Positions 1 to 64,000 of a stretch of DNA of 64,000 nucleotides are shown piece after piece. The position numbers and the translations under genes are program-made. This DNA comes from Chiridota heheva (taxonomy: Eukaryota; Echinodermata; Holothuroidea; Apodida; Chiridotidae), in assembly GCA_020152595.1 (NCBI GenBank), contig JAIGNY010004119.1, positions 514,001 through 578,000 on the forward strand. Reading direction: 5' to 3'. The notes under the pieces are model-generated. The model searched no databases, was not told the DNA's origin, and worked only from the letters and a program-made list of their open reading frames with translations. The number at the start of each line of letters is the position of its first letter. The stretch's first letter is position 1.

Positions 1-359
1 TGAAGTGCAAAAACATGATCTAATGTAGAATATTGTTTTAAGAAACCAGTCTGGCTTTCACTAATACTACCAGTGCATTATTATGTTAAGTACTCTGATA
101 AACAAAAGTTTAAGAGCTTATTGTATTCATGCACTAAACAATTGTGTAAATCGATTTATATTTATATCATGCATGCCATTAAGTTTCGTGAAATGTAAGG
201 TATGTTCGGCACATACTATGCTTGATTATTTCTTTTATTGTTTATCTCTTTATGACGATCCTCGACCTTATTCTTATTTTCAAATATGTTGTTAATATTT
301 TTATGTATATTTTGTGTCAAGGACAAAGGGCCTAGTGCGCTAATTTATTAAATGAATTA
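1..359. other. AT-rich sequence, nothing recognised
   Basis: AT-rich with stops in all frames apart from short chance ORFs. I see no exon-like splice-site pair and no repeat structure. Confidence 0.4.
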
Positions 360-890
360 ATGATTTATCAGCTGAAATGATGATAGAAATTTTCAAGTTT
401 TGAGACATTACTACCAACACTTGTTTTATTTGTCTTGCTTCCTGCATGATTGATGATATTCCAGAACTCTTTTGGGTTTGCATTTTCAAAATTTCTGATT
501 TTTGTTGACAAATCTTTGTAAAAGATTATTTTTGTTTTTCTAATAATTTCTTTTGTAATTAGATGCCTCAGATTTCAGTCTCACACAATTGTCATTGGTT
601 TATTCCTATTAAGCTTATTTTAAGCTCTAAATACTAAGTTTCTCTGTGTACAATCTTTATTGAACCAAGGGAAAGTGGTTTGGCGACTTTGATTTCCCTT
701 ATTCTTAGTTATATTATTCTTGGGATAAGTTCTCATATCTCTTGAAATACCAGTAACAGTAGCAAGGGATATTAAAATATGACATAAATCATCACATGTT
801 TTATCAATTTTTTCTTGACAGATTTCACCACTGTCAAAAAAATCAGTTTGCTAACAATATTGTCAACTTTATCGGAATCAAAGTTAGCTG
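360..890 (-). mobile_element. Degraded non-LTR retrotransposon fragment (region between endonuclease and RT)
   Basis: Read on the minus strand, this stretch gives a broken peptide. It contains FDSDKVDNIVSKL, then HFPWFNKDC, then basic residues, then NPKEFWNIIN. PWFN-D-C followed by a basic linker and NPKEFW is the pattern commonly seen between the endonuclease and reverse transcriptase domains of CR1/jockey-type LINE ORF2. In-frame stops break it in several places, so it is an old dead fragment. It differs from the + strand LINE family that fills the rest of the window. The exact clade cannot be told from this part. Confidence 0.5.
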
Positions 891-1684
891 TGTACATGGA
901 AGATTTGCTAGTATTCTATTTCGTTTTTATGTAGTTTTGTACAGATGTAAAATAATAATTATCAACAACGGGAGAGTTAACAACAATCAGGGTCAGTATT
1001 GCTAAAACTGTTATCAAAACCTTGATTACTGATTTTAACTACACCAAGCTAGTGTTTATCAAAAAAAACAAGTTTCCAAATTTTCAATAAAGAAATATGT
1101 AATAGTTGATATAAGACCAAGTAAAAAAATAGTGTAATCAACAGCGCTCTTTCCAGAGGAGCTAACACAAGTAAAATCACCAACACAACTGTCTTTGCCA
1201 GTCCTTCTGGGCTAGGCTAGCAAACCACATACTGGTGCGCTACCCTCGTCGTGAACAGAGATTGAACAACTGGTTGCACTGTTTCCAAATATTATATTAG
1301 TTCTATTTTAGAAACGACAATGACCATCATACACAGTGTATTGCGAACGTTTTCTTTTATTAAAAAGCTACTGTAAACATCTGTACAGACTTTGTGATTC
1401 GGTAAAAATGTCTTCCCTACGCGTTTTTTTTTAATCAGTGACGTTTGTCTTTGTGGCAGCAGTTACGCGAATGTCTGGATCACAGGCGTTTCTAACGCAA
1501 TGCCAATATGGTTGGTACTCCATAGTCCGAGATTCCTCTGACCCATAGTAGTACAAACTGAGAACGCTGAGCTCGGTGTTAGCGAGTGAAGCCAACATTT
1601 ATTGATGTAAGTCACCAAAATGTCGTCCTAACACAAAACAAGTAACACTTTTTAACAGTCCATACCATATAATGGGCAATTCCA
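891..1684. other. Intergenic or intronic sequence, nothing recognised
   Basis: Unique-looking AT-rich DNA. Short ORFs lack domain signatures or codon bias, and I see no supported exon. Confidence 0.35.
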
Positions 1685-2395
1685 TAAAATATGTAAAGGG
1701 AGGTGAGGAGGGGAGGGGGGATGGAGGGGGTCGGTGACAGGGATTGGAAATAGTGGTAAGTGGGTGGGTAAAATGATTGGGATTGGGGTGGGTAAAATGA
1801 CCGGGATTTAGGGTGGGTGGGTAAAATGACCAGGATTAGGGGTGGGTTAGCTCGCTGGGATTGGAGGTGGGTGGGTAAGCTTGCTGGGATTTGGGGTTGG
1901 TGGGTGGGTTAGCTCGCTAAGACTAGAGGTGGGTGGGTGGGTTAGCTCACTGGGATTAGGGGTGGGTGGGTGGGTTTGCTTGGTTAGATTAGGGGTGGGT
2001 TAGCTTGCTGGGATTGAGAGTGGGTTAGCTCACTGGAATTGGGGGTAGGTGGGTGGGTTAGCTCGCTGGGATTGGGGTGGGTTAGCTCACTGGGATTTGG
2101 GGTGCGTTAGCTCACTGGGATTGGGGTGGGTTAGCTCGCTGGGATTGGGGTGGGTTAGCTCGCTGGGATTAGGGGTGGGTTAGCTCGCTGGGATTCGGGG
2201 TGGGTTAGCTCGCTAGGATTGGGGGTGGGTTAGCTCGCTGAGATTGGGGGTGGGTTAGCTCGCTGAGATTGGGGGTGGGCTAGCTCCCTGGGATTGGGGG
2301 TGGGTTGGCTCGCTGGGGTTGTGGGTCAGTTAGCCTGCTGGAATTGGGGGTGGGTAGGTGGGTACAAGTGGTATGTCACCGACTACCCCCTGGAA
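1685..2395. repeat. G-rich minisatellite, unit about 24 bp
   Basis: Imperfect tandem copies of a unit like GGGGTGGGTTAGCTCGCTGG followed by GATT. The first third is more irregular, with extra TGGG blocks, and the middle (about 2060-2290) is the most regular. The + strand carries many GGG/GGGG runs a few bases apart, so G-quadruplex formation is plausible. The core GGGTTAG resembles a telomere word but is interrupted by a constant CTCGCTGGGATT segment, so this is not telomeric repeat. No coding meaning. Confidence 0.9.
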
Positions 2396-2851
2396 TTGCT
2401 TAATGCATTATAGTTTGTTTCTAGCATGGAAGATCTTTCGCGCCAATGTTTTATTGAGAGAAGTTAATTGAATGATTTTGGTGCACAGTCGTAATTCTAG
2501 GTGCACAATTTCAAATTTGCGTGCACATCTTTCAAAGTTTCAATATATTTTAGTTTTTTCTTCATCAAAAGTTTAGAGAAAAAAAGTTCTTGAGGCCCCA
2601 AAGACAAGAAAACTTCTTCAATTTGCAACTTCAGCCCTTTGTTAAATATTTTTGTACTGATGCACATTTTTCAGATCTTGGCACACATTGTTTGAGTCCA
2701 TAAATGATCTTCCGCTCACACTTTGCAAATTATGCAGTCTGGAGTCCATAGGCTATGCACAATTAAGCCTATTCGCTATCTCACAGATGCTGGGTAATGT
2801 CATAGGTCACCGAAGATACACAATATGTTTTTTCGTTGTTAATATCTGATA
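2396..2851. other. Non-coding spacer
   Basis: AT-rich sequence between the G-rich array and a LINE 3' end. Nothing recognised. Confidence 0.35.
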
Positions 2852-3337
2852 AACCTTTCTCGTATCGACAACGTTCATATTACCCGTCTTAGAATTGGTC
2901 ACACCCACCTCACTCACTCCCACCTCCTTATTGGTTCCCCCCAACCCCTCTGTAACAATTGCCACTGCATCCTCACAATCCAACACGTTCTCCTTGCTTG
3001 CCTCCTGTACAACCTTCCCAGAGCTTCCCTTGCTCCCCACAACTCAATTGCTGAGTTCTTCCAAAAAAATCCTCCAGATAAAATAGTCTCCTTCCTTCAG
3101 CATGCATCCCTCCACAACCATATTTAATTCTCCTCTTCCACCCCCTCTCTACTTTGTTTTTGTTTTACCCATGCACCTCCTCTCTCGATCACAGCTTTCT
3201 GGCTTTTGTTCTTGAATTTCTCTCATTCTCCCCCTGGTCTCTTTCCTTACTACCTCTAAAATGATCTGACCTCTCAGGCACAATTTGACCTTCGTTGTCG
3301 TGGTACCGTTAAGACCTCATCAAACAAACAAACAAAC
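2852..3337 (+). mobile_element. I/Nimb-like LINE, 5'-truncated 3' end (copy 1)
   Basis: Matches the 3' part of the other LINE copies in the window. It holds the last ORF2 codons (a shared block with Asn-Cys and His-Cys pairs encoding a C-terminal knuckle, broken here), a C/T-rich 3' UTR, the family-specific end (CAGGCACAATTTGACC, then GTTGTCGTGG, then CCGTTAAG) and a (CAAA)n tail. Only the last roughly 490 bp were inserted or survive. The coding part has frameshifts. Same orientation as the host gene. Confidence 0.85.
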
Positions 3338-3892
3338 TGATCATTTCAATTTATTTCTGCCAATCAAAATTAGTTATATTCAGTTAACTCACACTTGTGA
3401 CTGTTTTTTCATACAAAATCTGGTGCATTAAAGTGACAACACGATCGCTATTGCTTATCTCCATACCAGGTGAGTGTCGCGTATGCGCAGTTGTTATTGC
3501 GAAGAGGCTTATTCAGCAAACTTGATCTTGCCTCATGTTGATTTACAGCAACGTAAACATTTGAAACAATCTCATCATGCCACAATTTACGTATTACCCT
3601 ATCCACAAGGCCTAATGATAGATACATGCAAAGTTTTAAACAATATGTTATTTGTAAACGTTATGTAATTTAGATGCTCAACAAATATAAAATCTGAATT
3701 TCTAAGTTTCTGTACCACATGGACAGATGGAGCAAAAGGTAGGCTGGACCAATTTTACCAAAGGTTAAAAAGTTGGCTGAAAATTCCACTTTTTGTGTAG
3801 TATGACAAAGGTTTTTCCCATTGACTAAATATAACCTATCAGTGTCATATTCAAGTAGCCAAAATTTACAATTACCCGTGGTCCTAAAATTC
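3338..3892. other. Non-coding spacer between two LINE copies
   Basis: AT-rich, no exon-like borders. A 64-codon ORF at 3474-3668 has no domain signature and is taken as chance. Confidence 0.35.
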
Positions 3893-6336
3893 TTTCCTTA
3901 TTACTTGAAGAGAGGCCATCATCACCTCAATCCCCCAAACTAACAAAGACAGATCCAACCCAAAAAACTACAAACCCATTGCTCTTACCTCCTACCTCTG
4001 TAAGATAATGGAATGTATGGTCAACTACAGACTCTGCTGGTACCTTGAGAGGAACTTCACCCTCTTCTCCACTCAAAATGGCTTCAGAAAAAACCAAAAC
4101 TGCCTGGACCACGTCCTCAAACTCAACACCTTCATCCGTGAAGCCTTCGTCAGAAATCATCATGCCATCTCTATCCCCTTCGACCTCGAAAAGGCCTTCG
4201 ACACCACGTGGCGGTATGGTGTCCTCAATGACCTTCACTCCTCTGGCCTCAGAGGCTCCCTCTCCACCTTCATCCAGAACTTCCTCTACTCCTGCCACTT
4301 CAGAGTATGCATTGGTAACAATGTATGTACTCCCAAAGGTACACCCAACACGTGGGTGTCCCCTAAGGCAGCATCCTCTCCACCACTCTCTTTATCCTCA
4401 AAATAAACAGCATCCCCAAAACCCTCACCCCCAACATCAAAAGCTTTCACTGTCTAATCATCCTCTCGATGCTTCCATACTCTCCAAAATAACCTACAAC
4501 ACTGGATAGTCTGGCTCACTGGAGCGACTCCAACGGTTTCAACTTCTCAAAGACAAAACTGTTCTCATCCATTTTAACAACAGCAACTCCTTCTTTCTCC
4601 ACCCCAATCTCCGCCTCAAAGATTCCATAATCCCTAGTAAAGACAGTTCTCGCTTCCTCAAAATCGCTCTCGACTCCAAACTTACCTATCTTCCCCACAT
4701 CAACACCCTCAAAACAAAATGCCACAAAATCCTCAATCTCTTCAAGGTCCTCTCAAGAACTGACTGGGGAACAAACTTTCTCACTCTGCTCATCATATAC
4801 CACTCCCTCTTCAGATCCAGGCTGGACTATGGCAATTTCATCTTCGCCTCTGCCCATAGATTTTACTTGAAACCTCATGGAGGTCACTGAGAACACTGCA
4901 GCCCTAAGGCTTTGCCTTGGCGCCACTTACACCTTCCCTATCACCAGTCTCCACGCCGAGGCCAATGAACTCCCCTTTGACCTCCGATGCACGAAGGGCA
5001 GCCTCTTCTTTGCTGTCCGCATCCTCACCGATCCATGTAACCCTTGCTTCCATTCCATCCGTTCTCCCTCCTTCACCAACCTCTTCAATCTCAACAAACG
5101 CATCCCCTCACCTTTCGGGATTCGGATGCACTCCCACTTCCCCAAAGCCAACATCAACATTTTCTCGGCTGCCAGATACACCATCCCACCTACACCCACC
5201 TGGACTATTCACTCCCAACTCCCTTCCTCCTCCAAGGTGTACCTTGGTCTTTCCTCCTTCTCGAAATCTCTTTACACCCCAGTTTTCTTTCACTCCAAAT
5301 ACTGCCAACTCAGTAGACATTTCCACAACTACTCCTTTCTGTTCACCGACGGCTCCACACGGGAAGGTTCTTCTGCAGCCCCCTCCTGTCCCGACCTCAC
5401 CCTCTCCCCAAGGCTACCTGACGGCACCTCTATCTATGGTGAAAGCCATCCCCCTAACCTTAAACTTCATAGAACTCTCTTTCTGCCCCCATTTCGTCAT
5501 CTTCTCTGACTCTAAATCCGTCCTCACTGGCATCCTCAACATGCTCTGGCCCAGCCCTCTCATTCTACAAATCCTAAACAGACTCCACACTCTCTCCTCC
5601 TTAGGAAAGAATATTATCTTCTTCTGGATTCCCATCCATGTCGGCATCCTTGGCAACGACAGAGCCACCAACATACTCTGTCAAACATTGCCTCTTTTTT
5701 TCCTATTCCACACTCAGACCTCCATCTCTTTATCGCCAACTACATAAAAAATTCTGGCAAAACTCCTGGAATCACGAAACCAGTAACAAACTCCACACCA
5801 TCAAACCCAAAGTCGGGACCAACATTCCTCTGCACAGTCGCAACAACAGGGAAGACATTGTTGTCACTCGCATCTGCCTCAGCCACTCCTCTCTCACTCA
5901 CTCCCATCTCTTATCCGGCTCCCCTACCCCTCTCTGCCCCACTTGTAACACCGATCTCTCCATCAAGCATATCTGTGTAACCTGTCCCCTAAACCAGAAC
6001 TCCAGATCTCTTCTCTCCTCACTATCCTCAATCTTGGACCTTTTCGAAAACAATTTTTTCTCAAACATCATCAACTTCCTCCGCAACAACAACCTCTTCC
6101 ACCACATTTAACTTCCCCCTTCCCTCCCTTTCTACATCTAAACTTACTTACCTCCTTTTTTTCTTTTTTTTCCCTTTTGCTTTTCCCCCTTTTCTCCCCT
6201 ACAAACCTTCCATCTCCTCACTATCTTAACTCTTACATCATAGTTTATTAACACCCTCTTGGCACATTTGACTTTGACTGTCGGGGTGCTGTTAAACATC
6301 ACCAAACGAAACCAAACCAAACCAAACCAAACCATA
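3893..6336 (+). mobile_element. I/Nimb-like LINE, divergent subfamily, RT to 3' end (copy 2)
   Basis: Begins inside the RT domain (KIMECMVNYRL). The RT block FDLEKAFDTTWRYGVL and a degraded RNase H region with TDGSTREG follow. Later blocks are FWIPIHVGILGNDRA and a cysteine-containing ORF2 C-terminus. It ends in a 3' UTR with GACTGTCGGGGTGCTGTTAA and an (AAACC)n tail, whereas the other copies end in (CAAA)n. Protein and tail differences mark a separate subfamily. Reading frame changes at least six times, so it is inactive. It is 5'-truncated, with no endonuclease. Confidence 0.85.
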
Positions 6337-6752
6337 CAGTCATGATGGTGGAACAACAGGTTGCAATAAGGTAAATTACCCCCCCACCTTTCCCATCCCT
6401 CCCCCCTTCCAGAGCAGAATTCTTTTTTGGTTAGTGAGAAAAACAGAAACATACTTTATGGTTCATTTTACCATTTGGGACCTTTGACATCAGATCAGAT
6501 GCATAAATTTACTCAGAAGGGCATTTTATATATGTTTATTATACTATTTCCTAAAGTTTACCATGTACTTTCCAGGAAAGTATGGTCGATTTTCCATTAT
6601 ACTCATCTTGATCTAATTGGGTTTTTATTGATGAGAAGTTGATAGCCCAAGCACTGAACTCGGAGTTGTCATGTGAATACAGTAGTTTCTTTAGATACAT
6701 GACTATTGTATATACTGCATTTAAAAAGTCTTATTATCCTACTTTGTTCTAG
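6337..6752. other. Sequence upstream of candidate microexon
   Basis: C-rich then AT-rich DNA. A 71-codon ORF at 6427-6642 shows no domain. The last 25 bases form a pyrimidine-rich tract ending in TTGTTCTAG, a plausible 3' splice site. Confidence 0.4.
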
Positions 6753-6785
6753 ATGGCTGTCGAAGAAGAAGAAGGAGTCCACCAC
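6753..6785 (+). CDS. Candidate microexon encoding a polybasic linker
   Basis: A 33-nt segment lies between a pyrimidine-rich AG (TTTGTTCTAG) and a strong donor (CACGTAAGAAAG). In phase 1 it reads GCRRRRRSPP, and the one base left over joins the first two bases of the next exon (C plus CT) to give Pro, so it runs smoothly into HYR1 (P-DTTPP). Length and phase 1-1 borders fit the rest of the gene. Five arginines in a row would suit a proprotein convertase site or a heparin-binding patch; that is inference. In frame 0 it would read MAVEEEEGVHH, so an initiator exon is a less likely alternative. RNA evidence would decide. Confidence 0.42.
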
Positions 6786-7085
6786 GTAAGAAAGATACAC
6801 TTTGTTCTTTATGCATCTATTCACTGTCATATTCCATCAAACTTTCAACTTAAATGTTGGTTTTTGTGAGTCTAATCATGGCCATAATTCTTTATCAAAT
6901 TGTTCCCCATCAGGGTTTACGGGCCAAGTCCAATAATTCTGCTGTAAAATGTTCAAATTTTGTTGTAAAAATTGAAGTGAAACAACATTTCCAGATTATT
7001 GAATAAAGTTAAATAAATATTTCATTAAGGAAAATTTACAAACTTTGATATGACATTTACAGTTTTTTTTTGTTTTTTGATTTTG
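6786..7085. other. Intronic sequence
   Basis: AT-rich DNA following the candidate microexon donor. Nothing recognised. Confidence 0.4.
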
Positions 7086-7152
7086 CACTCTCAGGCACAA
7101 TTTGACCCTTGCTGTTGTGATGCCGTTAAACTCTCATCAAACAAACAAACAA
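7086..7152 (+). mobile_element. LINE 3' tail only (copy 3)
   Basis: About 67 bp matching the extreme 3' end of the LINE family (CTCTCAGGCACAATTTGACC, then GTTGTGATGCCGTTAA, then CAAACAAACAA). It is preceded by unrelated T-rich DNA. An extreme 5' truncation, as expected from aborted target-primed reverse transcription. Confidence 0.85.
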
Positions 7153-7610
7153 TCTTTTTTATTTTATCGTTCTTTCATATATATGCAAAAACATAACTTT
7201 CAAAATCATACAGACTGTGATCACTACTCTTTAAGTAGGTTTTATAACAAATCACAAAATAATAACGTGTATTACAACATTTAAAGTTGAAGATAAGATC
7301 TGATGTAATTTGGTGATATTTGTATTCAATAGTCAGCCACAGAATATTTCTATGACATTTTCTCCAAAATTTGGATTAAGGAAAAAATTATATGTTAGAT
7401 GAAGCTGTGTTTCTTCAAACTATCATGGTAGGAGATTCAGAAACAATGGATTAGCATAAGAGAAATCTTTCCAACTGATGAGAACATAATTTGCATTTCC
7501 TCTTGATTACAATGATCAATGTTTGATTGATCATGCTGGATATATTTGCTATTTATGTAGTATATATGTTCAGACTCAAAAGCTTTAACTGTGGTGTGTC
7601 CCTCTTTCAG
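7153..7610. other. Intronic sequence before HYR1
   Basis: AT-rich. It ends in the tract GTGTGTCCCTCTTTCAG that serves as the HYR1 acceptor. Confidence 0.45.
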
Positions 7611-7747
7611 CTGACACCACTCCACCAACTTTTACAAAGTGTCCAGCTAACAAGAATGTTCGAGCCAACATAAGGGAGACAAGAGCCATAGTTTCATGGA
7701 AGTATAGGCAGTGACATACAAGCTTCTGATCCAAGTGGTATAAGTCG
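7611..7747 (+). CDS. HYR1 first-half exon, carries a frameshift
   Basis: Begins after CCTCTTTCAG in phase 1 and reads DTTPPTFTKCP, the usual HYR opening (D-x-x-PP then CP), continuing to AIVSW. After YRQ the frame hits TGA at 7712-7714. One base on, the reading becomes SDIQASDPSGIS, the conserved middle of an HYR domain, and the exon ends AGTCG before GTAAGT. The exon is 137 nt, while the equivalent HYR4 exon (59649-59784) is 136 nt with the same phases (1 in, 2 out), so one extra base near 7700-7712 explains the break. This could be a sequencing or assembly error, or real decay of the module. With the shift ignored, the half joins HYR1b in frame. Confidence 0.8.
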
Positions 7748-7984
7748 GTAAGTTATTAATTAATTGGGATTTATTATCCCATTGCCAACAAAGTTGTTGA
7801 ATGGAGATGCAGCAACTGAAAAGCATCTTAAACAATGACTGGCCCAATTGGAAGTAAACAAAAGGATAAAGGATGATCTTTATATGTATCTAGGTTTCAG
7901 TCAGAGATTTGGTTCTTTCATATACACTGTATCTTTCCGAATCGAAACGAAAAAAGGTTTCTTTATCTTAGTCACAATGTGTGT

Positions 7985-8225
7985 GTGTACGTAAAGGCCT
8001 TGCCCCCATGATGTCAGGCTTTCCCTCTGGTACCAAAAGATATGCTGGGTGCCCTCGTGCCAGGTGGATGAATGGCCTGAAAAGTTGGAGTGGATTGTCT
8101 GCATCTGATCTGGCTACTGCAGGGTGGTCCAGAATTCTACTTCAAAAACTTCAGCCAGACACATCCTATTCAATGACCCTGAGGAGTGAGTCAACGAGCC
8201 GCTAGGCTTATGGCGATTGATTGAT
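7985..8225 (+). mobile_element. LINE ORF2 C-terminus fragment, second LINE type
   Basis: An open frame reads GCPRARWMNGLKSWSGLSASDLATA. The R-x-R-W, W-x-GLS and DL pattern is typical of the C-terminal tail of endonuclease/RT proteins of many animal LINEs. It stops at 8203, soon followed by a short (GATT)n repeat, which would be the LINE 3' end. Unrelated to the (CAAA)n family. Only the 3' 240 bp are present. Confidence 0.6.
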
Positions 8226-9249
8226 TGAGTCACAATCCTACATGTAATAAAATACTATCTGGAAAAGACATTCTCTCCATTTTCAAACATGGAAATTAAA
8301 GGATAAAATATAAAGACTCCCAGACAGATTTTGAGGTGTCCTTCCCATATGTGTATCAGAAAGGTTTTCAAATTTTTCAAACTTTATCAAAATTTATTGT
8401 TTCCATAATTCAAATTCAATTTATTATTTATAATAAATCAAATGTAATTTAAAGGAGATATTTTTAGTAGCTGTCCAAATACAAAAAATATATAACTTTC
8501 CCCACATAATTCCACTCCAAAGTCCCAAAGTAGACATGGAAAAAGCACACAATACATTTTCCTTCCTTAGATTTTGACAAAATTTGATCAATTTTTGGCG
8601 GGAAATGGTCAAGCCATTCACAGTAAAAGATGAAGGAATATTACTCAAATTTGTTGAAAACTATATGGGTCGATTTTGCAAGTATTGTTGAGCTATTTTA
8701 ACTTATGTAGAATACACTGTAATATTGGTGTAGGCCTACAGTGACTGGACCAGTGCATGAATTTGGAGTCAAAAGCCTTGCAGTTACAAAGTGACAGGTT
8801 GGGATTTTGTTCGATTTATGGACTTTGTCTTATTTTGTGTTATATTTACACATTTTTTTGAGGTGAAAATTCTATGTTTTACATCAAGAAATCATTTGGC
8901 TTTTATCATGACCGCTTTAAAAACCAAGGATTCTCTTACCCAGAGTTTAGTGAATTCTTTAGTAAGTAACAACACAAACAAAAAAGCAATCCATGGAGTT
9001 GCTGATCTCATCACCTTAAGCATACAGCATTGTGGGGGAAATAGCTAACAGGGTCACTATAACTCTGTGACTTTTGACCTTGTGACCACAGAGTCTACAG
9101 GAAACAAATTCATGGTACAACATAAGGCTGGTATAGGTCTTGCCACTTTTGGAGTTAAGAAATTTTATTAATTACCATTCCAAAATATGGGGAAATTATT
9201 CGATAGGTATTTTCGATAAGGGGGTAACCAAAAGTATGTTCCTGTAAGA

Positions 9250-9365
9250 CGACATTGCTTAGTGCAAAGCCCCATGGCGTGGGATCCAGGGGCCTGCCTA
9301 AAGTCCCCTGGTGGGGTTCAGGAAAGCACTAAGAAATTACGCATTTTAGAAATTTGTTTTCAAGG
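9250..9365. repeat. Fragment related to the hAT-like element interior
   Basis: GATCCAGGGGCCTGCCTAAA resembles GTCCAGGGGCCTGCTTAAGA in the element at 12012-12757. A short decayed fragment just before LINE copy 4. Confidence 0.4.
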
Positions 9366-11549
9366 GGCAAAGTTCATTGCCACATTTTTTGACCTTGAGA
9401 AAGCTTTCGGCACTTCTTGGAAATACGGCATTACCCGCAAACTTCACACCATCGGCTTTAGGGCCATCTCCTCATCTTTATTCAAAACTTCCTCTCATCC
9501 AGGTGGTTCCAAGTTCGTATTGGCCACACCCTCTCCAACCCGTACCTCCAAGAAGAGGGCGTCCCCCAAGGCAGCATCCTCTCTCCCACTCTCTTCAACC
9601 TGAGAACATCAAAGACATCGCGGATAACCTTGGCCCCAACATCAAACGTACCTTATATTTGGATGACTTCACCATCTTCTACTCCTCCCCTAGCTTTCCT
9701 ATTGTTAAAAGTAGGCCCCAAACCAGCCTCGACCTGCTGCAAGACTGGAGCAACAAAAACAGTTTTAAATTCTCCAAAGACAAGACAGTCTGCATGCACT
9801 TTTGTCATTTCAAGAACCTCCACCCCAACCCGAACTTTGTGCTCAATGGTAATTGCATCCCAAAAGTTGAACACACAAAGTTCCTGGGTCTAACTCTAGA
9901 CCCTAAGCTTACCTACAAGCAACACATCACCAGCCTGAAACTGAAATGCAACAGCTTCCTCAACATCCTCAGACTCCTCTCCAACACCACTTGGGGTGCG
10001 AACCGCTTTGCTCTCCTCAAAATTTTCAGGCTTACCATTCATGCCAAGCTTGACTACGGCAATATTGTCTACTGTGTCCCTCACAACTCATACCTCAACC
10101 ACATCAGCACCATCCAAAATGAAGCCCTCAGGCTTTGTCTAGGTGCTTACAGGACCTCCCAAATCACCAGCCTTCATGTTGAAGCCAACGAACCTTCCTT
10201 TCTACTTAGATGTAGAAAGCTTAGCCTCTCCTATGCTTTTAGGGTCCTCACCAACACCCAGAACCCTGTTTACAACCTCATTAGGTACCCCAATTTCTCC
10301 ACCCTCTTTGATAGGACTAAAACCCTATCCCCTCCCTTCAGCTTATGCATAAAATCAGACCTCTTCCATCTCGGCATCAACCCTACCACTCTCGGCACCT
10401 TCTCCTGGCCCACTTTTCCTCCTTGGGCCACCCCCCTCCCTTCTGTCCACCTGGGCCTCTCCACTTATAACAAAGCTCAAACCCATCCTAACCTCTTCAT
10501 CAATCACCACAACCAAGTCAAAGACCAACTCTCAAATTACACCTCCATCTATACTGATGGGTCCAAGGAGGGCAACAAGACAGCTGCTGCTGCGGTCATC
10601 CAAGACATCACTCTCAGCAGCAGACTTCCTGACTACTCATCCATCTTTTCAGCCGAGGCTAAGGCCATTCTCCTTGCCCTCAACTTTATTGAGTACTCCC
10701 CGCTCAGCCACTTTGTTATTTTCTCCGACTCAAAGGCTGTTCTTACTTCTTTACTCAACCTTTAATGGGATAACCTCACATGCCACCTCCTTCTCCGCAA
10801 ACTCCTTTCTCCCACCCTCTGCAGAAAAAGTATTCTTTTCTTCTGGATACCCAGCCATGTTGGCATCCCGGGTAATGACAGGGCTGATGCAGCCGCTAAG
10901 CTTGCCTCACCCTCCTCCCTGCCCCTTTTCCCAAAACCCTCTCTGACATCAAACCACTTATCGCTTCCCTTGTTCAGGACTGCTGGCAAACTTCATGGAA
11001 GTCCCAAATTGATAACAAACTCCATGTCATCCAGCCCACAATTCCATTCAAAGCCACCATCAACAACCTCTCTCGTATTGACAACGTTGATATTACCCGT
11101 CTTTAAATTGGTCACACTCATCTCACCCACTCCCACCTTCTTATTGGCTCCCCCAGCCCCTTTGCAACAATTGCCATTGCACCTTCACAATCCATCACGT
11201 TCTCCTTGCTTGCCCCCTGTACAACCTTCCCAGAGCTTCCCTCGCTCCCTACAACTCAATTGCTGAGTTCTTCCAGAAAAAACCTCCGGATAAAATTATC
11301 TTCTTTCTTCATTATGCCTCCCTCTACGACCATATTTAATTCTTCTCTTCCACCCCCTCTCTACTTTGTTTTTGTTTTAACCATGCACCTCCCCTTACAA
11401 TCACAGCTTTCTGACCTTTTGTCCTTGAATTTCTCTCATCCTCCCCCTGTTTCCTTTACCTCCTACCTCTAGAATGATCTGACCTCTCAGGCACAATTTG
11501 ACCTTCGTTGTTGTGGTGCCGTTAAGCCATCATCAAACAAACAAACAAA
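9366..11549 (+). mobile_element. I/Nimb-like LINE, RT to 3' end (copy 4)
   Basis: 5'-truncated in the RT domain just before FDLEKAFGTSW. The catalytic block reads LYLDDFTIFYSS. A long open frame (9377-10765) covers the second half of RT and an RNase H domain with IYTDGSKEGNKTAAAA, SAEAKAILLALN and FSDSKAVL, so the D-E-D carboxylates are present. After a frameshift near 10760 come PSHVGIPGN-like codons and the C-terminus, then the family 3' UTR and (CAAA)n tail. One of the best-preserved RNase H copies, but inactive because the 5' half is missing and the early RT is frameshifted. Confidence 0.88.
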
Positions 11550-12011
11550 TGGGCACACACACATTAGGAAATTCAAGATGCTTGTGAGGACTTGACCAGA
11601 CACGGGTGTTACCATTATTACACAGATTCCATACATCATGTTAAACGCGGACCTCTTTTGAATTACGTTTGAACCCCTCTGATGTTTCTGATGCATTTAC
11701 ATGCAAATTTTTGCGAGGACCCCTATTTGAATCCTTAGGCGGAAATTTAGTCCTTAGTTGTTGGAGGTTAAACAGCTTCAGGTCCTCGTAGATGTATGTC
11801 ATACAAACGCCCCCCCCCCCCTCCCTTCTTCACTCCACACCCACACACACACGCACACATGGACAGATGCAAAAATCACAATTTTTTGTTGTTGTTGTCC
11901 CATTCCAAAAACTTATGACCCTTAACCTCTAATATGAGGTCATCATATGAGACCCGTTGTAGGCCCCACCAGCCTTCCTAATATCAAGGGGTGGCCATGT
12001 GGTATAGGAGG

Positions 12012-12757
12012 CAGTGGCGTAACCAGGATTTCATATTGGGGGGCAGGACCAGGATTTCATATTGGGGGGCAGGAAGGTATAACGGACAAGATATTTAGTG
12101 GTGTAGTTGAGGTGACACCGAAGGTGTCACTTCGACTTGTCGGTGTTGGGTCCAGGGGCCTGCTTAAGAGGCCCATTTCAAGGGAAAAAAGCATGTCACA
12201 ATGCATAGTAAGAAGGTGTATTATACAAGTCAAAATTCATCGCAAAGAGAGCTATAATACACCATACACAAAACAAAAATTCCTGAAAATGCATAATGTG
12301 GAAATAAATGTTTTATTGTTTATGTTTGTACATGGTATAGGTTTATCGTCACTTTTTGAAAAATATGGGTTGTCTAAAAGAAAGGTTTATAATAATGTAC
12401 TACAAACTTGTGTAAATGTTGTCAAACTTTTAAAATGAGCCTGTTCTGTATCACATGCCCCCTACACCCACCTCTCCCTCTCTCCCCCTCTCTCTCTCTC
12501 TCCCATCTTTCTCTCTCCCATCTCTCTCTCTCTCTCCCTGTCTTAATTCATGTATTTAAATACAAAATCGCACAAATGTTTAATATATTATTACAGAAGA
12601 ACCTTTTTCTGAGAAAGTGCTCTTTTGAAATGTAAAAACATCATAAGCACCTGGAATGTCAAAACTTGTTAAACCGACAGATTAAAATCTGAACCGACAA
12701 ATTAAAATATTGAAAAGGGCAATCTCACACCCCCCACTCCCTCTGGCTATACCACTA
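12012..12757. mobile_element. hAT-like non-autonomous DNA transposon, 746 bp, with 8-bp TSD
   Basis: The left end is CAGTGGCGTAACCAG. The right end is CTGGCTATACCACTA, whose reverse complement TAGTGGTATAGCCAG matches it at 11 of 15 bases. The flanks are identical 8-mers, ATAGGAGG at 12004-12011 and 12758-12765. An 8-bp target duplication and short CAG-type ends are hallmarks of hAT elements. The interior has a duplicated 27-bp segment near the left end and a (TC)n tract, and no transposase ORF. Positions 22955-23200 give the related empty site. Confidence 0.85.
12467..12541. repeat. (CT)n-rich low-complexity tract
   Basis: Alternating CT/CCTCTCTC blocks interrupted by CCCATCT. It lies inside the hAT-like element. 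Confidence 0.9.
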
Positions 12758-13291
12758 ATAGGAGGTATAGGCAGTTCTTTGCCTATACAGCAAAGTGACT
12801 ACAATATCTCATCCCCACATATGTGTATATGTGGGTGATGAGATAATAACTTTCAGACCTTTAAAAGAACTGCTCGTAGTGTTCATCAATTGACCTTTGA
12901 CTTCCAAGTAGCATTTGTTTATGCATAATTATAATTTAAACTTTTCAGATAAGCTTTATAAAGTTCACTTCAATGTATAAAATTGTAGAAATAATTTACG
13001 TATTAGTTGGATATTTTACAATATACAAAGTAGCCAGATTATTATATATTTGATCAGGAGAAAAATTTAAGATATGTTGAAAATGCTAAAAGCTATCATG
13101 GATTGCTGGAAATGTCTTAAAAATGCTAAAAGATATCATGGATTGCTGAAAATGTCAAGAGAACCTTTATAAGAAAGATAAAGAAAGTACTGTGTATTTC
13201 AAGATATTGATACGCTTCCATATAACATTTGTTTTGTACTGAAATAAAAGTGCATTTTATGCAATGGAGAGCAACTTCTTTATTTTAACAG

Positions 13292-13422
13292 TATAAGACA
13301 AACCGCTGGACCAGGTCCTGGAAATTACTTCTATGAAGGCAAGACATATGTGGCTTACAGTGCAACTGATAATCGAGGCAACACAAATAGCAAAGACTGT
13401 AGTTTCTATGTCCGCATCTCTG
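13292..13422 (+). CDS. HYR1 second-half exon
   Basis: Phase 2 in, phase 1 out (TATTTTAACAG before, TCTGGTAATA after). Reads YFYEGKTYVAYSATD then NRGN, ending with a Cys and an alternating hydrophobic strand (CSFYVRIS). This is the conserved C-terminal HYR pattern: a G-x-T-x-V-x-Y-x-A-x-D strand, then GN, then C-x-F-x-V. With the first half it makes an 89-residue domain. This half is intact, in contrast to the frameshifted first half. Confidence 0.9.
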
Positions 13423-13444
13423 GTAATAGATTTTCCTTTTATAG

Positions 13445-14345
13445 ATAAAAGTGTACTGTTTTTGATTCCAATGTGATATTATCAGGAACCTTTGCGACCA
13501 TGATGGCATTTGTGTGTGTGTGTGTGTGTGTGTGGGTGTCACAGTGCTGCGATGACACAACAATGAAGAAAAAGAACCCCAGAGCACCAAACTCAAGTGG
13601 CCATTGGGCTTTGCCCAATAAAAGTAACAACAAAATTGCTATTTATTCTTCAAATATGAATGAGAAACACATCAAACTGTACAGTTAAGAAAGTAATTTC
13701 TTTTCTGCTCCCCCGCAAGGGGACCTTCAATAAAAGAGCTACCACTTCATGGGTCTCTTAGTCGGTTTACGAAATAAAGGTCCCGGCAAGAAAAAACTAT
13801 GGGAGGTAGCATCTCATCATTAACTAATTAATGCAAGTCATATCCTTCTTGGAAGAGATAGAAATAAGGCAACACTTTACAGCTGTATTTACTTAGTCCC
13901 AACGTTTTGAAATAAAAAGGCATCTTTAATAGTTTGATAGTACTTCTGCTTTCTTGAGAATGTCTCTTTTCAATAGAAAGTATATAGCAAATGTTCAGTT
14001 AGCTATAGCCAAAAATCAAAGGTCTTGAGGTTCCGATGCACAGTATGGATTAAAATTTTTATTACATGTGTAATCAATTGTATTGCAAAATGGATCTGCT
14101 CAAAACAAAGAAAACAAACAGTGTAACAGTGCTCACAATAGTGACTGGCATGTTGGCTGGGAAAAGTTGACATAAAACCACACTTGCTCTTTAATATGCA
14201 TGATTCAACACCAAAACAATATGGCACATCTATGGACCATGGGCTATCTGTGTACTACATATGAATCCAATATATCGTTCTTGAGATGTTGTTTTCAAGC
14301 TTTTTTTGGCAAAATCATCTTAAGTCCCCACCATGCATATTAATG
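13445..14345. repeat. Dispersed repeat segments shared with 25780-26110
   Basis: CAGGAACCTTTGCGACCATG (13485 on) has a near twin at about 25825. The 14200-14345 segment (GACCATGGGCTATCTGTGT, TCTTGAGATGTTG, CATGCATATTAATGA) is an inverted relative of 25900-26010. A related segment also occurs near 32320-32440. AT-rich, no coding signal, class unknown. Confidence 0.55.
13510..13537. repeat. (TG)n microsatellite
   Basis: About 13 TG dinucleotides in a row inside the dispersed repeat. The matching place in the 25780 copy is also TG-rich but interrupted. Confidence 0.9.
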
Positions 14346-14731
14346 AAATGAAACATTTTTATACGATAACCATGTACACACTAGCAAACTGATTTCAAGA
14401 TTTTGTTTACATCTCCGTGGGAATCAGGAGGAAGTGATGTGTGACAGCGCACAAATTGACGGTTAATGAGATATCAAAGTTGATTAAACTGCTATGATAT
14501 GGTTGTAACGTGATGATGAAGAATGGTAAGATACCCCCCTCCTTAGTCTAAGATGACCCTTCTTTCGTTGCTCATCAACGCAATGTCACAAATGCATAGA
14601 AGTAAATTACAACAGCTAGGAATCTTAAAATTTTATTTAAAGTTGTGACATTTGATATTGAATTACAAATGCACCAGATGATAAGTAAAGTGTTCTATCT
14701 ATGCAAATTTAAACTGAACACTTTAGCAGCT

Positions 14732-14908
14732 ACAATAGTGGCCAAAAGTGTTGGGACAAAACCGCTCAAATTTTTAAATGGCAATTCCCCCTGCCTCCAC
14801 CTCCCCCTTTCAATGTTGTGCACTTTGCAAAAAACATGGTAAAATGCGACTTTCAATATTGATCGACGGGAGTGGGGATTTGTCCCAACTACTTTTGGCC
14901 ACGATTGT
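14732..14908. mobile_element. MITE with about 30-bp terminal inverted repeats, Tc1/mariner-like
   Basis: The left end (ACAATAGTGGCCAAAAGTG, then TTGGGACAAA) is the inverse of the right end (TTTGTCCCAACTACTTTTGG, then CCACGATTGT). The pair differs at few positions. A TA lies at the left border, as expected for Tc1/mariner insertions. The interior is about 115 bp, contains a C-rich block and has no ORF, so the element is non-autonomous. A second copy is at 15965-16126. Confidence 0.75.
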
Positions 14909-15964
14909 CTGAGCGCCTGTACAAAGTATATGACAGCCAGCGACGTGATAATGAAGTAATGGGAATTCATAGTTATAAAGGGCAAGTTCATTACATTGCA
15001 CAGAATGAGGTGTGTATCATGTGAAATACAGTAGGGAGGGAGAATCTATTGTGATGCACTTGTACGTACTCTTTTGGTGAGCCCATAATTTAAAAATTGA
15101 GAGTATTGGATAAAATAAATAATGAAAGGAAATAAAATGTATGGCCGTTGTCGTCAATTTTTAATGTTAAGAAATGAAGACATGTTGACGACATTAAGCT
15201 CCATATTAGAAATGCTGAAAAACGTTGACATAAGTGTGCCACTTTTGGCTACTCTTCATGAAAGTGATGAAGTACGGGACCACTTACATTATAATAAATG
15301 TGGATTCAATCAATTCCGGAAATAATCAGCGCAATTATCTGATTATTGTAGTGTTACCACAACGTGGTCTTTTGCACTACTGCAAATTTGAAGCAATCGA
15401 TTTGCAATAAATCATGTCGTTTTCTGTTAATTTTTAACTTAAAAAAATAATCTTTTGAAGTCTCATAAGGAACTTAAATTTGATAAATAGATACTATCTA
15501 CATCTCCCGAAAGGACCATGTTTAATTTCATGATAGTTCTCGAGAAACAAACAGTTTGCACTATATATGTTGTAAAGCTTGATCTATAGGTTACTCTTTC
15601 TCTATTATTTACTGCTAACCGTGAGATGCGTGCTTTTTGCATAGGCATATGCCGCAAACCATCAAAGGGTGTGCACTTTGCATAGCAAACCCCTTATAAA
15701 TTAGTGTGTTTTTATATGCAAATGACTTCAAAGTTATCAGGTAATGTATTCTTGCTTGATGTTACATTCATTCTAATTTATAATTCCGAATGTGCGACAA
15801 ACTTAAAGAAATATGCAAATATCCTAGGAAAATGATCCCAAAATCATTCATGTAATCGAAATTAATGGAAATTAATTTTGAAACCTGCGATTATTTTCTC
15901 AATTGAAAAAATAACATCAATGGTGGAAATTCAGCGCCCGAGCTGTCTATCTGGCATTCAAGTT
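14909..15964. other. AT-rich intronic sequence
   Basis: Only short ORFs (up to 67 codons) without domain signatures. Nothing recognised. Confidence 0.4.
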
Positions 15965-16126
15965 GATATACAGAATGCTTCACTTGGCAATTACCATTTA
16001 CCCCACCTCCCCCCCACCTCCCCCCTTTAAATGTTGTGCGCTTTGCAAAATATATGGTAAAATGCGACTTTCAACATTGATCGAGGGGAGTGGGGATTTG
16101 TCCCAACTACTTTTGGCCACGATTGT
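15965..16126. mobile_element. MITE, second copy, left end lost
   Basis: The interior (CTTTGCAAAATATATGGTAA, AATGCGACTTTCAACATTGA) and right terminal repeat (CTTTTGGCCACGATTGT) match 14732-14908. The left inverted repeat is missing or too decayed to see. It is followed by TA and, about 40 bp later, by the start of the 25-bp satellite. Confidence 0.7.
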
Positions 16127-16163
16127 AGATTATATAATATTTCTTAATCAATTTGATTTATTA

Positions 16164-17296
16164 TATGTTACCATGTCATTTCATACATTATGTTATCATG
16201 TCATTTCATACATTATGTTATCATGTCATTTCATACATTATGTTATCATGTCATTTCATACGTTGTATTATCATGTCATTTCATACGTTGTATTATCATG
16301 TCATTTCATACATTATGTTATCATGTCATTTCATACACTATGTTATCATGTCATTTCATACATTATGTTATCATGTCATTTCATACATTATGTTATCATG
16401 TCATTTCATACGTTGTATTATCATGTCATTTCATACGTTGTATTATCATGTCATTTCATACATTATGTTATCATGTCATTTCATACATTATGTTATCATG
16501 TCATTTCATACATTATGTTATCATGTCATTTCATACATTATGTTATCATGTCATTTCATACGTTGTATTATCATGTCATTTCATACGTTGCATTATCATG
16601 TCATTTCATACATTATGTTATCATGTCATTTCATACATTATGTTATCATGTCATTTCATACATTATGTTATCATGTCATTTCATACGTTGTATTATCATG
16701 TCATTTCATACATTATGTTATCATGTCATTTCATACATTATGTTTTCATGTCATTTCATACATTATGTAATCATGTCATTTCATACATTATGTTATCATG
16801 TCATTTCATACATTATGTTATCATGTCATTTCATACGTTGTATTATCATGTCATTTCATACATTATGTTATCATGTCATTTCATACATTATGTAATCATG
16901 TCATTTCATACATTATGTAATCATGTCATTTCATACATTATGTTATCATGTCATTTCATACATTATGCTACCATGTCATTTCATACATTCTGTTATCATG
17001 TCATTTCATACATTATGTTATCATGTCATTTCATACATTATGTTATCATGTCATTTCATACATTATGTTATCATGTCATTTCATACGTTGTATTATCATG
17101 TCATTTCATACATTATGTTATCATGTCATTTCATACATTATGTTATGTCATTTCATACATTATGTTATCATGTCATTTCATACGTTGTATTATCATGTCA
17201 TTTCATACATTATGTTATCATGTCATTTCATACATTATGTTATCATGTCATTTCATACATTATGTTATCATGTCATTTCATACATTATGTTATCAT
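16164..17296. repeat. 25-bp satellite array with 150-bp higher-order structure
   Basis: About 45 copies of ATGTCATTTCATACATTATG plus TTATC. A variant with CGTTGTATT in place of CATTATGTT appears as adjacent pairs at 16261/16286, 16411/16436 and 16561/16586, exactly 150 bp apart. The first part is therefore a six-unit higher-order repeat, and later units are less regular. The unit has no stop codon in any + frame and 25 is not a multiple of 3, so all three frames stay open and give spurious ORFs of up to 382 codons. It continues after LINE copy 5, at 20117. Confidence 0.95.
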
Positions 17297-17299
17297 ATC

Positions 17300-20116
17300 A
17301 AATTTGGAGAATGGTTAATAGCTTCCACGGCAGGGTGAGGAAGTCTCCCATCTCCCATCTCTCCTGAAATGGTAACCTCACCGCGAAAAAGGACATCGTT
17401 AACCACCTCACCACCTCTTTCAGCAACATCTCGTCCTCGGCCAACTATTCCAATGCTTTCAAAACCTAAAAAGCTCACGATGAAGCCCGGAGTATCACCT
17501 TTCCCTCCGACAATGCCGAGAGCTACAACACCCCCCTCTCACCCTTTCTGAATTAAACCAAGCCATCCACGATGCTGGCTGCACCTCCAAGGGCCCAGAT
17601 AACATCTCCTACCACTTCCTGAAACACCTCCCCAACAAGGCCACCGCTACCCTACTCACCATCCTCAACCACATTTGGTCCTCACACTCCTTTCCCCCTA
17701 ACTGGAGGACAGCTATTGTCACCCCCCATCCTTAAAGCGGGGATGGACGGTACCGACCCCTCCAGCTACCGCCCCATCGCCCTCACCTGCTGTCTCTGTA
17801 AAATTATGGAAAGGATCATTAACCAGAGACTAAACTGGTTCCTTGAGACCAACAGAATTCTCTCCCCTCACCAAAGCTGCTTCCGGAAACGTTGCAATAC
17901 CCTAGACTAGTTAATTACGCTCGACACCGCTATCCGGGAATCCTTTGCAAAAAAAGAACACCTCATTGCCATTTTTTTTGACCTCGAGAAAGCTTTTGAC
18001 ACTACTTGGAAATACGGCATTACCCGCAAACTTTACACCATCGGTCTCAAAGCCATCTCCCCATCTTTATTCAAAACTTTCTCTCACCCAGGCAGTTCCA
18101 AGTTCGTATTGGCCACACCCTCTCCAACCCCTAACCCCAAGAAGAGGGCGTCCCCCAAGGCAGCATCCTCTCTCCCACTCTCTTCAACCTGAGCATTAAT
18201 GACATCGCAGACAACCTTGGCCCCAACATCAAATGTACCCTCTACGTGGACGACTTCACCATCTTCTACTCCTCATCTAGCTTTCCTCTTGTCGAAAATA
18301 GACTCCAATTCAGCCTCAACCCTGCAAGTCTGTTGCAACAATAACGGTTTTAAATTTTCCAAAGAAAAGACAGTCTGCATGCACTGCTGTCATTTCAACA
18401 ACCTCCACCCCAACCTGAACCTCATACTCAATGGCAATCGCAGCCTTAAAGTTAAACACACAAAGTTCCTGAGTTTAACTCTAGACCCCAAGCTCCCCTA
18501 CAAGCAACACATCACCAACCTGAAATTGAAATGCAACAGCTACCTCAACTTTCTCCGCCTCCTATCCAACACCATTTAGGGTGTGAACCGCCATGCTCTC
18601 CTCAAAATCTTCAGGCTCACCATTCGTGCCAAGCTTGACTAGGGCAATATTGTCTACTGTGTCGCTCACAACTCATACCTCAACCACATCAACACCATCC
18701 AAAATGAAGCCCACAGGCTTTGTCTGGGTGCCTATCAGGACCTCCCCAATCACCAGCCTTCATGTTGAAGCCAACGAACCCCCCTTTCTACTTAGATGTA
18801 GAAAGCTTAGCTATGCTTTTAGAGTCCTCACCAACACCCAGAACCCTGTTTACAACCTCATTAGGTACCCCAATTTCTCCACCCTCTTTGATAGGACTAA
18901 AACCCGATCCCCTCCCTTTAGCTTATGCATTAAATCAGACCTCATCCATCTCGGCATCAACCCGCCACTCTCGGCACCTTCTCCTGGCCCACTTTTCCTC
19001 CTTGGGCCACCCTCCTCCTATCCACCTGGGCTTCTCCACTCATCACAAAACCCAAACCCACCCTAAACTCTTCATCTTTCCCCACAACCAAATCAAAGAC
19101 AAACTCTCAAACTACACCTCCATCTATACTGATGGCTCTAAGGAAGGCAACAAGACAGCTGCTGCTGCCGTCATGCAAGACATCACCCTTAGTAGCAGAC
19201 TTCCCAACTACTCGTCCATCTTTTCAGCTGAGGCAAAGGCCATCCTCCTCGCCTTCAACTTTATTAATACTTTCCACTCAGCCACTTTGCCATTTTCTTC
19301 GACTCCAAGGCTGTTCTTCTTTACTCAATCTTAAATGAGATAACTTCACATCCCACCTTCTCCTCCGGAAACTCCTTTTGCCCACCCTTTGCAGGAAAAG
19401 TATTATTCTCTTCTGGATACCCAGCCATGTTGGCATCCCTGGCAATGACAGGGCTGATGCAGCCACTAAGCTTGCCCTCAAGCTTCCCCCTACCCCTTTT
19501 TTTAAAACCCTTTCTGACATCAAACCGCTTATCTCTTCCCTTGTTCGTGACCGCTGGCAAACCTCATGGGACTCCCAAATTGATAACAAACTCCACGTCA
19601 TCCAGCCCACCATTCCGATCAAACCCACCATTAACAACCTCTCTCATGTCGACAACGTTCACATTACCCATCTTAGAATAGGTCACACCCACCTCACTCA
19701 CTCCCACCTCCTTATTGGCTTGCCCCAACCCCTCTGCAACAATTGCCATTGCACCCTCACAGTCCATCACGTTCTCCTTGCTTGCCCCCTGTACAACCTT
19801 CCCAGAGCTTCTCTCGCTCCCCACAACTCAATTGCTAAGTTCTTCCAGAAAAACCCTCCCGATAAAATTATCTCCTTCCTTCATCATACGTCCCTCTACA
19901 ACCATATTTAGTTCTCCTCTTCCACCCTCCCTCTCTACTTTGTTTTTTTCACCCATACACCTCCTCTCTCGATCACAGCTTTCTGAATTTGTGTTCTTGT
20001 ATTTCTCTCATTCTCCCCCTGTTTCCTTTCCTTCCTACCTCTAGAATGATTTGACCTCTCAGGCACAATTTGATCCTCGATGTAGTGGTGCCATTAAGCC
20101 CTCATCAAACAAACAG
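17300..20116 (+). mobile_element. I/Nimb-like LINE inserted in the 25-bp satellite (copy 5)
   Basis: 5'-truncated in the linker between endonuclease and RT. It has RT motifs (SSYRPIALTCCLCKIMERI; FDLEKAFDTTWKYG; LYVDDFTIFYSS), an RNase H region (IYTDGSKEGNKTAAAA), SHVGIPGNDRADAATKLALK and an open C-terminus frame (19378-19911) with Cys/His residues and HVLLACPLYNLPR. It ends with the family 3' UTR and a short CAAAC tail. Satellite units lie on both sides, so it landed in an existing array. Stops and frameshifts (for example TAG at 17908-17910, TAG in the RT part near 18575) make it inactive. Confidence 0.9.
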
Positions 20117-20480
20117 ACATACATTATGCTACCATGTCATTTCATACATTATGTTATCATGTCATTTCATACATTATGTTTTCATGTTATTTCATACATT
20201 ATGTAATCATGTCATTTCATACATTATGTTATGTCATTTCATACATTATGTTATCATGTCATTTCATACATTATGTTATGTCATTTCATACACTATGTTA
20301 TGTGATTTCATAGATTATGTTATTTCATTTCATACTTTCTGTTATCATGTCATTTATACATTATGTTATCATGTCATTTCATACATCATGTTATTTCATT
20401 TCATACATTATGTTATCATGTCATTTATACATTATGTTATTTCATTTCATATATTATGTTATCATTTTATTTGATACATT
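20117..20480. repeat. 25-bp satellite, right-hand part
   Basis: Same unit as 16164-17296, about 15 copies, with more deletions (ATGTTATGTCATTTCATAC without the CATG step, CATTTATAC). The decay toward the right end contrasts with the homogeneous left part. Confidence 0.92.
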
Positions 20481-20486
20481 ATGATC

Positions 20487-20707
20487 CATTGGCGGATGTA
20501 AGAAGTTTTCAGTTGTTGGAGCAAAATATGATTGGGGGTAAATTCTGAACATGTTTTTAACTATATGATATTATGTAATTCAAGCGTATGTATTCTTTAT
20601 TAAAAAAATGACAATGATTATTATTTTGTATTTATTATTTAAAACATTTCAGGATGGGGAGGGGGAAGGGGGAGCACACTCCTTTGCCCCTATGGTGAGC
20701 CACCCAT
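20487..20707. mobile_element. MITE, hAT-like, at the end of the satellite
   Basis: The left end CATTGGCGGATGTAAG and the right end GGTGAGCCACCCAT form imperfect inverted ends. The interior (TTTCAGTTGTTGGAGC, GATTGGGGGTAAA, CTTTGCCCC) is shared with the shorter copy at 34808-34981. It has no ORF. Confidence 0.55.
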
Positions 20708-20836
20708 ATTATCATCTCACACTTTGAAAAGCTCAACCACTTAGAGAACAGGTAATGTGTTTTAATACCCAATGCTTTTTGTAAATTTTGTAATGAAGTG
20801 TGATTGTCTTATGAATTCATTGATTTCATTTTGCAG

Positions 20837-21013
20837 TTGGTTATTGCCCAGTCCTATCAATACCTTCCAACGGGCGAATGACTTGTAACTACAGAAATTT
20901 GTATGGATCAACATGTTCATATGGTTGCAATATTGGTTACTATATAGTGGGTTCAACATCCAGGTATTGCCCATCAAGTTGTCAGTGGACAGGTTCTCCG
21001 ACCTCCTGTAAAA
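20837..21013 (+). CDS. CCP1 (sushi) exon, seven cysteines
   Basis: Acceptor CATTTTGCAG, donor AAAAGTAAGTAG, phase 1-1, 59 residues. It starts GYCPVLSIPSNGRM and has CSYGCNIGYYIVGS in the middle and QWTGSPTSC near the end. That is a complete sushi module: first Cys with P after it, the C-x3-C-x-x-GY core, the W before the last Cys. The usual sushi has four Cys and the others in this gene have six. This one has seven, the extra one coming from a C-P-S-S-C pair before the Trp. CCP2 shares this trait. The donor region is the seed of the 71-bp array in the following intron. Confidence 0.95.
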
Positions 21014-21139
21014 GTAAGTAGAGTTTGAGGTACTACATTTGCCTCAGACTCTAAACGGACTCCATGAAATCTTTTCTCAAATATAGAAGTTCCACTGTAT
21101 AACACCAGTGATGACTCATAAAGACAAGGCCACTATCGT

Positions 21140-21376
21140 GAACTTCTCTACAACCATATTTAGTCCTCCTCTCTCACCCACCCCCCTACATACTTTTGCC
21201 TTTTTTAGCACCCCTGCACTTCCTCTCTTGATCCCAGCTTCCTGGCTATAAGTCCCTGTACTTCTCTCAGACTCCTATTTTCTTTTCTTTCTACCTCTGG
21301 AACGATCTAAGCTCTCAGGCACAATTTGACCCTCACTGTTGTGGTGCCGTTAAGCCCTCATCAAAGAAACAAACAA
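21140..21376 (+). mobile_element. I/Nimb-like LINE 3' end (copy 6)
   Basis: Only the 3' UTR of the LINE: C/T-rich block, CTCTCAGGCACAATTTGACC, GTTGTGGTGCCGTTAAGC, then (CAAA)n-like tail. It sits between the first (genuine) donor-containing unit and the amplified donor-like units of the 71-bp array, so it split that array or inserted while the array was short. Confidence 0.85.
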
Positions 21377-21399
21377 TCATCCACCCCCTTAAAGACTCC

Positions 21400-22090
21400 A
21401 TGACATATGACCTTCTGTAGAAGTAAGTAGAATTTGAGAAGCTTTTCCCACCCAAGACTCCCTTAATGACTCCATGAAATATGACCTGTAGAAGTAAGTA
21501 GAATTTCAGAAGCTTCACCCACCCAAGACTCCCTTAATGACTCTATAAAATATGACCTGTAGAAGTAAGTAGAATTTGAGAAGCTTTACCCACCCAAGAC
21601 TCCCTTAATGACTCCATAAAATATGACCTGTAGAAGTAAGTAGAATTTCAGAAGCTTCACCCACCCAAGACTCCCTTAATGACTCTATAAAATATGACCT
21701 GTAGAAGTAAGTAGAATTTGAGAAGCTTTACCCACCCAAGACTCCCTTAATGACTCCATAAAATATGACCTGTAGAAGTAAGTAGAATTGGAGAAGCTTT
21801 ACCCATCCAAGACTCCCTTCATGACTCCATGAAATATGACCTCCTGTAGAGGTAAGTAGGATTTGAGAAGCTTTACCCACCCAAGACTCCCTTAATGACT
21901 CCATGAAATATGACCTGTAGAAGTAAGTAGAATTTGAGAAGCTTTACCCACCCAAGACTCCCTTAATGACTCCATAAAATATGACCTGTGGAAGTAAGTA
22001 GAATTTGAGAAGCTTTACCCATCCAAGACTCCCTTCATGAATCCATGAAATATGACCTCCTGTAGAGGTAAGTAGGATTTAAGAAACTTT
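21400..22090. repeat. 71-bp tandem array of splice-donor-containing units
   Basis: Ten donor-like GTAAGTAG sites, GT at 21423, 21494, 21565, 21636, 21707, 21778, 21852, 21923, 21994 and 22068, at a period of 71 bp (74 where a CTC is added). Each unit reads GACC(TCC)TGTAGAAGTAAGTAG, then AATTTGAGAAGC, then CCCAAGACTCCCTTAATGAC and CCATGAAATAT. The true CCP1 exon end (GACCTCCTGTAAAAGTAAGT at about 21000) and the first 60 bases of its intron (AGTTTGAGG, then GACTCCATGAAAT) are recognisably the same unit. Some copies have GAG before GTAAGT and are as good or better donors than the true one. TTCAG and TTGAG variants alternate, a hint of dimeric spread. Confidence 0.93.
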
Positions 22091-22124
22091 ACCAGACTGA
22101 CTCTTTTTTTATTTATTTCTTCAG

Positions 22125-22307
22125 TTGTAACCTGCCCAGTTCTTTCTGATATTCCTATGGGAGTTGTTTCCTGTCCTTCAGGCCATACATACCAAAGTGT
22201 GTGCACATACCGCTGTCAAAATGGCTACACTATCATGGCAGGACAGTCTGCTGCACGAACTTGTTTGTCATGTGGGCGATGGTCCGGAATTGTACCAACC
22301 TGTGTAG
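22125..22307 (+). CDS. CCP2 (sushi) exon, seven cysteines
   Basis: Acceptor TTTATTTCTTCAG, donor GTAGGTTAGT, phase 1-1, 61 residues. It starts VTCPVLSDIPMGVVSC, with core CTYRCQNGYTIM and end RWSGIVPTC. It has seven Cys like CCP1, with a C-L-S-C pair before the conserved Trp, so the two look like a tandem duplicate. An odd Cys count per module suggests that the two spare cysteines pair with each other or with a partner; that is inference. Confidence 0.95.
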
Positions 22308-22678
22308 GTTAGTAGCTTGAGTTTTATTCTGGAGTGAACCCTGAAGGATTGAGTGTCCTATGTTATTATTTTGTAAGACCAGAAAGATAGGTAGCGATCA
22401 GTCTCATGTTGTCGTCGTCGGCATGATCATCATCTGTCGTCGGCATGGTCATTGGCTGTTGGCAGTGGCCGCCACAAAAAAATTAACATTATGAAGTATT
22501 GCTGGTATTTTGAAGCTTCTTATTTCTCTTTGTAATATCTACTGGACAGGAAACAGTTTTTATTACTCTTCATCATTTTGTCCCTTTCAATGTATTGGGT
22601 TTACATAAGATGGACATATGCTTCAAGATTAACATCTGTTTGCACTTTCCTTTGTAATCCTTTTTCTTTCATTTTCAG
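22308..22678. other. Intron between CCP2 and HYR2
   Basis: Short intron. It contains GTCGTCGTCGGCATG and GTCGTCGGCATGG in a small duplicated block near 22420. It ends in a long pyrimidine tract CTTTTTCTTTCATTTTCAG. Confidence 0.5.
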
Positions 22679-22924
22679 ACACACAAGCACCAGTCTTGAC
22701 CTGTTCCCCATCATTTGTTGTTTACACAAATTGGGATTTTAAGACCATTGCGAGGTGGAATGCAACCACAGCTACAGACAACTCAGGGAGTCCTGTTTCC
22801 ATAGAACAGACTGAAGGACCTATGCTTGGATCTCAGTTAGAGGCTGGTATCTATACGGTGATGTATGAAGGCACTGATAGTTCTGGTAACATAGAAAGGT
22901 GTTCATTCACAGTAACTGTCAGAG
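22679..22924 (+). CDS. HYR2 exon (whole domain)
   Basis: A complete 82-residue HYR domain in one exon, phase 1-1. It starts TQAPVLTCSPSF and has ATTATDNSGSPVS in the middle (the x-A-T-D-N-SG-x-P-V strand). It ends with YTVMYEGTDSSGN and ERCSFTVTVR. Both conserved Cys are present. HYR1, HYR3 and HYR4 are each split by an intron, whereas this one is not. The donor is AGAGGTAAGAAA. Confidence 0.95.
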
Positions 22925-22954
22925 GTAAGAAAGTAATTTGATTTGGCAATTGTA

Positions 22955-25580
22955 TATTTATTATCTCGTCACCCACATGTACATATATGTGGCGATGAGA
23001 TATTGTAGTCACATTGCTGTATAGGCAAATAACCGCCTATACCTTCTGCACTACATGGCCACCCCCTTGATATAAGGGGGGCTGGTGGGCCACCAGAGGG
23101 TATTATATGATGAGGTTAGGGGTTAGGGGTCATAAGATTTTGGAATGGGACGAAATTTTGTGAATTTTGCATCTGTCCAAGTGTCTGTGTGCATTTGTTT
23201 TGATATTCATTTAAGGACCTTGATCTGACAACACACCAATCGTTTATGGACCCAGGTCACGCTTGAGGACCTGAACACACGTCCTTAAACGTTTTTGGTA
23301 TATATAAAAAAGTCTTTCATTTAAGATGGCGCTTGAGAAGGCGCTTGAGAAGTTTTACAGATGTCCCCAATGAACCGCTTGAATCTGCCATCTAATTTCA
23401 CACTATTTTCAGAGTGCTAAAAATTTCACACTGATTTATTTTTTAAATGGATTGCGGCACAAAGTTTTGACACAGTTACCCACTGATTCGCCGCGAGTCC
23501 TTAGTTGTTTAGTAAAACTGAAAATTATGTAACAAACACAGAAGTCCTTAGATGAATAGATGTATCAGATCTTGTCCAGGGTTCTTAGTTACTAATCAAA
23601 ACCTAAAATTTTGTTTTATGTCCTTAAAAAAAACATAAATCAGTCTGTATTTTTGTTTACTTTTCAAGTCCCCTTACCCTACAAGCAACAATTGGTTCAG
23701 CTCCCCACTACTTCATTATTGGTAGTATCATTGAGTCTTTAATTGGATAGTTTGGCGCCAAGGTCCTTGTATAGTATGTGGAGCACGTATGGGTGCAAGT
23801 GTGTGTGTGCCTGTGTGCATATGCAACAATTAATTTTGTGTCGCTTATAACTTAAAAACTGTAATACAAACATGAACCAACATTTTTGGACAGGGACCCC
23901 TGGCCCGGAACTTTTGTCTCCAATGTTTTAGGCTACATTGCTTACAGGTCAAATGAAACAAGTTTTTGGTGATGGCTGTATCTTTTAAAGGAATTACTTA
24001 GTATCTTTACAAATTGTCTGGGTGGGTAGGGTTTAACATTCTAACAAAAATGTATGATAATTGGAGGTCAAAAAATCATGGGTCAAAGGTCAAATAAGTG
24101 TTTTTTAAGCAAAATTTTGCACCCTTTTAAACTACAAAAGTACAAAATCTATTCCAACCCTATGTTGTACTGTGATACCTTGGTACATGAATTTGTTTTC
24201 TGTAGACTCTGGGGTAAAAAGGTCAAAGTTCACAGAGTTATTGACATGCCGAAAAGTTTATCTTTAAGCCTACCTGCAACCGACACCTGAGTATGACAAT
24301 TACCAACCCGCCTTCCTGTTCAGTGTATTGGGTTTCCACTCAAAACAATGATTGTTTATCTGCCATTCTCATGCACACCACAGTCAAGTAGCCCAAGGTT
24401 ATTCATTTAATTGTGTATAGATTACACAAAGCCAGAGCTGAATAATCAGGGCACTTTTTGTGATAGAAATCACTCATTCGTGTTAGGTGTCTTAGTGGGG
24501 AAAGTTTGTTTTCAAACTGGTGATAAAAATAGCTGTGTATCATATGCCTGAGGTAATAATGTGCATTAACTGTGAATGATTGACGGACATTTCTTCTAAG
24601 GAAAGATGTTGCTTTATAGACCACTTTTTACCATTATCCCTTATATTTATGGAATGGTAAGTGTGCGTTAGCATGAATGGTGTCAAATAGTAGGGTACGA
24701 TAAATGTGAAAATTTCAGATGTGGTTTCAGTTATGAGAATCAGAGGTCAAATGTGTGATTTTATGGGGAAATGATGTACTAATTTGTACATTTTTGTGCC
24801 ACTTTAAAATCCGAAAGTGCAAGACCTATACCAATCCTATGTTTTTATCATGATACTGTGGTACATGGACTTGTGTTCCATAAACTCTGGGGTCAAAAAG
24901 TCACAGGTCAAATAAAAAGGTTATTGGTGATGGCTGTATCTTTTGAAGGAATTACTTGGTATCTTTTTAAATGCATAGGTGGGTAGGAGTTAACATTCTA
25001 ACACAAATTGAAATTAATTGGTGGTCAAAAGGTCATGAGTCAATTAGGTTTTTTTTATGCAAATTTTTTTGTGGCATTTTATTTAAACTCAAAAAGTACA
25101 AGAGCTATACCAACCCTATGTTGTATCATGGTACTTTGGTTCATGAATTTGTGTCCCATAGACTATGGGGTCAAACGGTGAAAGGTCACAATGCTATTGA
25201 CCATTTTCCACAATTTTCCTCTATAGTTATGGAATGGTAAGTGTGACATGAACATGAATGGTATCAGTAAGGGTACGATAAATGTGAAAATTTTTAGATG
25301 TTGTTTCGTTGATTTTGGCAAAGGTCAGAGGTCAGAAGTCAAATATGTGACTTTAGGAGTTATGTACAAATTTTGTGACTTTAAATTCCGAAAGTGCAAG
25401 ACATACCAATCCTATGTTTGTTTCATGATATTGTAGTACATGAACTTGTGTCTCGTAAACTCTGGGGTCAGAAGGTCGAAGGTTACAGAGCTAGTGACCC
25501 CTTTTAACCATTTCCCCGATACTGTAGCTATTATTGATAGCTATTTCCCCCACTATGCTGTATACTTAAGGTGATGAGAT
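22955..25580 (+). repeat. Long dispersed repeat beginning with a hairpin
   Basis: Starts with the hairpin at 22963-23001 (ATCTCGTC to GATGAGAT) and ends near CTTAAGGTGATGAGAT at about 25577. Between them are internal duplications: GATGGCTGTATCTTTTAAAG, GGGTGGGTAGG and TTAACATTCTAACA recur about 960 bp apart (23975 and 24935). The words GGTCAAAGGTCA and TATGGAATGGTAAGTGTG also recur. No ORF with a recognisable domain. The copy at 11755-12855 is the reverse orientation of its start. Possibly a non-autonomous DNA element, class unknown. Confidence 0.6.
24247..24622. repeat. Dispersed repeat inserted in the hairpin repeat
   Basis: Interrupts a sequence whose uninterrupted version lies at about 25195-25230 (CTATTGACCATTTTCC, then TATGGAATGGTAAG). 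It begins ATGCCGAAAAGTTTATC and ends near GATGTTGCTTTATAGAC. A second copy is at 61492-62325 (start ATGCTGAAAAGTTTCTC) and is itself interrupted by a MITE. About 376 bp, no ORF, class unknown. Confidence 0.6.
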
Positions 25581-25779
25581 CAGCAACTCCATGGATTGCT
25601 TTCTTGTTAATGAACTTACTTTTTTAAAGGTATGTAAATAGAGCTACAAGTATTTTGAAATCTGTTGAAGGCCATTTTAAAAGGAAAAACTTCCATCAAA
25701 GTCAGTTACATATTTCCATGTCTTAGTAAATAAATTGTTTTGGAAGTTTGTGATGTATACATGAGAATACTTCATATTC

Positions 25780-26480
25780 TTGTTCTGTAAGACCACTGTT
25801 TTTGGTTCTAATGCTATATCATCAGGAACCTTTGCGGTCATGATGGCGTATGTAAGGGTGTGCGTGTGTATGTATGTTTGTGACAAAAGCTTGTAAATGT
25901 GATATCTCAAGAACAATACACTGGATGTGTGTCATATGTAGTACACAGATTGCCCATGGTCTATAGATATGCCCTATTGTTTTTGATGGTGATGTCATGC
26001 ATATTAATGAGTAGATGGGCGTAATGTAAATATCTTAAAATGTTCATAATTTAACAACCACATTGTGTTTTGTTTCGTATTTGGTGTAATTATGATGTTT
26101 GTGTACATGTTCATGATGTAAAAATGTTGAATTTCATCTTATGCATAGTGGGCAGGGCTCAATATGATTTTGCTGAAAAGACTTTGTAAACATGGTATCT
26201 CAAAAACTGTAAAATGGTTTTATGTCATATTTGGTACACAGATTCCCATGGTCTGTAGCTGTACCCTGTTGTTTCTTATTGTAATGTCATGCCTAATGAT
26301 TAGTAGTAGGTGTGGTTTAATATAAAAATCACGAATACTCTTATTTTGACAGTCACATGTCTGTTTTGTTGCGTATTTGGTATAATAATGATATTAGCTG
26401 GTGTGTATTTCTTCATTGTGTAAAGATGTTGACTGCCATTAATATGCGTAGTGGACAGGGCCTAATACAATTTTGTAAAC
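25780..26480. repeat. Dispersed AT-rich repeat, two related halves
   Basis: Two similar segments follow each other. GATATCTCAAGAACAATACA with CAGATTGCCCATGGTCTA (about 25905-25990) is echoed by GGTATCTCAAAAACTGTAAA with CAGATTCCCATGGTCTGTAG (about 26195-26260). CATGCATATTAATGAG is likewise echoed. Relatives occur at 13445-14345 and 32230-32660. Confidence 0.6.
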
Positions 26481-26507
26481 AAAAACAAAGCAAACATTGT
26501 GTCATGT

Positions 26508-29500
26508 GTTGAGAGCAACGTGACTTTTATTTCTTTTTCCTCAAACATTTCATTCTGATACACTTTATCTTGTACTTTACCACCTTAATTTTGTTTTGTA
26601 TCTTCATTTTTTTGGATTCTCTTTCTGTGTGGATGGGTGTCTGCTTTCAGTGAGACCGTTCTTTTGTTTTTTCCCCTCCCGTTGTGACCAGACTTTCACG
26701 CTTTTATCGATACCTGTATAGCGGTTCTCCTATATTAGTTCCGCGATTTGTTTTCTAGTTGCCTCGGGTTTCTCGGCCCTTGTTTTTTTTTTCCATCATG
26801 AAAAAACGCTTCTGCCTTGCCCTTGACCCTACCTCTCCTCCCCATGACCCATCTGCTACTTCCATTGACCATTCTTTAGCCCCAGTCCCCAAAATTATAA
26901 TCATACAGGCCACCAATAAACCAGAAAGTTTCAAAAGAGTTTCCCTTTTTCTCATACACAAGGCACTCCATGGCCTTGTTGGTACCCTCCCCAAGATCTC
27001 TACCCTCAGATCCAGTAATCACCTGGTGCACTGCACCAGGGCACTAAAGCCACCACCCTCCTCACCTCCAAAACCCTAGCTAATACTTGTATTGACATTA
27101 CAGTCACCCCCATCGTTTCCCGAACTCCAGCAACGGTGTCATTAGAATTAAAGACCTTGCCTACTTGACCCATTAAGACCTCGTCGAGGAACTTGCCAGC
27201 CAACTCATTACTAAAGCCCGTTGTCTCGTCCTCAAGAGAGACGGTGCCAAAACAACACCCACCAATACCATCTTACTGACTTTTGTCACACCAACGCTTC
27301 CCTCTCACATCACTGTTGGCTTCCTGAGAATCCCTGGAGCCTTAAGGCCAATTCTGAAGAAAATGACCTACTGGCCACCACCTTAAACCTGGTCGTTTTC
27401 TGCTTACAAGAAACTTTCTTAAAAACCACTGACCATTATTCCCCCAACAAATTCGCTTGCTACAATAAACATCAAGTGGACTCCGACAGGGCCTGTGGGA
27501 GCATCTCCATTCTTGTTAGACATGATATCACACACAGCCCTGTTCATGTGAACACCGACCTTCAGGCCATCTGTATGTATATCTCCCTCCACAAAACCTT
27601 CACTCTTTGTAATATCTCTTTGTAATATCTATGTTCCCCCCCCCCTTCTTCCCCAATACCAATATTCAGCCAACCAGCCTTAACAACCTCATCTCTTGGC
27701 TCCCCTCCCCCTTCATCCTTCTTTGTAACTTCAACGCCCACAACCCCCGGTGGGACTCCAATACCACCACCCTCAGAGGCAAGCATGCGAAAACACTCTT
27801 CGACAGCACAGCCTCTCCTTGCTCAACACTAACTCCCCGATCTACCTTCACCCTGCCACAGGCTCCCTCACCTGTATTGACCTATCTGTTCCCCCAACCT
27901 CCTCCTTGATTTTAGCTGGGAGGTCACTGCTGATCTCTGTGGTAGTGACCATTACCCTCTTCTTATTCACTCCAACCTTTAAACCCCCACAGACCACACC
28001 CCCAATTGGAACCTCAAGAAGGCCAACTGGCCTCTTTTCAAAACCCGCTGTGACTCACACCTCTCCCCCCATCTCTTTGAGGATGAGGATCCTTTGTAAA
28101 ACTTCAGTAACATCCTTATCAACATTGCCACCTGCTCCATTCCCAAAACCTCTAAACCCCTAACCTCTTCTCCCTTCCCAACCTCTGATGATTGTTAAAC
28201 CGCAATCAAGAACAGGAAAAGGGCCCTCAGGGACTTACAAACTAACCTGACCACCCACAACCTCAACCTCTTTCTCATCAGCTGTGCCAAAGCCAGGCTC
28301 ACTATCAAGGACAATAAAACCAACACTTGGAACAACTTCATCTCTTCTCTCACCACCAACACCCCCACTAAGAAGATTTGGAAAATGGTTAACAGCTTCC
28401 ACGGCAGAGTGGAAAAGGCTCCAATCTCCCATCTCTCTAGAAATGGTAACCTTCTCACCGCGAAAAAGGACATCGTTAACCACCTCGCCATCTCTTTCAG
28501 CAACATCTCATCCTCATTTAAATACCCCAATGCTTTCAAAGCTAAAAAAGCTTGCAAAGAAGCCTGGAGTATCAATTTTCCCTCCGAAAATACCGAGAGC
28601 TACAACACCCCTCTCACCCTTTCTGAATTAAACCAAGCCATCCACGACACTGCCTGCACCTCTAAGGGCCCATATGATATCCCCTACCAGTTCCTAAAAC
28701 ACCTCCCAAAAAAAGCCACCCCTACCCTACTCACCATCCTCAACCGCATTTAGTCCTCACACTCCTTTCCCCCTATCTACAGCTATCATCACTCCCATTC
28801 CCAAACCAGGGAAGGACAGTACTGACCCCTCCAGCTATTGCCCCATCACCCTCACATGCTGTCTCTGTAAAATTATGAAAAGGATTATTAATCAGACACT
28901 AAACTAGTTCCTTGAGACCAACAGAATCCTCTCCCCTCACCAAAGTGGCTTCCGGAAATGTCACAATACCCTGGACCAATTAATTACGCTCAACACTGCT
29001 ATCTGGGAATCCTTTGCAAAAAAAGAACACCTCATTGCCATCTTTTTTGACCTCGAGAAAGCTTTGAACACTACTTGGACATACAGCATTAACTGCAAAC
29101 TTCACACCATCGGCCTCAGAGGCCACCTCCCCATCTTTATTCAAAACTTCTTCTCACCCAGGCAGTTCCAACTTCGTATTGGCTACACCCTCTCTAATCC
29201 CTACCCCCAAGTTGAGGGCATCCCCCAAGACAGCATCCTCTCTCTCACTCTCTTCAACTTTGACCCCAACATCAAACGTGCCCTCTATGTGGATGACTTC
29301 ACCATCTTCTATCCCTCTCCTAGCTTTCCTCTTGTCGAAATAGGCTTCAACTCAGCCTCAACTGGCTGCAAGACTGGTGCAACAATAATGCTTTTAAATT
29401 CTCCAAAGACAAGACAGTCTGCATGCACTTCTGTCATTTCAATAACCTTCACCCCAACCTGAACCTCATGCTCAATGGCAATCTCATCCCTAAAATTGAC

Positions 29501-31525
29501 CACACTAAGTTCCTGGGTTTAACTGTAGACCCCAAGATCTCCTACAAGCAACACATCACCAACATGAAACAGAAATGCAACAGCTACCTCAACCTTCTCC
29601 ACTTCCTCCTCAACATCACTTATGGTGCAAACTGCCATGCTCTCCTCAAAATCTTCAGGCTCACCATTCATGCCAAGCTTGACTACGGCAATATTGTCCA
29701 CTGTGTTGCTCACAACTCTTACCTCAATCACATCAATACCTTTCAAAATGAAGCCCTCAGGCTTTGCCTGGGTGCCTACAGGACCTCCCCCATCACCAGC
29801 CTTCATGTTAAAGCCAACGAACCCCCCTTTCTGCTAAAGTGTAGAAAGCTTAGCCTCTCCTATGCTTTTAGGGTCCTCACCAACACCCAGAACCCTGTTT
29901 ACAACCTCATTAGGCACCCAAATTTCTCCACCCTCTTTGATAGAACTAAAACTCTATCCCCTCCCTTCAGCTTACGCATCAAATCAGACCTCCATCTTGG
30001 CATCAATCCCACCACTCTTGGCGCCTTCCCCTGGCCCACTGTTCCGCCCTGGGCCACCCCCTCCCTTTTAATCACCTGGGCCTCTCCACTCATCACAAAA
30101 CCCCAACCCACCCTGACCTCTTCATCAACCTCCACAACCAAATCAAAGACCAACTCTCAAACTACACCTCCATCTATACTGATGGCTCTAAGGAAGGCGA
30201 CAAGACAGCTGCTGCTGCCGTCATCCAAAACATCACCCTCAGTAGCAGGCTTCCCGACTACTCGTCCATCTTCTTGGCCAAGGCTAAGGCCATACTCCTC
30301 GCCTCAACTTTATTGAGTACTCCCCGCTCAGCCACTTTGCCATCTTCTTCAACTCCAAGGCTGTTCTTACTTCTGTGCTCAGTCTAAATGGGATAACCCC
30401 ACATCCCTCCTCCTCTGTAAACTCTTTTTGCCCAACCTTTGCAGGAAAAGTATTCTTTTCATCTGGATACCCAGTCATGTTGGCATCCCTGGTAATGACA
30501 GGGCTGATGCAGCAGCTAAGCTTGCCCTCGACCTCCACACTACCCCATTTCCCCAAACCCTTTCTGACATCAAACTGCTTACCGCTTCCATTGTTCGTGA
30601 CTGCTGGCAAACCTCATGGGACTCTTCTTGGCCGAGGCCAAGGCCATACTCCTCGCCTCAACTTTATTGAGTACTCCCCGCTCAGCCACTTTGCCATCTT
30701 CTTTAACTCCAAGGCTGTTCTTACTTCTGTGCTCAGTCTAAATGGGATAACCCCACATCCCTCCTCCTCCGTAAACTCTTTTTGCCCAACCTTTGCTGGA
30801 GAAGTATTCTTTTCTTCTGGATACCCAGTCATGTTGGCATCCCTGGTAATGACAGGGCTGATGCAGCAGTTAAGCTTGCCCTCGACCTCCACACTACCCC
30901 ATTTCCCCAAACCCTTTCTGACATCAAACTGCTTACCGCTTTCATTGTTCGTGACTGCTGGCAAACCTCATGGGACTCCCAATTTGATAACAAACTCCAC
31001 GTCATCCAGCCCACCATTTTGATCAAACCCACCATCAACAACCTCTTTCGTATTGACAACGTTCGTATTACCCATCTTAAAATAGGTCACACCCACCTCA
31101 CTCACTCCCACCTCCTTATTGACTCCACCAACCCCTCTGCAACAATTGCCATTGCATCCTCACAATCCATCACGTTCTCCTAGCTTGCCCCCTGTACAAC
31201 CTTCCTAGAGCTTCTCTCGCTCCCCACAACTTAATTGCTGAGTTCTTCCAGAAAAACCCTCTGGATAAGTTTATCTTTTTCCTTCATCATGCTTCCCTCT
31301 ACAACCATATTTAATTCTCCTCTTCCAACCCCTCTCTCTACTTGTTTTTTTTTCACCCATGCACCTCCTCTCTCGATCACAGCTTTCTAACTTTTTGATC
31401 TTGTATTTATCTCATTCTCCCCCTATTTCCTTTCCTTCCTACCTCTAGAATGATTTGACTTCTCAGGCACAATTTGACCCTCGCTGTCGTGGTGCCCTTA
31501 AGCCTTCATCAAACAAACAAACAAA
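26508..31525 (+). mobile_element. I/Nimb-like LINE, near full length with internal deletion (copy 7)
   Basis: The 5' UTR starts GAGAGCAACGTG and matches copy 8 (GAGAGCATCGTG at 47619). The gag-like ORF1 begins near 26799 (LDPTSPPHDPSATSIDHS). About 905 bp relative to copy 8 (its 48418-49323) are deleted, joining ORF1 at FLRIP directly to the endonuclease at WSLKANSE and removing the zinc knuckles. ORF2 then shows CLQETF, GSISILVRHDI, the linker, RT (FDLEKALNTTWTY, a degraded finger, LYVDDFTIFYPS), RNase H (TDGSKEGDKTAAAA) and SHVGIPGNDRADAAAKLALD. A 354-bp tandem duplication lies in the RNase H part. The 3' UTR and (CAAA)n tail are typical. Many stops and shifts; inactive. Confidence 0.9.
30271..30978 (+). 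repeat. 354-bp in-frame tandem duplication inside LINE copy 7
   Basis: 30271-30624 and 30625-30978 are nearly identical. Both start TTCTTGGCC and both end ACCTCATGGGACTC. The unit is 354 bp (118 codons) and covers the end of RNase H and the SHVGIPGNDRADA motif. Both units share the same 1-base loss relative to copy 8 (CTCGCCTCAAC against CTTGCCCTCAAC), so the loss came before the duplication. Confidence 0.93.
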
Positions 31526-31559
31526 AGCATAAAAAATATCAATAAAGAAAAACTTTTGT

Positions 31560-32229
31560 GGTAACCTTGGTACGCTTCCACTATAGAATGCTTGTGTGTG
31601 CATTTTTGTTTCCTCTTTTAATGTTTTATTGCTTAGTTCCTTGGTTCCGGATTCCCAATGTAGCGGCGTGTCGATCGCTTCCTTTTGGGTTTTTCCCGCG
31701 GTTTTTGTTACGCTAATTACTGAGCTGAGGCTCCCAGACTGTAGTGCCCGGTCCTTAGCGTTCCATTCTGTAGTCCCCTTCTAGGAAGTCACCACCACAG
31801 ACCAATGACCAATGACCATGCAGCAGACCAACCTGGCTTCTGCGCAAGACCAAACACCAGATTTACGAGATGTCTCTCCCTGGTTATGCATACTCCCCCA
31901 TAAGATAGATATCGGACTCCTTGTCCCCTATAACCGACAGTTTTCCCAAACCTTTCTTAGACCCTTGTCCACAAACTTTGATGCAAAACTGTTTCACTAG
32001 CCTCTCTTAAAGGCCTTCGATCTCGACGCTATCAAAATTTGACTCCTTTGAAATCTGATTTCCTTTGAAATCTCTGATTTACTTTACAGAGATGAAGGAA
32101 ACATCTTAGGTTTTCCCTTAGCTCCTGCACAATATTTAAAGGAATTTTGACTTGGTTAATCCCCCTCTGGTATACTTGTATTACACATCATCCCCTCTTA
32201 GCTACCTTAAATGACCTTAAATATATCAA
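31560..32229. other. Unclassified segment downstream of LINE copy 7
   Basis: A less AT-rich stretch with GTTCCGGATTCCC and TTTTTCCCGCGG. Its composition resembles a retroelement 5' UTR, and short ORFs follow (31812-32000). I could not match it to any family, so it may be a fragment of another retroelement or simple intron. Confidence 0.3.
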
Positions 32230-32660
32230 CTCTAACTTAGGTGCATTGACCAGGGCGTCAAAGTATTTGAGGAGCCTGTGATATGTGGCTTAATATAAAA
32301 GTGCTTAATGATGTATGTAAACTCCATACTGTATCTCATAAACGGTATATCGGATTCATTCCATATGTAGTACTCAGATGGGTCATGGTTTGTACATATG
32401 TTCTAATGTTGTGGTAGAGATGTCATGAAATTAATGAGTGGGCAGAGCTTACTGAAAAAATCTTGAAATATGATAAATGAGCAATCATTTTTGCATCATA
32501 CTTGCTATGGCAATGTTTTTTAATATTGTGCAAATGCTAATGTTGTCAACATTTTTATTGACCTGCATAGTGGTGTGGCTTATGAATAAATATCATGGAA
32601 CAAATATTTCATGATATACAATGACATGGCAGTTAATACAAATTTTGCAAATCAATCAGC
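32230..32660. repeat. Dispersed AT-rich repeat related to 25780-26480
   Basis: TGTATCTCATAAACGGTATA, CATATGTAGTACTCAGATGG, GTCATGGTTTGTAC and ATGTCATGAAATTAATGAG correspond to the same series of words at 25900-26010. Confidence 0.55.
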
Positions 32661-32704
32661 TAATGAAAAAACAAACAAACATCAGAAGCACAAAGCCTTT
32701 TGGT

Positions 32705-32988
32705 TCTGGTTAGTTTAGTTAAATCCATCCAAGCCATTAGGCCTCTCAGGCCGGTGTCAGCCCTGGTTTAATTGGCATACGCAGATGAGAGCAATGACTC
32801 CTTCCAGACCCGATGCCAACCCATCAACTCCCCAGCAGTGCTGGTACTCATTTACAGCTGAGTGGACTGTGGATCAAGTCAAGTGTATTGCTCAAGAACA
32901 CAAATGCAGCGCTCGCGATGTAAATTGAACCCGGTACCTTTGGCATATGAGCTTGGATACTTAACCACTGAACCACTGCACCTCTACC
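32705..32988 (-). mobile_element. tRNA-derived SINE (minus strand)
   Basis: Read on the minus strand from 32988 it starts GGTAGAGGTGCAGTGGTTC. Box A is TGGTTCAGTGG, a full match to the pol III A-box consensus. Box B is GGTTCAATT within GTACCGGGTTCAATTTAC, one base off consensus at its last position. The body (ACAGCTGAGTGGA in + sense, GTATTGCTCAAGAACAC) is shared with the SINE at 41395-41942. It is inserted antisense to the host gene. Confidence 0.7.
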
Positions 32989-33451
32989 GTTTTTTACCCT
33001 CTGTGCAAATTCTTTGAAGGGCAGCAGCCATTTTGAATTTTAATCAACCCACAATTTTCATCTGTGTAGAAAAACTACTGTCATCCTTTTCAATGACCAA
33101 AAGTGAAAAGAAATGTAAAGAATTACTTAGAGATATTGGATGGTCTTCGCATTCAAGCATCACAGATTTTACTTGCATCAGTGATTACTTTCAAATTAGA
33201 TATGTTTTTGTGCTAAGTTTATTCAATTTTGCCATATTTCTTACATATTACTGGAGAAAAGAGTACAATTTCTGTGGAATGTGTACCTAACAATTACAAA
33301 AGAAAGGGAAAAAGTTCATATGAAAATTTTGATGTTTTGATTTTTTGCAAATTGAATGAGAAATACTATTGCATTTGTTTAAGTAATCTGCAATTGATAA
33401 ATCACTCCAATGGCCATACATTAAGATATTTTCAATTGTATTTTTCTCCAG

Positions 33452-33646
33452 ATGTTGTGTGTCCCGAGATGCAGAGTGACCAAACCTTGACCGTTACCTG
33501 TCCAGATGGAATTAAGTATGGATCAACTTGTACTTTTAGATGTGCTTCGGGATATAGACTGAATGGTCTCTTATCTACAACTTGCCTACGCTTTGGATCT
33601 ACACCACCAACTGGGAACTGGAGTAGTGATAGGCCCCAGTGTGAGG
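33452..33646 (+). CDS. CCP3 (sushi) exon
   Basis: Acceptor GTATTTTTCTCCAG, donor GAGGGTAAGG, phase 1-1, 65 residues. It opens VVCPEMQSDQTL, with core CTFRCASGYRLNG and end GNWSSDRPQCE. Six cysteines, as in CCP4 to CCP10: the four canonical plus a pair in the first loop (VTC, STC). Six-Cys sushi modules are also known in selectins. Extracellular recognition or adhesion module, ligand unknown. Confidence 0.95.
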
Positions 33647-34488
33647 GTAAGGGCATTGCTATTTTATTTATCATCTCCTCGCCATTGAAGTGGTAATGGG
33701 GATATAGTAACTTTAGCATTGATATAGTAATTTTAGTCTTCATCCTTCTGTCTATCTGTCCATTCCATCCATCCATCCATCCTAACAATGTATTTCTGCC
33801 CTTCAAAAGGAATTCCAACTATTTATAGAATGGAGACTCTTACCTCAAAAGAAGTTAAACAATGTATGAGTAGTAATTAAAATGTATGTGTTTGGCATGA
33901 AATGAAAGTCATACAATAGAACCTCTTATCTCAATAGAATATTAGATAAAAGTGTTGTGCTTGCATAAGAGAAATTTAAACAGTAAATAATGACCTGAAT
34001 AAAAAGGAAACATACAAGATTTGTGATAAATGACAAATGAAACTGCATTGGCTTTTCAGTCAGAATTGGTAAACAGATAGGTGTGGTAGAGCAATTTTTT
34101 GAGAGTTAATTGATGGGTGGGGAAGGGGGGGGGGGAGATATTGGTTGGTTGTTAGTGATATGTGTGAATGGCATGTTTTTACCAGCAAGGAGATTTGTAT
34201 CATTTAATGATACCATGTTGAGTGCTTTAAACATAAGAGAAATTTGTTTATAAATGACTGGTGTAAAAAGCATACTTTGCAAGGAGCTATCCCACCTTTA
34301 CTTTATTGATTAAAAAGCATTGAAGAAAAATTTCTTACTTAAAGGAAATTATTTAAGGGCATTGAAATGAAAGAAACGAATTATGACAAACTTAAGTTTA
34401 GAACATTTTTTGCTAGTTCATATGTGATAAATTTACTACCCAAGTTTATAGAGCTTTTATATTTTGCATTGTATCTTTTTGGTGTCAG
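33647..34488. other. Intron between CCP3 and CCP4
   Basis: AT-rich, with a (CATC)n run near 33766-33781 and a poly-G run near 34120. No exon seen. Confidence 0.5.
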
Positions 34489-34689
34489 AAATTACGTGTC
34501 CGGCACTCTCCCCACCTGGGAATGGACAGATTATAACCGGGGAGCAGAGTTGCCCAACTGGGTATGGAGCGTGGTGTCATTTTGAATGCAATTCAGGTTA
34601 TGTGCTCATAGGTAGTAGATCTCGTCATTGTCTGGCAGCGTCAGGTGACACCCAAGGATACTGGGATGGCAGAGATACTCAATGTGAAC
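34489..34689 (+). CDS. CCP4 (sushi) exon
   Basis: Acceptor CTTTTTGGTGTCAG, donor GAACGTAAGAAA, phase 1-1, 67 residues. It opens ITCPALSPPGNGQI, with core CHFECNSGYVLIGS and end GYWDGRDTQCE. Six Cys. The loop before the final Trp (AASGDTQG) is longer than in most sushi modules, as in CCP3, CCP6 and CCP8. Confidence 0.95.
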
Positions 34690-35415
34690 GTAAGAAAGCT
34701 TTAAAAAAAACCTTGATTTTCATCATTTATTTAGACTTGATAGTAATACCTTGAAGTATATTACTTTTACAAGTGTCACCTCAAGAACTCTTTGTTTAAG
34801 TGGTTGGCATGGGCGACTGTAAGGGATTTTAGTTTGGCGGGTCAAAACACGATTGGGGGGGGGGGGTAAAGTTGAACATCTTTTTCATTATACTTATAAT
34901 TCAAAACACAAAATAATGATTAGTAAATTGTTTAGGGGGGAAGGCAAGTGCACCTCTTTGCCCCTGTGGTGAGCCCCCATGGTAGTTGTTGAAAAGACCA
35001 TAAATCTCAAGGCCTGCTCACAAATAAAAGAAGTAAACATGTTGGAAATCACAGAAGTTTGTGTTCGAGGCAGCCAGTTTGTGTAGATCCATTAAGTATA
35101 AATGACAATTCTAGGAGAGGGTGCAAATTTGCATTTTTGTTGAAAAGATCTGAAAAATTAAAAATATATTTTAAAGCTGCCAAGTTAAAACCAGCTTTGA
35201 TAAAGTGAATGTGAGCTATTCCACAGATTACATCACAAGTTTGCATATTGCTTTGGTAAATACAAATCTGTTATTTAGTTTTATGGGGATTGTTCACTTT
35301 TTTATGATCTTAGGTTTCAAATTATCAAAGTGGTGTTGCCTCTAGTTAGTCAGTAATCATCCAAAAGACTTATATTGTGCCTAATGATTTTTACACCGAA
35401 ATTTCCTCTCTGCAG
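34690..35415. other. Intron between CCP4 and CCP5
   Basis: Holds a small MITE (34808-34981). The rest is AT-rich DNA with no recognised feature. Confidence 0.5.
34808..34981. mobile_element. MITE, hAT-like, 174 bp
   Basis: The left end CATGGGCGACTGTAAGG pairs with the reverse complement of the right end, CATGGGGGCTCACCACAGG. The flanks GTGGTTGG (34800-34807) and GTAGTTGT (34982-34989) agree at 6 of 8 positions, compatible with an aged 8-bp duplication. The interior is shared with 20487-20707 (CGATTGGGGG, ATAATGATTA, CTCTTTGCCCC). Non-coding. Confidence 0.6.
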
Positions 35416-35610
35416 CTATTACTTGCCCAACACCATACGTCCCTCCTCATGCAGAGATACAGAATACAGATGAGTGTTCCCCTGGAGGTAATATACCAGC
35501 TGGCATAACCTGTCAGTACGGATGTGAGAATGGATACATCCTGGCGGGTGACCCCACCCTTCAGTGTGAATTTGATGGTACGTGGAGTGGCAGTTTTCCA
35601 AGATGCGAAG
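35416..35610 (+). CDS. CCP5 (sushi) exon
   Basis: Acceptor TTTCCTCTCTGCAG, donor GAAGGTAAGAA, phase 1-1, 65 residues. It opens ITCPTPYVPPHAEI, with core CQYGCENGYILAG and end TWSGSFPRCE. Six Cys. It has the shortest linker before the final Trp in this group (EFDG). Confidence 0.95.
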
Positions 35611-36569
35611 GTAAGAATTTGAAAATCTTTGCACATAAGCTTTACAAGGCCTTTGTGTGTGATGTTTAATGCCGACCATGTCACCTTTATTTGCTCCCCA
35701 GACAATTTTGTAATTTACATACAGAGAATAAATGAAAACACATTTCCCCCCTTCTTCCCCCTCCCCCCTCCCCCATGAGATAAAGCTGCTCCTCTCTTTC
35801 CCCCAGCTTCAAAATCCTGGCGCCATCACTGGTGATGTCACTTTTACTTCAATGCTAGTCATTTCTGTTAACCTTTAGGCTTGATTGTCTCCTTAACAAA
35901 CGTCTCTCCCGCTTACAAAATATTGCTGCCAGGATTGTTACCCTAAGTAAACCAACTGAACACATTACTCCCATTTTAAGGAATTTACACTGGCTACCCA
36001 TTCATCATAGAATTGTTTTTGTGTATAAGTCTACTCATGCATTGTCTCCCACATATATTTCTTATCTTTTAATCCCATATAAGTAGGTTCATGCGTTCTA
36101 ATTTCAAACTTCAATTAGCTATTCCACGTACTTCTAGAACATGGGGTAATCGTTCATTTTCTTCTGCTGCCCCCTTTTTATGAAACAGACTTTCAGATAA
36201 CATCAAACTTAGTCCTTCCCTCAATTGTTTTAAATCATCATTAAAGACATTCCTCATGTGTTCGGATTCTGTTCACTTTTAAGCTTATATTTGTTCTTGT
36301 ATGTATGTATTTTGCAGTATTCTTAACTATTATTTCTTTTCTGTTCACATTGTTTTGCATTAATTGGTGTGTCGCTGCGCCATGAGCATCACTTTTGATG
36401 GATACTGGCGCATAACAATTAAGTGTTCAAGTTCATTATTATTAACAGATTAAGATTGTTTAATTGTTTTGCCAACATTTTATTCCTTTTATATTATATA
36501 TGATATAAATGCGTGACTACTAAGCCTATCCTACAAATGACTATAATGTGATTCATCTTGCTTTCACAG
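35611..36569. other. Intron between CCP5 and CCP6
   Basis: Contains a CR1-like LINE 3' fragment and a C-rich tract near 35740-35780. It ends in TTGCTTTCACAG. Confidence 0.55.
35880..36290 (+). mobile_element. CR1-like LINE, ORF2 C-terminal fragment
   Basis: With frameshifts it reads LQNIAARIVT, then ITPILRNLHWLPIHHRIVF, YKSTHALSPTYIS, then degraded sequence ending near DNIKLSPSL. The LQN-AAR, LHWLP and R-I-x-F-K series is the standard C-terminal thumb/tail of CR1/L2-type reverse transcriptases. Stops (for example TAA and TAG near 36070-36090) make it a pseudogene. Sense orientation, 5'-truncated. Confidence 0.75.
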
Positions 36570-36770
36570 CTGTAACATGTGATAACAGTGCATTGCCTGC
36601 TCCTAATAATGGCTACAAAAATGGTTGCTTCTCTGTGAGGGAGACATTTCAATCCGTGTGCACCCTGGGATGTAACCAAGGTTATATTCCCTCTCAAGGC
36701 CTCCCGATAACTTGTACAGATGACGGTGATGGGAATGGGGTGTGGAGTGATACGACACCAACTTGTGAAG
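36570..36770 (+). CDS. CCP6 (sushi) exon
   Basis: Acceptor TTGCTTTCACAG, donor GAAGGTAATTTA, phase 1-1, 67 residues. It opens VTCDNSALPAPNNGY, with core CTLGCNQGYIPSQG and end VWSDTTPTCE. Six Cys. A 26-bp tandem array starts about 55 bp after the donor. Confidence 0.95.
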
Positions 36771-36825
36771 GTAATTTACATTTAAAGTGTCTTGTTCATG
36801 GAAGTATAATTCAAAAGTAGTTTAT

Positions 36826-37436
36826 ATAGCTTTGTAGGAATAAATTATGATATTGCCTTGTAGAAATAAATTACGATATAGCCTTGTAGGAAAGAATTAC
36901 GATATTGCCTTGTAGGAATGAATTACGATATTGCTTTGTAGGAATGAATTACGAAATAGCATGTAGGAAGGAATTACGATATAGCCTTGTAGGAATGAAT
37001 TACGATATAGCATGTAGGAATGAATTACGATATAGTTTTGTAGGAAAGAATTACGATATAGCCTGTAGGAATAAATTTTGATATAGCCTTGTAGGAATGA
37101 ATTAAAATATAGCTTTGTAGGAATGAATTATGATATAGCTTGAAGGAATGAATTACGATATAGCCTGTAGGAATGAATTACGATATAGCCTTGTAGGAAT
37201 TAATTACGATTTAACCTTGTAGGAATGAATTATGATATAGCTTGTAGGAATGAATTACGATATAGCCTGTAGGAATGAATTACGATATAACCTTGTAGGA
37301 ATTAATTACGATTTAGCCTTGTAGGAATGAATTATGATATGGCCTTTAGGAATGAATTACGATATTGCCTGTAGGAATGAATTACGATATAGGCTGTGGA
37401 AATAAATTACGATATAGCCTGTAGGAATGAATTACC
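36826..37436. repeat. 26-bp minisatellite
   Basis: About 23 imperfect copies of GTAGGAATGAATTACGATAT plus AGCCTT. Lengths vary by 1-2 bp and the CTT is often lost. It starts about 55 bp downstream of the CCP6 donor. No coding meaning. Confidence 0.92.
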
Positions 37437-39984
37437 ATTATAATCATCATTCCCCATTTTTTATCAAGTGATCGTAAGAACACAGATCTGCTCATTAGGT
37501 CATCACACATTAGCATTTAAATTTACTTATGAGAAACTCATGATGATCTACCGGCCTCATTGAGTAATTTATCCAAATTGGGGTTATACCTGTCTAATGA
37601 TACATGCAACATCTCTCCTCCACTGATTGGGAAAACCCACAAAAGTAATATCGCCTTTCAAGCAATAGAATTTGATCTTGTTAATTACCACAAGCTGGTA
37701 CTACTTTTTATGTATTTTCTTTGTCTAGGAAAAATTACATGCGTAGTAGTTGCTTCCTCACAACCACATGTAATAGAAAGGATGTATAGATAACTTGACA
37801 AGGACTAGGATTATGGTACTGCAGGATAGCTAAAGAAATGACAAACTTGTTTGCTTGATCAATTTGCTCTATGATACAAGATCATTTTGAGTAAATTGTT
37901 TGAAGCAAAACAAACTGTGGTCAATCAAGGATGATATTGGTTTTGCTTGTATGCATTTTTACGGCATATATGCAGCACAGTTTATCATTTACCAGAAACT
38001 TAGCCAGAAATTTTATGGGGAGGGGGAGGGGGAAAGAGGAGTGGAGGCAGGGGGAAACCTCTGTGGAATTTTTTTTTTAACCCAAATTGTTGACCTTGTT
38101 TTACCGATTTTCTAAATGGTTTATAACAGGGGCCTAAGGGAATTTTTTTGGAAAATTGACTGAATTAAAGAAAATTGGCTGAATTTTTAGATAATTGTTA
38201 ATAACATCAAGATTAGAAGCCCAAAGGCTTCATGTCATAATCAAGCTGCTACAGTTATTCATTCCAAAAATTGATTTTCAGGAGGATGGGGTGTTATGGA
38301 TAATTGAATCACCACTTGCTGACGCCAGCATGAGGGGCAACGTTAACAATGGTGGTTCTGGGGTTAGTCCATTGTCAAGATGCCCATCTGTTACCAGAAA
38401 AATACATTGCCCATTTAATCTATTTTGATACCTGATAAAGACTGCTAAATGGAGGGGTCCTTCATAGTAAGCAGGATAATTATTCCCATTCACAATGTAT
38501 GTGCCTATGTGTGTGTGTGTGGGAAGGGGGGGGGGGACTTTGTATTCAAAATGCATGTGCAGAAGGTAAGAGGCCAATTTCCTCCAAAAAGGGGGAACAT
38601 GTACCCCATATATTTCTCTTGGCCCACAAGACCCAGTCTTGAAATGTTTATAATACGGCTAACAAGTAAAGTGCTAACTTCATTTCAAATGTAGTTGGTT
38701 TGAAAATATGTATGGAAGGGGGACAAAATAAGGCATGGTAGAGGGGGTTGACATACAAAATTGTTGGACATGTTGGACTGGCGCTTATTGTTAATACGTC
38801 AAATACCGAATCTGGATTTAACTTTTTAATTTGATCTTGTTAGTAAAAAGGGCTGGAATGTAATTTTCAAAGCCTTTCCGAGTCTTCAAAAAGTGTCAAA
38901 TGTTCGATTTTTGAACTTGCTATGGTGGTATTGATTTCAAAATAATTTTCCAATAATAAAAGAGTTCTATGGCCAGTAGGTAAGGATGTTTTGAGAAAGA
39001 AGCAAAAACTGACAAAATATGAGGTTTTCCTATGCAGCCCTACACCAGGGATAATGACCCATATGGTTGCCATCAAGTGTGGCCTGTAAGTGAAATCGAT
39101 TTTTCTTTTCAACATTCCTTTAAGATTATACACAACTTCTTTCTGAAGTTAAGACAAATAAATATATTGTTTCCATGTCAATACACATGGAGAAAGGTTT
39201 CAGGTTGTCTCTTACAGGTGCATCTAATCAGGGATGTTGAGTGAGCTGTGTGTGAATATGTTGTATTATGTAATGGGGAAAACAATACTTTGTTTGAGAG
39301 CTTTGCCAAACAGTATCCCTGCTTGAAACCATGGAGCTATTAACTAAAACAATGCATGAAACAAAGATGCTCTTTGTGAAAGAAACTTTTTTATTCTTTT
39401 TTTACCTCCATGAGTAGACCTACACTTATGATGTGTTTTATTTCAGCATATGTTAGTGCAGGCCCCAACTGGTGGTGAAATATTTCTAATATTAACTTGT
39501 TTGTACAACAACTCTATAAATGCTTGATCATGAAGCGGTTATGATTCTTCAGTGAAAGGGTAGTTACAATTTCATTATTCTAAAAAGAAGTGGAACAAAA
39601 GGAATACTTGCTTTTTGCAGTCAATTGATTTTAATTTGTTTTGGTGCTCACAAGGTGTGGTGGCAGGAAATATTAGAGATGGGGGAGGGGCATGTAATCC
39701 CCCCGTAGGTCACCGAGCAGACACATGGAACACCAATCTGTTTAATTGTAGTTTTTATATGCGACCTGTCTGGAACACAGCGCATAACCTGATAAGAGAA
39801 TGAAGTATGCAATGTGCTTCCTTATTGGGGATAACATAATATCCAATTTCATCGCTATGGACAACTTCTCCCATTATAAATATTTGGGGGCAGGACCAAA
39901 AAACAACAAGTTAAGAAAAGCAATTTGCAGTTACCCCATGGAAGGGGTCCAGGGGGTAAAGCCTTCGAAAGTGCTGCTTTGGTA

Positions 39985-40290
39985 AAAAAAATCCCCTAAA
40001 TTGAAGAAGAAAAAATCCTGTAAATTGAAGAAGGAAAAATCCTGTAAATTGAAGAAGAAAAAATCCCAAAAATAAATTTAATTTCCCAAAAAGGAAGGAA
40101 ATTTTCCGAAAAGGAAGAAAATTTCCCAAAAGGGAAGAAAATTTCCCAAAAAGGAAGGAAATTTCCTGAAAAGGAAGAACATTTCCCGAAAAGGAAGGAA
40201 ATTTCTTGAAAAGGAAAGAAAATTCCCCAAAGTTGAAGGAAAAAAAACTCACCAAATCTGAAGTAACTTTCAGCAAAATGAAGGAAATTT
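39985..40290. repeat. Purine-rich imperfect tandem array
   Basis: Repeats of AATTGAAGAAGAAAAAATCC followed by repeats of AAAAGGAAGGAAATTTCCC, with unit length near 20 bp. Decayed. Gives a spurious minus-strand ORF rich in Phe and Leu (39911-40276). Confidence 0.8.
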
Positions 40291-41394
40291 ACAAAATTTT
40301 GGGCATTCCCTCACTTTTAAGAAAACTGAAAAGTTTCCCTTTTAAAAATATAAAAAGTGCCCCCTAATTACTACCTTCCCCTCTGCCCTCACCCCCCTCT
40401 CCTGCCTGAGTCCCTTCCAACACCCCTGGCCATGGCCTCTATCCCTCTGATTCTATCACCACTGTATTATTCTCTCCAACATTGTCATATTATCAGTATC
40501 ATGCAAATGGAGGGACCGGACATTGAGGCCCCGTATGTTTCAATATTTTTGCTGGCTCCCACCTGCTGAATATCTTGTCCAGAGCTTGTATTTTTTTAAT
40601 CTTAAATTATTAGCCATTTAATTACTTCCCAAACTTCCTCCAGAGAGAACTTATTCCATCATCTCGTGGATGTGTTGTGCACATGTTAGTTAGAAAGTTT
40701 GTCTCAACCTATCTATCAAGAAACTTTACTGAACAGTAACATATGTGTAAGTGTAAACACTGCCTTACTCGATTTGTGAACCGCCCAAGAAAATGTAGGC
40801 CAAAATAAATTTTAATATAATTGGGAACAAAAACATTAAATAATAGTTATTTCTTATTGATTCTGTTTTCTAAACAATTAGTTGATCTACCTCTAGTCAT
40901 TTTCTTAAGTAAAGGAGAGGTAAATTAATTTGAAATGGAAAGGATGTTTGTGCAATAAGCGTGGCTCGTTGTCCAGAAGGTCAAATCATGGCGTATGAAT
41001 ACATGTAATATGAGAAGTTTGTTCATGAAGCGAATTGCGTCGTGAATTTAATGCATTTAAACTAATATTGTCTCTATTTGTCTATTTACCTTGGAAGGTT
41101 TTAATACCAGGGGAACCGACTTTCTACTTTTAAAGCATTTGTAGTCTAATAATGATAACTCAGATCAAGAAACATGGAACAGTGTTTGACGATTTGAATA
41201 TGTGGAAGGTTGTTCATAACTGCAGATTCTTATGACAAGTAATGGCAGTAATATACACTAGGTCATGAAAGAAATGATTAAGGAATGCAGGTCTAAAATT
41301 TACATAAATTATAATGGATAAATTCTCAGCGAAATTAGTAATTGTTCATTAAATTGTGACTACTTGATTATTTTAAAGTTGATGTTGATTCCCA

Positions 41395-41942
41395 TCAAGA
41401 TTCAAAGGCCTATAGAGCCGATGTATATGCCTGGTTTCCATGGTGCTAAGCAATGAGAGTACTTTACTACCCTGGATGGGACACCAGTCCATTGCAGGTT
41501 AACTTTCCAGCAGTAACTAGTACTCATCTCACAGCTGAGTGAAGTGGACCAATGTGATAAAGTGTCTTGCCCCATTTAAAGAAAGCCCCCCTTGAAATAC
41601 GGATGGGATGAAACTGCCACTGTCATTTTCATCCCGTTTCAAGGATATTCTCTCAATAAGCTGACCATGTATTACGCATTTATTTGATCACAAATTTTCT
41701 AATGATACGAAGTAGAGTTACGTGGAAATGAAATAGGAAACTCGAAAATATTCAGTGACCGCATATCAATGTCATGTAATCGTTCATGCGTTCACTAGAA
41801 TGCCACAGGCACAGAAAACCAGGATGAAGTAGTGTTCAAGGGGTGGATTCTGTAAGGCAAAGACACAGCACAGCACCCTGGATGAGATGTGATCCTGGTA
41901 CCTTTTGAATACGAGACTGACGCCCTAACCACTGGGCTACCT
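41395..41942 (-). mobile_element. tRNA-derived SINE (minus strand), interrupted
   Basis: Minus-strand head from 41942: AGGTAGCCCAGTGGTTAGGG. Box A TAGCCCAGTGG matches consensus; box B GGATCACATC has one mismatch. The body shares ACAGCTGAGTGAAGTGG and AAAGTGTCTTGCCCC with 32705-32988. Comparison with that copy suggests that about 280 bp (41578-41857) of unrelated sequence interrupts it. Confidence 0.65.
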
Positions 41943-44159
41943 GTATAAATCTCAGTGAAATTCGTTATCTTTCTTTAAACTGTGACTATTTGATTGTGAT
42001 GCATGCACAATTCTATGCTGATTATCTTTTAAAAATCCAAGCACACAAGGGAATGCTAAATCCACACATCCATTTATTTTTAATACTGAGACTTAATCCA
42101 TCAATTGCAAAATGACGTCATCCGGAGGTAATTTTGTAGACAAACCAAATTTTGGTAAGCAAAGAGCTGTGCAACGCAATCAACCAATTTGTACAATGCA
42201 GGGAGTCAACAGAAAACATAAACAAATAAACTACATTTTCTGTGAATTGATCCAAGGCAAAGTTTGCCTCTAAAATGCTTTTTGACTTATCAAAAACCTA
42301 CATATTTCACTCAAAAGGAACTGTTATTTTATTCTGAAAGCCTAATTTGGCATCAAAACCACAATTTTTAAATCGATTCTTGAGAGATAATATTAGGCTT
42401 AATAAGCCTAACTTAAAAATGTTAGCCTAGGGGTTAACGCTAGAGCCGATACTCGATAACGCCGAACTTCTTAGTCTTATCGTTACAAGTTACATGTCTA
42501 GCTTAAGTAGACTTACTATAATGTTAATGTACTTCATTTTTGCTGAAAAAAGAAACAAAAAAATTAAAAGAACAACAAGTGTAGATTTTGTTCATGGTTT
42601 CGACTAAATTCCTCTTCATAGGCCTAAGTTAGTAACAGGCCGAACGTTAGGCCTACACAGTATTCAATTTGTGCATAAGATTCAACACAAAAAAACATAT
42701 AGTAATACTAACAAATACTAAGCAAGAAATTAGAATAGAACTAAAGGTGAGGCCTTGTTACGATATATAATAGCAAATATAAAATCAAACGTCAGTAAAA
42801 AATTGGCAAAAAGACAAATACAGCCAAAGTAACAAACCGTACATTGAAATGTATGATGAAATATGAAACATCTAAAGAAGATGTCCACTTTCCCAGTTTT
42901 GATGATAGTACTGTGTGAGTATAATATGAACATACAGTCATTTTAATCTTACAGTATCTCCTCATGAAGCTTGATGTTTAATGTACTTTTGGTAGTGATA
43001 TTGAATGAAAAACGTGTACGAACTTAGTGAATACATCAGTACTGTAGGTATTTGCAGTCATTTAAATGATAAATTGTGCATTGTGTCACAGTGCCTTCAA
43101 AACCATCCTCTTCATGTAGCTTAGCATGAATATAAAACTTTAAAAAAAAATACAACATTTCTTGGTATTTATATCTACAATTTATGGCCATCCTACACAG
43201 GTATGATCCTATATCGTTCAAAATAGTGTAAGAAGAACCTTAATTCATTGGCCCTTGCTTAGTTGAGAAAACACCCACAAGGTCCACCCTAAACCAGAAA
43301 GTATATATAAATCCCAGAGATAAATCATAGATAAAATCCACATCTATATTTGATTTAAATCACATGATAAAACCAGATAAAGACATGAATTTATTTGTCT
43401 ATAAAATGAACATTCAATCAATATGATATCTATCTTGGTGTGATCATACGTAATTAACTATCATTCACCTCACTTATACTTTCTTTAATTTTGGATGGCT
43501 TTAATTCAATGGGTTTATGGTTCAAATTAGTAGGTAGGCTGAAAACCTAAATCATATAGGCATTTTTTTTTTTTTTTTTTGACTGATTCTGGTCCTACTC
43601 GGATTTGTGGATTAAGCCTATATCTTTTGAATTTGAAAAAAATTTGATAAAAGTTTTGATATAGGCCTAATACTTAGATTACAATCGCCGAAAGAGTTTT
43701 CCCAGCGAATAAAAGATTAATCGAATCCGTATTTTCATGCGTGAACGCTTACTTAATAATACTGGCCTTGGTTAAAAAAACTCGTACAAAGTTCAAGTTG
43801 GAGCTTTGTTTACTATCGTAAAAAAACAAATTTTCAGTTCTGTGTAAATTACTCCCTACTACTATTCTACGTATGAATTATTGACTAAATTTAAGTGTTT
43901 TTTCCAAATTAATGATAAAATTGGTCAAAATAATCCATTTTACATTGATTTACCAATAAGCCATCGAGATCGAGCACAATATGCATAGCTTGCATACATA
44001 CAGTTTTCCCACACTGTGCCTACAAATTTGCCTGCGCTTGTAAAGTTCCCGGATGGTAAACAACTTTTGGATTAGGTCTATATGGTTGCTTATACTTTTG
44101 GTTTTGTTGAGAGGTGACTTGTGACTCACTGCTAATATTTTTGTTTTGTTTTTGGCCAG

Positions 44160-44369
44160 AGGTTACCTGCGACCCACTGGACCCACCAGAGCATGGGTTA
44201 ATTCAAGGTTGCACTCATCAGGGTGTGACCACAAACATAGATGAGCTCCAGTCTTTTGGTTCCATTTGCACAAGTATCTGCGATGCAGGGTTCACTGGGT
44301 TTGGATCCAATGGCAGATCGTGCTTGATCAATGGCAACTGGGATGGCGGTCAACCTTTTGAATGTAGAG
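44160..44369 (+). CDS. CCP7 (sushi) exon
   Basis: Acceptor TTTTTGGCCAG (the exon starts AGGTTACC in phase 1), donor AGAGGTAATGTG, phase 1-1, 70 residues. It opens VTCDPLDPPEHGLIQGC, with core CTSICDAGFTGFGS and end NWDGGQPFECR. Six Cys. The first loop is long (QGVTTNIDELQSFGS). The core has GF where the other modules in this group, except CCP10, have GY. Confidence 0.95.
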
Positions 44370-45886
44370 GTAATGTGTTCTATTGGCATTGTATTATTCA
44401 AAATCAAGTATATTTCAAGTAGAAGGTGTACCTATGAAAACTGATGGTTTTCATGCATTGTGAGGAGGATTGCAGGGTGGGGGTGGAGTTCGGAATCCAC
44501 CAAGAGGTCCATAAATCATGGTAACAGTGCTGTAACCTGTGTATATTTAATGAGAAAGCACTTTAACTTTTGAGAGAGATTCTGTGCTTTACCTCAACCA
44601 GTACTATTTGAAAAGCAAAAAGAAATGGTTTATTTTTGTATGAAAGAAGCCACCTAAACCTCTATGAACTTCAATAGTTTTGATGGGAAAATCTTTCATG
44701 GGACCCCAAAAGGGAGTTTTAAAACAAGTCTTGGAAAGAGGAATTGCCTCCTCTTTACAATACGATAGCTTCACCAGTATACCCATAATAAAGTGATTCA
44801 ACTCCATTTTTGACGCTATAGAGTATGTGCACTGACATCATGTGTGCAAGGTGGGAAATCATCTAATCAAATGCAATGTATGCAAATCTCACATTTCAAT
44901 TTTTCTTTATTTGACTTTTAGCAGGTCAAACTTCAGCATCTTCATTTAGTTTGCTGTCCTTTGATGAAAATATGAATGCAGAATTTGAGATTAGACCTTT
45001 ATCAGTGAAATTAAAGGTTTATGGATGTGTAGAGGCAACATAAGCTGAATTTCTTTAAGATCTGTTATAAACCATGAAGTAATAAATCATTTCATCAAAA
45101 TCTGTTAAAAATTTACCATATTACATCATTTTGAAATCTCAGGCATCAGTTTGCAAAATTTTATGCAAACCTTTTTCAAGGTAATACAGGGTGACCGTTT
45201 TATTCTATTTTGTAAATCCTTTTTTAATTTTTCTAATGTCTATCATTTTTGTTTAAAGTAGTGCAGTAAATTCTGATCAAATGTTGTCAATCTTTACCAT
45301 AACCCTAAGCAAATTTCTAGTAGGAATAGACTTTTCTATCATTTTCAGTGACTAAAGTTTTGTAAAGAAATTTCAAGATAATATGAAGATTTTTTTGTTG
45401 ATATATGCCCAGTCGTGCATCACAAATGAAACAAACATTAAAAATATGTCAATTTTTTGAAGTGGTGCAGCAAATTCTGACCTTTGCCATGCCGCCAATA
45501 GAATTCTAGCAGGAATAGATTTTCCTATTCACTTTTAGTGCCTAAGAATTGAGAAAGAAATTGAAAGATTTACATAAAGATTTAGATAGAGGCAAGTCAT
45601 ACATCATAAATTTTGCATGAATTAAAAACTGATCAAACTTTTGATCAGCCATAACTCAAAAACATGAAATGTTATTTTTAAAACTCCAAAACTGATCTGT
45701 TCTGGTTTGTCCGTAGACCTTTGAGGATGGTTTATATTGTACTTCAAATTAAATTTATGTTATTTAAACCTTGAATCACCATTCAGCTTTCTTTATTTTG
45801 TCAGAAATTGATGTGAATCATTTCTGATGCTGCTTTGTTGAAAAAGAATAGAATTTGATTTGCTGAGTTTTCTTCATCTTTTTTAG
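44370..45886. other. Intron between CCP7 and HYR3
   Basis: AT-rich. An imperfect internal duplication of roughly 190 bp is visible (about 45245-45390 and 45460-45590; shared words GTGCAGTAAATTCTGA, CTAGTAGGAATAGA, CTTTTCTATC). No exon seen. Confidence 0.5.
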
Positions 45887-45987
45887 ATGTGACCCCTCCT
45901 GACCTTGACTGCCCCAGTGACATTGTTCTGTTTGCTGATGAAGGTAGACTTGTCGCTCTTGTAGATTACAGCTGGGAACCTCTGGAC
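45887..45987 (+). CDS. HYR3 first-half exon
   Basis: Acceptor CATCTTTTTTAG, donor CTGGACGTAAGAAT. Phase 1 in, phase 0 out, 101 nt. It reads VTPPDLDCPSDIVL and ends DYSWEPLD, the N-terminal HYR strands up to the W-x-P turn. The intron lies at a different place and phase from the intron in HYR1 and HYR4 (phase 2, about 12 codons later). Confidence 0.92.
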
Positions 45988-46671
45988 GTAAGAATGATTT
46001 AATCATTTTGTAAGGTCTGACACCATTTAGGTCAAGATTGTTCATTTTATATGATACAAAATGGTGAAGAAATTATTTAAATATTGTATTCCCTAATGGA
46101 GATAGTTATGTTTAATACCCTGACAGGTTATTGTAAGACTGACTAGAATTATATCACCAGTGGCAGTTTTACTTGTTTCTCCCCCCACCCCCCCTCCCTC
46201 CCCATCAAGTGACGTATTTTGTCCAATTTAAAAGCCAAAATCCTGGTGTCGCCTCTGCATATCACATGCTCACATTCCTCAAATGTCCTGTATATTCTAT
46301 TTCATTTTGTTTTGAAATTTTGTGGCCTAAAAGCACAAAGTACTTTGTAACATGCAAATTAGTAAAACGTATCAGTGAAGTGACTGATTTTGCAAAGAAA
46401 GTTTTAGAATAGTTTGATTAATTATGCTTTTTATTTGCCTTAGAAAAAAATTCCCAAAGCTTAGACATTTGTCATGCTGAACTTTCATGGATGTATGTTT
46501 TAGGTGTGAAAATATTTTGTTTATGAAGAAAAGTATATTTAATTTCAGGAATTATCTTTGGTATCAGATTTATTTAGACTTCTGTTGGATAAACACCCTG
46601 AAATAGAGTAACTGCAGTGCATATGATGTTTGATGATCATTCCTAGTCGTGATTTAGACCATCAAATAAAA
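45988..46671. other. Intron within HYR3, left part
   Basis: AT-rich with a C-rich tract near 46180. No exon seen. The 30-bp array follows. Confidence 0.5.
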
Positions 46672-47272
46672 ATTTCTGTCTTTTGTTGATAACATTTGCA
46701 CCTTATCTATTTGATGATAACATTTTTACCTTATCATTTTGTTGATAACATGTGCACCTTATCTTTTTATTGATAACATTTGCGCCTTATCTTTCTGTTG
46801 ATAAAATGTGCACCTTATCTATTTGTTGATAACATTTGCACCTTTTTTTGTTGTTAATAACATGTGCACCTTATCTTTTTATTGATAACATTTGCACCTG
46901 ATCTTTTTGTTGATTACATGTGCACCTTATATTTTTGTTGATAACATTTGCACCTTATCTTTTTGTTGATAACATGTGCACCTTAACTTTTTGTTAATAA
47001 CATTTGCACCTGATCTTTTTATTGATAACATTTGCACCTTATCTTTATGTAGATAACATATGTACCTTATCTTTATGTTGATAACAAGTGCACCTTATCT
47101 TTATGTTGATAACATGTGTACCTTATCTTTATGTTGATAACATGTGCACCTTATCTTTATGTTGATAACATGTGCACCTTATCTTTATGTTGATAACATG
47201 TGCACCTTATCCTTTTGTTGATAAAATTTGCACCTCATCTTTTTGCTGATAACATTTGCACCTTATCTTTAT
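46672..47272. repeat. 30-bp minisatellite ending at the HYR3b splice acceptor
   Basis: About 20 copies of TTGTTGATAACATTTGCACC plus TTATCTTTTT (variants ATGTGCACC, CTTTATG). Each unit carries TGATAAC, which fits the metazoan branch-point pattern yUnAy, and then a pyrimidine-rich stretch without AG. The only AGs in the 47040-47282 stretch are at 47051 and 47087, so the last 195 bases before the acceptor are AG-free. The final unit runs into ATCAAATGCAG, the actual acceptor. Confidence 0.93.
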
Positions 47273-47283
47273 ATCAAATGCAG

Positions 47284-47452
47284 TTCATTGATGTCAGCCC
47301 GCCTGTTTTTATAATTCTGCAAAGCATAAACTCAGTTTCAGTAACCGGTAATCGTACGTCCGTCTTCCCCGAAGGCTCTTACACACTCCTTTACCATGCA
47401 GAAGACCAAGCCGGCAATGAAGCGACTTGTACCTTTGAGTTTACAGTTAGGG
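47284..47452 (+). CDS. HYR3 second-half exon
   Basis: Phase 0 in, phase 1 out (acceptor ATCAAATGCAG, donor AGGGGTAAGTAA), 169 nt. It begins FIDVSPPVF, contains SVFPEGSYTLLYHAEDQAGN, and ends CTFEFTVR. Joined to the first half it makes a 90-residue HYR domain with both conserved Cys. The acceptor has no good pyrimidine tract of its own beyond the last satellite unit. Confidence 0.93.
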
Positions 47453-47895
47453 GTAAGTAAATCAAGATTTTTTGCTTAAAGATATGTGGATGTAGAGAGG
47501 CAATATGATATAAAAAAAAAACATTAATGTTGTTAAAACTTTCAGAAAAAAGTGTTAAAAATTTGGCCATTTTAAAGATTTTATGTTGTATATTTGTATA
47601 CAAACATCGTTACGTGCATTGAGAGCATCGTGAATTCTGTTATCTTCTCTAAACCTTTTCATTTAAATTTGCTTCCGCTTTTCACCTTAAATATTGTTTC
47701 ATTCTTCCTTTTCAGGATTTTCTTTCTGTGGATGGGCGTCTGGTTTTGATTAGATCATTTCTTTTGTTTTTTCCCTCCCATTTTGTCCAGACCTTCACGC
47801 CCTTACTGTTACTATACAGTGGTCCCCCTATAGTAGTTCCGCGATTTTTTTCTCTCTTTGCCTCGGGTCTCTCGGCCCTTCTTTTTTTTTACATT

Positions 47896-48775
47896 ATGAC
47901 AAAACACTTGTGCATTGACCTTAGCCTTGACCCTCCTTCCCCTCCCCATGACCCACCTGCTACCTCCATTGACCATTCTTTATCCCCAATCCCAAAAATC
48001 TTAATCATACATGCCACCAACAAGCAAGTTCCCCCCTTCCTCATACATAAAGCACTCTACGGCCTTGTTGGTACCCTCACCAAGGTCACTACCTTCAGAT
48101 CTGCAACCTCCTGGTGCACTGCGACAGGGACAATCAAGCCACCACCCTCCTCTCCACCAAAACCTTAGCAAACACTGGTATTGACATTACAGTCACCCCC
48201 ACCATTCCCTGAACTCCAGCAAAGGCGTCATACGAACCAGAGACCTTGCTCACTTGACTGATGATGATCTCGTAGAGGAAGTGGCTTGCCAACATGTTAT
48301 TGAAGCCTGTTGTCTCGTTCTCAAGAGAGATGGAGCTGAAACACCTACCAATACCATCTTCCTTACTTTCGCCACACCAACTCTCCCCTCCCACATCATT
48401 GCCGGCTACCTAAGAATCCCAGTTGCCCCATACATTCCCAACCCCTCACGTTGTCATAATTGCCAGAGAGTATGGTGGGAAAAATGGCCATGGGAAAAAC
48501 TCCTGCAGCAACAGCCCCACTCTGCAAAAATTCATTGGTCACGGTAATCACCCAGCCAACCATCCTCCTTCTCACAAAGACTGCCCCACCTGGCTTCAGG
48601 AAAAACAAATAACTAAACTTAAGGCCCTTAATCCCAACATAATTTCTTACAAAGAGGCCAGGAAGCAATTGACCTCGTTGTCGTTCGTAAAGACCTCCAC
48701 ACAAACAAACAAACAGGAAAAACAAATAACTAAACCTTCCATAACTACAAAGAGGCCAGGAAGCAGTCTTCTCTA
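47896..48775 (+). pseudogene. LINE copy 8 ORF1, gag-like nucleic-acid-binding protein, broken
   Basis: ATG at 47896. Pro/Ser-rich start (DPPSPPHDPPATSIDHS), then a frameshift near 48100, then LAHLTDDDLVEEVACQ, GYLRIPVAPYIPNPSRCHNC, a CCHC-type knuckle remnant (C-x2-C with GHGKNSC a frame away) and CPTWLQEKQITKLKALN then YKEARKQLTS. The GYLR-P-V-PYIPNP-RC signature precedes the zinc knuckles in gag-like ORF1 proteins of I-type LINEs, which bind the element RNA. At least three frame changes. Confidence 0.82.
48660..48715 (+). mobile_element. Possible tiny LINE-tail insertion inside copy 8 ORF1
   Basis: AATTGACCTCGTTGTCGT, AAGACCTCC and ACAAACAAACAAACAG mirror the LINE 3' terminus of copy 1 (AATTTGACCTTCGTTGTCGT, AAGACCTC, CAAACAAACAAACAAAC). 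It is flanked by copies of CAGGAAAAACAAATAACTAA (48598 and 48715) and CAAAGAGGCCAGGAAGCA (48650 and 48748), which could be a long target-site duplication. Confidence 0.5.
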
Positions 48776-49261
48776 ACACCAATACCGCCCCCTCCCCTAA
48801 CACAACTAACTTAACTAAAACTGACTCACATGCCCAAACCGGCCTCACCTGGCTCTTCTTACCTAGTCCTAAGCCCATCACCATTGCCAACAACCCAACC
48901 ACACTCAATACCCACACCACCTCCACCACCACTTCTCTCCTCAACCTCCCTTCTCTAAAGCCCCCACCGCCCCCTATACCAACACCTCTAATACCATCAT
49001 ACATCAAACTATAACCAACCAGGCTAACAATCAACAAACCAACCAACAAACCGCCAATCAACAAACAACCAATCAGCAAACAGCTCGCCACCCAAACCCA
49101 CATGCATGACACTGAAGAGAATATGGATTGTCGATTACTGAACACACCGATCATACTTCTCGTCTAACTTTCAAAAACAATCGCTCCCAAAGAAACAGAT
49201 CTAAAGAAAAAACATGCCAACTCAGACCCAACAGATCTTCCTCCAGATAACCCCCTGCCTC

Positions 49262-52200
49262 CTTATGGCGTGCACCACAAACAATTACAATAACACCCAC
49301 AACATTATACAATGGAACATCAGAAGCCTTAAAGCTAATTCGGAATAAGTCGACCTACTGGCCACCACCTTCAACCCAGTCATCTTCTGCCTACAAGAAA
49401 CCTTCTCAAAAACCACTGACCATTACTCTCTCAATAACTTCACTTGCTACTATAAACTTCAAGTGGATGCTGACAAGGCCTGTGGGGGCGTCTCCATTCT
49501 CGTTAGACACGATATTGCACACAGCCCTGTTCATGTGAACACCGACCTTCAGGCCATCTGTATATCTATCTCCCTCCACAAAATCATCACTCTTTGCAAT
49601 ATCTATCTGCCCCCCCCAATGCCAACATTCAGCCAACCAGCCTTAACAACCTCATCTCTCAGCTTCCCACCCCCTTCGTCCTTCTTGGTGACTTCAACGC
49701 CCACAACCCCCTGTGGGGCTCCAATACCATCACCCCCAGAGGCAAGCTCATCGAAAACAGTCTTCGACAGCACAGCCTGTCCTTGCTCAACACTAACTCC
49801 CTGACCTACCTTCATCCTGCCACAGGCTCCCTCACCTGTATTGACCTGTCTATCTGTTCCCCTAACCTCCGCTTTGATTTTAACTGGAAGGTCACTGCTG
49901 ATCTCTGTGGTAGTGACCATTCCCTCTTCTTATTCACTTCAACCTTCAAACCCCCACCAACCACATCCCCAATTGGGACCTCGAGAAGGCCAACTGGCCC
50001 CTTTTTGAAACCCTCTGCGACTCACACCTTTCCCCTGTCTCTTCGAGGATGATGATCCCATGTCAGTTTTTAGTAACATCCTTATCAACATAGCCACCTG
50101 CTCCATTCCCAAAACCTCCAAACCCCCTAATCACCCCCTTCAACCCCTGGTTCACTGATAACTGCAAAACCGCCATCAAGAACAGGAAAAGGGCCCTCAG
50201 GAACTTAAAAACTAAACTTACCACCCACAACCTCAACCTCTTTTGCATCAGCCGAGCCAAAGCCAGGTGCACTATCAAGGACAGTAAAGCCAACACTTGG
50301 AACAACTTCATCTCTTCTCTCACCACCAACACCCCCACTAAGAACATTTAGAGAATGGTTAACAGCCATTACGGCAGGGTGAGCAAGTCTCCTATCTCCC
50401 ATCTCTCCTGGAATGGTAATTTTCTCACCACAAAAAAAGACATCGTTAACCACCTCGCTGCCTATTTCAGCAACATCTTATCCTCGACCAACTACCCCAA
50501 TGCTTTCAAAGTTAAAAAAGCTCACAATGAAACCCAGAGTATCACCTTTCCCTTCGACAACACCAAGAGCTACAACACCCCTCTCACCCTTCCTGAATTA
50601 AATCAAGCCATCCATGATGCTGGCTGCACCTCCAAGGGCCCAGATAACATTCCCTACCAATTCCTAAGACACTACCCTACTCACCATCCGTTTTCACATC
50701 TGGTCCTCACACTCCTTTCCCCCTATCTGGAGGACAGCTATCATCATCCCAGTCGCCAAACCGGGAAAGGACAGTACTGACCCCTCTAGCTACCGTCCCA
50801 TCGCCCTCAACTGCTGTCTCTGTAAAATTATGGAAAGGATCATTAATCAGAGACTAAACTGGTTCCTTGAGACCAACAGAAATCTCCCCTCACCAAAGCA
50901 GCTTCCGGAAACGTCGCAATACCCTGGACCAGTTAATTACACTGGACACCGCTATTCGGAAATCCTTTGCAAAAAGGGAACACCTCATTGCCATCTTTTT
51001 TGACCTCGAGAAAGCTTTTGACACTACTTGGAAATATGGCATCATCCGCAAACTTTACACCATCGGCCTCAGAGGCCACCTCCCCACCTTTATTCAAAAC
51101 TTCCTCTCACCCAGGCAGTTCCAAGTTCGTATTGGCCACACCCTCTCCAACCCTATCCCCAAGAAGAGGGCATCCCCCAAGGCAGCATCCTCTCTCCCAT
51201 TCTCTTCAACCTGAGCATTAACGACATAACGGACAACCTTGGCCCCTTATTAAACATGCCCTCTATGTGGACGACTTCACCATCTTCTACTCCTCCCCAA
51301 GCTTTCCTCTTTACGAAATAGGCTTCAACTCAACCTCAACCGGCTGAAGCCTGGTGCAACAACAGCGGTTTTAAATTCTCCAAAGACAAGACAGTCTGCA
51401 TGCACTTCTGTCGTTTTAACAACCTCCACCCCAACTTGAACCTCGTGCTTAATGGCAATCGCATCCCTAAAGTTGACCACACTAAGTTTCGGGGTTTAAC
51501 TTTAGGCCACAAGTTCTCCTACAAACAACACATCACCAACCTGAAACAGAATTGCAACAGCTCCCTCAACATTCTCCGCCTCCTCTCTAATACCACTTGG
51601 GGTGCGAACCGTCATGCTTTCCTCAAAATCTTCAAACTCACCATTCGTGCCAAGCTTGACTACGGCAATATTGTCTACTGTGTCGCTCACAATTCTTACC
51701 TCAATCACATCAACACCATCCAAAATGAAGCCCCTCAGGCTTTGTCTGGGTGCCTACAGGACCTCCCCAATCACCAGCCTTCATGTTGAAACCAACGAAA
51801 CCACGTTCCTGCTAAGGTGTAGAAAGCTTAGCCTCTCCTATGCTTTTATAGCCCTCATTAACACCCAGAACCCTGTTTACAACCTCATTAGATACCCCAA
51901 TTTCTCCACCCTCTTTGATAGGACTAAAACCTTATCCCCTCCTTTCAGCCCACACATCAAATCAGACCTTCTTCATCTTGGCATCAATCCCACCACTCTC
52001 AGCACTTTCTCCTGGCCCACTTTTCCTCCCTGGGCCACCCCCCTCCCTACTATCCACCTGGACCTCTACACTCATCACAAAACCCAAACCCACCCTAACC
52101 TCTTCATCAACCTCCACAACCAAATCAAAGACCAACTCTCAAACTATACCCCCATCTATACTGATGGCTCCAAGGAAGGCGACAAGACTGCTGCTGCTGC

Positions 52201-52945
52201 CGTCATCCAAGACATCATCCTTAGTAGCAGGCTTCCTGACTACTCATTCATCTTCTCAGCCGAGGCCAAGGCCATCATCCTTGCCCTCAACTTTATTAAA
52301 TACTCTTTGCTCAGCCACTTTGCCATCTTCTCTGACTGCAAGGCTGTTCTTACTTCATTACTCAATGTTAAATGGATAACCCCACATATCACCTCATCCC
52401 CCGTAAACTCCTTTCCCCCCCCCCCCCCCCACTCGTAGGAAACATATTCCTTTCTTCTGGATTCCCAGCCATTTTGGCATCCCTGGCAATGACAGGGCTG
52501 ATGCAGCTGCTAAGCTTACCCTCACCCTTCCCCCTACCTATTTTCCCAAAACCCTTGCTGACATCAAACCGCTTGTCACTTCCCTTATTCGTGGCTGCTG
52601 GCAAACCTCATGGGACTCCCAAATTGATAATAAACTCCACGTCATCCAGCCCACCATTCCAATCAAACCCACTACTCACAACCTATCCCGTGTCGACAAC
52701 ATCCACATTATTTGCCTTAGAATAGGTCACACCCACCTTACTCACTCCCACCTCCTTATTGGCTCCCCCAATCCCTCTGCAACAATTGCCATTGCACCCT
52801 CACAATCCATCACATTCTCCTTGCTTGCCTCCTGTACAGCCTTCCCAGAGCTTCCCTCGCTGCCCACAACTTGGTAGCCGAGCTATTCCAAAAGAACCCT
52901 CTGGATAAAATTATCTCCTACCTTCATCATGCTTCCTCTACAACC
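49262..52945 (+). pseudogene. LINE copy 8 ORF2, endonuclease-RT-RNase H polyprotein, broken
   Basis: Endonuclease: IIQWNIRSLKANSE (then an in-frame TAA where copy 7 has GAA), IFCLQETF, GVSILVRHDIAHS, VLLGDFNAHNPLWGSN, CIDLSICSPNL, CGSDHSLF. These are the APE-type catalytic blocks (N, E, D-x-N, SDH). Linker, then RT: FDLEKAFDTTWKYGI, EEGIPQGSILSPILF, LYVDDFTIFYSS. RNase H: IYTDGSKEGDKTAAAA, SAEAKAIILALN, FSDCKAVL. A final Cys/His-containing tail precedes the 3' UTR. At least eight frame changes. Confidence 0.88.
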
Positions 52946-53180
52946 ATATTTAGTCCTCATTCCCCACCCCCTCTCTCTTTACATTATTTTTCCACCCATA
53001 CACCTCTCTTGATCCCAGCTTTCTGGCTTTTAGTTTTCGTGTTTCTCTCAATCTTCCCCTATTTCATTTATTTCCTACCTGTTTACTCTCCTTCCTACCT
53101 CCGGAATGATCTAACCTCTCAGGCACAATTTGACCCTTGCTGTTGTGGTGCCGTTAAACTCCCACCAAACAAACAAACAA

Positions 53181-55162
53181 TCAGCAGATGATTTAGTTTG
53201 TTTTGATCCATCTAAAGACATCACCCTTGCAGTGGATGCATCCCCCTACGGTATAGGGGTAGTCATATCCCATATGACCTCAGAGGCTGAAAAACCCATC
53301 GCTTATATATCCATAATCCTGAGTACAGCAGAAAGAAATTATTCACAGCTGAAAAGGTGACATTAGCGATCGTGCATGAAGTGCGTGCATTCCATCAATA
53401 CTTGTGTGGAAAACGATTTTTGTTGTTAACTGGTCACAAACCATTGATGTATTTGTTGGGCTCTAGGAAACTTATACCTGTGCTAGCTGCCTCCAGATTG
53501 CAGCTTTGGACAATTTTGCTTAGTGGCTATGAAGATGATATTAAATATCGAACATCAAAACAAAATGCAAATGCAGATTTTCTGTCAAGGTTACCCCGGG
53601 CAAGTGAATAAGCACTTGATAAGACAGATTTCCTGGTCATGTGGACCTATGAAGCTACCAAAGTTAACCAACTACATATAGATACCCTAACAGTAACAGC
53701 TGTAACTACTACAGGCCATTGAACAGGACCCTGTCTTGTCAAAAGTTCGACATTTTGCTAATATAGGTTAGCCAGAGAATGAAGAAGTAGGAAAATAATT
53801 TTTGCCATTTGTATCTCGTAAACACGAGTTGTCAGTGAAACAAGGATGTCTTTTGTGGGGTGTGGTAGTGGTTATTCCAAACGAATTACAAAGTGTGTAG
53901 TCCTACAAGAGTTGTACGCAGCTCACCTTGGGATTGTGAAGATGAAGAGTTTAGCCAGAAAACAATGTTTTCTGGCCAGGGATAGATCAGGACATTGAGA
54001 AATTGGTTAATGGATGCAAAACTTGTTCGGCCTTCCAAACCTTGCCCCAAAAGGCCCTGGTGAATCATTGAGTCTGGCCCACAAATCCTTGGCAGTGTGC
54101 CCATGTGGACTTTGCTGGTCCTTTATGAGCCGCATGTTCTTATTGGTAGTGGATGCCCATTCTAAATGGCCTAAGGTGATACCAATGAAATCAACTACAA
54201 CTACCAGCACAATTAATGCATTGCGTGCTCTAATTCCACAGCATGGAATACCCCATGAAATTGTCAGTAATAATGGTCCCCAATATATCTCTGATAAGTT
54301 TTAACATTTACCTGCAAAAATGGCATCAGACATATTATATCAGCTGTGAAACACCCAGCATCAAATGGGGAAGTGGAAAGATTTGTGCAAACTTTTACAA
54401 AGGCAATGAAAAAGACTAGTTCTGAAGAAGGTGACATTAATGTCAAAATACACAGATTTCTATTAGCTTATTGGACTACCCCTCATTCTTGGACCAAAGA
54501 AACACCAACCAAATTGCTTGCAAGGCATGAGCTACGTAGCCACCTCAGTTTGATGAGACCAGATGTGAGTACCACTATCAAACAGAAATCTGCCCTCAAG
54601 CCACACAAAGTGCGCCAATTTCAAGTTGACAAGAAAGTGTTGGTATTGGACTTTAGAACGCACTCTGAAAAGTAGAGTGAGGCCAAAATTGTCAAAATTC
54701 TAGGACTGGTGACATATCAGGTCCTTTCTTGATGGTCGCCTTTGCAAGCAACATGTCAATCAAATTTGATGTGTGTCTTTGGCAGTATCCTCTCTGCCAG
54801 GAACCACAAAGGTTCCGGTGCTGAGGTAATTGATGAGCCAGAGCCAAAACAGCTGAATCCAGCCCCTACCTCACTTCCAAATTTGCGAAGATCCTTCAGA
54901 ACTTGTCGTAAACCTCAGAGATTGGAAAGAATTGTAGTGTATGGTAGAAACAGTTTTGTTATGCGCCACCTAATCATGAAAGTACATGAAGTTAATGGTT
55001 GGTTACTGAACAAAAAATGTAAATTAAAACACAACTACAATGTTTGCTATATGTTTTTTATATCTATGCTTATATGTACAATGTTGTTATTATTTTTGTT
55101 AAACTGAATTTTTTTATTTTGTTTTAACTTAAGTTTACAAATGGTTTTGTACTAAGGGAGGA
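53181..55162 (+). pseudogene. Ty3/Gypsy LTR retrotransposon pol remnant (RNase H, integrase), decayed
   Basis: Starts abruptly after the LINE tail within pol. RNase H: LAVDASPYGIGVVIS, KPIAYISIILSTAERNYSQL, a 1-base shift, then VHEVRAFHQYLCGKRF and TGHKPLMYLLGS (the usual D in TDHKPL is G). Then YRTSKQNANADFLSRLP. Integrase follows: a decayed HHCC region (CKTC), WPKVIPMKSTTTTS, HGIPHEIVSNNGPQYISD (the catalytic D of SDNGPQ is N) and HPASNGEVERFVQTFT, keeping the E. A C-terminal RRSFRTCRKPQRLER follows. Several stops and shifts, so it is dead. Protease, RT and gag are absent. Confidence 0.85.
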
Positions 55163-55350
55163 ATGTTAGGTACCCTGTTATAAGAGTAGTATGCTACCTC
55201 GAATACAGGCCTCTTGGCTCGCGTAGATCCAGTGAGCACTTTGTGTATTCTTCTAAGAAATATTTGTCATAGTTAGACATGACAAATATCTAACTCAAGA
55301 AGACATTTTCAAAGACTGGCATGAAGGAAAGTAATTATTTAGTTAATTTA
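55150..55350 (+). mobile_element. Gypsy polypurine tract and start of 3' LTR
   Basis: ACTAAGGGAGGAATGTTAGG: a purine run AAGGGAGGAA followed by TGTTAGGTACC, the expected layout of a polypurine tract (primer for plus-strand synthesis) and an LTR beginning TG. The LTR's right end is unclear. About 480 bp lie before LINE copy 9, and no second LTR is in the window. Confidence 0.55.
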
Positions 55351-55650
55351 TAAAAGTATTTTTTGTCCCTTTCACACATGACAATTAGCTCTGCATCGTG
55401 AAAATTTGATTGAGAATAAGTCAAATATAAAATGTGCTAGTCTTAAAATTCAAAGACATAGAACTCAATGTTCCTTTTGATAGAAATTCAAACAAGACAC
55501 AAGGAGGTGGGAGTAGACTGATATCAATCATGGGTTAATGATGGATCAGAGCTACTAGCATACATGTTGACATATCTGATGCTAATAAACATAAATTCAT
55601 AAGCAGCAAATCTTCCTCCATCTTTTTCTTTCTTCCACTCTCATACTTGA

Positions 55651-56118
55651 TACGCATTCATATTACCCATCTTAGAATTGCTCACACTTACCTCACTCAC
55701 TCCTACCTCCCTAGTGGCTCCCCCCCACCCCTCTGCAACAATTGCCATTGCACCCTCACAATCCATCACGTTCTCCTTGCTTGCCCCCTATACAACCTTC
55801 CCAGAGCTTCCCTTGCTCCCCACAACTCAATTGCTGAGTTCTTCCAGAAAAATCCTCTGGATAAAATTATCTTCTTCCTTCATCATGCTTCCCTCTACAA
55901 CCATATTTTATTCTCCTCTTCCACCCCCTCTCTACTTTGTTTTTATTTCAACCATGCACCTCCCTCTCGATCACAGCTTTCTGACCTTTTGTTTTAGAAT
56001 TTTCTCTCATTTTCTCCCTGTTTCTTTCCTTCCTTCCTACCTCTAGAATGATCTGACCTCTCAGGCACAATTTGACCTGCGTTGTCGTGGTGCTGTTAAG
56101 CCCTCATCAAACAAACAA
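55651..56118 (+). mobile_element. I/Nimb-like LINE 3' end (copy 9)
   Basis: Matches the last part of ORF2 (HITHLRIAHTYLTHSYL; NNCHCTLTIHHVLLACPLYN; DKIIFFLHHASLYNHI), a frame that stays open here (55647-55997). The 3' UTR and CAAACAAACAA end follow. 5'-truncated, sense, about 135 bp upstream of CCP8. Confidence 0.88.
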
Positions 56119-56252
56119 TTAAACTTTTGGTTCTTTTAATATCCTGTCATCATTCTCCTGGCATCATATTATAAATCTGATCCATGTTCTGTTATTGACT
56201 AGTGATGGAAGAAATTTATAAACAAAAATGTGAACTATTATTTTGTTTACAG

Positions 56253-56477
56253 TCACTAGATGTCCATCTTTGTACGCTCCACCAAATACACAGGTCACTT
56301 TGACCGCAGGGCAGGGGCAGTGCGAGAGCAACTCTGTGCTTGGATCTGTGTGTAGCTATGAATGTGACGAGGGGTATCACCTCTCCAGTGGTGGACAGAA
56401 GCATGACCGCAAATGTGAATCTGTGAGCAACTTTAATACTCTTGGAGCATGGTCAAGTTCCCAGCCTGAATGCATTG
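56253..56477 (+). CDS. CCP8 (sushi) exon
   Basis: Acceptor ATTATTTTGTTTACAG, donor TTGGTGAGAC, phase 1-1, 75 residues, the longest sushi here. It opens TRCPSLYAPPNTQV, with core CSYECDEGYHLSSG and end GAWSSSQPECI. Six Cys. Longer loops (LTAGQGQCESNSVLGS and ESVSNFNTLG) account for the size. Confidence 0.95.
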
Positions 56478-56843
56478 GTGAGACTTTAAATTATTGAAAT
56501 CATTTGTAAAGGTAATGAAAAAACTCTTGCTCAAAGTTTTGCTTTCATGAGAAAGGTTTCATTTCCATTAAATCTTCTTCATCTTAGTCAAGTTGGAAGA
56601 AGATTTTTTGAAAGAAGACAAAATTTTCACAAGCAAAAGGTGTAATCTTGGATTACACTATTTTAAGTTGAGCCAGATACACCAGTTTAAATTTATGATG
56701 TTATTAAATAAAATTAAATACAATTATTAAATTTTATGTTGTATTAAGTACTAAAACTTCATGAGTTGGTAGTGGAAACTACTATTGGGTACACTATAGA
56801 GTAACTATTCTTGACTGCCGATATTTGTTTTATATTTTGACAG
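56478..56843. other. Intron between CCP8 and CCP9
   Basis: Short AT-rich intron ending TATATTTTGACAG. Nothing else seen. Confidence 0.6.
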
Positions 56844-57032
56844 CTAATCAGTGTAACTTAGTGGCTCCAATAAACGGCTACATTTCAGGATGTTTTGGAT
56901 CAATGGTTGACTTCTCTACATCCTGTCAGTTTGTTTGTAACCTTGGTTACAAAAGTGGAGGCATTCTCAGACAAGTAACCAGGAAGTGTTTGGCTGATGG
57001 AACATGGAGTGGAGCAGATTTGAATTGTCAAA
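56844..57032 (+). CDS. CCP9 (sushi) exon
   Basis: Acceptor TATATTTTGACAG, donor CAAAGTAAGAAA, phase 1-1, 63 residues. It opens NQCNLVAPINGYISGC, with core CQFVCNLGYKSGG and end TWSGADLNCQ. Six Cys. Confidence 0.95.
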
Positions 57033-57464
57033 GTAAGAAAAACTTGCTATGATATGATACATGAATATTCAACTTTCTTACATATTATGTGCATATTTAA
57101 TTAACAAAACATTTTTTTTTTACATGAAAAAGCAAAAGTGTTTAAAATCTGATAAGCACTTTCTTAGTAGATTTTGAAGTGACCATAAGATAGATATTAC
57201 AGGTACTGCAACTACTCTCCTCTATATAGGTCTATATACAAATTCTTATGTTCATCATAATTTTGACTAAAAGAAATATTTATTTTGATTGGAATTGTCC
57301 TTTTCTTTGTCCCTATTACAAGTCACTGTAGAAATTTGTTATACTGACAGACTTTTAATATCACTCAGAATTTAAAGTTGTTTTGAAGAAACAATGAGAC
57401 AAAAATAATAGCTCATTTTTTTTAATCTGAATAATTCTAATACTATTTTCATTTTGTCTTTTAG
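57033..57464. other. Intron between CCP9 and CCP10
   Basis: Short AT-rich intron ending TTTTGTCTTTTAG. Confidence 0.6.
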
Positions 57465-57659
57465 TTGTGACGTGTCCTGTTCATGCTTCCATTCAGTATG
57501 GGGTGGTTTCTCCTGCTGACTGCATCACTGCAGCATCGCTCCCTTATAACACCTTCTGTCAGTTCATGTGTGATCCTGGATTTTATCAGTATGGACCGTT
57601 CAACAAAAACTGCAATGAGAATGGATTATGGAGTGACACACGAAGTGTCAGTTGTGTCG
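57465..57659 (+). CDS. CCP10 (sushi) exon
   Basis: Acceptor ATTTTGTCTTTTAG, donor GTCGGTAAGATT, phase 1-1, 65 residues. It opens VTCPVHASIQYGVV, then SPADC, with core CQFMCDPGFYQYG and end LWSDTRSVSCV. Six Cys. A 37-bp array starts 72 bp after the donor. Confidence 0.95.
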
Positions 57660-57731
57660 GTAAGATTGAAGTCATTTGAATTGTGTCTTGAGTGATTGAT
57701 GATGTACTTCATTCATAGGTGGTGTGATATG

Positions 57732-58656
57732 ATCTGTGAGAATGGTGTTGGTATAGCCAAGCAGTCAAATCTGTGAGAATGGTGTTGATATAGCCAAGCA
57801 GTCAAATCTGTGAGAATGGTGTTGGTATAGCCAAGCAGTCAAATCTGTGAGAATGGTGTTGATATAGCCAAGCAGTCAAATCTGTGAGAATGGTGTTGAT
57901 ATAGCCAAGCAGTCAAATCTGTGAGAATGGTGTTGGTATAGCCAAGCAGTCAAATCTGTGAGAATGGTGTTGGTATAGCCAAGCAGTCAAATCTGTGAGA
58001 ATGGTGTTGGTATAGCCAAGCAGTCAAATCTGTGAGAATGGTGTTGGTATAGCCAAGCAGTCAAATCTGTGAGAATGGTGTTGGTATAGCCAAGCAGTCA
58101 AATCTGTGAGAATGGTGTTGGTATAGCCAAGCAGTCAAATCTGTGAGAATGGTGTTGGTATAGCCAAGCAGTCAAATCTGTGAGAATGGTGTTGGTATAG
58201 CCAAGCAGTCAAATCTGTGAGAATGGTGTTGGTATAGCCAAGCAGTCAAATCTGTGAGAATGGTGTTGATATAGCCAAGCAGTCAAATCTGTGAGAATGG
58301 TGTTGGTATAGCCAAGCAGTCAAATCTGTGAGAATGGTGTTGGTATAGCCAAGCAGTCAAATCTGTGAGAATGGTGTTGGTATAGCCAAGCAGTCAAATC
58401 TGTGAGAATGGTGTTGGTATAGCCAAGCAGTCAAATCTGTGAGAATGGTGTTGGTATAGCCAAGCAGTCAAATCTGTGAGAATGGTGTTGGTATAGCCAA
58501 GCAGTCAAATCTGTAAGAATGGTGTTGTATAGCCAAGCAGTCAAATCTGTGAGAATGGTGTTGGTATAGCCAAGCAGTCAAATCTGTGAGAATGGTGTTG
58601 GTATAGCCAAGCAGTCAAATCTGTGAGAATGGTGTTGGTATAGCCAAGCAGTCAAA
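57732..58656. repeat. 37-bp minisatellite
   Basis: About 25 nearly identical copies of ATCTGTGAGAATGGTGTTGG plus TATAGCCAAGCAGTCAA. The only common variant is TTGATATAG for TTGGTATAG, plus one 2-bp-shorter unit near 58515. Very high homogeneity points to recent expansion. It lies in the intron after CCP10. Confidence 0.96.
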
Positions 58657-58663
58657 TTTGATA

Positions 58664-58840
58664 AAAGGGACATACGTGGCAGTGCGGAAAACTTTGTCTC
58701 CCGAATTTAGCGTCCCAGGTTTGATTCCCGGTGGGTCTCTAACCAGTGCTTCACAACTGTTCAAAAAAGTGGCAGTGGGCGGCTTGATGTAAATACTCTA
58801 ATGTAGTTCTGTTGGGACGTTATTAAACTTGAAAGTTTGA
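58664..58840 (+). mobile_element. tRNA-derived SINE (plus strand), tentative
   Basis: TGGCAGTGCGG (A-box-like, one mismatch) and GGTTTGATTCC (B-box-like, one mismatch) are about 45 bp apart, with the tRNA-like CCAGGTTTGATTCCCGG arm. The 3' part ends CTGTTGGGACGTTATTAAAC, which resembles the 3' tail of LINE copy 2 (CTGTCGGGGTGCTGTTAAAC). Confidence 0.55.
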
Positions 58841-59648
58841 ATCTGGACCAATAGAGAAAGGGATCACCAAGAATACCTCAGTTTATTAATTTTAAGTCCG
58901 CACTATGTAATTCTTAAAGCCAGTTAAAGGTTGAAAATCCAGCAATGTCCTTTGCCCTACAGATGGCTTAAATTGCATGCATGTGCCGGCCATGTGGGGT
59001 ACTCTTAGAAAGAGGGGTATGGGGATATGCTGCCAAAATAGAGCAACAATTTCACCTCCTTATATATAAATGGCCCCCTTTTGAAGGGTGTTTCAGTAAA
59101 TTGAATTTGAGATGGCTGTGTGTGTTATTGGTGAGCATCATGGATAAATTTACTCTGAAAATAACAAGAAGTTTCTTGCCAGTGTGCCACAACTGGTTAT
59201 CAAAGGCCGTGGACATTGACTTGGTTGTCGATGTTATGTCTGTCCATACGTCTTACCTGTCTTCTCGTCCGGGTCGTATTAAGCGTTTCGTGATAGCATT
59301 CTTACTATCATAACCGATTACGCAGGTGACGACCCCGTCATTGTAATTGTGTGTTCACTCGTCGTCGACAAGTAGTTTCTTATTTCAATAAAAGAAAATC
59401 TTGAACTGGGTAAGAAAAGATTCTTAGTCATGTGGTGTGGATAAGTACAATTAATGCTAATTAAGAAAGTTCTGGCAAAGTGAGCATTTTTGAAATCTCA
59501 CAATGGGAGGAAAAAAACTCATGAAAATTGATAACATGATGTTGTGGCAGACATATTTAATCATTCTCTCCTCGAGTGCATTCTTCTTGCCCATGTCTAA
59601 TGATTCATTCATTTAATTCTTTTGTACTTTTTTCTTTGAATGGTTAAG
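58841..59648. other. Intron sequence before HYR4
   Basis: A 110-codon ORF (58981-59313) shows no domain, and its role cannot be told. The rest is AT-rich. The acceptor TGGTTAAG before 59649 is poor in pyrimidines just at the AG but preceded by TACTTTTTTCTTTG. Confidence 0.45.
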
Positions 59649-59784
59649 ATTATGAGGCCCCTAGATTTCAAGGATCGTGTCCAAAGTACATTCAAGCTCA
59701 AGCTGAAAGGGGATCCACTGTTGCTACGGTTACTTTTATTGAGCCTACAGCTGTAGATAATTCTGGATTTTTCAATGTTACAAG
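59649..59784 (+). CDS. HYR4 first-half exon
   Basis: Phase 1 in, phase 2 out, 136 nt. It reads YEAPRFQGSCPKYIQAQ, then VTFIEPTAVDNSG and FFNVTR, the N-terminal HYR pattern (xPxF..CP, then EP-x-A-x-DNSG). Donor ACAAGGTGAATA. The intron phase and position equal those of HYR1, so HYR1 and HYR4 look like copies of one ancestral split module. The acceptor context (GGTTAAG) is weak. Confidence 0.9.
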
Positions 59785-61143
59785 GTGAATATTGGCGTAT
59801 GGTACAAATGAGAAAACGTAATCAGTAGTAGTAAGCTTGCCCTCACCCTCCTCCCTGCCCCTTTTCCCAAAACCCTCTCTGACATCAAACCGCTTATCGC
59901 TTCCCTTGTTTGGGACCGCTGGCAAACCTCATGGAAGTCCCAAATTGATAACAAACTCCATGTCATCCAGCCCACAATTCTGATCAAAGCCACCATCAAC
60001 AACCTCTCTCGTATTGACAACGTTCATATTACCCATCTTAGAATTGGTCACACTCATCTCACCCACTCCCACCTCCTTATTGGCTCCCCCCAACCCTTCT
60101 GCAACAATTGCCATTGCCCCGTCACCATCCACCATGTTCTCCTTGCCTGCCTCCCCAGAGTTTCCTTCACCCCTCACAACTCCATAGCCGAACTCTTCCG
60201 GAATAACTCCCCGGAGAAAATTATCTCCTTCCTCCACCATACATCCCTCCACAACCATATTTTGTCCTCCTCCCCCATCCCCCTACTTACTTTTACCTTC
60301 TTTTTTTTTACCACATGCACTTCCTCTTTCGATCCCAGCTTCCTGGCTATTAGCCCCCGTCCTTCTATCAGACTTCTCCTACTATCTTTTGTCTACCTCT
60401 GGAATGATCTAAGTTCTTGTGCACAATTTGGTCCTTGTTGTCGCGGTACCATTAAGCCCTCATCAAACAATCTGCACTTACATTTTCCTATTGACAATAT
60501 GAGTGTATATTACATATTTGACACATCAAGCGCCCCCGCTCTAACAAGCACCCACCCAACATTTTTTGACTGATACTGTTTGAAGACTTAAAATAAGTTT
60601 TGTTTTATTATTTGCTTATTTTGCATCTGACGCTCACACTTTTTTTGTGGTGGGTTATTGTGGGGCTAGTATAGAACCAGCTCACACAATGCGGTTCAAA
60701 TAGCATACTATACACAGCCTTGGCATGGGCCCTTATTAGGAAGGAACTTTGGTCCTAAAAAGAGGTGCAATTCTATTTTTGTAAGTGCCCTGGTTGCTTA
60801 TAACATCGAATACAGTAATTAAAATTATTGCTTATATCTAAAAAAAAATTGATTGTGTCTTTTTGTTCTACTCATGGTTTCATGTTAGTTGTAAAGGGTT
60901 TAGCATGTTACTGTATGGCATTTATAAGAATTCAGCACGCTGCTGTAAGCTGGGAAGTGTTCTTCCCTCATATAAGGGACATACACATAGTGTATGGGAT
61001 ATTATATGTTGTTATAATTAAGGACATAGCATGATGATTGTAGGGAAGCATGTGCTTGTATAGAGTACAATGTGTTGAAGGAAACATATTAAAGATTACC
61101 AATATAGTGAATGTTATTTAAATCTTTCTGGTTTGATTTTTAG
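59785..61143. other. Intron within HYR4
   Basis: LINE copy 10 sits 48 bp downstream of the donor. The remaining 60471-61143 is AT-rich with nothing recognised and ends TTTGATTTTTAG. Confidence 0.6.
59832..60470 (+). mobile_element. I/Nimb-like LINE 3' end (copy 10)
   Basis: Begins within ORF2 after RNase H (KLALTLLPAP-like codons), runs through HITHLRIGHTHLTHSHL and the Cys/His C-terminus to the 3' UTR, and ends CATTAAGCCCTCATCAAACAA. 5'-truncated, in sense, between the two halves of the HYR4 domain. Confidence 0.88.
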
Positions 61144-61259
61144 ACATGGTAGCTTTGCATCCAGTGGTGAGTTTCCGGAGGGCAGTCACACAGTTCCCTA
61201 CACAGCAACTGACAAGGCTGGTAATGTGGCAAGGTGTGATGTACATGTAACTGTCACAG
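61144..61259 (+). CDS. HYR4 second-half exon
   Basis: Phase 2 in, phase 1 out (acceptor TTTTTAG, donor CACAGGTGGGTG). It reads HGSFASSGEFPEGSHTVPYT, then ATDKAGN and CDVHVTVT. Joined to the first half it makes an 84-residue HYR domain. The phase-1 end shows that another module exon follows beyond the window. None is seen in the last 2.7 kb. Confidence 0.92.
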
Positions 61260-61491
61260 GTGGGTGTGAAGAAATTTAACTTTAAAAATCAAAATCAAAG
61301 TATTTAATAAATTCGTTGTAGAAATCCTCGCTTGTGATTGGTTAAGTGAGAAAATATGCTCAGTTGGTAGACATGGTCAAGGAAATTTTGCACGTTATTT
61401 TCATACTGTTTGAGATTTCTGATATAATAGATATGCAAACAGTCAACAGTTTATCAGTAGATTTTCTAATTGCAAGAATTTTGTAGCGAGG

Positions 61492-62325
61492 TTGATAATA
61501 TGCTGAAAAGTTTCTCTTTAAGCCAACCTGCACCCGACACCTGAGTTAATCCTGAAAACTCAGGTATGACAATTACCAACCCGATTTCCTGTTCAGTGTA
61601 TTGTGCTTCCACTCTAAACAATGATTGTTTATCTGCCATTCCTATGCGTACCACAGCCAAGTAGCAGGCCTCCCGGTAAACCTTTAAAAACCTTTAAAAT
61701 CTTTTAAAACCTTTATTGACAAATTGATCCTTTATTCCTTTCAAAATAACCTTTAAAACCTTTAAAAACCTTTATTTTCAAAGTTAAGTAAGGTAAATGA
61801 TTTGAGTGCCAAGGTTTTAGCTTCATTGGTAAGTATACACATCCATTTAATAGCATATCTGTTCTCAACACACATTTAAAAAGTAGCAGGACCAAAATAA
61901 AATTTCCAACTTCACGTAAGTAATGGACTTTTGGCGCCACCAACTGCCTTTTGCCCCAGAATATGCTCATTGTATGAAAATTTATTCCATGAGTTAACTT
62001 TTATAAACCTTTTTATTTAAATCCAAAACCTTTGAAAACCTTTATTTCAACTTTTCCAACCTTTAAAAAAACCTTTATTTTAAAAATGAGTCACTGGGAG
62101 GCCTGATGTAGCCGAAGGCTATTTGTGTGTATAAGATTACAAAAAGCAGAGCTGGATAATCATGGCACTTTTGTGATTGAAATCACTCATCCACGTTCAG
62201 TGTCTAAGTGGGAGAAGTTTGTTTGCAAACTGGTGATAAACAGAGCTGTGTATGATAGGCAATAATGTGCATTAACTGTGAATGATTGACGGACCATTTC
62301 TCCTAAGGAAAGATATTGCTTCATA
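61492..62325. repeat. Dispersed repeat, second copy of 24247-24622, interrupted
   Basis: Start ATGCTGAAAAGTTTCTC and end GATATTGCTTCATAAAC match the copy at 24247-24622. Shared words include CCGACACCTGAG, TGACAATTACCAACCCG, CAATGATTGTTTATCTGCC and GTGCATTAACTGTGAATG. It carries the 441-bp MITE at 61665-62105, absent from the other copy. Confidence 0.75.
61665..62105. mobile_element. 441-bp MITE with perfect 10-bp inverted ends
   Basis: The left end CAGGCCTCCCGGTAAACC and the right end (reverse complement) CAGGCCTCCCAGTGACTC share a perfect first 10 bases. Flanking AAGTAG and ATGTAG could be a 6-bp duplication with one change. The uninterrupted sequence exists at about 24380-24400 (GTCAAGTAGCCCAAGG). 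The interior is dominated by the word AACCTTTAAAAACCTTTA at both ends and has no transposase. CAG-type ends hint at hAT. Confidence 0.8.
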
Positions 62326-62957
62326 AACAATATATTCTTTAGGAGAAATTAAAAGAAAATGATTATTTTCTTGACTTTCTTGCCTTGAAAAGAAAGTGTG
62401 TTGCTTGTAACAACTTAGACACAAATGATTATCAAAATACTGCATACGCACTATATATCATTGTATATGAGCTTATTTGCATGCACATGGAGATATAGCG
62501 CGTATAGATAAATACAAACTTCTGCTGGAGCAGGCTTCAGCTAAGAAGTATATTGTAATAAAACACAAAGTTAATATTAATTGAAGTTTTTTATGTGAGG
62601 AGGATAAGTATTGAGATCAATATGCTTTTTCATATTTATTCCTTTTCTCTTTGTTTCATTTGAATTTGATTAATGATTCGGAATCAAATCAAAGGTGCCT
62701 TGGTCTCTACTCGCCTCCACAGATGGGCAGAGGTCCTTGGCTAGTACCTTCAGCCTATCAGTCTGTCTGTGACATAATACCTGGTTTTGAATGAGCAGTA
62801 ATCCTTGGTTCCATAAAGCGTGATTCTTAATTAGTGCATTAAGAACATGTACCAATATCCTGGAACCCATCTCCTGGCCCTCTTTCTCCCTGGACCACAC
62901 CTACTTCCTTTATCTACTTCTTGCTCTCTGACTTCTCCCTCTCTGACTATCAAAAGG
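62326..62957. other. Spacer before terminal satellite
   Basis: AT-rich, then a less AT-rich block (62700-62940) that is C/T-rich in + sense. No exon or domain recognised. Confidence 0.4.
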
Positions 62958-64000
62958 ACCATACCCATGCCTTGACATCAACCATACCCATGCCTTGACA
63001 TCAACCATACCCATGCCTTGACATCAACCATACCCATGCCTTGACATCAACCATACCCATGCCTTGACATCAACCATACCCATGCCTTGACATCAACCAT
63101 ACCCATGCCTGGACATCAACCATACCCATGCCTTGACATCAACCACACCCATGCTTTGACATCAACCATACCCATGCCTTGACATCAACCATACCCATGC
63201 CTTGACATCAACCATACCCATGCCTTGACATCAACCATACCCATGCCTTGACATCAACCATACCCATGCCTTGACATTAACCATACCCATGCCTTGACAT
63301 CAACCATACCCATGCCTTGACATCAACCATACCCATGTTTTGACATCAACCAAACCCATGCCTTGACATCAACCATACCCATGCCTTGACATCAACCATA
63401 CCCATGCCTTGACATCAACCATACCCATGCCTTGACATCAACCATACCCATGCCTTGACATCAACCATACCCATGCCTTGACATCAACCATACCCATGCC
63501 TTGACATCAACCATACCCATGCCTTGACATCAACCATACCCATGCCTTGACATCAACCATACCCATGCTTTGACATCAACCATACCCATGCCTTGACATC
63601 AACCATACCCATGCCTTGACATCAACCATACCCATGCCTTGACATCAACCATACCCATGCCTTGACATCAACCATATCCATGCCTTGACATCAACCATAC
63701 CCATGCCTTGACATCAACCATACACATGCCTTGACATCAACCATACCTATGCCTTGACATCAACCATACCCATATTTTGACATCAACCATACCCATGCCT
63801 TGACATCAACCATACCCATGCCTTGACATCAACCATACCCATGCCTTGACATCAACCATACCCATGCCTTGACATCAACCATACCCATGCCTTGACATCA
63901 ACCATACCCATGCCTTGCCATCAACCATACCCATGTTTTGACATCAACCATACCCATGCCTTGACATCAACCATACCCATGCCTTGACATCAACCATACC
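62958..64000. repeat. 23-bp satellite, runs off the window
   Basis: About 45 copies of ACCATACCCATGCCTTGACA plus TCA. Variants (GTTTTGACATC, ATATTTTGAC, ACACATG, TATCCATG) are scattered without an obvious higher-order period. The array reaches the last base, so its true length is unknown. Confidence 0.96.

Follow-up and report, generated by a model that had tools for sequence, protein, structure and literature searches.

The intron between the CCP1 and CCP2 exons of a CCP/HYR gene in Chiridota heheva contains a tandem array whose units copy the CCP1 exon end together with the beginning of the following intron, including the splice donor. We hold with considerable confidence that this array is a "mirage"-type intronic minisatellite founded by a unit lying across the exon/intron boundary, and that its decoy donors are normally silent. 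All coordinates refer to the window, the whole 64,000-nucleotide stretch that was analyzed, and a slash within a motif marks the splice junction. The features are as follows.

Directly before 20837, + strand: CCP1 acceptor, TTTTGCAG.
20837..21013, + strand: CCP1 (sushi) exon, 177 nt, 3' end in phase 1; Pfam PF00084, E 4.3e-7 over 20839-21012.
21000..21072, + strand: unit 0, comprising the last 14 exon bases, the donor (GT at 21014), and the first 59 bases of the intron; probably the seed from which the array arose.
21014..21019, + strand: 5' splice site AAA/GTAAGT, authentic by its position, the end of the CCP domain, and the donor of a paralog.
21019..21021, + strand: TAG, the first stop past the donor in the exon frame.
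21146..~21376 (ends approximate), + strand: 5'-truncated LINE 3' end separating unit 0 from the array, defined by BLAST to other copies in the window.
21386..22100, + strand: tandem array, a partial unit tail followed by u1-u10 (71/74-bp) with ten decoy GTAAGTAG motifs.
21838..21911, + strand: u7, a 74-bp unit, with GAG/GTAAGT at 21852.
22054..22100, + strand: u10, a partial unit, with GAG/GTAAGT at 22068, 57 nt upstream of the CCP2 exon.
22125..22307, + strand: CCP2 exon (Pfam PF00084, E 1.8e-10), preceded by a polypyrimidine tract and the acceptor CTTCAG.

Across the whole window, GTAAGTAG occurs 11 times on the + strand, at 21014 and at ten places within 21423-22068, and once on the - strand, at 60290. 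Unit 0 (21000-21072) matches the array units in BLAST with 75% identity over 76 columns (E 6.9e-7), and 54 of its 72 positions aligned to the unit consensus are identical. Its local score of 50 was reached by none of 1,966 random 101-mers from the window (mean 15.7, sd 2.5, maximum 28), so that the similarity between the units and the exon end lies far above chance. The repeat unit spans the host gene's exon-intron boundary, with 14 exon and 59 intron bases of CCP1 aligning to the array, and the authentic donor at 21014 sits in the first repeat. By the measure of these alignments, the exon end with its intron start and the array units are shown to have a common origin, which upholds the claim of a first-pass annotation that the array was built from the CCP1 exon's own donor. 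The direction of copying was most likely from exon to array because the shared part opens with GACCTCCTGT, which is coding sequence for the end of the CCP domain.

A chance resemblance, in which an unrelated satellite carrying a donor-like motif happens to lie beside the exon, would gain from the abundance of minisatellites and from the thousands of tandem GTAAGT matches found genome-wide. Masking the eight donor bases lowered the score of unit 0 to 26, not clearly above the null (maximum 28), with the remaining score coming from a 13-base exact match at the opposite end of the unit; this donor-masked test is weak on its own. We nevertheless regard a chance resemblance as extremely improbable, since the full match extends over both exon and intron, no random segment comes near it, and, when nine larger arrays were compared with 12 exon ends, only the CCP1 intron array stood out, and it did so against its own exon.

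TRF describes the array as extending over 21386-22093 with a period of 71, 9.8 copies, and 92% matches, together with a second period of 216, a minisatellite-like profile. Units u1-u10 begin at 21409. The earlier description of "ten further 71-bp copies" was right in counting ten downstream copies but not in giving them all one length, as u1 and u7 are 74 bp long and u10 is partial. Three bases of unit 0 are kept in u1, u7, and u10 and are missing from the other seven units; the retention of the 74-bp form of unit 0 in u1 and u7 was counted in favor of a boundary origin. Several units have identical sequences (u2 and u4; u3, u5, and u8), and marker bases are common to u6-u7 and u9-u10. Because of these shared markers, the GAG/GTAAGT donors at 21852 and 22068 look like one change spread by block copying rather than two independent gains. 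Mean pairwise identity within u1-u9 is 94.6%, compared with 75% (54/72) between unit 0 and the consensus, and by these identities the pattern is one of concerted evolution inside the cluster with the edge unit excluded. The array was the sole match found in the 1.1-Gb genome (3,744 contigs; the search skipped very common words), so the assembly offers no second haplotype for a comparison of array length.

As the first-pass annotation had also noticed, a LINE 3' end lies between the true donor and the decoys. BLAST matches it at eight further sites of the window: seven of the matches exceed 220 bases, at 73-79%, and one, at 7088-7154, covers 67 bases at 91%. The element begins abruptly at 21146, as expected of a 5'-truncated insertion, and a by-eye look revealed no clear target-site duplication flanking it. 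The adjoining stretch, 21073-21145, is by its sequence features neither clearly LINE nor clearly array. We rejected 21073-21140 as a decayed unit, since 174 of 1,476 random segments scored as well under strict scoring and 127 under lenient scoring.

The closest paralog (locus L032, contig C2798) has the same CCP1-CCP2-HYR order as the window, with a CCP1-like exon at 48%, a CCP2-like exon at 75%, and a match to the window's HYR exon at 81% DNA identity. Its CCP1 donor, AAAA/GTAAGTATAG with GTAAGT at L032:1403, is the same as the window donor from -4 to +7, both reading AAAA/GTAAGTA, and TRF found no tandem repeat in its ~1.35-kb intron. The donor and the intron are older than the array, because this array-free paralog has both, and the comparison of the two loci shows the array to be, as far as it reaches, the derived state. 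A further relative on contig C5 has the donor CGG/GTAATG and an intron of ~3 kb with simple repeats; it carries the single boundary copy described below for L034(-) 1457, and no GTAAGT array appears among the TRF matches listed for this intron. The second relative on C2798 (L033) has no CCP1-like exon upstream of its CCP2 and is therefore uninformative on the CCP1 intron.

A possible history of the array would start with a founding unit of ~74 bp that reached from the last part of the CCP1 exon into the beginning of its intron. A single tandem duplication over the boundary would have been followed by growth and homogenization through unequal exchange or slippage, after which insertion of the LINE would have separated unit 0 from the remaining units. 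In the transcript, 21014 would be the expected donor, being the only one that defines a normal-sized 177-nt exon and the first to be transcribed, and the ten downstream copies would be removed with the intron. The decoys would then be latent cryptic donors, active only if 21014 were damaged. We infer that splicing follows this course and that the array is most likely neutral, a harmless by-product of DNA repeat expansion.

The donors were scored with a small PWM, for which 11 further exon ends in the window were chosen by eye, and by their pairing energy with an assumed U1 5' end. The PWM score of the true donor is 8.93; eight decoys score 9.07 and the other two 12.53. The true donor scores below 9 of the 11 exon ends on which the PWM was trained. 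Pairing with U1 amounts to -7.2 kcal/mol for the true donor, -7.2 for the eight decoys, and -12.3 for the two GAG/GTAAGT decoys, in agreement with the earlier judgment that the sites at 21852 and 22068 are better than the true donor. Strength alone would not select 21014; transcript order and exon size may do so. The lack of any strength advantage of the true donor over the decoys speaks against the mirage interpretation, making the preference for the first site an assumption, and passages of PMC5933811 cite evidence that, when U1 occupies two sites at once and these lie over 40 nt apart, the downstream one is preferred. Neutral decay would not guarantee the intactness of all ten decoys, a point that counts against neutrality. 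The weak rank of the true donor and the 70% pyrimidine content of the CCP1 acceptor also count against the interpretation, yet they are irrelevant to the origin of the array.

Within u1-u9, none of the eight decoy donor columns (+1 to +8) varies, versus 13 of the 66 other columns, a result with P 0.195 under random placement; 8 of 67 eight-column windows are equally invariant. The donor columns are not unusually conserved, and selection for the decoy donors is thus unsupported. The same figure (P 0.195) weighs against a regulatory platform, in which U1 snRNP at the ten copies would compete with or enhance the true donor, or block premature polyadenylation, and so tune expression of the CCP gene. 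The first-pass annotation had suggested competition for U1 and buffering of the donor as possible effects. Such a role would draw on the two decoys that pair with U1 more strongly than the true donor, itself on the weak side, and on the statement in passages of PMC5933811 that U1 can promote splicing when it binds downstream of a donor. However, the paralog has no array, the CCP1-CCP2 intron contains zero AATAAA and zero ATTAAA signals that would need protection, and the nearest decoy lies 409 nt from the donor, whereas the PAH variants in those passages lie 17 and 20 nt downstream (PMC5933811). We consider a platform of this kind decidedly unlikely.

The decoys could also give rise to longer CCP1 exons or to cassette exons with stops, thereby lowering expression by nonsense-mediated decay. 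As donors, the decoys all range from fair to good, and read-through past 21014 translates as S-K-stop, the TAG at 21019 lying five bases beyond the true donor, so that any longer exon contains a stop and would yield the identical truncated protein, CCP1 plus two codons. The longer exons would, however, measure at least 586 nt and would all be equal at the protein level, and the array itself holds 24-25 stops per frame with no open stretch of more than 26 codons. For a cassette exon, the sequence preceding the array's best AG is 65% pyrimidine, near the 70% of the CCP1 acceptor, and pyrimidine content alone therefore does not decide the matter, although the competing CCP2 acceptor has 90% pyrimidine in the 20 bases preceding its AG. 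Expression control of this type seems to us highly improbable. The first-pass proposal of alternative longer exons, taken as useful products, is likewise unsupported, as the in-frame TAG at 21019 truncates all of them.

The interpretation as a mirage-type minisatellite has precedents. The first-pass annotation knew of no described case with this layout, which is wrong: passages on amphioxus mirages (PMC3087553, PMC3902484) and on human F7 (PMC6627357) describe such cases. Mirages occur in amphioxus Adh3, globin, and further loci as tandem repeats that cross exon-intron boundaries; they are unstable in length and homogenized inside, with the cluster boundaries excluded, and the passages suggest from Adh3 data and globin RT-PCR that they leave regular splicing undisturbed (PMC3087553). 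In the Adh and TnC mirages, splice sites are duplicated and aberrant mRNAs are reported absent, and repeats of 60 and 108 bp are described at splice sites of PGBD5 (passages of PMC3902484). As far as these passages describe them, the amphioxus mirages (Adh3, globins BflGb6 and BflGb9, and TnC, with PGBD5 similar) resemble the present array in having units of comparable size (10-72 bp in Adh3), many copies that bear splice signals, and a homogenized inside with excluded edges (PMC3087553). Unlike them, the present array belongs to a CCP/HYR gene and has ten copies and a LINE between founding unit and array.

F7 intron 7 has several 37-bp repeats, according to passages of PMC6627357, and the authentic donor belongs to the first of them. 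Splicing normally takes the most upstream 5' splice site and no other, which an oriented scanning mechanism is said to explain; downstream cryptic sites are activated upon mutation of the first site. The CCP1 intron is like F7 in that the true donor occupies the first repeat, here unit 0. Borensztajn 2006 is reportedly the primary paper on the F7 repeats and on scanning. The passages of PMC3778950 and PMC6783214 make no mention of the repeats. Unlike F7, with its 37-bp units, the present array has 71/74-bp units and lies in an unrelated sushi/HYR gene, and no LINE is mentioned for F7 in the passages of PMC6627357. Human tandem repeats at exon-intron boundaries can also yield new introns (passages of PMC2812944). 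Compared with intron gain by tandem genomic duplication, on which a passage of PMC3087553 also touches, the array is like it in that a segment bearing splice signals was duplicated in tandem, and unlike it in that there is no new intron, the array-free paralog having an intron at the same position. The layout is already known; what is new in detail is the separation of unit 0 from the array by a LINE, the gene concerned, and possibly the host. The locus provides a clean natural test of how the spliceosome chooses a single donor: eleven are available, two of them with better U1 pairing, and an array-free paralog can serve as control. It also illustrates the birth of a minisatellite from a splice junction, for which a new mechanism is not needed.

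We screened sushi exons for downstream copies of their ends in the window and in loci L002-L045, which as a sample favor relatives of CCP1 and CCP2. Repeated exon ends were dropped, as were those that lay close to the start of a locus, lacked a GT nearby, or had less than 500 nt of sequence after them. A donor-spanning downstream copy accompanies 24 of 81 distinct CCP exon ends, and in 20 of them the exon interior is copied as well. We set aside L034(-) 4640, where the copy falls within an internally repeated CCP-like stretch. Boundary-only copies are left at 3 of the 81 exon ends, namely, the window site, L045(-) 2484, and L034(-) 1457; two are arrays. That boundary copying into introns recurs in the large sushi-domain family of this lineage, as a standing stock of donors for new isoforms or introns, and that the ten extra U1 sites measurably alter CCP1 splicing, is a combination we think unlikely.

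The second array (L045:1944-2519; G000:C3315, - strand) has a 148-bp unit in 3.9 copies and starts at the donor of a CCP-like exon, which appears frameshifted. At L034(-) 1457, a single copy lies near 1955, ~500 nt downstream, and aligns over 54 columns with 25 exon and 29 intron bases. Sushi exons are densely clustered on contigs C3315, C2218, and C1751 of G000, within each contig on a single strand, and several of the analyzed pieces contain whole-exon duplicates complete with donors. Genome-wide, three GTAAGT motifs at 35-65-base gaps gave 19,634 matches versus 53,224 for the reversed pattern (overlapping matches, not arrays), and enrichment of donor-bearing tandem arrays is thus unsupported.

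The nine larger arrays compared with the 12 window exon ends were picked from 39 TRF rows (overlaps merged, and those of more than 800 bases cut to the first 800), against a null that retained segments overlapping unit 0. The other eight were rejected as donor-derived, as between 2.9% and 49% of random segments scored at least as well as their best exon end. Elsewhere in the window, a 354-bp segment is duplicated in tandem at 30269-30978 (97% matches, TRF), within what appears by eye to be a LINE reading frame. Reading frames at 53115-54675 resemble, by their motifs, remains of a Ty3/gypsy-type polyprotein. A 28-bp array at 46681-47270 ends ~13 bases upstream of a likely HYR exon acceptor, AATGCAG (by eye), and may provide the branch-point and polypyrimidine region of that acceptor.
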